A stretch of DNA of 64,000 bases from Rhizophlyctis rosea (taxonomy: Eukaryota; Chytridiomycota; Chytridiomycetes; Rhizophlyctidales; Rhizophlyctidaceae). The position numbers and the translations under genes were made by a program. Position 1 is the first letter of the stretch. Every line of letters begins with the position of its first letter. This document shows positions 1-64,000 of the stretch, in pieces. The notes under the pieces are model-generated. The model saw nothing but the letters and a program-made list of their open reading frames with translations. It was not told where the DNA came from and searched no databases. The stretch lies in NCBI GenBank assembly GCA_027596075.1, contig JADGJC010000173.1:1-64000 (forward strand), given 5' to 3'.

Positions 1-150
1 ACGGCGAATAGTAGGCTGGTCTATATTGTCGGCCTTGTGCATCTTATGCGACCACGCTACGGCGAATAGTAGGCTGGTCTATATTGTCGGCCTTGTGCAT
101 CTTATGCGACCACGCTACGGCGAATAGTAGGCTGGTCTATATTGTCGGCC
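1..150. repeat. 58-bp tandem repeat at window edge
   Basis: A 58-bp unit beginning acggcgaatagtaggctggt starts at 1, 59 and 117; the first two copies are complete and identical, the third runs for about 34 bases and then diverges into G-rich sequence (150-200). The array probably continues to the left of the window. There is no spacer structure, so it is a minisatellite rather than a CRISPR-like array. Confidence 0.95.
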
Positions 151-1635
151 GTGTGGGGCGGGTGGGTGGGGGCTGGGGGGGGGCGTGGGGGGTTTGGGCC
201 CCTGCGCGGGCCGTCCTGTGGCGGTTCCCGGCGGGCGCTGGGGTCTTGTTCTTTGTGTACACGTATTGTGCTGTTTTGGGTGTAATAGCTTGAAAGAATG
301 GTCAATTTTTCCCTGTTCGAGAAGTTGAAGATATACGTGTTCGTGAGTGGTATCTCACCCTTTCTTTGGGCTGTACATGCAGCTCTTGATTGGATGCATG
401 AACAGCGATATCTCCTTCTTTTTCTGGCTTAGTTCTGTTTGGACGTTGGTTTTGGGGTTCTATCTACATTTGGGTCTGTTCTATTTGATTGTCTGACTTG
501 GAGAAGGAATTTGTCACTGCAGTGGGAGGTGCGTCCATGCGACGGTTTCCTGGGGTAAACAGAGCGTAGCTCAGTCACTTTTTTTCCTCTTTTCGTCCTG
601 CGCCGTCATTTCACTTCAGCCCACATCGTGCAAAAGGGGGTTGTTCGTTGCAAACTGTGCTGCTCCAACAGCAATGATTCTGGCCATGGCACTCGGCGTG
701 CTGATAATGATTTGATAGTAACGAATATAGCTCTGATGTGCTACAATTTCCGCTCAATATGTATGATCGTTCCGGACGATGCGTTAGCCATGTCCCTAAA
801 AGGGGGGGTGAAGCTAAGCATTCGTTGTGCTGTAGGTCAATTCCATGAAGAAGCCCGAGGCCACGATTTCGGAAAGGCGAAGAACATATTGCGCAAAAAC
901 GCCTCCGTCACGACGCACTTGCCAGTTCCCCCTGAGTACGTCTCCCCTTTTTTGTGGTCGCTGCGGCCTTGAAAGGCGATGTCGATCTGGGGGTTTGTAG
1001 AGCTGCCTTCTGGTTGTGAAATCGATTCGACATGTTCCGACAACGCTTTGCATCCGGCCTGACGGTCACCTGTATCCGGAGAGACCGTGAAATTTGGTCT
1101 TTGCGAGAAATCGTGATCCCATTATCTGACAGATATTTCATGATCATATTATTGAAGAGTCAGTGGACTGCGACTTCACGGCCACCGCTCTGCTGTTACC
1201 AGCGCTCCTGATTCTGCTGGCAAAGTTGAATTTGTGGTGGATCAAAACGCGGGCGTGAGTTTTACACTATTATGCTCGGTATGCGCCCGACACGAAGATT
1301 GGTCACAAAATGCAAAATGGCGGCTAGGCTTTGAATGGTTTCTTCTTGCCGTTGCCACCTACCCCACCCCGCCCCCTTCCCTTTCCACAGCACTGCGCAC
1401 AAAGCTTCCACCCTGCGGCGTGTAAACGCGCTCATCAGCTCAGTCACTGCTAGCGCTCAATTTTGCATGGTTTGCCTGGCCACAAGAAGACAAGCCTCTC
1501 CCTCCAATGGCGGCGATGGGTGTAAATAAAAGGTGGTCTCCATCACAGTTCCCCATATACATCAAGCCTCATTCTCAGCGCTAGAGTATAGAGTAGACGG
1601 TAAACTCTGCCTCTCACACCAACTCCATTTCGAAA
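151..1635. other. Intergenic, no supported gene
   Basis: Only short open frames on both strands, without recognisable domains or consistent splice structure. A G-rich run follows the tandem repeat. An A/T-rich stretch near 1520-1530 (taaataaaag), about 110 bases before the next ATG, could be a TATA-like element for the gene at 1636; this is only a positional guess. Confidence 0.5.
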
Positions 1636-2493
1636 ATGCGCGTCTCTGCCTTGTTTTTCTTTTCAATCTCAGCCGTGGCTACTGCCGCACCTCAGGGGGG
1701 TGTCACGGTTTCTGAGTGAGTGCCTCTGAATAGAATCGAGTTTTCTTTTGTCGGTAGTGAATTGTTGATTCCGATATATTGCAGCTCCGCCAAGTCTCTC
1801 CTCCACGCCGCGCCGTTCGCTCGTCGTCAGAACGGCGACTGTCCGGGTGGTGCAAAGGTTTGCGGCGAATATTGCATCCGTAATGAGTATGCTTGCTGTG
1901 GTACGTGAAGTCCAAAGTTCGTGAACAAAACTCCCAGACACTAACCTTCTAATCTTGCCTTCATAGAACCCATCTCCCGCGGCGGATGTCCCCTCAAATC
2001 CCAGTGCGCCCCGCCAAACATCTGCAAAACCGGTTCCTGCACCGTCCCTACCCACAAGTGCTCGGACGGAAAAGCCGTGTGCTGTCTTGTTGCTTCGGCG
2101 GTTTGTTACAACAGCAATGAGCCTTGCTTGAGTCGTCAGGATTTTATCGCCCAGCACCCCGGTGTGCCTATTCCTGGTGAGACCACGACCACTACGACCA
2201 AGACGACCGCAACCACAACTGCGATGGTGCCCACTACCACTACCACCGTCGATGCTACAACTAAGACCACTGTGGATTCAACCACTACCACTGCCGGATC
2301 TACCACCGCAGCCACTACCACTGCTGAGCAGACTCAAAACCCCACTACGGACTCGTCGGTTCCCACCAAGGACCCTGCCTACCCCGGTGAGTAGTATTTC
2401 TTATGCATCCTCCCCAGATATTACCATTATCGTTTGCCGTATCGTTGACACTGCTATTCCCTATCAGCCAAGAACAAGTGCAACGCCTACTAG
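1636..2493 (+). CDS. Secreted Cys-rich protein with Thr-rich tail
   Basis: Four exons fit in frame: 1636-1715, 1785-1900, 1967-2386 and 2468-2493 (213 aa). The start MRVSALFFFSISAVATAAP is a clear signal peptide with an AxA-like cleavage site. About 16 cysteines follow in the middle (motifs such as YACC, GGCP, AVCC), like small extracellular adhesion or chitin-binding domains, although I cannot assign a family. The C-terminal third is almost pure Thr/Ala/Ser/Pro, typical of O-mannosylated wall-anchored stalks. Without the last splice the frame ends at 2394; the short fourth exon adds AKNKCNAY and one more Cys, with good splice sites (gtgagt, tatcag). Likely a secreted or cell-surface protein; function unknown. 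Confidence 0.75.
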
Positions 2494-4698
2494 AAAGACC
2501 AAGCTGGCTAGGTCTTGACCATATAAATGTAGTCTTGCTGATGATTGTTCGCTGATTGTATTGTAATAACCGCTATGGAAATGATACAAGTGCTGTGACT
2601 TATATGCAACATGTGTTGAATGTGATTGGTGTGATATATGTGTTGCTGCATTGATGATCACAGGCGGATATGTAAGCGATATGGGTGACGATATCTTGAG
2701 CTCTAAGCATGAACATTTCGATAGGTAGTCTTCAAAGTAGTGACAATGGAGAGGATGTGCAGCCTGGGAGCTTCACATGGATAGCCTTCACAGTAGTGGC
2801 GAAGGAGAGGATGATGCAGTCTAGCAGCGTCAGGTTCTTGCCTCAATAAAACACTTAAGCTATGCAGGTGGAGCGGGCAGGAACATCACTCGACGATAGA
2901 TGGTGTGAACAAATACATTTGGCTCTATTCGCAATATATGTACTTATCGTCTACAACCTCAACATAAAGGGCACGCTGAAATCATGATTCTTCTTGCGCT
3001 TCTGGCAGCCATACGTCGAGTTCTGACACTCCGAATGTTTGGCTCTTTCAAGCGCTCATCAAACATAACGACGCAGCTCACGGTGTAACGTCTGTCGAAC
3101 TGCATGAGGTTGGCTCCATTGATCAGTGGGATCGTCCTTTATTTTTCTCTGCGCAAAAGGTCACAGTCATGACAATCGGTAGGGTGGTCCAGGTCACTTG
3201 GCTGGATCCAAGTGCTCACAGAGCTTGTTCAGGTGATTGTACACAACTGTTGATTCTCCACTTCTCATTGCTGCGCGAAGAATGCTTCCTCTGCACCAAG
3301 AAGCTGTCCATAGCACCTCGAGAAACCGATTTGGAGATAGGATGGACCCTTGTGCGCCTTCTTGCCTCGCTCCTTACCTGTGGTTCAAATAGCACCCAAA
3401 CTGAGCTTTCTCACCCGTTTCTTTCGGTCCACTATCAAGCGCCGGAGACAATACCCCTACGTCTCGCCGACTCATAGCGGATGGGATTACTCTCAGCAGT
3501 TGAAGTTGGCGCAATGACACTGTTGGTGGGACCAAATCGTCACTGATCGAAGTACCTTTTGGGACGTTGCATGCTTTCCTGTTTATTTGCGAATGAATCA
3601 CGTCACCATTTGCAAATCCCAAGATCGATTGCGATGCCCTTCCGAGAAGTTCGAAATGCAATTTCGACAGGACTGTGGGGATCTCAGGTCCTTCAATTGG
3701 CCCGTGGTGGGGATGAGAGACGGGGCAAAAAACGGTGACAAGAGGAGAATTCGAGATTGATGATGGATGATTGAAGGAAGCCATCAGAGTACCGTCCTTT
3801 CTGGTATTTCACAATCACATACCGAAAATGAGTGCGCACTACACGCAACGGCTGGGACATCATTCGGTCATTGAGAGAGGCACATAGATCGGCGCTGAAA
3901 ATTCATTGGCTGGAGTGAACCGTGAAAAATGGCCTGACCACCATAAAGCATCCAGCGTTAGAGACTTGATATGGGTCTTGGGTCAAGATGGGCTCTTCTG
4001 AGCGTCGCTTACGTCATCGGGCGATGCGCTCAAATCTTATTCGTCCCAATCACGTCACAATCACGTCCCAATGATGCACCATCTGTGTTAAGTGTCGTGC
4101 AGTTGAACGCTTCAAAAGCCTGCCGCTGGCTCGGTGGCACAGGGAGCGCTATTGAGTCCATTATCATCTTTTGGAGATTGTGAAGCCCAGCATCTCGGCA
4201 GCATTGGCACGAAACTCTATCGAAATGCAAATAAACATGAATACCTATTAGTTGTTCGCATATGCTTCATAGCACTGGAAGGTGTCCACGGGATTGCACT
4301 GAAACCAGCCATCTGCGTCTACATTTTGTCTTGAAACCGTTGCTTACTCCAGATTCTTGTGTCTTGCAGTCGATAAGCTCACACCTGAAACAGTCTGGGG
4401 GAAGGGCGCTAGGTTGCGTCTGTTTCAATGATACGTACGTCTCGCCCAACTCGGAAACCGGGCTTTGCGTCGGTTTCGTCCCAATTACATGTAGCCAGAC
4501 AGAATCAAGACAGAACCGCTACATAGTTTGTGATTTTTGAAGTATGGAAAGCAGAAACAATGGGATATTGCACTTTTGTACACAAGTATAAACGTCGAAA
4601 CCGCAATCTTCGTCTTTTCCGATTCCAGCCTCAGGGGCCAGCTCTCAGCGTCGTACTGCCACATATCTTACTTAGCATTGCTGTCGAAACTACCAATC
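2494..4698. other. Intergenic, no supported gene
   Basis: About 2.2 kb with only short conflicting frames and no domain. It contains the imperfect duplication at 2725-2836. I see no transposon ends and no tRNA. Confidence 0.5.
2725..2836. repeat. Imperfect 56-bp tandem duplication
   Basis: The stretch gtagtcttcaaagtag..ggagaggatg starting at 2725 recurs as atagccttcacagtag..ggagaggatg starting at 2781, with scattered mismatches. Two diverged copies in non-coding DNA. Confidence 0.6.
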
Positions 4699-6518
4699 AT
4701 GTATCCCTCTCTTGCTCGCACTGCCTTCTCGCGCTTAATGGACACAGCCGTCAACGGCTCCACTAGTACAATGCCTCATACCTTCCAACCAGCCATCGCA
4801 TTGGCGACCGCAACCAATCGCTCTGATGTCAGGTCCCGCCAATCTTCTGCCTCAGCGTACAATGAGCGTTCAGCAAACTTGGTAGGTTTGATCGACATGC
4901 TGAGAGATTTGGGAGCTGAGCTCGACATTGATTTGCCTCGCATCTGGTAAGTCCTGAACGGCTTGCATATGCTTATGAAGTCTGATATTCCTGCACACAT
5001 ATGCTGATCATATATTCCCTGTTTCTGTGTAGTGTCGCCGGAAACCAATTTGCCGGGAAAAGCAGTCTCATCGAGGCGATCTCGGAAGTCGCTCTACCCC
5101 GCTCCGATGGAACCTGCACTCGCTGCCCAATGGAAGTACGCCTCTCCGAGCCAAAGGCCGACGACGAGGAGGAATGGTCGTGCTCCATTCGACTTCGCAT
5201 CGTCCAAGACGGCAAACAGCAGCCATTGCCTACTCCTCAGGAAGTAGAATTTGATGAAGTTCTGCTGGAGAAGAACGAGGTTGGCGAAGCGTTATGGGCG
5301 GCGCAGAGGGCGGTGTTGAAGCCGACGTCTGTTTTGGCACACGAGGGATCGGCTTCGGATTTGCGGGAACTGTTTGATGATGAGAATATGGCAGGTGACT
5401 TGCGTTTCACTGAGAACACTGTCGTTGTCAACATCGTGGGGAAGGACTTGGGGTACCTTACGTTGATTGATTTGCCGGGCATCATCCACGCGACTGATAC
5501 GAGGAGGACGAGGTGTTCATCAAACTGATTGAAGATCTGGTCAGAAAATACATCAGCAACGAGAAGACGATTGTCGGTAAGTGCTTTCGCCAAAATTCGT
5601 TGAGAGAAGCGTGAATACTCACTCTTTCCGTTCATCCATGTTGACCAGTGGCCGTTGTTAGCTGCAAAGAAGGTGGGAGAGCTAACAAGGGGCGGGAAAA
5701 CGGGACGAAATGATGTAACTAATTTTTCCGTTTCGATGACAGACTTCGAGAACCAAGCCATCTTCAACCTCGTCCGCGACTATGATCCTTCCAGCCGTCG
5801 CACCATCGTTGCCCTCACCAAACCCGACACAATCGAAGCCGGCTGCCACAAACCCTGGTTGGATCTGCTGGTCGGCGGATCAAAAGTTCAAAGGCCCCAT
5901 CTACGCCGTCAAGAATCCCACCAAGCTGCAATTGGAGGACAACCCCACTCCCGACATCGCACGCCAGCAAGAACGCGAATTCTTCAAAAACCACCCCTGG
6001 AACCATTCCACCTACCGCGAAGTGCTAGGCGTCGGACCGTACCGCAGTAAAGTTGGCGCGATGCTCATTCCAGCCATCGACGAGGGCTTGCCGGAGATCA
6101 AGGCCACAGCTGAATCGCTGCTGAACGACTGTCGCAAACGCCTCAAGTCGCTTCCACCTCTCCCAGCTGGCAAACCCACCCTCGTCCTCCTGAAGCTCGT
6201 CGATGCCTACGCGACCGTTGTCAGAGAACAGGCTCATGCCAAGCACGGAAACAACGACTTCTGGTGTTGGAGAAAGGCGGAATATGAGGCAATGCGGGAC
6301 GAGATTGAGAAGACTAGTCCGAAATTGGTGATTTCTAAGGATACCGTGAAGGGGAAGCCGGAGGAGGGCGAGGAGTGGACCATCAGGGATGTTCGGGTCC
6401 TCATCGAGAAGGAGCTTGGGAGGAATTTGACGGGATTCATACCACCGACGGTGTTCCAGAGGATGGTGAGGCATTTTGAGGAGTCGTGGGAGATCTGGCG
6501 CTGGAGTTTTTGGCAAGG

Positions 6519-7056
6519 GTGAGGGGGCTCACACTTGACATGGCATTGGACAACCTCTGGAAATCACCGGGCGCTGAAAGCAGTGTTTAAACATCGCTCG
6601 CGCTGCAATAGTGCCTGCAGACAGCGCTGTTCTAATCCGCTGCATGCAGTGCTGCAGGCAGGGCTGTCGGAGGGCACTGTTGCAGCGCTGCAGCAGGCAA
6701 TGTCGGAGGTGCTGCGGCAGGTGGGGCTGCAGCGCTGGTAGTGAATTTTAGCCATGGATTAAACATACTTTCTATCCTCTTCATGTTGTTGTGATAGCGC
6801 AGTGGAAGTGGCGGCAGAACTTTGACCAGAAGTCAGTAGGCCTATGGCCCCGGTTCGACCCTCTCTGACACCTTTTTGTTTTGACATCTACATTGCAGGA
6901 ATGTCCACAGCGCTGTGGCAGCTATGTCCAGCAGTGCTGTATGCAGCGCTGCACTGCCAGCAGCGCTGGGTATCGCATGTTGACATTGCCATAACAGCGC
7001 TGCCCCACCGCTGTCGCAGCGCTTTTTTTTACTAATGGGTGGTTTCCAGACGCAAG
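6519..7056 (+). repeat. Repeat-filled intron with iterated CAGCGCTG palindrome
   Basis: Between the LALEFLAR and ASKEVGQFPK coding segments lies about 540 nt, five to eight times longer than neighbouring introns. It carries seven copies of the palindrome CAGCGCTG between about 6615 and 7000, many embedded in GCAGCGCTGC, plus a tRNA-like block in the middle. I could not find clear terminal inverted repeats. The donor (gtgagg at 6519) and an AAG acceptor before 7057 keep the corrected frame. Confidence 0.7.
6788..6877 (+). mobile_element. tRNA-derived SINE-like element (Pol III A and B boxes)
   Basis: TAGCGCAGTGG (6795-6805) matches the tRNA A-box consensus and GGTTCGACCC (6852-6861) the B-box. 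A TTTTT Pol III terminator follows at 6873-6877. The predicted acceptor ends pair in about five of seven positions, but the T-stem and anticodon stem do not fold properly, so it is not a functional tRNA. A tRNA-derived SINE head or tRNA pseudogene fits best. It lies inside the intron of the dynamin-like gene on the same strand. Confidence 0.6.
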
Positions 7057-7694
7057 GCGAGTAAGGAGGTTGGACAGTTCCCGAAGCTCGCTGAAGTTGT
7101 GAGGTATGTGTTTAGACAGAATTCGATGTGATTCGTTTGTCGTTATTACAGACTAATACATTTACCTTCTTGTTTTGAAACAGAAATGTCGCAACTGAAT
7201 TGCTTGAGCAATGCTCCCAAGCAACGGAAAGCCTCCTCTATGCATTGTTCCAATCGGAGCGACCTTACGCCTTTACCTTGGACCTCTTATTCGACACCAA
7301 GCGTCAGAGAGCTTACAAACAACTTACGGCTCAGTACACAGAAACATGTCTGCCAGCAGCAGCGGAGTTGTCTGCATCAGCTTCAAGTCCTCCATCTACT
7401 CAAGCCCCCACCGCAAGCGTCCTCAAACTCATGGCACATGTCAAAGCCTATTTCAACATCGCCTCCAGCCGCTTCGTCGACCATGCGGCGACCACTATGG
7501 ACCGGTTCTTGGTTTTGGGCTTCGCTGATGGGATTGCCAACAAGTTGCGTGAAAGATTTGACGATGAAAGCGAAGAGGAGGTGAAGGGGTTGATTAGTGA
7601 GGCTCCCGAGGTCCAAAAGGAAAGGAACAAGTTGGAAGCTAAGGAAGCGCGTTTGAAGGAGGTGTTGAAGTTGATTGCGGAGTTTAGGTTGTGA

Positions 7695-10247
7695 GGAGGT
7701 TGAGACTTGTTGCGGCAGTCAGGTGGGCGGGAGCAATAGCAAGTGTTCATGTAGGATAGTCATAGCATAGGATCGTATAAGCAATTGGTTTTGCAATATA
7801 TCGCGTAACTGTTCCAATTTTATGTTGGCAAGCTGCTGTGGAATTAATCTGATGCAAATCTTGTAAAGGCTACATTCACCAACCACATGAGTTTGATTCA
7901 GCAGAATTGAAGGTGTTGCTCCGTCCTTGGCTCCTTCATCAACTATGCTTCGCCAGATGTTGGTTGTCATCTATTTCTACACTTCTGTAGAAGAGAGACG
8001 AGCTATGAAGCCTCCAAGAGTATAAATCAGTGAGTTCAGTGCCTGGGGCGGAGTTTTTGACAGCCGTATTTGAGCGGGGCAACAATCCATGTACCTGAGA
8101 GCGAATGAAGCTAGTGTGAAATTCTGTACGGGTGCGTGTAAAAGGCGCAATTCAACATGCTAGGTCACAACTGGATGCTCCATTTTTGCACTCCGGAATG
8201 GAAAACCCTGAGTCGGCAAAGTGGCCAACGCGTTCCGATCCTTGCTCACTACTCTCAGTCAACTTGAGGTGAGCGCGAGGAGGGATCATACAACTGCTGT
8301 AACATGTCGTGGTTGGTAAGTACACGAAAGTACTCCATTCGATGGTTTGCTCCAAGCGCTCGGGCCTTGCATTCATGTCTGTTTCTTGGCTGGCTCCCAG
8401 AGTTTAATGCCGATGTGCAGCACGTGCAGCCAGGGACTCTTTCCATCCTGTCCTGATCCCAAGAAAGCAAAACAAAAAGGCTCGGCCGACAATTGAGCAC
8501 CTCAATGAGCAATCAGTGCATGTTATCAGGATCACCTCATAGACACTTGAATCGATGTAACTCGGGACGGATTTGTTGACTCTGCTTCCGAGACGCAGGG
8601 ATGTAAACCTTCTTTTGCATGTTTTTGTTTGATCCGTTGCTCATCTCCATGCCGGGTCAATTCCTGAACCCTGGGGCCCTCATCGAAGACGCGTCGGTTT
8701 CAATTCTTCCTGCACACAAATAGAAAACCCTACAATTCCCAAGAAAAATACTTCCATTGCTCGTAACCGAGTTAACCGAAAGTACGCTCATCCGCTCTGA
8801 GTCGGAGTCGGCGGAAGTTGTAGGATTAAGATGGGAGTGAACCCCCGTCAAACTCCATGCATCGGGCACTCAAGTCCCAGAGTACTCAGAGTTCCCAGCG
8901 TTCCCGTGTTTTGATACAAACTGCCATCTGTGGGCTTATTTGCCAGCAAGTGAAAAAGAGAAAAGAAACCCCAGTCTAAGCGATTGGCGTAATGCAACGA
9001 CTGTGCGGCCACAGGAGTGTACAGCAATCCAAGTAATTTAGGGTATGCATGGACGGTGCGCCGTGTCGATTGCGCTAAATAGATGATTGATCGGCGAGTA
9101 TATCATAAACTTCCAAAAAAGAAACACACATACCCCAGCAAAGCCACATATTCTGCTGAGCAATAAGGGCATCTGCAGAATCCACAACCGGTCTTGCATA
9201 CATGGGACGTTTTCGTGGGTTTGGAGATAGACAACGTCCGTACGTGTCCCGAAAGTCCGATCCCGGATTCCCCTCGCAGAGTTGCAGATGACGGTTCAAA
9301 AGGATCGCAGCGGAAGGAAAATCCAAACAATCAATGCTGGGGCAAGTTATCCTCACCTGATAGTCAAGCTCTCCTCGTTCCAACATGGCCACTCTGTTTT
9401 CCTTGATCCGATGCAACCTGAAGGGCGAAATAATGTAGCGAGCTGCAATCAATTCGAAAGTTGTGCAATCCCCCATACATCATTCCAACCGTTGGTTTGG
9501 TGGCAACCGATATTCCATACTCATCGACGCAATTCAAGGCGAGCGGAGTGGGAAATGCGCTGTGTGTGTGGGCGCAAGTCTTTCCATTTTTTTTTTTTTG
9601 TATTTTCGAATGGAACAGACCGTCTTTCGTTCGTCGAGGTCACTCGATTTGATGTAAGAGCGAAACGTGGTGACCGCGAGTGAACGGGGTTCGAAAGTCT
9701 GAACACTATTTCAGAAACGGGACAGAGAGACCAACAAAAGAAAGTCAAAGGGCAAGACAAAATGTAGTAATGTACTGATGAGCAATCATCAGATGGCTAC
9801 GTTTCGGAGAGTTTGGTGTATAAAGTTGGTAGGAGGCGAGACGACTGCCGGGCGCTGCACGACAAATGACAAGTGAGAAAAGGGCAAAAAGACGTAGGAT
9901 ACCGGATAAATATCGGTGCAGAATGCGGGAAAGCTTTTTCTTGTTACAATCTGGTTGTTGATAATCTTCACGTGGGATAACCAAACCCTTCAAATCCCCT
10001 GAATACAATGTATTTGACCAATGGTAGACCACCAATCCTCCTGAAGAAAAAGGAGTTGCTAAAGACACGAAGCGGGATAACTCTTGATATTCTTGAATAC
10101 AACACATGATCCCTAAACTTCATAACTCCACCTAATCACTTGTAGAATGATACTTCTTACACTGAACTTCATGTACATATACCTAATTCGCCATCTCATT
10201 CCACTCCTACTTTGCCTTTACCCACCTAAAAAAACACCCGCAAAAAT
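7695..10247. other. Intergenic, no supported gene
   Basis: About 2.5 kb between the dynamin-like gene and the 3' end of the PAP2 gene. Frames of 60-130 codons exist on both strands but overlap each other and show no domain or consistent splicing. A T-run lies at about 9588-9599. Nothing else seen. Confidence 0.5.
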
Positions 10248-11485
10248 TCACCCATCCCCCAACATCCCCGCCTCGTCATCCAGCCCAAACACCACCCCAT
10301 CCTCCTCCGCCTCGGCCTTCGGTAGGCCCGTGTAAGCCGAATCAACAAACGGAGATGGGAAGTAAAATCGATATACGATATACGCGAATGAAAACCCGAT
10401 CAGATCGCCGACGATGACGTCGGTTGGGTGGTGCATGTTTCCTTGGAGGCGTGTTATTGCTGTTGTGAATTCGTATGTGATTTTGAAAAATGGTACGGCT
10501 GGGAGAAGTTCTGGGCAACACGAACAAAGAAAGCAGCAAACCCACCAACATAAACCGCCCCACAAAGCGGCGCCCCAACACACACTACCGCCGCCGCAAC
10601 CCGTCCACCATGCCTCCACGCCCCATCAAACACCGCAACCTTCGTCTTTCCCGCCAAATAAAGCGCGACAAGGCCCAGCCCTGCTGCCGTTCGGCCGGAA
10701 TGACCAGAGGGGAAGGACATGCGACCTGTGCGGATCAATTCGGGGTCGCCGGTACAGGCTTGTTTGAGGACGGACCAGTCGCAGCGGGCGAGGAAGTCCG
10801 GACGGAGACGGCCGATGAGCATTTTTATTGTGTAGATTAGGAGTTGGGTGTAGGCTACTGTTGTTAGGCTTGCCTGTTGGGTGTGAGGGGGAGGTTGAGA
10901 TGAGTGTTGGATCTTGTGATGGGAGTGCTGTGCCACCCATCTAAGCCACTTCATAGACAAAGTAATCGCTCCATCAAACCTGTCAAATCCCCATACTTGC
11001 AAAACCAACCAAACCGAACATAGAAATAAGCATATACTTACCAACAGGACAAAGTGCAACTCCTGCAAGAAATTGCGCAACGGCGACCTATGATCAAGGG
11101 ACCTCCTCCGCTGACCCCTACTATTTGGACCCAAATGAATCGCCTGCCTCCTGTCCCTTTTGCTCTGCCACGTCGCATACGCAAACTTTCCCAGATTCCA
11201 CAATAGCGCCGCAAGAGTTGGAGTGAGCAATGCTACGGCCCATGATGCGGGTCTTCCAAATGCTTGCGGACGAGCGGGGTGCGAGATGGAGGGGTCGGTT
11301 ACGGAGAAGTCTTGGTGGAATGGTTCGAGGGATTGTAGGTAGAGGGAGAAGAAGATTAAGGCGATGGAGGTTGAGTAGTCGATTATGTAGGATGGGTGGA
11401 GGAAGGAGAGGAGGGGTTTTGGGCGGGTGTGGTTTGGGTGGGCGCGTGGCAGGAGGGGGGAGGAGGGGGTTGGGAAGTGGTCCAT
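10248..11485 (-). CDS. PAP2-family lipid phosphate phosphatase
   Basis: Integral-membrane phosphatase that dephosphorylates phosphatidic acid, diacylglycerol pyrophosphate or related lipids (DPP1/LPP group). The three catalytic motifs are present: C1 KMLIGRLRP, C2 FPSGHSG, and C3 TRLQGNMHHPTD (R-x5-H-x3-D, T replacing the usual S). C3 lies in another frame and is joined by an intron 10460-10545 (donor gtgggt, acceptor acaacag), which gives AVYVAITRLQGN in the normal spacing after C2. Exons 11485-10546 and 10459-10248 total 1152 nt (383 aa). A second, in-phase intron of 63 nt near 10872-10934 (gtggca..caacag) is likely, because it would remove a hydrophilic insert just before C1. Several hydrophobic segments are visible. 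It shares a divergent promoter with the GDPase gene. The ATG at 11485 is in a proline-rich leader. Confidence 0.85.
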
Positions 11486-12074
11486 TTTTGGTGTTGGAGG
11501 TGTTACGGGAGAAGGGACTGCGTGGAGCCTTTAATAGGGAAGACATTTGTATGAACAGCGTCAGCTGATACCTGTCTTTGAGAGCGCAACACTCATGCCA
11601 AAGTTGCCGTAGTAGCACTAAGGCACCTTACCTGAATATTTGAATACGAAAGCCCGTTCACAATGCCCTCACGTCGACACTGATATCGAAATGCGGTTCC
11701 TCCGTGAAGAACCCTTCCTCCAACTAGATAGAGGTAGTACGCGGGATATATGGGGTGTCGTTTACCTGTCAAGTGTATGCAGGTGTGTAAGGGGAAGGTG
11801 CCAAGATGGGGTAACGTGGAGAAGCAACCCTGGAGCAAAGCTGGACGAGATGAGACCAACACCACATTCGAATCACACACTGGTTGTTACTCCAGCCGGC
11901 TTCCCAATCCATCACACCCGATCGACCCAGCGCCATCAGATAAGCTCGAAGTCCAACTCCCCCCATCTTCCAGGATTCTCCCTTCAACTACATCACTTTC
12001 AAAATAAGCAACGGCACCCTTCCCAAACAATAGATCACGTACCCACGGACGCCATACTACCAAACCCCTTGTAA
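11486..12074. promoter_or_regulatory. Divergent intergenic region, PAP2 / GDPase
   Basis: 589 bases separate the two start codons, which point away from each other, so both promoters must lie here or overlap. A 144-codon plus-strand frame (11640-12074) has no domain and is probably chance or leader sequence. No TATA element stands out. Confidence 0.4.
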
Positions 12075-14170
12075 ATGCCGGCATCGCCAAAACTGCATAG
12101 GAGAACTCCCTCTCTAAACTCACTGCCCTACACAAACAACATGAGTCCTTCCCCGCCCCGATCTCACAACCACTTCTCAACCTGGAACCCCCTTACGTGG
12201 TCTTATCCAAGACTCATCGTCTCTTTAATGGGCGTTCTGGTCTTTGGCTGGCTAATAGTTGATATTGAGTTTCTGAGACAGGGTTTAGGTCGTTTGCCTG
12301 GTGGTGAGTTCTTCTTGCCAGATTGGCAATCTTGCAGGGAGAAGAGGGGGAGGAGGGGAGGGGGGAGGCCGCAAGGGGAAGCACTGCAAGGGGGGAGGTC
12401 GCAAGTGCCAGATGCGCTTTGGGGTGGGGGGGTGGGGGGGTTCAGGATGGAAGGGAGGAAGGGGAAAGGGGGGAGAGGCTGCAAGGGGACAGGCTGCATG
12501 GGGGAGGCCGCAGAGGGGAAGGCCGCAAGTGCCTTGGGCAATGATGTCTGCTTGTTTGAGTCAAGAATGCTGGGCTTGGGAAGCTGTCTCAACTTTCACA
12601 TGCTATGATGCCGGCCACTGTTTGCCCAGCAAGATTAACATTTGAACACTGTATATGTGTCGGAAGCGAAAGGGAAAGGGAATGTGGACATACATATTTC
12701 TCCACAATCCTCAGACAATCTAATCTTCCACAACTGTCATCCACAGTATCGTTACCCACCACTCACACTCCACCATCATCCTCCGCTCTCTCCTCCACAA
12801 AATCCTGCACTCCATACCCCGGCCGCCCCAGTAAACAATACGCCCTCATGCTCGACGCCGGCTCCTCCGGCTCCCGCATCCACATCTACTCCTTCACATA
12901 CTGCGACTCTCCCTCACCCAAACTAGAACACGAAGACTTCATGCAACTTAAACCGGGACTCTCATCCGACACCTTCAAAACTCCTCGCGAGGCTGCGAAC
13001 TCTTTAGATCCCTTGATGAAGCTAGCGTTGGAGAAGGTGCCGAAGGAGTTTCAGAAATGTACGCCAGTGGCGCTGAAGGCTACGGCTGGGTTGCGGATGA
13101 AGGAGCCGGCTGGGGAGAAAATTATACAGGAGGTTAGACAGAAGTTGGAGAAGGAGTATCCTTTCCACGTTGTTGAGAACGGCGTGGGGATCATGGCGGG
13201 GAGTGATGAAGGTACGTCCATCGAATTGGTATCATTATGCGTCCCCCCAAAATCCGCCATATGTTGCCGAATCATCAACATCAGGCTCATCGCACGTGTC
13301 CTGTGTCTCTTCGCTTTAGGAGTCTACGCCTGGATAACAGTAAACTACCTCCTCTCCCGCCTCTCCCCCACCCACCGCCACCCCACCGCCGCAATAATGG
13401 ACCTAGGAGGCGGCTCCACCCAAATTGTTTTTGAACCCGCCCCGGGCTCAAAACTCGAACCGGGAGATCACCTCTACACCCTTACATTCGAAGGCCAGAA
13501 CTACACGCTGTACCAACACTCGTACGACGGGTACGGTCTTAATGCGGCGCGAAAACGGATTAAGAAAGCGGGCGCGGGCGAGGGGAAGACGCAGCCTTGT
13601 TATGCGGTTGGACATTCGGAGGAGTATTTGGATGATGATGGGAAGGGGGTGACGCATTGGAAGGGGGCTGGTGGGGGCTTTCCGGTTTGTCATAAGTTTA
13701 TTAGTGGGGAGTTGTTTGATAAGACGGGTGTTTGTAGTGTGGGGCCGTGTAGTTTTGCGGGGGTGTATCAACCTTCGTTGGCTCAAACATTTGCCGATAA
13801 CGATATATACGCTTTTTCGTACTTTTACGACAAGTACGCCGAACCTTTTAACGCTCTTTCGGAAAAAGGGTTCACGGTTGGACAGATTCGGAAAGCAGCT
13901 GAGGATGTATGTGCTGGTAAAGTGAAGGCGGAGGACTTTCATTTAGATCATGCTAGTGAGGATGCGTTGAAGCTTTTTGAGGATCCGGATTGGTGTACGG
14001 ATTTGGGGTTTATCTATGGGTTGCTGAGTGTGGGGTATGAGTTGGGGGATGAGAGGAAGTTGATGACGGCGAAGAAGATCAACGGGGTGGAGACGGGGTG
14101 GTGTTTGGGGGCTGCGTTGGATTTGGTGGAGAGGGCTGTGGGGAGTGGGGGGTTGACGTGTTTGGCTTAG
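12075..14170 (+). CDS. GDA1: Golgi guanosine diphosphatase (GDA1/CD39 apyrase)
   Basis: Hydrolyses GDP to GMP in the Golgi lumen, driving exchange of GDP-sugars for glycosylation. Exons 12075-12303, 12747-13211 and 13320-14170 (514 aa) join in phase. A short cytosolic tail, one signal-anchor helix (residues about 45-65) and a Ser/Thr/Pro stem precede the catalytic domain. All apyrase regions are visible: ACR1 LMLDAGSSGSR (about 109-119), ACR2 ATAGLRM, ACR3 GSDEGVYAW with the catalytic Glu, completed by splicing, ACR4 MDLGGGSTQIVFE and ACR5 near GFIYGLLSVGYE. Paired luminal cysteines are present. The second intron (108 nt) is a multiple of three without a stop, so an unspliced reading stays open and gives a false insertion between SDEG and VYAW. 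The first intron holds G-rich repeats. Confidence 0.93.
12335..12535 (+). repeat. G-rich tandem repeats in GDPase intron 1
   Basis: Degenerate repeats of the type ggggaggccgcaaggggaa occur several times between 12335 and 12535 inside the 443-nt first intron, along with G runs of 6-7. On the transcribed RNA these could form G-quadruplexes. Confidence 0.8.
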
Positions 14171-17100
14171 AGGTGGGGAGGGGGAGAGGTGTATGTAGAA
14201 TTCTGTATGTAGAGTAATATGTAAGCGGACTGTTTTTTGGCTAGTTGCTGATTGAGGAGACGGAGGATGTCATTGGATGGGAATGAGTGGATGAGCATAG
14301 CACATCGTACACCGTCGACCACCTCGACGATATGATATCCCGGACGGTCGATTTGCTTTTTCTTTTCTCGCTCCCTTAATTTTCTTGCTTTCCTGGAGTG
14401 GCAATGTCCATCATGGACCAAATACCGCATTTCGGCAAATGCAACCACCCCTTTTATCGTGGCCTGTGGGTGGGCCATCAAGCGGATAAGTATCTTCTAG
14501 TCGAAAGCCTGTGCACCGAGTCTGTAAGCTCTATCAACTTTTTTTCCCCTTGCACTGGATCATCGGATAAGTAACCCGTGTCGACTTTGTTTGCGTGCTG
14601 TGTGGGATTACAAGTGTGCTTTAGTTGTTGTGAGTACTGCAATAGAGGTGTTTAACCCGTTAAAAGCATCCAAACCTGCACGCGGCAGGTAGATGACATG
14701 AGAATATAGGTCGATTCTGCACGTCCTTTTTTGCTTTTGATGGTGCACAGTTCGCGTTGAATGTTTCTCGCTTCATTGAATGACCAACGCAACTTACTGT
14801 GCTCATGTTCACTTGAAAGTAGCAGGACTTGACGGACGTGAAATCTGATGAGCAGCCATCACACGGAAGGCAAATGTGCCCACCCCTTTCCCCGTTGTCC
14901 AAAGAAACCAATGGCAATGGCTTTTTTTGCCATTCCATTCTTGCGCATTGTTCTACCTTCCTCAACAGCAATCATGCTGTGTTCTACCTTTCTCGACACC
15001 ATCCTGCTCAATCTTTTGAGTCGAAGGAAGATGGCAACAGGAAGGAAGAGAAGTAAAAGAAGGATCGAGTCACAGGCATGACCGGGTGGTCCTGAGTTGG
15101 TAGACCTGCTCCTGGTAAATGAGTCCATGATTCTTCTGTAGCAATAAGCAAATTTGGTGATGCTGGAAACGGCGCCTGCTGACCACGCATTGAACTCATC
15201 TATCAGACATCCGATCATCTGCCCCAAGGTCTCCAACCAACAGCGGCGACAGACCAAAGAAAAAAGGGTCCAGAAATTTTGGTATGGTCAGAAGTGACTT
15301 GGTGAGTCTGAGATCGGGTTGAAAAATCCTTACCGCTTCCATATTTGACTATATATGTATGATAGTTGTAGAAGTCTCAAAGGTTGCGGAGGGAATCAAA
15401 AACTTTGGCTCGCCGTCGGTCTTCACGCTGCGGAACCATTCCAAACGGTGTGCAACGCCTTAAATATGCCTGGCGACCACAACAATTCCTTCAGGAAAAC
15501 CGGATGCTGATTTTTTTGTCTTCAAATGATTATGATGCAGCCATGCTGCGATGAGATGAACGCCATGAAACGTGAGCTTTGGACGTGTCGATTGATGTAC
15601 GAGATAATGGAAGGGCTGGCCCGTCCATCTTGCACTATCTTGCAGATGGATGGCACGAGCAATTTCCAAAGCTTGTGTACGTTTTCCTTTTTGTTTTTGG
15701 TTTTGGTTTTTGAAGACGACCGGCAGTGTCGCAACCACGCCACAAGCCATAAAATGGAGACGATGCAAATGTGTGACATAAAACTTCATTCTATTCATTG
15801 CTCCACGCCTACGAGGTAACTTTCAGAGATATGTCCATACATTTGAGCACACAGATAGAAGAATGTCACCCAGTTGCGCTTGCCGGCTTGAGAAACACAT
15901 AATTCGAGGAGAGCTGCATCTGTCGCAAAATTCCATCCACACGCACCATCGTACAATCATCGAGCTCTGAAGCACAGTCAAACTGGAAATGGAGTTGTTC
16001 GGCTCGAGAGTTGATCAGTGTTATCAATAGGTTTCATCGAGTGATGTCCAAAGAGGATGCATGTGGTTGTCTGAAGGCAAGATCACGATTATATGGAGTA
16101 CATGATTCAGAAGTTTCGTCAAGAGTTGACCAAAGTGCTAATTCCACCACTCATCCGTCATCGATTACATTTGCGACCCGTTTACCAAGACCTGTTCTTC
16201 CATCAACCTCGAAGCTTCTCCATGGGCAAAAACAGTGCCATAACGAAATCTCGCCTCATTATTCAGTGAGTCCCATTAAAACATCCCAGTCATACCATAC
16301 ACAGCTCAAGATAACTTCGCGATGCAGTACTAAACATTTGAACGTAGTGATAACTAAGTAATTCATGGTCTCAGGGAGGGCAGCAACATATGCATCCTGA
16401 AATGGAATTAGTCATCGCGCTCCCGAGTCAGATATCGCCCTTACCGAGAGTCCCCGCTCTTCAAGTGCGTATGTTTGTCACACTTTCGAGCAATTTATTT
16501 TTGTCATCAAAGGAATCTAAGTCAAGGGGATTGGTGGCCGGCCATGAACTTGTTGAGATGATTCCTGATCAATGTGGAGGCACCAGTAAAAAGGAGCCTA
16601 ACTTCCTTATCAAATCACCGGTATGGTCGTGCCAACTATGGGTGGTCGGGACTTGCTTCACGGAGCACGCTTCTCATGACAAGTTTACTGCATTTTGCCG
16701 GCCGTTGATTGACGACGTCAAATTGACATGGACCGGCCTGTCACCAATCTGAGCTTAGGCACCGCATGGTGGTACCTGGAGGACGTCCCCGCCTCCCCTT
16801 CTCACTTCAAATCCAATCGTTATTCGATGTTTATGGAAGATATGTCTGCGCTTGATCCTCGGCTCGCTTACATTTGCTGAAATTTGCTTGTTATGAGATA
16901 GCTCATACGGCCGTTCTTTGATGATTTTGTTGAAGATTCAAATGTAAGTTTCGGCTGTAGTATTCATAATTTTGTGCTGATCCCCGTCTTGCTCAGAAAC
17001 CTTCCTTTACTTGCAAGACCAACTCACGTAAAGCGTCTCGGTTTCATAGTCTGCCGCGTTTTGCGGGCACCACTATTCCTTTGCTCCGCTTTAATCCAAT

Positions 17101-20100
17101 CTTTGGGAGCCACGCTGGAATGCTGTGGGAAAGACGCTCAATTCGTGGGCTGTTACATCCGTTTGATTTCATTGTTCAGGAAAACTTGGAAAGCCGACGC
17201 GATAACACAATGGCAACCGCCGGGGACAACATCATTGGACATGGCCGACAGCGTGACACCACTCTGTGGGTGGAACTGCCGCCTTTGGCATTCGATTACA
17301 ACCGCTCTGTTTCAGAACCCGCAAGCCCTTGCTCACTTCCTTCCACTCCGTTAACACCTGAACTCTCCCCCGCCGCGTCGGATCCGGAACATCCGCTTTT
17401 TCCTGATGCCTTCCTGACGTGTCAAATGACCTGCAAGTGGCACGTGGAATTCGTGAAACTCGCGCATCTTTGTGATGAAGACCAATGCAGTCAACGAATG
17501 CTTCTCGCTTCGCTGATTTCCTATTTAGAAAGTAAATGGAGCTCAGTGGCATCGTTGTGGTCTGATTTTGATGAACGGATCTGCGACATGCAGCCGTCAA
17601 TTGGACGCTTTGCATACCGACTGTCCATATCGACAATGCCAATCACGAGTGCCTTCTTCCGTTTTTCCCATTTTCGTGACAGGCCATGGCTCTGCATGGT
17701 CCCACTTGACTGCCTGTGAAATACGAAGAAGTGGACAATATGCTTTGGATTTTGCCTTAGGTAAAATCGAGGCTCACGTCGTTCGCTTTTGCTGAAAAGT
17801 CGCGCTCTCCTCCCCATACATCTTAGTACTCGGGTTTGGAGTTTCATCATGTAAAGTTGTGCTCCAATGCAATGTTGTTTCTACTGGAAGCTAATCACGC
17901 ATTCAGCTGTCAGTGTCTGTGCTGCTGCACCTGTGGTGAAATTTTCCTTTTTCCGACCATTTGGAAACAAAGGAGACCAAGTAAACCTCAAGCAGCGCCT
18001 AGCATGTATGGGAAGTAATGAAAATGAAAAGATGTGCTCCACTTCTGTCAGGCGTGTTGCACGTGTCCTTGAAAGTCTTTTGTGGTAATCCATTGATTGC
18101 AAAGGATATTGCGCAAACTCATCATTGAAGGCGACAAATTACACCGTATTCTTGCGTTGTCTTTGCAGCCATTCGCGGATTGAAGGTGTGTAATATAACA
18201 CGAAAGAAAGATCGCAATATAAGACCGTCCCTCTGAACACGGAGGTAATGAAATTGTACAAGTCATATATCATGGTACTGGGCCAGGTAGTCCTGGCAAA
18301 ATCATCACAGCAGATGCCGGCAGTGTATGCTATGAAGACCATGCCCTCTCAATGCAGGTGAAAGAAAGAGGACATGTGAACAAAGAGAAACCAATGATGC
18401 ACGAATCTGCATACTGGTTGCAAGTGAGAGGATGTTCACCCCATTTATCAGATAGGCAATCATGCATTTTCACGCTTGGATCGGTGCAGTCCCTCTGAGA
18501 TGAAGTGGACAGACCTGATCTGCAAAAGTGAACATGCATTCCAGACCATCAACGAAGTGTCCGATTGCCGTACCGAAGACGCATAGATAGCGAAGAGCTT
18601 GTCACTCACGATTCGTCTTCGACAGAATCTGTTTCGGGCTGCTTTGAGGGTACAAATAGGTACACCACTCATCCCACATGTGCTATTCAGTGCGATACTT
18701 GCGATGCAACACTTGTATGGATGAAAAACGAAAAATTCCATCCCTCCCAAGAAAGAAGGTCACTCGCGATCAAACTGCAATGCGTGATGACGTTGAATAG
18801 TATTTTATCCGGAGGCATCATCCGACTCTTGCGCGCATCGTTGAACGATACGAAAGTATCTTGAGCACCGAATCGAATCTCATTTTGAATATGACATCAG
18901 AATCCTTATCTCCATTCACACCCGTCAACTTTGCAGATGTTGAAGTCTGCACTGGGTGAGATGGGGTCAAATGGAATTACGCGCACGTCCGACAGTTTGT
19001 GTGCACATCTCTAGAATGGAAGCGCATCTTCTACCGTTGAATGGCCTTTTTTTCGGCGCTTGAACGACAACAGGCAGACCTCTAGAACCATTGAGCAAAA
19101 TAATCTGCACATCCTTTCAAGATCCTTGGCAAGCATAACGAGATTTCCCGGTTGTACGAAAGGCCCATTTCAACATTGTATGCAAATAGTCCCATATCTG
19201 TTTTGTTTGCTGTGACCGTTAAGAACAAACCACGGCAAGAACAGCCGACTTCCAGTTGTTGTCCGATACACTTAATCTTTATGGTATGTAAGGCAGAACC
19301 CTGTGTTTTTGCAGTCGACATCAAAACTTTAGCAACATACCCAAAGATATCGATAGAACCCATCCCCACTTAATTGAATGCTTGACTGCACCGAAAGTCC
19401 GAAAGTACATAGCGTCCGTCCAATGGAACGAAAGTCAAAAAGTGAATCCCTATGAACGTGACCCGGAAGTGGTCAGACAGAACACTTTGCGTACTCAGAG
19501 TGCCATCAACAGCTTTGAAACCTTGCTTGAACCTTCTTTTTCAAGGTCTGACCAAGCAACGAGACATATCGTTTTGGAGCCCTTGTGGGCGATGTCATTC
19601 CGTCACACTGGCACACTTCATCTATCAATTTGGCGATCACTGTTCCGAGGTGGGTGCAGCAGAACTAATAATGCGATTCAACAGAAGGAAACAAGAGCGA
19701 AAAAATAATTGGATCAATGGTCTGCTCCTATTACGGTGAAGAGGGCACGTCTAAACATGTACATATATGGATTGCATACATGTATGTTGTTACAGGATAT
19801 GATTCCAAATTCAGATGATTGTCAGATGAGTGGTGGCATAGACTGACCGAGTGGCAAAAATGATTCTCATGAGATTGTTGTGGAGCTATGGTCTTTACTG
19901 CGGTCAGTGGATACTCACCGAGTCACCACTTTGGCTCGCATCTTTGCCAGATACTGAATGGAAGAAGGACAACATTGTCTTGCTCCGTCGTATCCGCGAA
20001 AGCATTACAGCTCATCAACTGTAAACCGTAACGAATACGGCATACAGCCAAGTTAACAAGAACGGATCTAGGAAATATCGTCATCATGTCGCTGACTCTC

Positions 20101-21888
20101 AAGTTCGTCGCAGTTTGAGCTGCACACAAATCATTTCGCCGGTGGAAGCAGGTTCTCTTTTTTACATTTTTGACCCCAAGTTGACCCCTTGACTCGCGAG
20201 GTGCACAGAGGGGTCGGCGTCATATGTTTGCTCACGCACCTTTCTCGTCTGAAACCACAGGACAGTCCTGAAGTGACTTAAACATCTCGTCCATGGACAG
20301 CTGAAAGTGTAGTTGGGATCGAGCTTACCAAGCTAGTGCCAAAAGCTCAACTCGGAAAACAAAAGGGAGCGATCGCTGGGGGAATTGGGTGCGAGTGTGT
20401 AATGGTAAACTCGTCATTTTGGAAGCGCTTGGAAAGTGCAAAATTGACACCCTGTCTGCAACTTCAAGTTCATTCCCAATGAAACCATGACTCAAGATGC
20501 ATGGAAGATGCCTTTTGCACCACGAACAGCTTCCACCTTCCATCTGACACTCATGGCACAGAAATAGATACATCTCCACAAAGACAGCGCTAAATCTGAA
20601 AGGATTGAGCGTGTCTCCTGATGATAGTATTCAGACGAACAGTCCGCCAAAAAAAAAACGTCCATGCGTCACCAGACCTCGGCTGGTGGTGTGTGCCAAA
20701 CCACTGAAACGAGTATTTTGAAAGCACACGACATGACGTAGTCAATGCAGACACTCATACTATCGACGTGTCCATGGGGGGAATTTGTCGAAGAGGACTG
20801 GCAAAACTGTTACAAGATTGGAGCATCTACAACATGTAAGTAAACATCTACCGACTGGGAAGATGATGTGAGTTCGTCATCGGGAGGAGCTTCAATTTTG
20901 TCTCAGCAAGTCCGCACTCCGACGGAAAGAAATTAAATCGTTGCAACATATTGCTACTTTAAATGCCAGCAGTTACAGCAGTGTCTCGGGTGCCCATTGC
21001 TCGGCAACCAGTTGAAATCGTCTGCCAAGTTTCATACAACTGCTTTGTTCGGAACTCATTTTTAGCCAATTTTTCAGGATCTCCGACACAGAAAAGGAAG
21101 TGCTAGAGTCATCGCTAAAGAGTGTGTAGGACCTTGGCAGATCCGGCGCATAAGTGCAACAGATAAGGTTCGGTTTTGAACGCAATTGCCCATATTAATC
21201 ATATTGCGCAAGAAAAGATCAAGAAAGTAATTCACCATGTAGGTATTGAACTTATTGGGAAAACGTCGCTGGCTGTAAGCATTTACTGACGCTGTCGCGT
21301 TCCAGCGCTATGGATGTGCCTTAATGGGCTGACTTCTTCCATGCTACCGCCGTGACGAAGAGCAAACCCCCATTGAAATCACCAAAAGGAAAGGAAGGCG
21401 GCGTCTAATGGGAACTTACCAACCTATGGGGTTGATCGTTCCAACCATCGTATGTGGACATCTCTTATGCTGCTGAAAAAATATGCAGAGCTCTGACCTG
21501 CTCATCCTCGGGAAGGATTACATGCAAGCATTCTTCTTGGACGCCTTGATTCCGCAACAATGATAAAACACCGCTCTTTTACCGCTCTGATCAATATTTA
21601 TAGCCTATGCGTTCCACATCTGCTAGTGCCCAACACTTTCCAGCCACTGCGCAAATTGAAGGATGGACGAAAAACAACAAAGCGTACCACCGATTTTGTG
21701 CCCATGTTTGTCGTTCCTACAAGCGTCATCTGACAAAAAAAGATTCGACTCATCTGTTCAAGCGATCCGTCACAAATGTAGGTATATTTGCCAACAGTCT
21801 CGTGTTCAAGGAAAATGTAAACAAAGCTCCAACCGAAGTCTCATCTTCTTACTCCATAGTTTCCACCCCATCAACTCCATCAGCCCAC
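14171..21888. other. 7.7-kb gene-poor region
   Basis: No gene with a recognisable domain or a coherent exon chain over 7.7 kb. Short frames occur on both strands without consistent overlap. The only stretch with protein-like composition is at 17210-17720, listed separately. I see no transposase, reverse transcriptase, tRNA or array of repeats; the sequence may be old decayed DNA or hold non-coding RNA that I cannot detect. Confidence 0.5.
17210..17719 (+). CDS. Possible hypothetical protein, Ser/Pro-rich start
   Basis: From ATG 17210 an open frame of 169 codons begins MATAGDNIIGHGRQRD, followed by a Ser/Pro-rich stretch (PASPCSLPSTPLTPELSP) that looks more like real disordered protein than chance. 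The rest has no known domain, and the opposite strand is open over part of it. It could be the first exon of a gene whose other exons I cannot find, or a chance frame. Function unknown. Confidence 0.25.
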   Translation: MATAGDNIIGHGRQRDTTLWVELPPLAFDYNRSVSEPASPCSLPSTPLTPELSPAASDPEHPLFPDAFLTCQMTCKWHVEFVKLAHLCDEDQCSQRMLLASLISYLESKWSSVASLWSDFDERICDMQPSIGRFAYRLSISTMPITSAFFRFSHFRDRPWLCMVPLDCL

Positions 21889-22650
21889 TTATTTCTTCTT
21901 CTTCCCCTTCTTCTTCCCGCCTGCCATCACCCCACTCTCCCTCTCCTCCTTCTCCTTCACCGCCGCCTTTGCCAAATCCTGCACCTCCTTACTAATTGTA
22001 CTCCTACTCGCGGCCGCCATAACGGCCACATTCGGATCCTCCTGCCTCAGTCTCATCTCACACCCGTCCAGTATCTTCGCTACAGCCACGAGCAATTGAA
22101 GGCGGGTGCGGATTGTTGGGTGGGTGGGTTGCTTTGTGGTGGGGTCGCGGAGTTGGACGCGGACGCGGCCGAAGACTAATGGGTCGGCGGGGTGCCGGGT
22201 TTGGCCTTCGAGGACGGTGGGGAAACCGAGGGTGCGGCAGGCTTCTGCCATGTAAATTGCTGTTGGGGCGGGGTGGGAGAGGGGTTTTGGGATGCGGCGG
22301 CCGTGGGATTTTGAGCGGGTTGCGTCGATGTAAATTGGGTAAAGGCAGGTCCAGCTTTCATAGTGAGTTTGGTCAGTATTTGGCGTTCGAGAACCAATTC
22401 AGCGGGCTTTCAATTGCGCTCACTTCTTCGTCAACTCCTTGAACTCCCTCTGCTGCTTCTCCCGCATGGCCAGGTACTCCTGCATCTGCGCTTCGTCCAT
22501 CGCTGCGGGGTTGAAGTTGGCTGGGTTAAAGGGTGCGGATGCGGGTTTTGCGGCCGAGGACCTGGCGAGTGCCGGAGTGACGTCCGGCAGGTCAAAGTCC
22601 ATGTTATCTATGTCGTCGTCGTCGACTTCCACTATTGAGGGTCTGGACAT
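21889..22650 (-). CDS. SRP19: Signal recognition particle 19-kDa subunit
   Basis: SRP19 binds the tips of helices 6 and 8 of SRP RNA and lets SRP54 assemble, for targeting secretory proteins to the ER. Exons 22650-22424 and 22354-21889 (230 aa); splicing restores KELTKN-WTCLYPIYIDATRSK. The family core is clear: WTCLYPIYID, HGRRIPK, a helix with MAEACRTLGF, and the second RNA-binding strand GRVRVQLRDP. An acidic and Ala/Pro-rich N-terminal extension (about 75 aa) and a Lys-rich tail (GKKKGKKKK type) frame the domain; such a basic tail is common in fungal and animal SRP19. The ATG at 22650 (MSRPSIVEV) was chosen because it begins the acidic extension; the upstream frame has no better start. 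Head-to-head with VTA1, 298 bases apart. Confidence 0.92.
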
Positions 22651-22948
22651 CTTTGCTATATGAGTTTCGTGAATATATACTGATAAAAAGTGCAATGTTC
22701 AGCGTTCTTTGCTGGTGTTAAGTTGGTCGGCCGTTTGGCAGCAACGAGGGGGCGGCGAATTGGGAATACTGTGTGGCTTGCACGGGCTTGACTAATCTGC
22801 CCATAACTGGCAGTTGACATACAAGCCATGACCCGTGAAGCATGTCATCCCTTGCCCGAATAAGTCACCCCAAAAGTTCACAAACTTTCCCACGCTCAAC
22901 TCCATCCGCAATCTCACCCAACCAATACCCTCATAACACTACGTGATA
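22651..22948. promoter_or_regulatory. Shared divergent promoter, SRP19 / VTA1
   Basis: 298 bases between opposite start codons. No TATA box is evident. Short, so regulation of both genes must overlap here. Confidence 0.5.
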
Positions 22949-24663
22949 ATGTCCCTAACACCTCCAGACGAGCTCAAGTTCATAAATACCTACCTGCAAA
23001 GAGCAGCAGAGTTGCAAACAAAAGAACCAATAGTCGCTTATTACTGTGAGTTGGACGCGATAATCGGAAACGCGGTGGAACGCGCGACTTACACCTGTGC
23101 CATTCACACAATACAGGCAATTACTATGCCGCAAAGCAAGCAATCGACAAGGGCGCGAAGAGCAAGGAGAGTCAGGCGTTTCTGTTGCACTTGATGGACG
23201 ATTTGGAGAAGGTATTGTTCTGTTCGGTTGTTGAGTGCCTTGAGCGTCGTCATTAGCCGTCCTTACGCGCAATCTGTCCTTTAGGAACGCAAAGTAGTCG
23301 GCACAAACGAGGCAATAACAAACGACGTCGTAGGTTATGCTCACATTGAGAATTTCGCGTTGAAGATTTTCTTGAATGCCGATAACGAGGATCGAAATGG
23401 GGGCGCGTCGAAGTAAGTTTTCTCCTCACCATCCTATCGCGGATAGTTGCGCGTTTTGTGATTGATGTTCTATATCTGTGGCAGAGTTCTAAATGGTTGA
23501 ATTTGGCACATTGCAGGAAAACGGCAAAGACGTTCTTGGCGGCTGCTATCTTTTTGGAGTTGTTGAAGGTGTTTGGGGAGGTTGATTCTGAGGTAGGTTT
23601 CAATGACATGGATTGTTGGGGGGNNNNNNNNNNCCCCCCCCCCCCCCCCCCGCGCAGCAAAGTCGTTGGTTGGTGGAAGGAGATTACAGCAGATCTATCG
23701 CATTATTCGTCAATTGGCGCGACATAAGCTGGTTTTGCCCCCACCGGTTGGAGAATGACCGTGATGGGCTTTCCTACCCCAGCAAGATTCCATATCCGTC
23801 ATAATATCAGGAGGGAGGTCATTTTTTTTGATATATCGGGCCATGATCAGCAGCGATGTGGTGGCCTGAAGAATGGGCATTGCATGGAACGCGTAGATCC
23901 CTTCTCTTTCCGAAAATCTGACCGATTGTCTCTGCGACCACCACAGGTCCAAGAGAAAATCCGATATGCGAAATGGAAAGCCGCCGACATCATCAAAGCC
24001 CTGAAAGAAGGCCGCACGCCCGTTCCAGGACCACCAGGTGGGGAACCGCAAGAGCAACAGCCCTTCTCGGGTGGCGGTGACGATTCCATCGCCGGCGGAC
24101 TCGGCGGCGGCATGCCCGGTGGATTTGACGCATTCGGCCAACAACAACCCATGAGCCCGCATTATGACCCACAATACCAACAACAGCAACCGTCGCCCTT
24201 CCCACCATCAGACCCATACCATCAACAACAACCACAACCTTCTTACGACCCAAACGCCGGCAACACCCAATACCCGGGTTACCCCCAACAAGGATACCCC
24301 CAACATCAACAGCAACCACCCTCCTTCCACCAACAACCATCCACCCCTTCCTCCTCCCACCCCGCCAGTCCTGGCCCAGGCGGATTCTCCTACGCCCAAC
24401 AACCCGCCGCACCGACACTCCCACCGCGTGCCACGACTGCCAGCGCGCCGTTGCCGAGTACAAGCAGCGGTGGTGGCAGTAGCGGCAGTGGCTTTGATGC
24501 GTATACGATGGATCATAAAGCCATTCAGGCTGCGCAGAAGCATAGTAGATTTGCGATTAGTGCGTTGCAGTATGATGATGTGAATACTGCTGTTGATAAT
24601 TTGGAGAAGGCGTTGGGGCTTTTGAGGGGAATGCAGAGGGGTGGTGGTGGGAGGGGGTTTTAG
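22949..24663 (+). CDS. VTA1: Vta1/LIP5, ESCRT-III disassembly cofactor
   Basis: Vta1 stimulates the AAA ATPase Vps4, which recycles ESCRT-III on endosomes during multivesicular-body sorting. Exons 22949-23045, 23117-23211, 23285-23412, 23517-23592 and 23947-24663 join in phase (370 aa). Residues 1-165 form the tandem-MIT-like N-terminal domain (NYYAAKQAIDKGAK, FLAAAIFLELLKVFGE, VQEKIRYAKWKAADI). A long Gln/Pro/Gly-rich linker follows, as usual in the family. The C-terminal VSL helix pair (IQAAQKHSRFAISALQYDDV, NTAVDNLEKALGLL) binds Vps4 and dimerises. Intron 4 (354 nt) contains the only N gap and a C-run, so its length is uncertain, but the coding sequence on both sides joins as in homologues. 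Confidence 0.93.
23624..23650. other. Assembly gap (10 N) next to poly-C run
   Basis: Ten N bases at 23624-23633 follow a G-run and precede about 17 C. Homopolymers on both sides suggest a sequencing stop, possibly with an inverted or collapsed repeat. It lies wholly in an intron of VTA1. Confidence 0.95.
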
Positions 24664-25079
24664 TGTGTGTTTTGGGGGCGTCCTGAAGTAGTGGTTGGCG
24701 GTGGAGATGTTTTGGTGTAGGTCCTTTTTGTAAATATTGGTATGCTCTCTGCGTTTTTCTGTTGTATGCGTAAGGTTGGTGGCATGAGGGTTGCTGGGTG
24801 TGCACTTTGCCTCGCATGTGGATGATGACACAACAATGAAGGACCAGCGAACTTGTGATGAACTGATTGATAAATTACAGGTTAACGAGATATCTGCAAT
24901 GGACGTGTGTATATAATGTACAGAGAATTAAGCGAAGGCCATAGACGGTTACGGGTACTATGATTTTGATGTGGTGGCGGGTTGTTTATTTGTGTCTTGT
25001 ACTCTGCACGGTTGATAAAGAGATCAGCCAGAATGAAAGCAACGCAAGCGAATCAAGTCAACTTGGGAAGTCTAACAAC
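24664..25079. other. Convergent 3' intergenic region
   Basis: 416 bases between the ends of VTA1 and the CBP4-like gene, which run toward each other. No gene seen; it should hold both polyadenylation sites. Confidence 0.5.
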
Positions 25080-25438
25080 TCACCCCCTCACGTCCCACAC
25101 GGGTCTATCAGAGTTCACGTTTTCCTGCACCAGCCTATAAAAGTTTGCCACTTTCTTCTGGTCTTCTGATAGTTCGGTGAATGGGCGGGCGAGTTTTAGT
25201 TCCTATGAGTGGTGAGTACGGAGAGGGAAGTGAGTGATGATGAGCAGGAGTGTCAGGTGAATAGCAGTACGGTAGGGCGTAGAAAAAAGGCGATATTCAC
25301 GGTTGATAGTTGAGTTTGAGTGGATGTTGTTGCGGACATTAGGGCGTAGCCTGTGCCTACTATTGCGCCTGAGTAGACGGTTGATTTTATGATGAAGGAG
25401 AGCCAGCGGCCCCAGGACCAGGAGTGGTTTGCGGCCAT
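25080..25438 (-). CDS. Cbp4/UQCC3-like complex III assembly factor
   Basis: Small single-pass mitochondrial protein of 86 aa, exons 25438-25301 and 25202-25080. The layout W-R-W-L, one hydrophobic helix with GAIVGTGYAL, then a charged helix ending in VNSDRPVW resembles yeast Cbp4 (GGAIIGSGFLL and SQSDDPIW) and human UQCC3. Those proteins stabilise newly made cytochrome b during assembly of the bc1 complex in the inner membrane. Splicing (gtgaat, ctcatag) is needed to reach the conserved charged segment. An in-frame upstream ATG at 25612 would add a Ser/Pro-rich 58-aa leader; I prefer the internal start MAANHSWSWGRW by family length. The assignment comes from remembered family pattern, not an alignment. 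Divergent from the V-ATPase gene. Confidence 0.65.
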
Positions 25439-25859
25439 TTTTGTGGGGTTGGTTGTGGGTGGTGTGTTGGTGGGGAGGGGGTTGGGGAGAGTGGGAAGCG
25501 ACGACGAAGTGGGAGGAAGTGAGTTGGACTTGGGGAGGATATTTTGGGAGTCAGACTCCGGAGACCTGAAGTCGCGCTTAGATTGATCGGAATAAGGTAG
25601 ACGACGCCACACGTCATGTGACTCGGAGCCATCATCCTCGATTGTGCATCGTTTCCGTCCCTTTGACCCAAAAGGCTCGCTTCCATTTCACAATCGTCAT
25701 CACCATCAACCTATTCCTCCCACCTCTCATCCTACAAAATACGCACACTAACCCCTCACACACCTATACACCAACACATATTGAGTCACGCACAACCCTC
25801 GAATCCCTCCTCTAAAACTCACATCCCACCACCCCGCATCCCCGCACTGCCCCCAGAAA
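25439..25859. promoter_or_regulatory. Divergent promoter, CBP4-like / V-ATPase c
   Basis: 421 bases between opposite start codons. It includes the compact palindrome-like stretch cacgtcatgtgac near 25610-25622, similar to bZIP/bHLH sites, but no binding factor can be named from sequence alone. Confidence 0.4.
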
Positions 25860-26645
25860 ATGTCAAACACAGAAGCCTGTCCCCCCTTCGCCCCCTTCTT
25901 CGGCTTCGCAGGCGCAGGCTCGGCCGTCATACTCTCGTCAATCGGCGCTGCGTACGGGACTGCAAAGGCTGGCATTGGAATCGCGGGTGTTGGTGCTGTT
26001 AGGCCTGATATGTAAGTTGCGCATGGACTTGATTGTGGGAGGGGTGGATGAGAGCGCAGTTGAAAAGGCGAAGATGGGGTTCGACCGAAAAGGGTGAAGT
26101 GTGAAGTTGGTTTTTGCGGATATGGAAGTCGGTGTATGATGGGTGATGGGGCGACTCATGTTCGGTCTTCCCCGAAGTTTTGGTTGAACGGAGGGACGGA
26201 GCAGGGATAACAGCGAGTGCGCAATCGAACCATGACGATGAAAAGAGCGCCATTGGAATTCACATATTCAAAATCACCTACTAACACCCCATTTCCCCAA
26301 CACAGCGTAATGAAATCCCTAATCCCCGTAGTAATGGCCGGCATCATCGCAGTCTACGGCCTCGTCGTCGCAGTCCTCCTTTCAAACGACCTAAACCCCT
26401 CAAACCCTTACTCCCTCTTCGCGGGCGCAATCCACCTTGCCGCCGGTCTCGCCACGGGCTTCGCCGGCATGTCAGCCGGCTACGCTATCGGAGTCGTTGG
26501 GGACGCGTGTGTGAGGGGGTATTTGTACCAGCCGAGGTTGTTTGTGGGCATGGTGTTGATTTTGATCTTTGCGGAGGTGTTGGGGCTGTATGGGTTGATT
26601 GTGAGTTTGATTTTGAATACGAAGGCAGTTAGTAGGTGTGATTAG
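25860..26645 (+). CDS. VMA3: V-type ATPase 16-kDa proteolipid, subunit c
   Basis: Forms the rotating proton-carrying ring of the vacuolar H+-ATPase. Exons 25860-26011 and 26306-26645 give 163 aa, the usual length. Four membrane helices of two hairpins are evident: [53 protein letters not shown] and [18 protein letters not shown]. The essential proton-binding Glu is E141 in helix 4 (equivalent to yeast Vma3 E137). The exon junction restores [12 protein letters not shown]. The family also includes subunit c' (Vma11) with nearly the same sequence; the [15 protein letters not shown] start favours c. Confidence 0.95.
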
Positions 26646-28865
26646 GGTGGAGTTTGTTGGGAAGTAGGGAGGAGGGGGGCGGTTGGGAGGAGTAGAGGAG
26701 GAGAATACCCTATTATTTTGTCGGAGAGCGATGTATTGGTTCCGCACGATGGAAGAACGTCAATATCAAAATTTAAACGTTGCGCGTGCCGGAATCCGTT
26801 TTGTCTCCATCGGGGGAAGCTGGTTTTGGAATGGATGCATTCATTGGAAAGAATTCATGAGGAGCCATTCAGCGTGGCCTAAGTGCGGGAGAAGAAGAGT
26901 CAACTGTTTTTTCCCCTCCGCAATTCGGATCCACGTTGTTGTCTTTTTGAGATGGAGCTGTTTGAGAGAAACTTGTGAAGCTGTGGACATAGATTGAACA
27001 AACTCACAATGTGGAGCTTCAAATTTCCCGATTGCCATTCACCTTTCCCAGTTGCAGACCCCTTTTCTTTGTTTTTGCACCTGAATGACATGCGGCTACT
27101 CCCCTCGACTGGCCACGCCAAGTATGCCACACAGGTGATGTCGCTTGCGGCAAAGGCATTTTCAATGCCAGTCCCGCCGAATCTGTGCGGTGCTGTCGTT
27201 TTCATTGCAGAATCTTTCGATCGGGTCCTTTATGGTGATGGAGATCGATTTGTGACTATGACAGGGTAGAGAACCGAGAGACAGTGTCAACAACGACATG
27301 ACTTGACGTTGGTTCCAACATGAATTGTCCCACTTGGGTTTCGGAGGTTTTCTTTTTTCTGTCTCTTGACCTGGTATTAGCATACTCAGCTTCTCAGCTC
27401 CCTTATACTATTCCAACGTAAAGATTGGTCAAGTGTCATCATATGGCGTTGTTGATGAACTGAGATCAACACACCAAACATGATGGCCGTATTGCTCCAC
27501 ATCGTGAGGCGTGCGATCATTCATATGACAAGGGAGAACGCAAGGACATGGCCAGTCATCGCAACCGCTCGATGTCAACGACATGATGAACGTTACGAAG
27601 ATGAAGATTGAAGCACGGACTGAGGAACGAGTGATTCGGCATGCTGAAGGTTCTCTTCTTGCACATCGTTGGTAAAATCATTTTTGGGTACCAACCAAGA
27701 ATCATGCCTCAAGCAGTCTTGAATTAGTGACCTAGGAAGATGAAAATGTGATGTTCAAACTCAGTGGCGACACGTGCTCGCACATCTCGATCAGGACAGT
27801 AGATGAAAACCTGCGTCGTCTCAAATTGTTCCAGACAGGTGGGGAAGGTGGCATGGAAGATGTTCACCCTACAGCCAGTGTACGCCGTTGCATGCTGACC
27901 TCTTCACTTTTTGATTTCCCTCAGGGCCTAATATCCTTGTTCGGAGCGGTTGATACTTGAGGGAGTGTGCCGGAACCTGTTATTGGGGTCCAAAACGCCT
28001 TTTGTTCTTCCTGCTCCAGAACCAAATGAACTCCAACGAAATTCGTCTCGTAGAGACGGCATTGTGTTGTGAGGTATCCAGCGCAGTTGCAGTAGCACAA
28101 GAATGAGTGCAGTGGATCACTTTTTGTTCTCGAATCGAATTGGCAACGGAGTCACAGCCTGCATGTTGGTGTTTTGTCTTTCAAAGCCTGATGATGACAA
28201 TAAACTATCGATCAATTAGATCCTCCGTCGCCGATCCTAGTTTTCCTTCCTTGATGTGGGATACCGGAAGATACGTCTGCAACGGAGACATGTATGCGCT
28301 TCAATGTCAATTTGTTAAATTCGCGGAATGTCCCTGCAGGAGTTGCAGGTGCAGCACCCTGCTGCGGAAGTATCTCGATGTTCAGCGGGAACAATTTGCT
28401 TGGACTGGGTGGGAGCACGAGAACCTTGGGAGACTGAGCAAGTTCCCACACATGTGGGAATATCGGCTCTATCAAAGCATAGAGAAAGTTGACAAGTGTG
28501 ATCCTTATGTGAATATTGTGAACAGTCTCAGAGTTGTTTGCGATGGACGTCAGCCGTGGCATGAAGAGTGCATTCAAATATTCCTGGAACTGGACCCAAC
28601 AATCGTATGCTGCGAAGACAACGAGTATGCCGGTCCACTGCTCAACAGCCTTCTTTGTCACCCACAGAAAATGTCAATCTCGCCACCCGCATTGACATGC
28701 CTTTGACGATGCTACGCGCTGGTCCAAATCCCGTATAGGCCAATGATGACAGAATAGGACCAAAATGCCATTGAAAACGCCGACCCAACCAAGTCAACCA
28801 ACCAGTACTCCTCCGCATCCTACTCGAAAAGATGTCCGCGCAACACAGACTCCAAACTGCAGATC
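26646..28865. other. Intergenic, no supported gene
   Basis: About 2.2 kb. At 28107-28706 a 199-codon plus frame overlaps a 149-codon minus frame; neither has a recognisable domain, so neither is called. Nothing else seen. Confidence 0.5.
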
Positions 28866-29371
28866 ATGGGAAATTCACACCATCCTGCACCTTATAAAGT
28901 GTACTTCGCTTTTGATCGAGCTATCTTCAAGCCCAACATGACCGAATCGTCAGTCCTGCCCATCCTCACTCTCCTTACCGATTTTGACGCTGCAGTACAT
29001 CCTGACCTTCCCCTCGGCAATGCTACCACGGATGGGTTGACACACACTTATCGGCAATTCTTGTACAACCCCCTTCACGCCGAGTGGATCTCGTGGTATG
29101 TTGAATGCTATGGCTTCAAATCAGCAGAAGAGGTCAGGATCGTTAGTATGATCGGTATTTCCGGGATGTGACGCCGGACAATGTGGAGTTGCTGTTAATA
29201 GATCTTGGGGTCGACCGGAAGAGTTGGAGTCGGGATCTTTTGAATGAAACTGAGCAAGGCAATGTTGGTGTTGCATTCATGCATGAAGAGGGCGATCATG
29301 TTGGGATCGAGAGGAGATACCTAAACTCATTTGTGAATCCTTTACACTTCCCTGTAATTGACTTGTTTTGA
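28866..29371 (+). CDS. Small hypothetical protein
   Basis: Two frames can be joined in phase by a short intron (donor gttgaa at 29100, acceptor gttag ending 29146) as 28866-29099 plus 29147-29371, giving 152 aa. The product reads smoothly across the join (HAEWISWY then YDRYFRDVTPDNVELLLIDL) and its composition is protein-like. The 47-nt intron is shorter than others here, so a frame break is an alternative. No known domain. It ends 255 bases from the 3' end of the convergent NLR gene. Confidence 0.45.
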
Positions 29372-29626
29372 CAAAACCGGAGAAACATCCTTATAGATTC
29401 AATGTCCTCTTATTCGCCACACGCTCTCATGGCGTGTGTAGGAAGCCATCCATTGTTCCGTTTCGAAGTCTGGTCCGTGCTTGCGCAAATGTAGCGATTC
29501 AATGTAGAAATTCAAAAATTCCTGATCGGCAGACATCTGACCATCAAGACTGTGAACACTTCATTGGAAAAACAAGTCTGTATTTACTTACATATGGTCT
29601 CGGACCACATGAGCTATTTTCCACAC

Positions 29627-32600
29627 CTATATGGCCTCCAACTGCTTAATCTCACATCCTAGTCCATCTACGAACACCGCACTCCCTGTAGGATTGAACG
29701 AAACAAAGTATCCGTCTCCAGGAGTGGCCCATGTCACATCGCCCTCCGGCCGAAGCTCGCTGGGCAACCACAACAATTTTCTCCCGTTTCGATCCATCAC
29801 CCAACCATCATCAAACTTCAACCCATCTCCCGCCCACCATGAACACACAAACTCCCCTGTCTTCATGACTTCCCAATATGTTCCCTTCTTCACCACTTCC
29901 CACCCATAGTCCGCATCGTACTCCCAAACTTCAACCCCGGGCAAATCATGACTGACCGCCACTGCCAACCCATCCAACGACACAGCAAGCCATTTGGCCG
30001 ACTTATCACTCTCGATGGGAAGAGATGCAATGTGCTGCCCTGTCACCGCATTCCACATATTGATCTGCTTTCGCACATCGAAAAGCTTACTTGCCCTTCC
30101 TTCAGGCGGTTTGTCCGACCACGTGACGAGCGTACTTCCATCCGCAGACAGAGCAACACATTGCACTTGTCCACCAATGTCCATACTACTTGACAATGTA
30201 CCCGACTTAATATCCCAGATTTTCGCTGTGCCATCACAAGACCCCGTCGCTGCACGCGTGCCATCCGGTGTCAGACACACCCACCAGACCCAGTCCTTGT
30301 GCCCGGAAAGTATATGTTTGGTTTCACCAGTTGCGACATCCCAGACCCGAGCCGTCTTGTCGTGACAGGCCGTTATGAGGGTGTCACCAATGGCGTTGAG
30401 GGCAGCGCAATGGACCTGGTCGGTGTGGCCTCTGAAGGTATTGACGATTGTTTGAGTTGTGGTGTCCCAGACTGGTGGTATTGGTAGAATGATGATTGTC
30501 AGTCATGTCCTGATGGAAACCATATCAAACCTAGTTTACTCACCTTTCGCCATACAATCCCGTGAACCAGTAGCAACGAACCTTCCATCCTCAGTACACT
30601 GGACACACTTGATCCAATCTTGATGCCCTAACACCTCGGTCTCCCCCTCCCGTGCTGTAGCGTTCCAGAGTTTCGCGGTAGCATCTTCAGCCCCCGTAAC
30701 AAGCTTATCTCCAGTTCCAGTCAGACACACTGCACTGACCTTCGCGGTATGGCCCCGCAAAGTCGTGAGCAGCTCCCCAGAAGAAGCGTCCCAAAGTTTG
30801 GCGGTTTGATTCGAGCCTGTAGCGACAATTTTTCCGTCTGGGGTGATGGAAACTGAGGAGTGACCAGTCAACGTCGAAACACTTTGACCGGTTGACAGAT
30901 CCAAGACGGAAGTGTTTTCCCATGTGGCAACAACCACCCTTTCTCCATCTGCCGTGACATCCAATGACGTGATCCAATCACCAGCCGAAACAGTTCTGAG
31001 ACGTTCTCCGATCCTACTGTTCCAAGTACGGATCATCCCATCCGCGCATCCAGTGACTACAACCTCACCCTCCTTCGCAAAAGCAACTGCCGTTACCCCA
31101 CCGCCATGCCCCTCCAATTTCATCACATCGCTGACACTCCTCAAGCTCACAACAGCAACGGTCCCATCGTCCGATCCTGTTGCCACCATCTCCCCACAAA
31201 GCGCAACAGATGTAACACCCTCGCCATGGTGAGAAAACTTATGCTCACAACGGGCGCTTTCCACATCCCATACTCTGCAAGTCCAATCTTGGGATCCCGT
31301 CACCACTTTACGGCCATCGTCCGATACCGCCACGGAAGTCACCCAATTCTGGTGACCCACCAAAGTCGCGAGCGAAGCACCAGTCTCTAGATCGTAAACC
31401 TTTGCGGAATGATCAGCTGATCCCGTCACTATGACTATGTTGCCGACTTTGGATAGAGCTATGCTTGTCAAAGTAGCTTTATGACCTTCGAATGTGCGTT
31501 CACAGGCAGACCATGTGGTAGCAGTGCCGGAGATCCTGAGCGGGGATGATTGGGATTTATAGAGAGAGTGCAGTTGGGTTTGGGTTGGCGTCAGATTGAT
31601 TGCGGAGATGTAGGTATGGAGGGGAGCAGCGGCGATGGGCACGTGAAATGTTTGCATGAAGCGGATCATGTCTGTCGTCAGGGTCTTCAAGGGAAGGATC
31701 TGAAACAGGAATTCCATGGTCCGTAAATCCATCATGCTCCGTCGAAAATGGCATGATTGACCATCACACCAATCAAATCATTCCAATCAGACAGAAACTC
31801 ACCCTCCGACCAATATCTGCATCGCAGTTCCCGAGCAACGCCCCATCCAGCCACTTCCCAACTTCGACCATTGCCCCAATAACAACATCGCTCCTCCCAA
31901 CCGCCGCACAGCATTCCACCCACTCCAACAGTTTCCGCATCAATATCTTGTCAACCGCCACCGTCACCTCCATATCTCCACCAGAGTGCAAACCCATCCC
32001 CGGCCCGACTTGTGCACGTCGTAAGTGCCGCGTCCAATATTTGCAGGCATATGCAAGCTCGTCCGGAACATATTTTGCAATCCGCGCAGCCAGGTCGGGC
32101 ACGTCCGTCAGGAAAGTGAAAGGAGGCAAATTCAAAATGTTCTGGTGGAGGTGGGTGGACATGATTGAAAGGCAACGAAGTGCAAGTGTGCGATCGATGG
32201 TGGGAAGATCGATGTGGAACTGTGCTTTGGCGCGCCGAGAATCGGTGAGGTACTCTGCATAAACAAATCAGGCATGAGGGAATGATTTTGCAGACGCAAC
32301 AACCAAAGTACTGAAAATCCATACCCGCAACAGATTTATGCTTTTCCTTCACAACTCCATCCTGATCAACATCAATCATCGTTTCCAACCGTTCACAAAT
32401 TCGCATTACATCCGTTTCGTCGATACTCATCAATTCACCGATGCACCGAACAGAGATTGGCTCGATGGCACCAACGATACAAGCCAAAACATCCCGAAAT
32501 TGCGGTTCATGCTCATAAGCCCCTTGCATGTTCCGCTCGTACATGACATCCACATCAGCAGGCAGGTCCGCCATCAACGTCCTCACATCCGACAAAGAGT

Positions 32601-35041
32601 CACATTTTGAAATATGGAGATGGGCAAGTTTCATCCAAATGAAGAGTTTCCCGCTCTTCTCCACCAACAAATCCACCATTCCGCCAATGTCTGGATTGCC
32701 ATCCCACCGTTTCAACATATTCTCTGCATACAGTTTCAAGTCGCCAATGTTTCGCTCGTCGTTCGCTTCGAGGTTGATGCAAGGTTGAAGATCTTGCAAG
32801 GCATGGACAATATCCGGTGACAATCGACTCGTCACAAAGAGTTTGACGAACGGGGGGAGTTTTCGCCATTCTTGGGCGATTACGTTGAGGATTGGGCTGC
32901 GATTTTCGAGAGTTCCACATTCTATGAATTGAGCCGCACCCCGGAGCAAGAGAAAATGACGATATCCGATTAGTGATTGACGGGTTGGTGATTGACGGAG
33001 ATGGTGGTGAGCTCTTCACATACCGTCCAGTGCATCAACAACAAAGACAACATTTTTGCTGGGTCGGATCCCCGTCTGCAGCGTCGTTAACGGCTTCACA
33101 ACCAAGGCCTCAAACTGTTCCTGGATAGACTTCATCATGACGTCCCTTCCTTGTGACAAGATATACTGCCCAATCTCCGGACTCCAGCATGCAAGCCCAA
33201 AGGCCAGGGTATGTATCAATTTCTGGCAAAATTAAACATTCTTTGTCAGCGTTCTACCTCTCTAATTTTGTCAAACAAAATGCAAACATGACACCCCACC
33301 TGCGGATCCTTCCTCATTTCATCATTGTGCTTGCAAAAGAACGTCCCACCCAACAGCAACTCCTTCTGAAGTTCATCAGCAACAATGGCTGCACATACAC
33401 TCTTTCCCATTCCTGGTCCACCACGCAGCCACATAACTCGTCCCTCATCTTGTCCAGCCCATTCCAACGCAAGGTCTACAAGCCATCGACGGGTACCAGG
33501 TTCATGAGCCTCACGGAGGTCGTGGCGATCTTTGTCTTGGTAAATGGGTGACAGCAGAGTGCGAAGTTGGTCCATTTCCGTTGATGACAGGACACCGGGG
33601 AGATTTCGGAGATGTCGCGCGAGTGTTTCGTGGGCTTTTGGTACAAGGCTGGAAGATTCATGCAGTCAAAAGCAGAATACAGAATATTGGAAGTGCTTAC
33701 AGGCCGGACTCACTCCTGTACGGTGGGCAGCCATCCATGTGCGCCCTGCAGCGTAAACAGCTTGCCAATCGTCTCCGCAATGGTCCGCTTCCGTGGACTT
33801 TTTGGATGAACATGGTACGTATCTGGGAACTTCATTCCAAAGCCATTGAAAGCTTGTAGGGTTAAGCGGCCATTTGGCTTGGAAGATTCCCCAACAAGCA
33901 CTAAGAAAATCGCCGCTTTCCCGTCGTCAAACATGTCCAGTGCTAGTTCCCACTGAAGTTGAAGGGGGTTGGCAATGGGAGTACAGTAGACATAAGCGGA
34001 AGAAGACCCAATTACGCACCTCTAACAACATATTATCAGGGTAGATATCAGCTTTGGTACAGTTATTCAAACAACCTTCTGAGCACATGATCACAATAAC
34101 ATGTGCTCGCATTAGACCTTGCAAAAATCCCACCTCCCATAGTTGCCCATCCACCAAGCAAGACCTGCAAAATATTCAATCATGAATGCATTTAGTCTTT
34201 CACTATTTGCCTTCCTCTTGCCGACAGCTTGGTATTGCGTGAAGAAACATGACACAAGCAAATCGAGTCCACTGGCGAACTTACTTATCAACAAAGCTAT
34301 GTACAGGCTCCTTCCCCTTTTCCTGCCTCAAAAGTGCATTTCCAAGCATCTGTGCGAAGTCCGCATCCGTGGCCACCCGGTAACTAACAAAGAAATGGTG
34401 TGTATCCCAGTTCATGCGGCACGACCAATTAGGTACCAGTGTTATTTCGCGGACAAGGTCATTGTCCTTATCTATATGCAATCATGGTCAAATGAAGGTA
34501 TGCATCTCTTTGGTTATGGCAGAAATCGGAATTCAGATAGAGGAACTCACCATGGAGATCGGCTTGAATCGTAGGTGTTTCGGAGGGGGAGATGACGGCA
34601 TCAAGCTGTCCAGCAGGAGGAGCCACTGGAACGGCATCTGCTGCTTGCTCAAGATTTCCGACATTGACAAAAAGCTTTTTAGGAAAATCCTCTGGGCTTT
34701 CATCAGTAGCTTCAACAAGATATTCCCACTCGTCAGAATCCAGTGAATTTTGAGACTCTCCAAACTCATATGCAATCGTGATGTTTTCGTTTTGGATTTT
34801 CAGGCGCTTGCGTATCTACAGCACAATCAGAACAAATCGGATGTCATCTTCGCGAGCGTCAACTTGGGCAGGAGCAGTGACAAACGGATGTTGGCGGGGG
34901 TGGTTGACAAACCTCGGCAGATAGTTGGTCGAAAGTCCACGCCCTTGATAAGAAGAATGGCCGAGAAAGTCCAGCATATTGGACGGCCACTTTGGTTTTG
35001 GTGGTGCCCCGTGCCGCTGCCCCGCCGGTCGCAGCTAGCAT
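29627..35041 (-). CDS. PB1-TIR-NACHT-WD40 NLR-like protein
   Basis: Eleven exons join in phase: 35041-34913, 34815-34551, 34471-34285, 34164-34020, 33952-33714, 33648-33300, 33222-33024, 32921-32325, 32254-31803, 31699-30544 and 30471-29627, giving 1520 aa without a stop. Residues 16-95 resemble a PB1 domain (KVAVQYAG, TFDQLSAEIRKRLKI, acidic SLDSDEWEYL, KKLFVNV). Residues 156-310 resemble TIR: HHFFVSYR, VHSFVDKSCLVDG, AHVIVIMCSEGCL, then LLEWELALDM, where E242 sits at the position of the SARM1 catalytic Glu. The NACHT ATPase follows: Walker A GGPGMGKS (398-405), Walker B VVFVVDALDE (about 496-505), sensor-like LFVTSR. About ten WD40 repeats fill residues 930 to about 1440 (GHQNWVTSV, GSQDWTCRVWD and similar). 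This is the layout of a STAND immune or heterokaryon-incompatibility receptor; ligand and activity are unknown. Confidence 0.88.
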
Positions 35042-35698
35042 TTCGAGAATATATGTTGATGATGCGCCTGGGAGTGCGGGATGGCGATGATAGAAAACTC
35101 AGAAAGATAGGTACTAGGTAGGTGAAAGTCAGCAGACTTGTGGCGAGCCGCGAGCCACCATGATCCATCGGTCCACCACCAGACTCACAGTCCACGCCGA
35201 AGTTACACGAGTGGCGTGCAGCAGTCAGCCAAGAACCCTCGCGCTTCAGGGTCCTTCACTTCCCTCTGCCAAAGTTCACGAAATAGCTGAAAACCTTCGT
35301 GGCACCCATCCATCATCCGGCCAGAAACACTATTGATATTGCTGTCTCAAAATGCCAATGACGATGGAAAGTGGTGATAGTGCACATAATTGTGATGTAC
35401 AAGGCTGGAAGAGGGGCTTGAATATAGTATATTTGTCCACTGTCGGTGCGAATTTCCGTTCCCAACTCGCAGGATTCTCTTGTGAGTGGGGTAGAATAGG
35501 TCTGGACAACAATCTGTATCCCGCGATGCCCTCCTGCCACGGCCGATTCCCGTGAAGCTGTGTAGTTGTAAGGTTCAATTTCCTAAGGAACAATGTTCTA
35601 TTTCCAACATATACAAGCTCAATCTATCAAAATCAAAACGAACTTCATCTATCAAAATTCACAATACAGTCCAACGGCAAATATCTCCTCATATATAT
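35042..35698. other. 5' intergenic region of the NLR-like gene
   Basis: 657 bases upstream of the NLR-like start and downstream of the next minus-strand gene. No gene or clear promoter element seen. An upstream in-frame start for the NLR cannot be excluded. Confidence 0.4.
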
Positions 35699-36814
35699 CT
35701 ACATCCTCCGCCCACCACCAGCACTCAATGCAACTTTCCTAACCGTAACCCCAACCCCAACCCTTACCCCCGCATTAAACCCTTTCAGCCTCTCTTCCCT
35801 CCCACTGCCTCCTCTACTCCCATGACTCGTCCGGACCCACCGACCGCCCGGTCCAGCTCCAGCACCTTCTCTTACACCGTTGATGATCAAGACACCCTTC
35901 GCTTCCGCCTCTCCGAAGTTATCTATTGTCGGATTTTGACGATCAGCCCAGTGCAGGACGCGGAGGAGGTCGGGGAATTTAGCAACCGTGTGGGCGTGGC
36001 GGGCGTGGATTTGGTCTAGGCGGCGGCGGGAGGGTTCTGAGAGGTAGGATGTGTGGGCGGAAAGGAGGGTGTGGAGGAGGTGGGTGAGGTCTTCATCAGT
36101 GGGTTGGGTAGAGATTGGTGGTTGGGGTAATGTTGTATCAGGGTCCGAAGATTCTATTGGGGGAGCGGAGGTTGGCTCAGGAGGTGGAGGTGCCGGCGTG
36201 GAGGTTTCTCGTTTTGAAGGGCTTTGCAGCATGGAAGTGAGTTGGTCAAAGCCGGTGAAGTCGTCTGTTGCGACTGGTTTGCGTGTAGGAATTTTGTGAC
36301 GTTGTGCGGTGCTTGGTGTATGGTCTCTCAAGGTTTCTTCTAGCGGTGATTCGGAGGGTGGGATGGTGTCGGCAGTTGTTCCATCGTTCGGTATTTCTAT
36401 GCCTTCGTCTACTTGAGGTGATGGTGCAATCTCTTCAACAACCTCGGCAGAAGCCCCTCCATCAATACCTTCCTCTCTCGTTTCCATGTCCACCTCATTT
36501 GTCACAACCTCGCCATCTTCGTTTCTAGCCACATCCTCAACAACAGCACCGTTGTCCTCACTTCCTTTTTCTTTTCGCAGTTCTACCCCCCTTCCTCTCT
36601 CCAAGGATATGAAAGCTGGCGAGGACATCGGTCGCTTCCCCTTCTCCGCTTTCTCCTCCTCGACTTTACCCCGATATGCAACCGCCGGCAACGGCGGCAA
36701 CTCCGGTACTGCCCATTTGTCCCGCTTCGCTCTGGGTTTTGTTGCTGTTGCGGCGGACTTTGGCCGGACTGTACGGGTGTGGGCGACGTGTAAGGCGGAG
36801 AGGGAGAGTGACAT
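35699..36814 (-). CDS. Hypothetical disordered protein, possible mitochondrial presequence
   Basis: Uninterrupted frame of 371 aa from ATG 36814 (MSLSLSALHVAHTRTVRPKS), which is basic and hydroxylated like a mitochondrial presequence. The frame is open a further 40 codons upstream but without ATG (a TTG lies at 36934), so an upstream exon may exist. Most of the protein is Glu/Pro/Thr-rich and disordered. A more ordered segment near the C-terminus (HLLHTLLSAHTSYLSEPSRR, ARHAHTVAKFPDLLRVLHW) may be a helical domain. I do not recognise the family. Confidence 0.6.
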   Translation of the reverse strand: MSLSLSALHVAHTRTVRPKSAATATKPRAKRDKWAVPELPPLPAVAYRGKVEEEKAEKGKRPMSSPAFISLERGRGVELRKEKGSEDNGAVVEDVARNEDGEVVTNEVDMETREEGIDGGASAEVVEEIAPSPQVDEGIEIPNDGTTADTIPPSESPLEETLRDHTPSTAQRHKIPTRKPVATDDFTGFDQLTSMLQSPSKRETSTPAPPPPEPTSAPPIESSDPDTTLPQPPISTQPTDEDLTHLLHTLLSAHTSYLSEPSRRRLDQIHARHAHTVAKFPDLLRVLHWADRQNPTIDNFGEAEAKGVLIINGVREGAGAGPGGRWVRTSHGSRGGSGREERLKGFNAGVRVGVGVTVRKVALSAGGGRRM

Positions 36815-37729
36815 GCGTTGGTTACGGAGTGTGCCGCGGGTGGTCGAGAAATCAGAAAAGAAGATCTTGAGCGCGAATTGCAGGATGGGGAAACGAGAGG
36901 GCAGAACACCTGCAGACGGGACAAGTTTTACCAAGGTTCTGAACGAGTCATGTCATGGTCGTCAATGGTTGTCAAAAACTTGTTTACTACCCGCGCGTGT
37001 CAATAAATAGCATCATCTAGAAAGTCGAGAAAGTTTCCTGATATCGGCCGATCTCAGTTTCCGGGGCAGTATACCTTTCTATGGTCAGATTGAGTGGGTG
37101 TGATCGAAACCCTGCATAAGGACCCGTGGCGTCAACGTCATGTTTACTGATAGAAGGAAACGAGGTCCTGCCCCATTATGTGAGCCGAGTTGCTTTCTTT
37201 GGTTCAGTGTTATGCAGACCAAGTTCGGGAATTTTTGTGCACGTGCAAGAGCCATCCGAGATGCTTCATCCGTGACAAGCTCTGGCTTGCATTTCATATT
37301 GGGTTCAAGGCCGCACGGCGCAGAGGGCATTCAGTGTACTTACTACCCGCAAGGGGTTTGCCAATAGCCATCAGCTCGAACCCTATAATTTTAGCAGAGC
37401 ACGGCCATTCCAAATGTACACTTGTGAACGTAATCCCATGGAGTCTGTGGGTATTGAAGAGGCTGGTGGAGAGCCATTCGAGACCAACCAAGTCAACCAA
37501 CGCAGCAGTCCAACTTATCAGTGATTTGATCAACATGGTCCAGGGAGACTGTGAGTCACATCCCGTCATTGTGTCAATTGAGTGTGTGGCATGTGCATGG
37601 TGGAAGCACAAGGCGCAAGGAAGCAAGGAAGCAAGGCAGCATGCAGCAGGAAGAGGAAGGAAAAGAAGAGATCTTCCCAAAACCCTCCAGGGATCGGTAG
37701 GGATTCTTCATACCGGTAGCTAAGTGAAA
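36815..37729. promoter_or_regulatory. Divergent intergenic region
   Basis: About 0.9 kb between the hypothetical minus-strand gene and UBE3D. Overlapping frames on both strands, none supported. Its first 120 bases may be coding for the minus-strand gene. Confidence 0.4.
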
Positions 37730-39783
37730 ATGACTCAAACCATCTACCTGACCCCTAACATATATTGTGAGATACTACCAAATATACGCGCACTCACAAT
37801 CACGATAGGATACCCTCAGCGACAGCAACATTTTAACACCACCTCCACTCCCCAACCCACTTTCACTATCAACCGCACCTCTCTCGACTTCCCCTCGCTT
37901 TCCCACAGGATAACCCTCCCTATACGCGTCGACCCAACGTCGTCTCTCGTCTCCACATCACCAGACGGTCTCACTCTCCGTCTAACAGCATCCCTAACAG
38001 CAAGCATAACATCGCCATCCTCGCTTCGTCCTCCTCCTCGATCCGCCACATCTTCCGATCTAGCCTCACTAACAGATATTCACTGCCACACCTGTCATAT
38101 TTCTATCCTGTCACACTCGCTGTCCTCAACTTCCAGCAAAGTATTCGATCTTCCCACCGACCACTGGCACGAACTCATAGACTGCTGGGCATGTCATAAC
38201 GAGGACTACACGAAAATGCCCGGTCAGACTGGTGGGATAGTTACGGGTCAGCGTGGGAAAGTCGGCGTGGGGAGAAGCTATTTGATTTTGCATCCAGATG
38301 ATGTGGAGCTGGCGAAAGGAGGGAGGGTTGGGAGAGTGGGTTTGGTGGGTGGCGATATGAAGCCGGTGAGTTTTGCGCTGAGTTGCTTTGGGGATGAAAT
38401 CGCACGAATGGCTGGTGAATTTTTTTGCTTTTATTTCATTTCTTTTTGTATGGTTGTTTTGTTCGTGTGTTGTTGCGCTGAGGTATCTCACTTGGCCTGG
38501 CAAAACTCATGAACGGAAGATCATAGAAGGCAGGCACCTCTGCGAAGGTGTCCTTCTTAGGGTGTAGAGGCCCTAGCCGATACAATCTTCCAAAAATCAA
38601 AGACAAAGACCATTCAAGAATACATCCATGAGCGTGAAAGTCATTTGCGTGGGTCTACTGCTTTGGTCTACATTTTCTTAATGCCATAGCATATGAGGCA
38701 GACTCTACAAGAGCGTTTTGGATAAGCACATCCGGAAGCCGTTTCTGATACTATTTTTCAACTTTTTGATCTAGGCCGCCCTAACAGCAAACCGGTGGAT
38801 AGAAGCCATCTGCACGCGGTGTCACAGTCCACTTGGAGAGTGCTTTTATGATTTGCCGAAGGAAGGGGAGCCGATCGGTATATTTCTTGATTACAGACTT
38901 GCAGAATGTAGTGTAAAGATACCCCCGTCATCCCAACACATCCCGCATTACCCCACACACAGCAAACAACCTCCTAGCCGTCAAACTCTACAAGTATTGC
39001 GTGGATTCGGTCACTTCGTAGGTGTTTTTGCTTAAGGTTTCGTTTGCTTTGATTTTCAATATATAATTGTTGTCTGCCGACTCGCGACAGACTACCAAAC
39101 ACAGTAACATACAAACCCTTCATATCCCACTTGGCGGACGACCTCCTGGAAAACGCGAGTGTGCATGCGACGTATCGGTTTAGTGTGACGGCGAAGGAGA
39201 GGGGTGGGGATGAGGAGGGTGGGCCGGATGTTTTGGTAGGTCGGTGCTCTTCCTGCTGGAAATTGGATTAGCGTTGATTTTGTTCCCTTTGCAGCTATGG
39301 TTGGTGAATTGGAACATGTTGGTGGGCGGCAATGCGGCGGGTGGAGGGATGGGGTGGGGGTGGGATGGTGCAAAGGGGAAGGATAAGGTGGAGGGGAAGG
39401 ATGGGGAGGAAGAGATTGAGGTTTATCCAGGTGCGGACGAATAAGCATTTTTGCAAAGTCCGGGCCCTGTATTGAAGCTTACATTTCGCGTTTCTTGCAT
39501 TTCGCATCATTTCAATCATTCTGACTTCTGATCGATCGCATTCCCTTGGAACGCAGTCATGAAAGTCCTCTACCTAAACTGTCCATCGACGCCGTTGTCC
39601 CCCGAACACGCTAAGTTGATTGAAACTTTTATGCAAGATCGGCAGCAGGTCGAGAATTTGAAATTTCATGGGGAGTTTGTAAAGGAGTTGGTGGAGGGGT
39701 TGAGAAGCACCTCAAGGATATTGCCGCCGAGGATGAGGAAGAGTGGCGAGTGGGATGTTGGGTTTTTGGAGAGGGGTGTGTGA
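37730..39783 (+). CDS. UBE3D/Ipa1-type HECT-like E3 ubiquitin ligase
   Basis: Five exons fit in phase: 37730-38414, 38963-39017, 39091-39235, 39295-39430 and 39557-39783 (415 aa). The family (HECT_2; human UBE3D, yeast Ipa1) is linked to ubiquitin conjugation and mRNA 3' processing. Marks: the Cys/His cluster HCHTCHISIL, the segment LPTDHWHELIDCWACHNEDY, the region RSYLILHPDDVE, and the C-terminal block NNLLAVKLYKYCVDSV, LWLVNWNMLVGG, MKVLYLNC that homologues end with. The first intron is long (548 nt) for this window and its donor is gtgaat. The N-terminal 130 residues are Ser/Thr-rich and weakly conserved. Assignment is from the motif order. Confidence 0.8.
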
Positions 39784-40719
39784 CCGGGCAGATAGGGGTA
39801 AAAATTGAAATAATTGAGACAAGAGTTGGAGGGAGGGGGAGGTTGAGAGTTCAGCAAGACAGTGACGATAGCCGTTCTGTTTCTGTACTATTTCGAATAT
39901 ACCAGTCTTTCATGGGGACATGTCAGCCTGTGTGATGTACTTTGTGTGGTATGACCGTGTCTCAGCTGATTTACAGGTCATCATGTAGAGTTGGTATACC
40001 AGCTGGATGCCCTGATTTAGATTTGCGGTGGTTGGCAGTCTCAGAGACATACCAAGACATACCAAATTTTTATATATCGAACTGAATGCAATGATGCCCA
40101 TCGAGCACGAAACACAATCTGTGATTTAGCATTGAGTTTTGACATACGGCGCATTCTTCCACGCGAATTCTATGAGGCACTATCTGTCAGCTATTCCATT
40201 TCCTGGTGCAACGATATGCTCCCAAGAGACCATTTACACCTTCCGCGCAAATTCCCAAAACCGGCCACGTCGGTCGGGCCCACCTTTTACAAGAAATGAT
40301 TGGATCACTGATTAATGCAGCATCACCGAAAGCACTTCGAAGGATTTTCCGGCATCCGCCTACTGAGAAGCTGTCCCAAGTCCGGAAGGGCCTCGATGAC
40401 AGACTCAGCGCATAACAACATAATTTCAGCGATCCGAACTTATTATACTCAAGGATTGGTCGCCCAGTACAATCTGCCAGGCAGTGCAAGTAGGGATCCA
40501 TCGAAACTACGCCCAACCTGAGCCTTTCAGCTAATTACAAAATCATGACCCACCCTCAGGATCCTCGCACCATGCTCGTTGAACACAGCCACAAAAGAAC
40601 AATCACATCTTGCTATCTAACCGGGTCCGCTTGGGCGCCTTTGGATCAAAGGCCGCCTCCCAATCAATTCTAGGTACATATTTGAGTTCTTCGACCGGCT
40701 TGATGAGCACCGTCGTCTT
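39784..40719. other. Convergent intergenic region
   Basis: 936 bases between two converging genes. Short frames only; nothing supported. Confidence 0.5.
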
Positions 40720-41115
40720 TCAATAGCTCGTCCGAACTGTTTCTCCGGTTGTTGTTTTGACACTGGTAGTTTGAGTGTTTGCAGGAGCGGTTCTGTCTTT
40801 GACACTGATGGATTTGGTGCTTATTTGAGTAGTGGTGGTGTTGATAGGTGAGGTGGTGTTTGGCTCGTGCAGTTGACGAGGGATCTCTGCGGGATTGGGT
40901 GTTTTCCATTCGGTGGTTGTAGTACGTGAGAGCAAAAGGACTCGCTCAGTTGTCCAGAATAGGGCATGATTGGTGTAATCTTCGATTATCGGTGACACTT
41001 TTTGTACTTCTTTCGAGACGTCTCCATCGAACTCCAGGGTGGATACTCCAAATCGGATGGCACCTTCAATTCTCGTGCCAACGTCAATGGCTACCTTGCT
41101 GCTTTCGCCACTCAT
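40720..41115 (-). CDS. Small hypothetical protein with Thr-rich tail
   Basis: 131 aa from ATG 41115 (MSGESSKVAIDVGTRIEGA). The first 80 residues look like a small alpha/beta domain (GAIRFGVSTLEFDGDVSKEV, TTERVLLLS); the last 50 are Thr/Ser-rich (TTSPINTTTTQISTKSIS). The frame is open upstream but without ATG. No known family. A single-exon gene, or the last exon of a longer one. Confidence 0.45.
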   Translation of the reverse strand: MSGESSKVAIDVGTRIEGAIRFGVSTLEFDGDVSKEVQKVSPIIEDYTNHALFWTTERVLLLSRTTTTEWKTPNPAEIPRQLHEPNTTSPINTTTTQISTKSISVKDRTAPANTQTTSVKTTTGETVRTSY

Positions 41116-41849
41116 CTTGCAAATTGCTGGATAAAAACTGAAAAGTTGATGTTTGGACACCGAGGAGGAAAGGCGGAGTAAAGCGGTGTGATCGCTGTAG
41201 ACCCGCAGGGTCGTGGCGTCAGTGATTTTCAAAGGCCATCGGGATTATAGATTTTTGGAGAACAATATCGATAGGTCATGACCAGTAAGCAGCCAGCACA
41301 GGACTATCAAGATCGCATGAGTAAACCGATCATCGTCCGTCTGTCTGTCACCTGCAAATGCCGCATCTGACCGTCCCAGCTCCCACAGCGAACACAGAAA
41401 TCACTGCCAGTTCGGAGGTAAAATCTGAAGTTCCCGAACCCTACAAACAGCCCGCTCGAGCATGTAGAGCTTCCAATACAACTGACCCAAGAGAAACTTA
41501 TGCGTGAACGGTCCGCAATGTCTGCAATCCTTCTATGACCCCACGCAGCTCCTGCATAAGATAGTCATGAGTTTCCTGGCCATGACTGGTGGCACAGTTC
41601 GTGGCGTCATTGTTTACGCAAATGATTGCGTCGCTGCGCCTCCGGCATGTTGCCCGAACTTCTTCCGTCTTTCCGTTGCCTCCTGAGTACTCCCAGTCCC
41701 TCTTTTATCGTGAGCATTTCCAAGATCGTGCTTGACGAACCCATCCTCCTTTGCTTTGTCAAAACACTCCTCATATAGGTATCTACTTTCCCGTGGGCGT
41801 TGTGAAAGGCTAACTCTAATCATTTCGAGTTGCCAGCAACCACTTGAAG
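41116..41849. promoter_or_regulatory. Divergent intergenic region
   Basis: 734 bases between the small minus-strand gene and the phosphate carrier. No gene seen. Confidence 0.4.
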
Positions 41850-43076
41850 ATGTCGCCTCCCGTTCCAGGGGTCGAAAACGCGCCAACTGGTGCTGGCCTC
41901 TATGCCCGCTTTGCTTTCGCTGGTGCAGTGTGCTGTGCCGTTACGCACGGTGCGCTGACGCCTGTTGATGTCGTACGTAATCAGAAGAGGGTGGCTGCCT
42001 TCGTTCAGCTTAGATCCGAGAATTTCGTGAAGTAAATATACAAATCTGTCCCATTAGGTCAAAACGCGGATCCAGCTGGATCCCATCACGTACAACAAGG
42101 GCATGCTGGGTGGATTTAGGCAGGTTATTCAGAAGGAAGGAGCGGGAGCGCTGTTGACCGGCTTTGGCCCGACGTTTGCTGGGTACTTCTTGCAGGGAGC
42201 ATTCAAATTTGGAGGTATACATCGATTGCAAGTGGCACATCTGATTTCATCATACTGATGCACCATCAACATCCGATCCACAGGTTACGAACTCTGGAAA
42301 AAGACCTTCATCGACTACCTAGGCCCCGAAACAGCTGCACAAAATGCCACCGCCGTCTACCTCGCCTCATCCGCCATTGCCGAATTCTTCGCCGACGTCG
42401 CGCTCTGCCCACTCGAAGCCACCCGCATCCGTCTCGTCTCCCAACCTACATTCGCTAACGGTCTCCTCGGGGGTTTCTCACGCATTTTAAGAGAAGAAGG
42501 TGTCTTGCGAGGTTTTTACTCTGGGTTCGGTCCCATCCTGTTGAAGCAGGTTCCTTACACAATGACCAAGTTCGTGGTTTACGAACGCGTTGCGGAGCTT
42601 ATTTATGATAGGTTGGGCAAACCCAAGTCGGAGGTGGCTGCTGGGATGAATACGGCTATCAACTTGGGTTCTGGAATGGTTGCTGGTGCGGCTGCGGCTG
42701 TCGTGTCTCAACCCGCTGATACCTTGTTGTCCAAGATCAACAAGACAAAGTACGTATCTTGTTGATGCCTTGTTGAGGTGAGTGTCCCCATTTTACTGAT
42801 CTTTGCATGCAGAGGGGCTAGCGGAGAAGGAGTCATGAGTCGTTTGGCCTCCCTAAGTCGGGAACTTGGTGTAAGAGGTCTTTTCTTGGGTTTGGGCCCT
42901 CGTATCGTCATGGTAAGTAGATGAAACTGAATTCAAACTTTGAGAAGGACTCCTTATTAACCACAGCAACAAAGGTTGCATCTTTGACCGCGTTCCAGTT
43001 TGCAATCTATGGAGATATTAAGCGTGTTCTTGGGGCTACAAATAGTGTAGAGATCGGGAAGGGAGGGGCTCACTGA
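41850..43076 (+). CDS. MIR1: Mitochondrial phosphate carrier (SLC25 family)
   Basis: Imports inorganic phosphate with a proton into the matrix for ATP synthesis. Exons 41850-41972, 42058-42214, 42284-42749, 42813-42912 and 42975-43076 join in phase to 315 aa, the family length. The three mitochondrial-carrier signatures are visible: [18 protein letters not shown] and [34 protein letters not shown] and [11 protein letters not shown] are typical of the phosphate carrier rather than other SLC25 members. It starts MSPPVPGV with no cleavable presequence. Confidence 0.93.
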
Positions 43077-43406
43077 TTGCCATGGTTGACAAGACCTAAT
43101 CATATCTCATAACCCATTTGGGGCAAAGACGGCATAAGAGAATGGATTGAGCGCCAAACGGAGCACTCATTTGCACCGAGAGATTTTGAAAAGATGAACT
43201 GCAAGTCTTACGTGTTTTGGGCCAAAACGGAAAATGTACAAAATCGGCTAGCAGAAAAGAATCGTGACTGTTGGAGAATCACCGAAACTGTCCAAATGCA
43301 TGGTTCATTTGGACTGGGACTCTGCAACACACATTGTACACTTGCAATGGAAGGCATACTACAACAGATGGATTAAACATCCAAGTTCGAAAAATAAAAT
43401 GAACAA
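43077..43406. other. Convergent intergenic region
   Basis: 330 bases between the converging phosphate carrier and SET-domain genes. No gene seen. Confidence 0.5.
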
Positions 43407-44588
43407 TCATCTCACCTTCGCCTTAATCTCCTTCCTCCTCTCCTTCACACCCCTCTCCCCATCCCCACTCCCAACCCCAACATAACTAACAAGAATCTCC
43501 TCCCCCTTCTTCACTTCCTTCCTCGCCACAACCCTCATCACAACTCCCTTCCCTTCCTTTGCCTCATACTCCACAGAAACATTCGGATCGCAGGAGTGCG
43601 AGATGTAGGATGTTAGTAGCGTCAATGCTGTTGCGTGTGAGGAAGGGTGGGAGGTCCGGCGTGTGGTGGAGGTAGATGGGGGGAAGGGAAGGGCGATGCC
43701 GTAGGAGTTATAGAGGAGTTTGTTTTTGATTAGGGTGTAGCGGGGGGTTGTTAGGACTGCAGGGCAGGGAGGAGTATGGGATGAGTTGTCGGAACGAGCA
43801 GAGGGTAGGCCAGACGCATCAAGATAACAACGTACATTCATCAAATCCAGGCACCTGCGGCGCCAAAATGCTCTTGATCAGCTCTGCTTCCTCCGTGTCT
43901 TGTTCTGTCGCAGGTTGTTTGAGGTCATGAAGGCGCTCGAAGTGGTCTAAAGTGTTGCAGCATTTGGACCGTCAGTGCGAAAGACTGCATTTCTGTCTCT
44001 GGCACAACGTCACCCAGCACTCACCCCAAGTACTATACTCCCCCTCCCCCTTTCCCTCCCCTTCCTCCTCCCCACCCATCTCCCTCCAAACCATGACCGC
44101 CAAGAATCTCGCCGCTAGCAATGGATACCGACTCCCCCTCTCCTCACACAACGCTTCGAGCTTCTTCACGTTGTCACCCGTTCCGTCTTCTGCACGACCG
44201 GAACAAAGGAGGGTGTGGTATTGCTTTTGAGCTGTGGCGAGACAGATTGAAGAGCAGAATTGGTTTGTGCACGTGGGACAGGTATGAGTTGTTTCCGCGG
44301 AGGAGAGTGCTGAGAGGCAGTGGGCGCAGGTTTGGTCCTGATGTGTGGGGTTAAGACATCTAGCTTTTGCCCCAGTATGAGGGAGATTTGTACCTCAACG
44401 TTCTTATCCGCAATTGCAACAACAGCCTCCTCCATGTAAATATCCTCTCCCTCTTCGAAATCTTCCTCCACGACCAATCCTCGTCGCACGATCTTTTTGC
44501 CGGCGTCGTTGACAACTTGTTTCACTTCAATCACTTTGACATTTTGCGCAGGGGTGGGGAAGTGGTCATAGTCTAAGGACGGGGGCAT
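43407..44588 (-). CDS. SET-domain protein with MYND-type zinc finger (SMYD/Set5-like)
   Basis: Four exons in phase: 44588-44394, 44337-44025, 43946-43836 and 43756-43407 (322 aa). Likely a lysine methyltransferase using S-adenosylmethionine. The N-terminal SET strand (RRGLVVEEDFEEGEDIYMEE) is followed by an inserted MYND-like zinc cluster (CAHC, CPTC, FCSSIC, YHTLLC), then helices and the catalytic SET core: SYISHSCDPNVSV (NHSCxPN-like, with S for N) and EEILVSYV. This split SET layout is that of SMYD/Set5 proteins. The SYISHSC form changes the usual first Asn of NHSC. The C-terminus is short for SMYD1-3 and closer to Set5 or SMYD5. Substrate unknown. Confidence 0.85.
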
Positions 44589-45054
44589 GTGTGGGTATCA
44601 GGGCTACAATCTGGGTCCCGACGGGGAGAGGAAAGATGGGGGAGTGCAATTTACTTACAGCTTTGTGACTTTTGTTTGACCTACAATGTAGGCAGGGAGG
44701 ATAGTAAAAGAAAGAAGAAAGAATACAAGGTCAGCGTGTTGCCTTCCAATGCAAGAACAGAAACAGTCAACTCAAGAGTCCACCCCCCCGATATTCACTT
44801 ATCGAACAGTGAGAAGCACACATGTAATTCACAAAAAATATACAAAAAAGTAAAAATCTGCAGTGGTTTACGATTGCGACAGCAACGGTAATCACGACTA
44901 AGCACCATTCCCCTGCTCTTCCCCCTCGTCTCGTTTCGATTAAATTAAGACCTTCACCGCCTTGCTAGTTCCCAAGAGATCTCACATCTTACAATACCCC
45001 CACACGTCCAAAACAATCCACCCACTATTCACATCATGGCCCCCTGGCTCGTCC
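44589..45054. other. Intergenic between two minus-strand genes
   Basis: 466 bases; holds the TOM20 3' end and the SET gene promoter. A 100-codon plus-strand frame here has no domain and is not called. Confidence 0.5.
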
Positions 45055-45954
45055 TCATTCAACCTCAATGTCCTGAGCACCTTGTGAACGTACATCAGCG
45101 GCCATCTTTTCCATGATGATGTTGAGGACGGGTTCGGGGAGAGATTGTTGGAAGACCATTAGGAGGTTCATTGGTTCAGGGTAAATGCGGAGGGCGGCAA
45201 AGAAGTGGCCGGCGGCTTCTTCGTATGCTGATGGACCTGGAAGGTGTGACAATTGGTGTGTGAATCGCATTGTTTACATTAAGCGGCAGTGTGATGTATT
45301 CGAATGGAAGACCAGCAGGAGATATCTCTCCTTGACATGAACTGTATTCATGGCAATGCATATTCTGAAGGTTTCTCTGCATGCCTCGAGTCCTCAATTT
45401 GAATCAGCCCACGCAACGGGAACCAGTCGTGGGTATCGTATGTTCCTTTCTCACGTCCCCCCAACCAACGTCCTTCCCCGTCATTGACCAGATCTTCCAC
45501 TCGCCCCCCGTCATAATGATCAGACGCGGTATTGCCAACGTACCCCTGGTCAACAAAGCTTCACCCTGCTGGAGTTGTTTGAGGAAGTACTCTCCCTTCT
45601 CCTCATTCCCGGTCGGTACGGGCTCGTCCAAACCAATGTCAGCGGCGGAAGCAGAGGCAGCATTTTTTGCGGCGGCAGCGGTCTTTGCACGAAGACGCTC
45701 GGCTTCCCGAGCCTCGCGATCACGCAGAGCCTGCTTGCGTTGTTGTCCTACAAATGGGGTATCAAAGTCAGTTACCCCAGTTGGAAGTTCAGCGAGTAAA
45801 CAAATCAGGGTGATAGTGTTTGTAACTTACGCAACTGCTTCCTGAAAGCGGGGTCGTTCCTTCTCTTGTAGTCAAAATACACAAGGTATCCTCCGAATAG
45901 CACAGTAGCGGCCGCCGCCGCACCGACCAAATAGCTCTTTGTTGATGACGACAT
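45055..45954 (-). CDS. TOM20: Mitochondrial import receptor Tom20
   Basis: Outer-membrane receptor that recognises presequences of imported proteins. Exons 45954-45831, 45747-45544 and 45236-45055 join to 169 aa. The N-terminal anchor (KSYLVGAAAAATVLFGGYLVYFDYKRR) is typical, followed by a charged coiled segment (RDREAREAERLRAKTAAAA). The receptor domain has FLKQLQQGEALLTRG, then PSAYEEAAGHFFAALRIYPEPMNLL and the QQSLPEPVLNIIM end, the standard Tom20 TPR-like fold. The second intron is 307 nt. Start at MSSSTKSY; the upstream extension has no support. Confidence 0.93.
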
Positions 45955-46237
45955 TGTGTGCGGATGGGGATGGGAAAATAGCACTGGACAATTGTTGCAT
46001 TTGGTGGGAAGTTTGTCCACCAAAACCAAATCGCGGGAGATGATTCATCACATTGACATGGTGTGACTCAAAGCTGGCTGGAATGCGCCACAAGAAGCCA
46101 ATAAAACCGCATTTGAGTCGGATTTGCCAGGTAAATATTTACTGCAATATTGAACACATACAATCATACAGGCCAAGAGTCCAAGACGACAACCATCTTG
46201 TTCATCTTCACCACCCAAAAGTGATCTACCCTCAGAA
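45955..46237. promoter_or_regulatory. Divergent promoter, TOM20 / hypothetical
   Basis: 283 bases between opposite starts. Confidence 0.4.
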
Positions 46238-46675
46238 ATGCTTGGAGGCGAAGACGTGACGCAGCGTGAAAGCATCGACGCTTGCTGGAACCTTGAGGCT
46301 ATCCGCAAGAAGATAGCTAGAAACTCCAAGTACACCCAATGGAATGGTGTGCCAACACCCGCGGCCGTTTACTATGGTCTCGCAAAACAACTCGTCCACG
46401 ATAACACTTTTTGGCTAGTCAAGGCCTCCAACAACATCGACGAATTGGTGAATTACATAAAGCCTTACAGACCAGTACGTCCCGCAAATACGCACGAACA
46501 CCTCGACGGTTGGTGCGACGGATGGTACATCGTGCCCAGCCTCACCTCCTGGGAACTGGAGAACCGGCATATCGTCCGAGTGGGAACCGATGGGGCGAAA
46601 CCACATTGTGATAACGGAGTCTGTACAGTCCAACACTGGAAGACAAGTAGTGGTAGTTGGTGGCACTTTCATTGA
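46238..46675 (+). CDS. Hypothetical protein, 145 aa
   Basis: Single-exon frame from MLGGEDVTQRESIDACWN. It is rich in Trp and charged residues (CDGWYIVPSLTSWELENRH) and ends in SGSWWHFH. No signal peptide, membrane segment or known family. Composition and the divergent position next to TOM20 argue for a real gene, but overlapping frames on both strands leave some doubt. Confidence 0.5.
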   Translation: MLGGEDVTQRESIDACWNLEAIRKKIARNSKYTQWNGVPTPAAVYYGLAKQLVHDNTFWLVKASNNIDELVNYIKPYRPVRPANTHEHLDGWCDGWYIVPSLTSWELENRHIVRVGTDGAKPHCDNGVCTVQHWKTSSGSWWHFH

Positions 46676-47171
46676 ACTCCTGGCCCATCCATCCCGCATG
46701 GAAGTGGGCTGGCTGTTGGAATACCATAGTACCCTAACAAACATGCAAGTAGTGCAAGTCATGCAGCCTAGACGATACAAATAGAGAAGCCTTGCCCCAT
46801 TCACATGTAGAGACCATAGACAAATCCTTTAGACATCCCCTGTATCATTGGTTAGATGTATGTAATTATGCAATTGCAACCACCCCAATCTTCATTCCCA
46901 TAGCTCCTTGAAAACTTGTAGCATACGATTCCAGTTTGGTGGGAAGTGGACATGAGTGCCCATAGACAATGCGAATGTAATGTATTAATGATGCTTCTGA
47001 GGGAGAGCACCGGGTGGTATCATATAACCAAGTACAAAGTACACTATTAAGAGCTATGGTAATTAGATTGCTAAACTAAAAAAGTAATTTTGAATAAGTT
47101 GTAGCAGCGATCAACGCAAATTCTGTCGATGAGGTCCAATGAACTAGTTTCTGCGGCCTGTAAGTCAAAAT
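46676..47171. other. Convergent intergenic region
   Basis: 496 bases, A/T-richer than the genes; 3' ends of the hypothetical gene and the TRPV-like gene. Confidence 0.5.
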
Positions 47172-50100
47172 CTAACTCCTTCCAGCAAAGTCGTCTCCGT
47201 CGCGCCTGTCCAACCGACGCATTGATCCAACATTTTTCCCCCGCACCACCAAAGGATTGACAATTTCCTCTTTCGTCCTGGGACCAGTCTGAATACATAC
47301 TAGATCCTCCCGAATGACTTTCCTAACCGGCTCTTGCTGCTCGGAAGTAGATGGACTTGTTGTGGCAACATCCGTCTCTGTAATTTCGGATCCTCGCGCG
47401 TCATCACTTTCGTGAACTTCCGCCGGTTCAAACATCATCTCGTACTCGCACAGGAAGTAGCGCTTTGGGTATTGTTTGAGTTCGTTCAGGAGTGTCTTCT
47501 CCGTAGTCTCCGCCGCTTCGATTGTTGTATTTGCCGAGGGAGTTGATATGGGATTGATTTCAGCCAAGGTGGAACTGCGGGCGAAAGTATGTTGTCCACG
47601 CCGGGGTGTGGTGTTTCCTTCGTACGCAGACATGGTTGGTGAGGTGGCTGTCGGAGTGTAATTGGACAGAGAGGAGTAACGCGGGTTCCAAAGCGCTCCT
47701 GTGGTATTGATTCTGCCCACTTTTGGGCGAGCGGACGAGGCAGCCTGGGGATTTGGGTTCCCAAAGTTCACGCTGGTTCTGTTGAGAGAATTCACAGGTG
47801 CGGGTGCAGGTCGCTCGGGAGCATGCGTAACGTTTGGGACGATTGCAGCTGGCTCGCTTGGGCGGGTGTTGATCGACGCTGCGGGTGCAGTCGACGGTGG
47901 AGATCCATCAGGTTGCGAGGCTGTATCCATTTCCTTTTGCTCGTTTTGTTCTTTCTCTTGATCGTCATGTTCACGTGTGAAACCAGCTTGGAAGATGGTT
48001 CGTTGATGTGTGTTGAGCTTCGCATCAAGTTGCATGACCATCGTTGCCCATTGGACCGTCCATCGCCGTTGAGCGTTGTCTTCGATCTGGGTCACGAGCA
48101 AATGGTCAGCAAAGGGACCCTTCCGGTTACGGCTTCTAGCATCATTGTGACGCTTACAATGGTGTAGGTTCGGTTCAACATGGCAATCAGGACATTGAGG
48201 AGAAGAACGACGACCAAAAGACAGAAGATCTAATATCAACACCGTATTAGCATGATTCTTAATAAGAAAATTGGAAAGGACGATCTTAGGAAACGTACCA
48301 CCCAAAGAGTTTTGGCAAACCACGCAGTAGATGCTAAACTCAGATCATCTGCGCAAAACAGGAACTCGTGTCAAGAAAAGTGTTGCTCCCACCGCCGCTC
48401 TCAACCAATCACTCGATATCCGAAGCAACGTACCATAATCATATTGCGTCATCAACCATCGCATGAGCATCAATACGCTTGTGTCAGGTCTGGCCCACTC
48501 CAATAGGTTTCCATTGACTTCATTATGCGGATCACCAGTCCAAGTCTCATTATGGGCATTGACATAGGCTGTCCTGGAAGCGTCACCAAGCTGCAGGTAT
48601 AAGGCCTGGGAGAAACCGGCGAGGAGCGTCAAGTAAATCGCCATGAACCGGACGAGGTCGGAGAAGAGGAGTTGGTACAGAATGAGGATGAGGGTTCCAA
48701 GTGGGCGGGTGCCTTTACTGAAGTGCAGCAGATTGGCCCAGCTATTTGTGAATAGACGTAAAGTTAGATGACTGCACTCGTGCTAGAAGCGAGATACAAA
48801 CATTCCCTCACCCGATGATGGCGATCAGCCCAAGCAGGATGTTCTCTATCTCGACCCGATCCGGCACCCAAAAACGGCAGGCAAGGGCCGACACAAACAA
48901 TCCCACTAGAATGATTTCATTCGTCTGTTGCCACATGTCTATTGCCAATGTGAGTGCCAAAGTCATGAGCATGTAGTGCATTCCTAACGTACCATATTTC
49001 CTCAAATACACCCTGCGAGCGTCTTCCCAATCATTCCTCCAGCTCTTCAAATGCTTCATGAAGGACTTTCGTTTTCTCACATCCTGCAACACGTATGGAT
49101 CTTCCTCCCGAAGCCGCAATATTACCGCGACCTTCTTTCCGAAGGCTGCGAAACCCTTCCCGATCTTTGCAAAACGGGCGCCGATATATTTGGCCACCGT
49201 AACCACTACCCGGGATTCTTTGACTGCAACGAAGAAATCGAGGGTGAAGAAGGCGATGTCGATGGCAAAGTATATGTTGAAGGCAAGCAAGGCGGCTTCG
49301 AAGAAAGCACGAACATAGCCCTTGGGTTGATAACGAGGGATGTCTTCGTCTGTGTCTTGTTTCAGGTAGTCCCAGCGGGTAACATATTCCTAACCGGGTA
49401 TCAGTGTGTTGTTCTCAATGACAATAGTTTTGAGGATTGCACTGACCTTATCACCGGAGTTTTGAATAGTCGGCAAAAGGTAAACCACTACCGAAACGAC
49501 AAGAACATACAATAGGGCAAAGAAAAGTTGTTGACGGAACATGGCGCGGCCGTGCGTTTTCCACTGGTTGTGAAAACAATGAAAAACGTCAGTAGAATGT
49601 TACCAGGAGAGTCAGTGCGCCTGAAGACAATCGAAGATACCTTGCGACGAAGGACATGATAAAACAATGGCTGGGAATTGATGAGATCCGCATCCTGAGA
49701 ACGAAATGGACAACGTCAAACTACTTTCTTCCAATATCAAATAGTCATCAATCACAACTTACCTCATTCCAAATCGCCAATTCAATCGCTCTAGGGGGCA
49801 ATCGAACCTGCGCCTTCCTTCGCGCCCGTTTCCGGCCAGGGTTGAAGTTCTTCCCCTGTGCATTCTTCGCCACAGTCTCTTGGTATCGTATCATAGTCTC
49901 TGGCAAAATGTACGTATCGATTTCCGTCAAGGGGTACAACCGCGCTATCCGATTACCACACTTCCATTCTTCCGTTGCGTTGTCTTCGATGATGGCTTGC
50001 ACCATGTCGCGTTGCCGATGTAAGACGGCCATATGAAGCGGAGTGAAACCCTGTGATCGCGAGTAGCCAGAATGCTCATCAGCATTCAATATCGTAGGCA

Positions 50101-51745
50101 ATCATGACTGGAGCAAACAATATCGTAGGCGATCATGACTGGAAAGTTCTACTCACATCGCCATTCCACTTAGTGGGGTCAGCTCCCGCGTCTACCAACA
50201 TTTTCCACATGCCTCCAACCCGCATCTCCCTCGAAGGAGCCCAGTTGGTAGCAGAATTGGTGTCCTGCAATTTTGTGGATTGCGCGATGTCTGTGTTATA
50301 CTGATTGGAAAGGAAGATAAGTGGGAATTGTTGTTGGTAACAAAGTCGAACACTCACCATCCCCTTCTGGGCCAAAATGTGCAACACGGTGTTTCCTGTA
50401 TACGAAAGGGGGGAGTGAGTGGAAGCAAAGGTCATCGGCGTACTCCTTCAGCATACCGTGCGTATCGATAGCTAAATGACGACGTGGATCAGTATTGCTT
50501 CCTACTTCATCGGATGCTTAAAAGATACGCACCATTTGGATCGCATTTGCAAGTCTCAAGCAAATACTTAACCATCGCTTTCCTTCCCAAAGTCGCAGCC
50601 AGGGCTAGTACGCTTTGGCCATACTGGTTCGGATGGTCAGCAGGGCAGATCACCAAAATGTTTTGAAGTATGCATTGCTACTCACGTATCCGGATTTGCC
50701 TTCCTTCAAGGCCGTACCCGACGCGCGCGCGTAGTGGACGTCAGCACCAGCGTTCACCAGGTATTTCAGATCGGCTAGTGTTCCGTTCATGACCACCAGA
50801 TGCAGGGCGTGTTGACCGTAGAACTCGGGACCTTCGTAAACTGCATTGATCACTGGGAACCAACAGAGATGAATATTAAGCTAATGACGATATATCAAAC
50901 TTGATAATGGCGGCATACGAACAACGGTGTTGAGTTCGCACGATATAGCGAACCACTTTTGTCAAGTTGTGTAAGCATGCGCGGTGCAGAACCGTCTCTC
51001 CCAAACGACCGCGTAGATTGAGGCGATGACGTGCATTGGGATCCCCACTTTGACTGACGTGTTTATGGATGTTAGCCAGGCGTTTCTCGCTCAAACGATC
51101 GGGCTGATTGTTGCTTCGCAAATTCTCGCCACGCAATTCCGAGGCTGTGGCTTTCCATAATGCGTCGCTCATCTTGAATCGGACGTCTCCTTTGGGGCAG
51201 ATGTGGTGCCTGAGTCATCGAGCAGGATTGGGTGAGTTACTTGTCAAAAGTGTGAATCGTTGCAGCAGCTACCTTGTTGCTGTCACATAGCCCATTCCAT
51301 CAAGGATAGGCGGGAACCGCTCGAGGCGCTCGAAATATGGTGGTATCTCGTAATTCTCCTGGGATCGGCCAGTAGCGGTGGCGTTGCCTGGCCTGCGGCC
51401 AGACGATTGACTGGACGTGTCGGAAAGTGGGGCGTCACTTCCGTCATCCAAGTTCTTCATCTCGTCGCCTTTCTGCGGCAGTGTCAGAAGCCGTCCTAAA
51501 TGGTGGGAACGAAGGGTGTGTAGCAGCCCATATGAAGGAGGTTCATCTCGGAGCTTGTTATGTTTATCAGCCTTGACTAATCCTTCAGCCTCGACTGAGT
51601 TGCGCTCGTGGAAATAAGGCACGTCAGAGAAGGTTTCAAACTGTTGAAGTCGTTCATGAGTGATCCGGGCAGAGATTGAGGAGCGATCCTCGTCATCCCC
51701 GGGAGCACACTGCTCCTTCAGCGCTATGCGGGGACGCAATTGCAT
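47172..51745 (-). CDS. TRPV-like cation channel with ankyrin repeats
   Basis: A many-exon gene; not every splice site was fixed. N-terminal disordered exon 51745 to about 51274, then an exon with GETVLHRACLHNLTKVVRYI and further ankyrin repeats at about 49990-50860 (YGQHALHLVVMNGTLADLKYL, GNTVLHILAQKGM, GFTPLHMAVLHRQRDMVQAI). Membrane segments lie at about 48160-49300, including FMAIYLTLLAGFSQALYLQL (S5), a pore region with WARPDTSVLMLMRW, and S6 IFCLLVVVLLLNVLIAMLNR (48183-48242), the LLLNVLIA pattern of TRPV channels. A TRP-box-like exon follows (IEDNAQRRWTVQWATMVM), then a long Ser/Thr-rich cytosolic tail to 47172. Expected to be a plasma-membrane or internal Ca2+/cation channel gated by a physical or chemical stimulus. 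The start ATG at 51745 is provisional. Confidence 0.8.
50087..50142. repeat. Short 31-bp tandem duplication in an intron
   Basis: The unit caatatcgtaggc[a/g]atcatg starts at 50087 and again at 50118, one mismatch over about 25 bases. It falls between two ankyrin-coding exons of the TRPV-like gene. Confidence 0.8.
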
Positions 51746-52434
51746 ATTGCATATATGGGTAGGTGCACGACCAGTGGGCTCTCCTAAAATGAAAATGTAT
51801 CAAATTTACTAAGCTGGCCAGTCCAGATTCTATCTTATGAGGCGCGTGTGCAATTGCATGGAATATGCTCTGAGGAGTCGCGGGAGGTATTTAAGAAAAG
51901 TTTCAAAACATCTTGGGAGGACCAGAGAAGAGGGAAAGTCCGCGGATCTGGAACGCATGTGGGGTTGGGCTTAGACCTGAAGGTGTCCAGCCATGCGTCA
52001 GTCTTGAATGCCATTTAAACGACACCACATTGTTGACCGTGAGTCCACCCGGTCCTTCCACATCGCACCTGATGACGAATCTCCTCGGTGACAGTCAGAC
52101 AGAAGACCTGAGTAGTTGATGCCCAGCATCCCTCCCCTCACCAGCCATCCCACCGGCTCCTTCACCAGATTGTCCAAATGGACGCAAGTGGCTGAATTTG
52201 TGTAATGGAAGCCCTTACGGAGCTTTGAGCCTCCGTCTGTAGGATGCGTGAAGCCCAGGCTAGGCGCAGCAATCCCAAAATCTGGAACGTTTGATGCAAA
52301 ATCCGAGTTGTAGCTTGTGGTCGTGAAAAGTTCTGGTCGCTGTTTACACGAGGGAGTGTCAAACTTCTCATCACCCTTAAAAGGTTGTTGAACCCCCCAT
52401 CAGTCCATCTCTTCACCTGCTAACTTCAACCCCG
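51746..52434. promoter_or_regulatory. Divergent intergenic region, TRPV-like / PARG-like
   Basis: 689 bases between the two divergent starts. Only short frames; no element recognised. Confidence 0.4.
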
Positions 52435-54594
52435 ATGTCAGCACCGCGTAGATCGACAGAAGAACTGTTGGGACGGGTTGAGAGCATTCACCTCAACAAA
52501 GGTGGCAATTCCATGCCAATGCATCGTTTGCGTTCAGTGCCCCATAACACCAATGACTCCGAAAGGTAAGATTTGTTTGTGAGTGCAATCGTGAACCTCA
52601 AAATGCAATGCCATGATTATGAAGTTCTACCGGGCACCACCCAGTTTGTTTACAAAGTATGCTGTGCCTTCCAAACTGACACAGCGCGGCTGAGATTCAA
52701 AGGCAAGAGACGACGCTAAAGTTTTTCCCTCTAATTTTCGTAGTTCCCCTCTACAATCTCATGCCGAAAGCCAGCCCCATTACAGACTCGACATCCCCCC
52801 TGAACTGCGTCCAGACGTCCTCTCCAGAGCCGCCTTCCATACCAAAGTGCTAGCCGAAAGATACCCACCACAATGGCCTAACAATCGCTACAAAGCTGCA
52901 GTTTACGACGCTTACCGTCATAGACATAAGGACGGCTTCCATCTTGACAATCTCCAGACATATTTTGTGCGCCTTCGGTGCTTGCCCGTGCCACATGTTG
53001 CCCAAGTCGAGGACTATACCTGCAACTTCTTCTTCGTAAAGAAGTTCTATCAGTTTGACGGCAAAGTCGACACCGGTGGCACTGTGACGTACGATAAGGC
53101 ACTGGGACGGTATATCTTGGGCGACGAGAACGCCGATGCCTCCAACATCCCCCGCACGGCTTGGTATGTCCAATTCTCGGACACATCTCTCGCCACGAAC
53201 TATCAGGTGGACGGACGATTGCAATCCGATGAGATCATCACCTTGGAGCATCCCATTGTGGGACCTGTAAGGGACGTTATGCGCGATCTCGCAAAAGAAG
53301 GCGAGGTAGAGTATTTCATTCTTGAGGCAGGGGGAGCGTTGTCGTGAAGTACTGATTGCAATCGTTGTAGATACCGATGTGCAAAAGGAAGGGATTGTGT
53401 GTGGAGAATTTCCCACCGTCTGCTGCACGCCGTGAGAACTTTCAGCCCCTTACGACCGAACTAGCTGACCGACCCACCCCTATTTTGGTGATGGGCGCCG
53501 AGCGTAAGGGAAAAGTGGAACTCAAGTATGTATAATGGTCACCCATTGACACTCCGTATGGGCACCTTGATGTACTGCGAAAAGGTTGACTTTCTTCGTT
53601 TGTCGTTTAGAGGTGCAAGCTGGACGGACCTCGTGGAAGGGAAGGCAAAGTTCGACCAAGACCATGTGGAGGTGACCGATTTTGAACCCCGGAAATGCTA
53701 CATTAGCAATTTCATCAGTATGCAGGCGTTGGATCAGCTGCCCGATAAGGTCCGTGCAGGTTGCCTTCTTTCTACAGTGGTCTCCCCTCACTGCAGGCGA
53801 CTCATGGCTGAAAAAGCTGATTGACATTCCTCTTTTCATCATGTAGCGTAACCCAGATGCCAAAGGCCGTCAAGGAGCTTACAACATCCATGACCTCCGA
53901 CACTTGCTCGTAACAGCCATCACTGGCTTTGCTGGTGCTCGGATGGCCAGTGTGCGACTTGATGCCACTGTACTCGAAGAAAGTCCGCCCCAATTCAAGA
54001 ATGTCAAAGGGGGGCTCAATGACCAACACCACGCCAACACCAATGATGGTGTCTTACCCACCATCGACAACACACCGCCTCAGTATAAACTTGATCCAGG
54101 ATGCAATATCAACGACCGCAACAAAGCTACTGTCCCGAGAACTTTTGTGCACACGGTATGAACAAGTTTTGCATCAGGGGGTCGCACATTCACTCATTGT
54201 CCTTCTGATTTCGAAGGGAAACTGGGGCTGTGGTGTCTACGGCGGTGATGTGGGCGTAATGACGATGATACAATACGCTGCTGCACGCATTGCGGGCATC
54301 GACTTTCTGGTATACCATGGTGCCCCCCCAAAAGCAGTGCCCGCGAACCCCGATGACGAAACCCCAAAGCAACGTAAAAGCCGCCTGAAAATTGAACGAG
54401 AGCACGAGCAGGCTTGGCAGGGTAAACAACTGGTTGATGAGATTTGGGATGAGTGGAAGCGCATCCTTCCGGATGGAAGTAGACGGCAAGGTGCGATTAC
54501 AATTGAGTACTTGCTGACAGAGATGCAGAGAAAAGCGGAGGAAAAGTACAACAGCGAATCTGGTTGGGGATGGGGAATTGGGGAGCGAAAGTAG
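52435..54594 (+). CDS. PARG-family protein with degenerate catalytic loop
   Basis: Six exons fit in phase: 52435-52565, 52744-53266, 53371-53525, 53611-53749, 53847-54155 and 54217-54594 (544 aa). The C-terminal GNWGCGVYGGD, restored by the last splice, is the hallmark of poly(ADP-ribose) glycohydrolase, followed by helix MTMIQYAAARIAGIDFLVY. Upstream, ILVMGAERKGKVEL, a W..D region and RKCYISNFISMQAL line up with the family order. In true PARG the catalytic loop has GGG then QEE; here the matching place (WYVQFSDTSLATNYQVDGRLQ, then SDEI) lacks the glycine triplet and has QSDE. So it may bind ADP-ribose without cleaving it, or act differently. The exon 2/3 junction (gtaagg donor at 53267) is the least certain; without it the frame ends at 53347. 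Confidence 0.7.
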
Positions 54595-55022
54595 ATGGGC
54601 AGAAGATGCTGCTATTGGCTATTTTAAGTACTTCTTGTAATTACCATTTGTCATATACCATCATTTATGAATTAGGTTCGAACCCGTACTTACATCAGAA
54701 TTGGATGTAGAGAGAGAATGTTGTGATATCCTCTTTGGGGTATTTTCTATCAGGGTTGAAGTCGGTGTGATAAAACCTCTACCAATCTTAACTACGGGTG
54801 CAAAAGATCTCTACAGCCACAGGCCGCATTGGTAAAGCAGTTGACTACCGGCAAGCAACGGCAGTCATGGCCATACTCGAGTTCAAAAATACGCAACAAG
54901 ATTTGATGCATTAGACTTTGTTGGTTCTCACAGACAGTCATCAGCCAAGTTCAAAATAATACAAACATCTAATGTTCTCCTTTCATCCTCCCTGCTCCTC
55001 TCAATATGACTACTTCCATTTC
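54595..55022. other. Convergent intergenic region
   Basis: 428 bases. Contains a lone B-box-like GGTTCGAACCC at about 54675 without an A-box, and no tRNA fold. No gene seen. Confidence 0.5.
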
Positions 55023-55688
55023 TTATTCCTCTTTCTTTTTCCGCAGGCATTCGACCTGGAAAGATTTAGAACCAGTCCCAGCTGAGATGTTGGCAGTGAT
55101 GCCGCCCAAATTGCAGGATTTTGTTACTTCATTCTTGCACTCGTCGTCCGTGTATTGAAGGATTTCGCTGTTTCCAATAACGACGATAGGGCCGACGTTG
55201 GGAATCTAAATATCGCAAGAGGTCAGTATATGTCAGTTTTTCACAAGCGGAAAAATGATGAAAGCCCAGGATCCTACATACCAGCTTGCCAGTGACCAAA
55301 CCAGAAGGAATAGGTTTGCAATCGCTGGTGCCCTTCTCAACAACGTAAATTTTGTTCGCACCACCAGATACATCCAAAATCCCGCCGTCATCAAGGGACA
55401 CGTCATTTCCGCTTGCAGCGATGACCTGTTCATGAATCACATGTGAACCAGAAGCCTTGGGTTTCTTTGATGCACAGGTGAAGGAGGCAGAAAGGATCGG
55501 CTGCAGCTTACCACACATTGAATGTCCAAATTGACCTTGATTCCGATCTTCAATAGGAATGTTAGCAAGCCTTGGTCATTATTATTCTGTTGAAGGAGGT
55601 TGCTAAGGGTGCCGGTAAGTTGGGCGGGAGCGGCGGAAACGGAGAGGCAAACAGCAGCAAGGGCGGTGAAGATGGTAAGAAACTTCAT
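55023..55688 (-). CDS. Small secreted protein
   Basis: Three exons, 55688-55512, 55425-55282 and 55205-55023, all in phase 0 (167 aa). Signal peptide MKFLTIFTALAAVCLSVSAA. The mature part has five cysteines (DIQC, SDCKP, DDECKN, KSCNLGG, VECLRK) and beta-rich segments (NKIYVVEKGTSDCK, VGPIVVIGNSEILQYTDDE), like a small extracellular beta domain, and a Lys/Glu-rich end. No family recognised. Could be a wall protein or an effector-like secreted protein. Confidence 0.75.
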
Positions 55689-56761
55689 GTTGTAACGGGA
55701 ATTGGTGGTAATTGAGAAAGTGCGGTATCAAAACGAAAGCGCGAAGATAGGTAGTGAAGCACAGTTGGTGTTGAGGGAGACGAGGATGGGGTGTAAAGGC
55801 TTTTGTAGAAAACCTGCACTTTGACCATTGTTCGATCTTTGTTATTTGGTGAAGGTGAAAAGTGTGATGGTTCCGGCTAAAGGGCGCCTGAGGAGCCGTG
55901 TGCGTTCTACAAAGTACATTGCACCGTAACGCCTCCGAGGCACCGTTGGCCCGCACCATGACCAGAGATCAGTTGCGATCACTGCAATGTCACGCCCCGA
56001 GACCTCCGTGTAATCACTCATATGAGCATGCTTCTGCACGACATTGCTACCTGAGTCCGGGACGTTTGGGACTTCGGGGTGGAGCAGCGGTATTTTCCTG
56101 ACGTGGATGGGTACCTACGTCATGAAGGTCATCACGCATGCATCGCATTGGTTCATCCATATTGCCTACCTGAAAGCAGGAACAAGGTTAGGCGAATAAA
56201 GGGCGCGGTGGGGGCCGGAGAACGCGGTCTTTACGGAAGTTGGCAGTCGGAGGTAGAAAGAGTCTTCCCAAAGCTGCGTGAAGGTAAGCACCGCATATGT
56301 GGCGCAGTGAATGGTGCGCAGCAGGTGCTGCGTCATCGCACAAGTATTCATGTCGCAATGCATGGTAAGTACTCTTCCTGTTAAAGGGTGAGGTGGGTAG
56401 ATACTGCCCTACAGGGGATGTAGGTGGTGTTATACTCCCCTCCAATAGATATAGAGAATGGATCAGATCCTCATCTTTCCTAAACGCGGCCTAAATCTAA
56501 ATCGTAGTCACTAAGGAAAAGCTGTACCCACACCGCAATCTGAATCGTCTTTGCCCTGAATTCGGGAAGCTTCATGAGCACATCTTGATCCACTTCCCTC
56601 CCAAATTTACTAAACTTCTCCACATTTATCAACACCCATCCCAAAATAAATAAAAATCACACATAATTATTTACAAATCCGTTATATAAATAAACGTACT
56701 TATATTTTCTAAAACTCCCAAAACCACCCCCCCCCCCCCCCCCCCTCTCGTTTGAAAGCAT
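55689..56761. other. Intergenic, with poly-C run
   Basis: About 1.1 kb without a supported gene. A run of about 18 C lies near 56727-56744, just beyond the 3' end of the next minus-strand gene. Confidence 0.5.
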
Positions 56762-59700
56762 TCATCCTGCAATTCTTAGACAACTCTCCCTTCTCCCCAT
56801 CTCCTTCTCCTTCTCCCTTGCTTTCTCCTTTTCTTTCTCCCTCTCTTTCCGTCTCTTCTTCTTACTTCTTCTTTTCTTCTTGCCCTTGCCTTCCTTTCCC
56901 ACCTTCTCCTCCGCCTCCGTATCTGCCTTTCCTGTCTTTTTGAAGGACTGCGGAAACTGTGGTGATATGAGGACTTTTGTCGGGTCTTCGGTCCATGAGG
57001 TAATGGTATCAGGTTTAAGGGGTGGAGATGGAGCTGAGGGGTTGGGTTCTGCTGGTGGAGCAATGGCGGGTGCAGGGCAATTGGGCGTTGAGGAAGGGAA
57101 GATGTCAACTTCGGTACCGCTGTAAACGTAGGTGATTGTGCATTGTGGTTGTGGGGTGAGTGGAGGTCGGAGGTCTGCTGCCTCATCATCAGAATCCTCT
57201 AAATGTGCTTCTTCCATTTTCGAAGTATCTTCTGAGAGTTCTGGCTCTAGGTTTGCATCTGGACTGTCCGGAGGAGAAGTGGGTGGGGAAGGTGCTCCGT
57301 TACTATTATCTGCTGCCGGTGACGCTGGGAGAGCATCAGGCGGTGTGGGAGGTTTTGACGAGGGTAAGGAAGAGCCAGAAGGGGTAGATGGGATAGCATA
57401 TCGGAATGTGGGAATGGGGATGAAGTTGATCAGCGGTGGCCGGTAGTCTGTCGAGCTAGTTTCTGGTTCAGTGCCCTCGAGTGGTGTGTCGGAATTTGCA
57501 ATGGATGTAGAGGAGGATGTGACGAGGTTCGGATGTGCGTAGTCGGCGACGACGTTGTAAGGTATACCTGATGAAGCCGCAGGCTCCACTGTCGAGCTGC
57601 TCCGGTCTGCATCTTCCCTTGCATCCTGCTGCATGTCTGCAACCGTTGAAGGACCATCTTTCTGTTGCTCCTCATTGACATCGTCCATTTTCTTCTCACT
57701 GCTTTCTCTCGACAACCGACTCTTCCTCCTCCCAATTTTCCGCCCGAGCCCACTCTCCATCCTTCCCGAACTTTCGATTCCACTTCCACTTCCACTTCCT
57801 TCGCCCTCACCCACAACCACTCTTCTCCTCTCCCTCTCACCATCTTTGACCGGCCCGGCGCCGGTCCCTGCACTCTCTGCTGTACCCATACCTCCATCGT
57901 CTTTTGTCCTTCTCCTCGCCACCTTCCTCTCCCAAACAATCGTGAGTCCTTGCAAATGCTCAATCTCTGCTACACGTGCCAAAAAAGGGTCTGTTAGGAT
58001 GTCGGGTGAAGACAGGGTAGGAGGGCCATCCGGAAGAGGGTCTGGAAAAGTATAGCGAAATGATTCGCCGGCGTATAGTGGAAGGAGTGGCGGGGCGGGT
58101 GGTGGTGGTAGGGGTTGTGGAAGAGACTGGGGAAGAGGTGTTGAGGGAGTTGGGGGAGGTTTCTTCCGCGGTGACTTTCGTGTGCTATTGACAAAGGTGG
58201 CGCTTGATGAGATATGATGCTTCACACGCAGCAAGGAGAACAGCCTGCTTTGCCCAGAATAAGGCTACCCTTTCACATCGAAGGCATGCAGTATAATCAC
58301 ATGCGCACACAAGCATGCAGCAGCCGAGGAACAAATTCGGAGAACTCACCTCCCACCCACACCCCGACCTTCAACCCTCTCCAACCCTTCTTCTCCCGCC
58401 GGTCCCCCACCTCCATCCCCCAATCCGGCAGGCCCCACGAAAATACCTCCTCCTCTGGTCCTCCCGACCGAACCACCTCCTCTCGCCGCCACAATCCCCG
58501 CCGCCAATTCCGCCATGCACCTAAGCACTCTTGCTCTCTTCGCCCGCCTTTTCGCACTATGACTCGGCACATGAGCCGACCGAAGTCCCTTCTGATGATG
58601 CTGATGATGGTGATGGTGCTTATTTCTCGTACTGATTTTGTCTTTTGGTTGTTTAGTTGCAACTGTGGATGTCAAGAGGTCAAGATCTAAGGAGGAAGAT
58701 GGTGGCGTGGGGAGATAGAAGTGGATTGGACGCAGGACGGATGGGATGTCAGTTGACAAGTTTGATGTGTTGGTAAGGGTTGGAGGCTCCTGAGCGTGGC
58801 GCGGTGTTATTGCGCGCTTGCGAGTAGGTGGGGGACGACGCTGAGATGTTTGGAGTGGTGGTGAAGTAGACGGGTCAAATTCAATGAATGGTGCGAAAGA
58901 AACTGTTGGTGCTGTGGAGGTCTGACGAGGTTCGTCCTCCAGGTAGGCGTCGAGGTCGCGACGCCGACGGCGGGAAAAGAGTTGTGTGGGTGTGTCGTGT
59001 GGAGGCGTTGGAGGGAAGGTGGGATCTGTACATGTCGGTATAACGGGAGGTGTACGAGTTGTGTCAAGAGGCTGCTGCAGGGGCCGATGCCGCGAGGAAG
59101 ATGTTGGTGGTCGTGGGGTGGTGGTTCTCAACGGAAGTCGTTCACGAAGAGGCCTGGGATCCGGTAATGATTCTGTGGTACGAGATGATGGTAGCAATTC
59201 AGGCATGGAAGTTGCACGGTACATGTCGTCTCGCATCCAGTCTATCAATATGGGATGGTGAGAAGCTGAGACGTCTGAACCACGATTGACTAATGACGAT
59301 GATGAGATCAATGCTGATGTTGCTGCCGATGGTGAATTGTCAAAAGGATAGCGTAACTGAGGATCCACAGTTATGCTCAGGTGCTGCGCCAGTTTGGGCG
59401 GAGACGTGAACACTTCTGTCCGCACAAAAGGCGATCCCAGTCGGTTTTCCGAGTAAGAGCCCCTTCTCAGAGGGTTGCCACTCTTGGTGCGCCGAAGAAG
59501 CACCTCACGCTTATTCTCTTGATCGAGTGAGCCGCCAATGTCAGCCGGATCGGTGAATGACCGTAACAAACGTTGCGCACTGCCATTCCATTCATCTTCT
59601 CCTGTTGCTGCGTGGCCGTGAGCGCCTGTCCCTAGGCCAAAAGACGTATCTGCGTTCGCAACTTTTAAGCTGCCATTACCGCCAGCCACCTTTCCCGCAA

Positions 59701-60196
59701 GACCATGCCCGTTTGCTGATCGCACTCTTTGCGGTGTAAATGGAGGAGGCGTGAAGGGTGCTGCGGGCAATTGCTGAGAGCGGTGAGAACCATCGAATGT
59801 TAGGTAGTGGTCATTTAAAATGTGGGAAATGTCAGACGGGTGGACGATGGTGCCTCCTTTGTTATATGAATTGGGAAGTGAGGTGAGCGCAGGATGCTGT
59901 TGTAGGGATGGAGTCGTTGCTTTTAATTACAATGTGTGAAGCGTGGTGTTAGGGACAATTGACGTGAGCGTAAAACCAATTGACTTTCCAATGCAACGGC
60001 AGATGCATGAAGGTCGCATTGTGCTTGCTTGTACTACATTACCTTCTGGCCTGGTGAATGTTTTGAAGGATGGCAAACCATCGGTGGGTAGCGTTCGACC
60101 TACATCCACTCTACTGTCTTTTTGGACACCACTTGATGACCAAGGGAGATTGAGGTAGTTGAAGTCGGGAGTATCTATCCGTATGCTGGTCATCAT
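56762..60196 (-). CDS. Large disordered hypothetical protein
   Basis: Three exons in phase, 60196-60043, 59919-58350 and 58244-56762, giving 1068 aa. It starts MMTSIRIDTPDFNYLNLPWS. Nearly the whole protein is low complexity: Pro/Ser/Thr-rich stretches, a His-rich block (NKHHHHHQHHQKG, near 58600), Arg-rich patches and a Lys/Arg/Glu C-terminus (KKKRRSKKKRRKERE). A short segment, SFRYTFPDPLPDGPPTLSS, may be a docking motif. Fungal proteins of this type are often regulators or scaffolds with nuclear signals, but no function can be given. Exon phases and long open frames (523 and 494 codons) support a real gene. Confidence 0.7.
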
Positions 60197-61021
60197 TGCG
60201 AAGGGTCAAATTTAGTGGTGCCGCCATGGATGGATTAGGTATGCATGTGGAGCCAATTTTGAATGATACTGGTGGATATGTGTAATCTTCCAGTATTCTG
60301 ACGAGTTGAACAAGGAAGCAAATGTGTGGCACGATGGTGCAGTCGCCATGCTATTTCGACATCAAGCAAAGCAGTAAGCAAACTTGTCGAACAGGCTGCG
60401 GTGGGTTGTGATTGACGAGAGCGATTTTGATCAGGGTCCTTCAAAACCCCCTGCCCTACCAACGCGTATGCTGCGCCACATCGGACGGCCCACTCGACCT
60501 ACCTACCTACTCCACTGCCCCTGCTGGCAAAAACTGGGAAGCGCGCCTCCCATTTGACAAAGGGGTCACCAGCATCGGTGCATAAGGTTGGTTCACCACT
60601 GTCCTATGATGGTAAGCATGCGCCATCGTAGGCTAAGCGTTGGATTTTCTGCACTTCCAGCTTTGAAATCACGTTACATATTCACGTGCTTGCCCATAAT
60701 CAATCGGGTGATCTATTTCAGGTCAGCAGCCCTATTTGTGGATGCGCGGGCACTCATAGGTTGGAATGAATGTAACGTACTTACCGCGCATTCCATTTGT
60801 CTCCAGGACAGCATGTCATGCATCGGGTCATTTTCGTCGCTGCTCTTGTAATATTGCTTGGCGAGCCTGCCAAAACAAAGTTTGCATCGGACGTCCCTCA
60901 TTTCAAAAGCAGACACGGTAACATACTTGGCAACACCGCAGGGAAACAGCACTTACATGATCCATCATTGGTTTGTTCGCGCCCACCACCAACCTTTCAG
61001 CAACAATCTGTGGGTGCAGCC
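60197..61021. promoter_or_regulatory. Divergent intergenic region
   Basis: 825 bases between the disordered-protein gene and the 588-aa gene. The plus frame is open from 60797 but has no good ATG before 61022. Confidence 0.4.
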
Positions 61022-62860
61022 ATGTCTGTCGAGCCATCCGTCGCTGGTTCCGATGATAAGTGGGCCAAAGTCCTCCTTGATCCAACAGAACCGTTCAATA
61101 TCAGTCCAGCGTCCACCACAGAGCAGCCCAACCTCAGTCAATTTCCAGAGGATTTGGCTTGTCCAGGCATTGCACTCCGTTTTCTTCAAGAAGTGTGCTC
61201 ACAACCCATACAAGACCGACATGTGCTTGTGATTGACCACATTCTGAAAATATGGTCTGGCCGCGTCTCAGAAGGAGGTGTAGCGCGCGACGGACACATT
61301 CACCTATGCGACACCACCACACACGCCCTCACCGCATTTGTGCTGGAAAGCTGCAAATTGGAAACTCACCTTCTACTCCCCTGTCTGGCGAAGTATACGA
61401 CGATGACACCAGAATTAGACAAGTTAGTGGTAATAGCGTTAGAGTCTGGCCGAATTCCACATCCACCCCCTCCGAAAGATGGACCAGTTCGACCGGGCGA
61501 CATTCTCCAAAAACAATCCGATGTACACTACTTTCTGAACTCCGTTTTCCATCGCTTCGAATCCCAGGACGACTTCCAAACCTGTGAGCGGCCCCGACGG
61601 GCATACGAACGTTTACGGTATATGGATATTGCGTTCTTGGCGAAAGATCGATTAGTGAACATCTTGGAAGGGCTATTGAGGGCCGCGGATACGTCCGAGC
61701 GGGATAAAAAGTTGATTCTAGTTTGTGCGCTATCAATGAATTTCACGGATCTTGTACGACTGAGTAAAGAGGTTGGGGTGAGGATCGACCCCTTGTTGTA
61801 TGTTGGGGAAGCGGCTCGGAAGGATTCGCAACTGTACCGTTCGTCCGGCATGTGGCACGTGATGCTGCGTTATCAGGGATATAAGGTGATAGATTACCTT
61901 GCTGACGACCCAGACGCCCGCACCATGATGAGATCCTTTCCGACTTTGTTGGGCTACGACCGCTCGGCGGGTGACGAGGTTGGGCGGCATATTCGGTACA
62001 TTGCGGAGGAGGTTTTTGTTGACGATAGGGGCGAGTTTGATGTGGCTTTGTACGGATCTCAAGCGAAGGAACTCTTTGAACAATGTTGTATGGACGATAT
62101 GCCGAAGCATGCAAAATACCTGATAGATGTATGTCATGTAGACACCTTAATGACCTTGGAGGAAATGAGGGACATGATAATGGAGAAACGGGCTGTGGGA
62201 GGGATGCGGGAGTTGTGGGAATATTTGCGGATGGATCCGAATAAGGAGTTGAAAAGAGTACTGACGGAGTGGGGTTGGGAGACACGGGAAGAAGAAATGA
62301 TCGATGCATTCGTAGAAGCGGGCGCAGATCTGAAGCAGGTGGTGGAGACCATTGACATTGACAAGGAGTTGATTTGCCGTCCTGAGAGTTTGTTGACATT
62401 TTTGAAAGTATTTGGTAAGTGACGTTGTTGATGTTAGACCGCAACATGTCATCCGGAACTCAGATGTATCCAAATTTCGATTTCAGAACGTTACAAGATA
62501 ACAATTACCCCAGCACAAGCCTCCTCCCTCCTGTCTAGGACAATTGGACCCATCAATGAGGAGACTTGGTCTGGACTTGGAATCAAGGAGGACCATATGA
62601 CCCTCATGCGCGTGCTAGTCGACACCTACGGGGCCCGGCAAACAAACCCATTCTTTGGTTGGGAGATACACAAGTACGGTCGAATCCAGATATCGGATTA
62701 TCATTATAGGGAATTGATGAGAATTGAGCGGAGAGCAGGGGTGGTGTTCGATCTGGAGAGCTTACAGGCAGAAATGCATTATCGGGAGGAGATAGAGGAC
62801 TGGGAAATGATCAGAGAATGTGTGATGGAGAATGGGTGGGAGGTGCCTGAAGGGTTTTAG
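61022..62860 (+). CDS. Hypothetical 588-aa helical protein
   Basis: Exons 61022-62414 and 62487-62860 join in phase (gtaagt, ttcag). Start MSVEPSVAGSDDKWAK. The sequence is mostly alpha-helical with degenerate repeat-like pieces (CALSMNFTDLVRLSKEVGV, AKYLIDVCHVDTLMTLEEM, EMIDAFVEAGADLKQVVETI), where AGADL recalls ankyrin repeats that have lost the TPLH signature. Rich in Glu and Arg, no membrane segment, no signal peptide at this start. An upstream in-frame extension (60797) would add a hydrophobic stretch but lacks ATG. Family unknown; possibly a diverged ankyrin-repeat protein. Confidence 0.7.
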
Positions 62861-63018
62861 CGTGCTATTGGGAAGCGGTGGTTGTAGTTTTACTTGTCAG
62901 TTGCTTCACCACGGTACGGCGCAACCATAAACGCCCGTTACAACCCATTTTTTATGACTAGCAGTAGGGCGATGGTCTGGCGTTATGCAGAAGTTTTGGT
63001 GATAGTCCAGCGCCCAGA

Positions 63019-63501
63019 ATGGCCATGCCTGCACGCACAAAGAACTCAGTTCTGGATGTTGAGGCAGTTGATACTCCGACTGGGTATCATGCCCCTGCAC
63101 GGCCCATTTATGATGAACTGATGAATGTTATCTTGTTGCATACGTCACTTCACACAGTGGAAACAAACATGCAAGAACGGCACCGCCAAATTCGTCTACG
63201 ACGCAATCTGCCCCGACCCCGAAGTCTTTGGCCGTGCCATCGGTCTCGACGGACCCCCTTCCTTCAAAGCAAAGAAAATCCCCATTAAGGAATTCGACGA
63301 ACTCATGGGGGGCATTTCCAAGTCTGTTCGGTTAGTAGCCATCGTCGCCCATCCTTATATGGATTCTGTTGTTTGCTGGTGATTCATGAGCTGCTTTCTA
63401 CGCGCAATTATGAGTACCTCAATCTCACTGGTGCTCACGTCAATCTGCACTGGAAGCCTGACACGGGCGAGTTCAAGATTACGGGGACCTACGGGTTATG
63501 A
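63019..63501 (+). CDS. Small hypothetical protein
   Basis: ATG 63019 opens MAMPARTKNSVLDVEAVDTP. A well-formed middle segment (KFVYDAICPDPEVFGRAIG, FKAKKIPIKEFDELMGGISK) and a C-terminal segment (NYEYLNLTGAHVNLHWKPD, ending TGEFKITGTYGL) are in frames that join if 63127-63157 and 63335-63390 are removed. The first of these would be only 31 nt, too short for a normal intron, so the N-terminal part may be wrong or there is a frame break. The product would be about 131 aa. No family recognised. Confidence 0.4.
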
Positions 63502-64000
63502 GGAAGGTCTCCTCCATCCTGTGCCTTGTATTTTATAGTGAAACAGTAATGCACAAAATGAATCTGTAGGAAATGTATATAGTTACCTTATGATTTCGAA
63601 ACATATGTGTAGTAGGTTTATTGATAGCTAGTTTAAAAATAGATAAAGGATCAGTTGTATAGTTCACCGCGTTGAAGACGGGAAAAGTGGGGAGGTTAGC
63701 GGAATGCATCCATCCGAAAACCAACAATCAGAAAAAAGAAAGGAACAAAGGGGAAAGGGGCACTTCGAACTATTTACATGTTGAAATGAGTACGCATGGG
63801 TATAGCAAAGGCTAGAACTTTAGGAAAAGCAAGACATTAAACTACGTAAAAAAAAACATCGAGACTTCGATACTAAGTAAGCACAAAACTGAGCTAATTA
63901 GACCTCAAAAACACCTACTCGCCTAAAATCCGACTCACACAGCAAAGGAGACTGCAAAATGAAACCTGAGACTACCTCCTCTCCAACAGCTCCAACGTCT
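63502..64000. other. Right-edge non-coding sequence
   Basis: A/T-rich, with an A-run near 63848-63857. No supported gene; probably 3' region of the gene ending at 63501 and of whatever follows. Confidence 0.4.

What the first reader, a model, noticed from the sequence alone, without database searches (positions are those of the whole stretch)
29627..35041. A PB1-TIR-NACHT-WD40 receptor in a fungus
Eleven exons on the minus strand join in phase to one intact 1520-aa protein carrying, in order, PB1-like, TIR-like, NACHT and about ten WD40 repeats. Fungal NLRs usually carry HET, patatin, purine-phosphorylase or other effector domains; a genuine TIR domain fused to NACHT-WD40, with a PB1 adaptor in front, is an architecture I do not know to be described. 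It would link fungal STAND proteins directly to the TIR immune proteins of plants, animals and bacteria.
Basis: partly seen in the sequence, partly recalled or inferred. Interest (0 to 1): 0.93.

Follow-up and report, generated by a model that had tools for sequence, protein, structure and literature searches.

The report
TIR immune receptor in a chytrid
A chytrid fungus carries an intact gene for an immune-type receptor that joins a true TIR domain, with the residue such enzymes use to cleave NAD+, to an ATP-driven switch and a WD40 sensor behind a divergent PB1-like module; it belongs to a family of such receptors in chytrids, a kind that had been noted only in passing.

The parts
29627..35041 (-). 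Whole gene from start codon to stop, 11 exons: 35041-34913, 34815-34551, 34471-34285, 34164-34020, 33952-33714, 33648-33300, 33222-33024, 32921-32325, 32254-31803, 31699-30544, 30471-29627; 1520 aa
   Evidence: Rebuilt; identical to deposited HDV00_002994
34660..34996 (-). PB1-like domain, about aa 16-95 (exons 1-2, intron 1 inside); canonical Lys position is Ala19, acidic motif partial
33618..34403 (-). TIR domain, about aa 155-332 (exons 3-6)
34020..34022 (-). Codon of Glu242 in DNMLLEWE, aligned with the catalytic Glu of SARM1 (642 by my count)
   Evidence: alignment, residue number counted from the chain range 561-700; Glu kept in 22 of 22 TIR proteins read, the window's included
32776..33527 (-). 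NACHT-type STAND NTPase, about aa 363-553
   Evidence: Pfam NPHP3_N 1.4e-28 at aa 373-537; on a cut-out piece NPHP3_N 102.5 bits and NACHT 32.6 bits, cut-off 26.7; own profile 3e-95 at 363-553
33399..33422 (-). Walker A GGPGMGKS, aa 398-405
   Evidence: Sequence; motif name recalled
32920..33051 (-). Walker B VVFVVDALDE, aa 496-505 (spans intron 7)
   Evidence: Sequence; motif name recalled
30116..31501 (-). WD40 repeats, 10 detected at aa 921-1358; degenerate blades may continue to the C-terminus (inference)
   Evidence: Pfam WD40 9 stretches, 2.4e-74; own profile 10; pairwise repeat identity mean 39%

Best explanation
The gene encodes an intact intracellular NLR-type receptor. Shown: the coding sequence is open and its domains are PB1-like, TIR, NACHT and WD40. 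Inferred: the WD40 propeller(s) bind a non-self or modified-self molecule; the NACHT ATPase then exchanges nucleotide and oligomerises; this brings TIR domains together; the clustered TIRs, with Glu242 as catalytic residue, cleave NAD+ and so either kill the cell or make a nucleotide signal. Inferred with less confidence: the PB1-like module scaffolds or tunes the assembly through a non-canonical face, since the lysine of ordinary PB1 pairing is absent.
For: Intact frame. TIR by Pfam, profile and fold; SARM1, an NAD+ hydrolase, is the best solved relative by sequence and by VIA, and second to plant L7 TIR by Foldseek. Glu kept in 22 of 22 TIR proteins read, the window's included. Walker A and B intact; NACHT above cut-off. 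Recurrent TIR-NACHT order: 25 of 28 NACHT loci found in this genome and 20 chytrid proteins from 10 species. PB1-like fold, conserved with the linker in a second family of the order.
Confidence: 0.64

Rival explanations
1. The TIR is a scaffold, not an enzyme: on NACHT oligomerisation it recruits one of the other TIR proteins of the cell, which carry out the response.
For: 24 of 49 TIR clusters in this genome have no NACHT match next to them (some are weak matches) and could be partners; adaptor TIRs such as MAL and MyD88 also match the model; the SARM1 Trp is replaced by Asn.
Against: The Glu aligned with the catalytic residue is kept in 22 of 22, and the first matches are NAD+ hydrolases and plant TIRs, not adaptors.
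Confidence: 0.2
2. It is a self/non-self (allorecognition) receptor, with WD40 as specificity part, as in het-d/het-e of Podospora, and not a pathogen receptor.
For: Same NACHT-WD40 body as the HNWD receptors; a family of many members in the genome.
Against: Repeats are only 39% alike on average, whereas strong internal repeat conservation is described for the nwd family (PMC4986451, passage); N-terminus is TIR, not HET. Whether R. rosea fuses with other individuals was not examined.
Confidence: 0.12
3. Two neighbouring genes (PB1-TIR and NACHT-WD40) or a mis-joined model.
For: No transcript evidence; the model and the deposited record are both predictions.
Against: Reading frame kept over all 10 introns; the same order in one model in Borealophlyctis, 60% identical over aa 1-330; 20 chytrid proteins with TIR and NACHT in one chain.
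Confidence: 0.04

Closest known systems
TIR-containing NLRs noted in Chytridiomycota (PMC9815663, citing among others Daskalov et al. 2020, a book chapter not seen)
   Same: TIR in a fungal NLR of the same phylum
   Different: The passages read give no member, count, active site or PB1
SARM1 / TIR-1 (animal NAD+ hydrolases)
   Same: Closest solved TIR by sequence and by VIA, second by Foldseek; catalytic Glu aligned
   Different: SARM1 has ARM and SAM domains (recalled), not NACHT-WD40; Trp before the Glu is Asn here
Fungal HNWD receptors het-d/het-e/het-r (HET-NACHT-WD40)
   Same: NACHT-WD40 body; HET is described as a remote TIR relative (PMC4986451, passages)
   Different: True TIR instead of HET; PB1-like module; lower repeat identity. 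The 34 HET matches in this genome lie elsewhere, none within about 16 kb of a NACHT locus (compared by eye)
Plant TNLs (TIR-NB-ARC-LRR, e.g. RPP1, Roq1, RUN1)
   Same: TIR-NTPase-repeat layout; TIR fold matches
   Different: NACHT/NPHP3_N in place of NB-ARC, WD40 in place of LRR
Amphioxus TIR-NACHT and TIR-NB-ARC-WD40 proteins (PMC2575513, passages)
   Same: TIR fused to a STAND NTPase, in one case with WD40
   Different: Animal; no PB1 in the passages read; sequences not compared here
PB1 domains (NBR1, aPKC, p67phox, MEKK)
   Same: Predicted fold
   Different: Pairing lysine replaced by Ala, acidic motif partial

Membership tests
TIR domain | Profile match over curated cut-off | tested here: met
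   TIR_2 29.1 bits on the cut-out piece, 28.3 on aa 1-345, cut-off 28: narrow; all 11 members of A3 match at E<=0.1, best 6.9e-15
TIR domain | TIR fold | tested here: met
Catalytic (NADase) TIR | Catalytic Glu | tested here: met
   E242 aligned with SARM1 Glu; 22 of 22 TIR proteins read, the window's included
Catalytic (NADase) TIR | NAD+ cleavage on oligomerisation | not testable with these tools
   Needs protein
PB1 domain | Profile match over curated cut-off | tested here: not met
   18.0 and 14.7 bits, cut-off 23.6
PB1 domain | PB1 beta-grasp fold | tested here: met
   Predicted only, pLDDT 59; Foldseek ranks 1-14: 11 titles name PB1, ranks 3, 7 and 12 carry PB1 by recall, 2 matches at E<=0.001; VIA 9.7 for a PB1 chain, other PB1 and ubiquitin-like chains 7.8 and lower
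PB1 domain | Type II lysine and/or type I acidic OPCA motif (names recalled) | tested here: inconclusive
   Lys column is Ala19 in both orthologues; acidic motif partly kept (D69, E72)
NLR / STAND (NACHT) | NACHT-type NTPase with Walker A and B, plus repeat sensor | tested here: met
   NPHP3_N and NACHT over cut-off, motifs, WD40
Fungal HNWD (HET-NACHT-WD40) | N-terminal HET domain | tested here: not met
   Scan of the two N-terminal pieces gave PB1, COX16 (E 0.19) and TIR_2 only
Fungal HNWD (HET-NACHT-WD40) | Highly alike WD40 repeats | tested here: not met
   Mean pairwise identity 39%, maximum 56%
Plant TNL | NB-ARC NTPase | tested here: not met
   Only NPHP3_N and NACHT at E<=0.01 on the NTPase piece
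Plant TNL | Leucine-rich repeats | tested here: inconclusive
   WD40 fills the C-terminal region; only 25 of 56 families of the full-length scan were shown

The most novel reading that the evidence does not exclude
Chytrid fungi run a plant-like TIR-NLR immune system: dozens of receptors that answer through NAD+-cleaving TIR domains, with HET acting in separate proteins, and a PB1-like module in some receptors that nucleates or polymerises the complex. The HET-NLRs of higher fungi would then be a later replacement of an older opisthokont TIR-NLR.
Probability: 0.27. Interest if true: 0.87.

Novelty: new variant of a known kind. Interest (0 to 1): 0.62.

Why it matters
A review of TIR signalling assigns TIR-NTPase-repeat proteins to plants and bacteria and gives fungi the TIR-like HET domain (PMC9153377, passages). 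Here a fungus has true TIR domains with the catalytic Glu, upstream of NACHT at 25 of the 28 NACHT loci found, so the question whether fungi use TIR NADases as NLR effectors becomes directly testable. Chytrids are a deep fungal branch, so the answer bears on how the TIR-NLR design came to be shared by plants, animals, bacteria and fungi. The PB1-like module adds a possible assembly device that is not named in the three fungal NLR papers searched for it.

Tried and rejected
Isolated, unique fusion: rejected; many paralogues and relatives. PB1 elsewhere in the genome in front of a TIR: a search with the orthologue's N-terminus found three pieces of the window gene and three weak matches (E 0.012, 0.018, 0.19) covering the linker and early TIR part of the query (from residue 81 or 104 on), so no second PB1-like copy showed at this sensitivity. 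PB1 relatives in the protein collection: 1 protein at E<=10, the query itself, among 41 candidates; this search missed even the window's own protein, which shares 8 five-residue words with it and was found, so it is no evidence of absence. PB1 in front of other chytrid TIR-NLRs: of the eight profiles compared with PB1, the window (25.7, probability 38.5%) and Entophlyctis P0012 (24.3, 32.6%) beat all 40 shuffles; P0013 did too, but over only 10 aligned columns (probability 2.0%); P0011b and P0023 had 1 of 40 as high, P0011a 12, Nowakowskiella (three of its five proteins) 23, Zopfochytrium with Cladochytrium tenue 28. By eye I first took most of these N-termini for beta-grasp domains; Pfam gave no match over cut-off in them and I drop that claim except for Entophlyctis. 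Bacterial origin: a genome-contig scan with one pattern gave 5 stretches, none a relative; weak test. The two-domain fold search listed TIR matches and nothing for the N-terminus, so that was modelled alone. Alignment A5 used wrong strands for two rows and was dropped for A6. The viral fold library and the viral, phage, plasmid and E. coli collections were not searched.

Full report
What is there. The window is contig C83 of a 44.1 Mb, 634-contig assembly. Its gene at 35041..29627 (minus strand) joins 11 exons, all introns GT-AG and 65-120 nt, into 1520 aa. The protein is in public data as 'hypothetical protein HDV00_002994' of Rhizophlyctis rosea (identical over all 1520 residues), order Rhizophlyctidales, Chytridiomycota.

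PB1. Pfam's PB1 model matches aa 24-60 at 18.0 bits (cut-off 23.6) and the orthologue at 14.7 bits. Profile comparison with six PB1 stretches of this genome scores 25.7 (probability 38.5%), against a best of 20.2 in 40 column shuffles. The model of aa 1-101 is of low confidence (pLDDT 59, pTM 0.43) but has the PB1 order of elements. The first 14 Foldseek matches are PB1 or PB1-carrying chains: 11 titles name PB1, the other three (ranks 3, 7, 12) are PB1 by recall; rank 15 is ELMO2; 2 matches reach E<=0.001. VIA gives 9.7 for a PB1 chain (4mjs), then 7.8 and lower for PB1 and ubiquitin-like chains together. So a PB1-like fold is likely and PB1 pairing chemistry doubtful: Ala19 lies on the conserved lysine and the acidic motif is incomplete.

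NACHT and WD40. NPHP3_N matches at 1.4e-28 and WD40 at 2.4e-74; on the NTPase piece alone NACHT itself is over cut-off (32.6 against 26.7 bits) and NB-ARC does not appear at E<=0.01. Walker motifs are intact. Ten repeats are 39% alike on average.

Relatives. A pre-WD40 profile found 66 proteins at E<=1e-10 (7993 best candidates scored). My profiles find TIR and NACHT in one chain in 20 chytrid proteins from 10 species (R. rosea, Borealophlyctis nickersoniae, Obelidium, Siphonaria, Entophlyctis, Nowakowskiella, Zopfochytrium, Cladochytrium tenue and replicatum, Chytridium lagenaria), at least three orders (four taxa looked up); 17 of the 20 also have one or more WD40 repeats by my profile, P0019 and P0020 only one each, and P0020 and P0021 have cut TIRs. 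The Borealophlyctis orthologue has the same PB1-like module; Entophlyctis P0012 has a PB1-like N-terminus of its own by profile comparison; a second Borealophlyctis model, P0009, lacks TIR.

Genome. Merging TIR matches at E<=0.01 gives 49 clusters, NACHT-type matches 28 loci; 25 of 28 have a TIR 187-2202 bp upstream on the same strand. These are exon-level matches and lower bounds; that each pair is one gene is known only where a deposited protein shows it. HET gives 34 matches, none within about 16 kb of a NACHT locus (by eye).

Prior work. PMC9815663 (passages, part 1 of the reference list) says TIR was reported in NLRs of Chytridiomycota. PMC7075850 (one passage) says TIR occurs in fungi. 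PMC4986451 (passages) relates HET to TIR. PMC9153377 (passages) gives plants and bacteria for TIR-NTPase-repeat proteins and HET for fungi. PMC12258605 (passages) found as few as one NLR in Chytridiomycota species of its sample. PMC2575513 (passages) reports TIR-NACHT in amphioxus. PMC4102429 and PMC10853773 (passages) added nothing on this. Nine paper searches listed no description of PB1-TIR-NACHT-WD40, but only named PB1, the lists were cut to the first 12 to 20, and the library lacks most subscription papers; the book chapter was not seen.

Mechanism. By analogy with plant TNLs and SARM1 (recalled knowledge): ligand on WD40, NACHT oligomer, TIR clustering, NAD+ cleavage. Only the parts and their conservation are shown here; the steps are inferred.

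Verdict. Novelty is smaller than claimed for a TIR-NLR in a chytrid, but the PB1-like module, the scale of the TIR-NLR set and the kept catalytic Glu make it a new variant worth testing.

Noticed in passing
Window genome G000, loci: 25 of 28 NACHT loci have a TIR upstream on the same strand; 24 further TIR clusters have no NACHT match beside them.
   Followed up: partly
Window genome G000: 34 HET-domain matches, none near a NACHT locus, in contrast to the HET-NLRs of higher fungi.
   Followed up: partly
P0005 (Obelidium) and P0006 (Siphonaria): About 470 residues lie between TIR and NACHT, against about 50 in the window's protein; P0006 shows a weak second NACHT match there (2e-4), as if a TIR-NACHT half had been duplicated.
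   Followed up: no
P0003, P0010, P0011 (R. rosea): TIR-NACHT proteins without WD40 by my profile; P0010 carries PF00569, a ZZ zinc finger by recall.
   Followed up: no
P0007, P0008 (metagenome / ENA records): Kinase-TIR proteins (with ankyrin annotation in P0007) whose TIR shares the DNVLLE motif with the chytrid receptors.
   Followed up: no
P0012 (Entophlyctis luteolus), aa 3-74: Second TIR-NACHT-WD40 receptor with a PB1-like N-terminus by profile comparison (score 24.3, probability 32.6%, 0 of 40 shuffles).
   Followed up: partly
window:12560-14167 (+), 10457-11530 (-), 23728-24660 (+), 37724-38509 (+): Ordinary neighbours: GDA1/CD39 nucleoside phosphatase, PAP2, Vta1, HECT_2; six other open frames of the ten scanned gave no Pfam match.
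   Followed up: no
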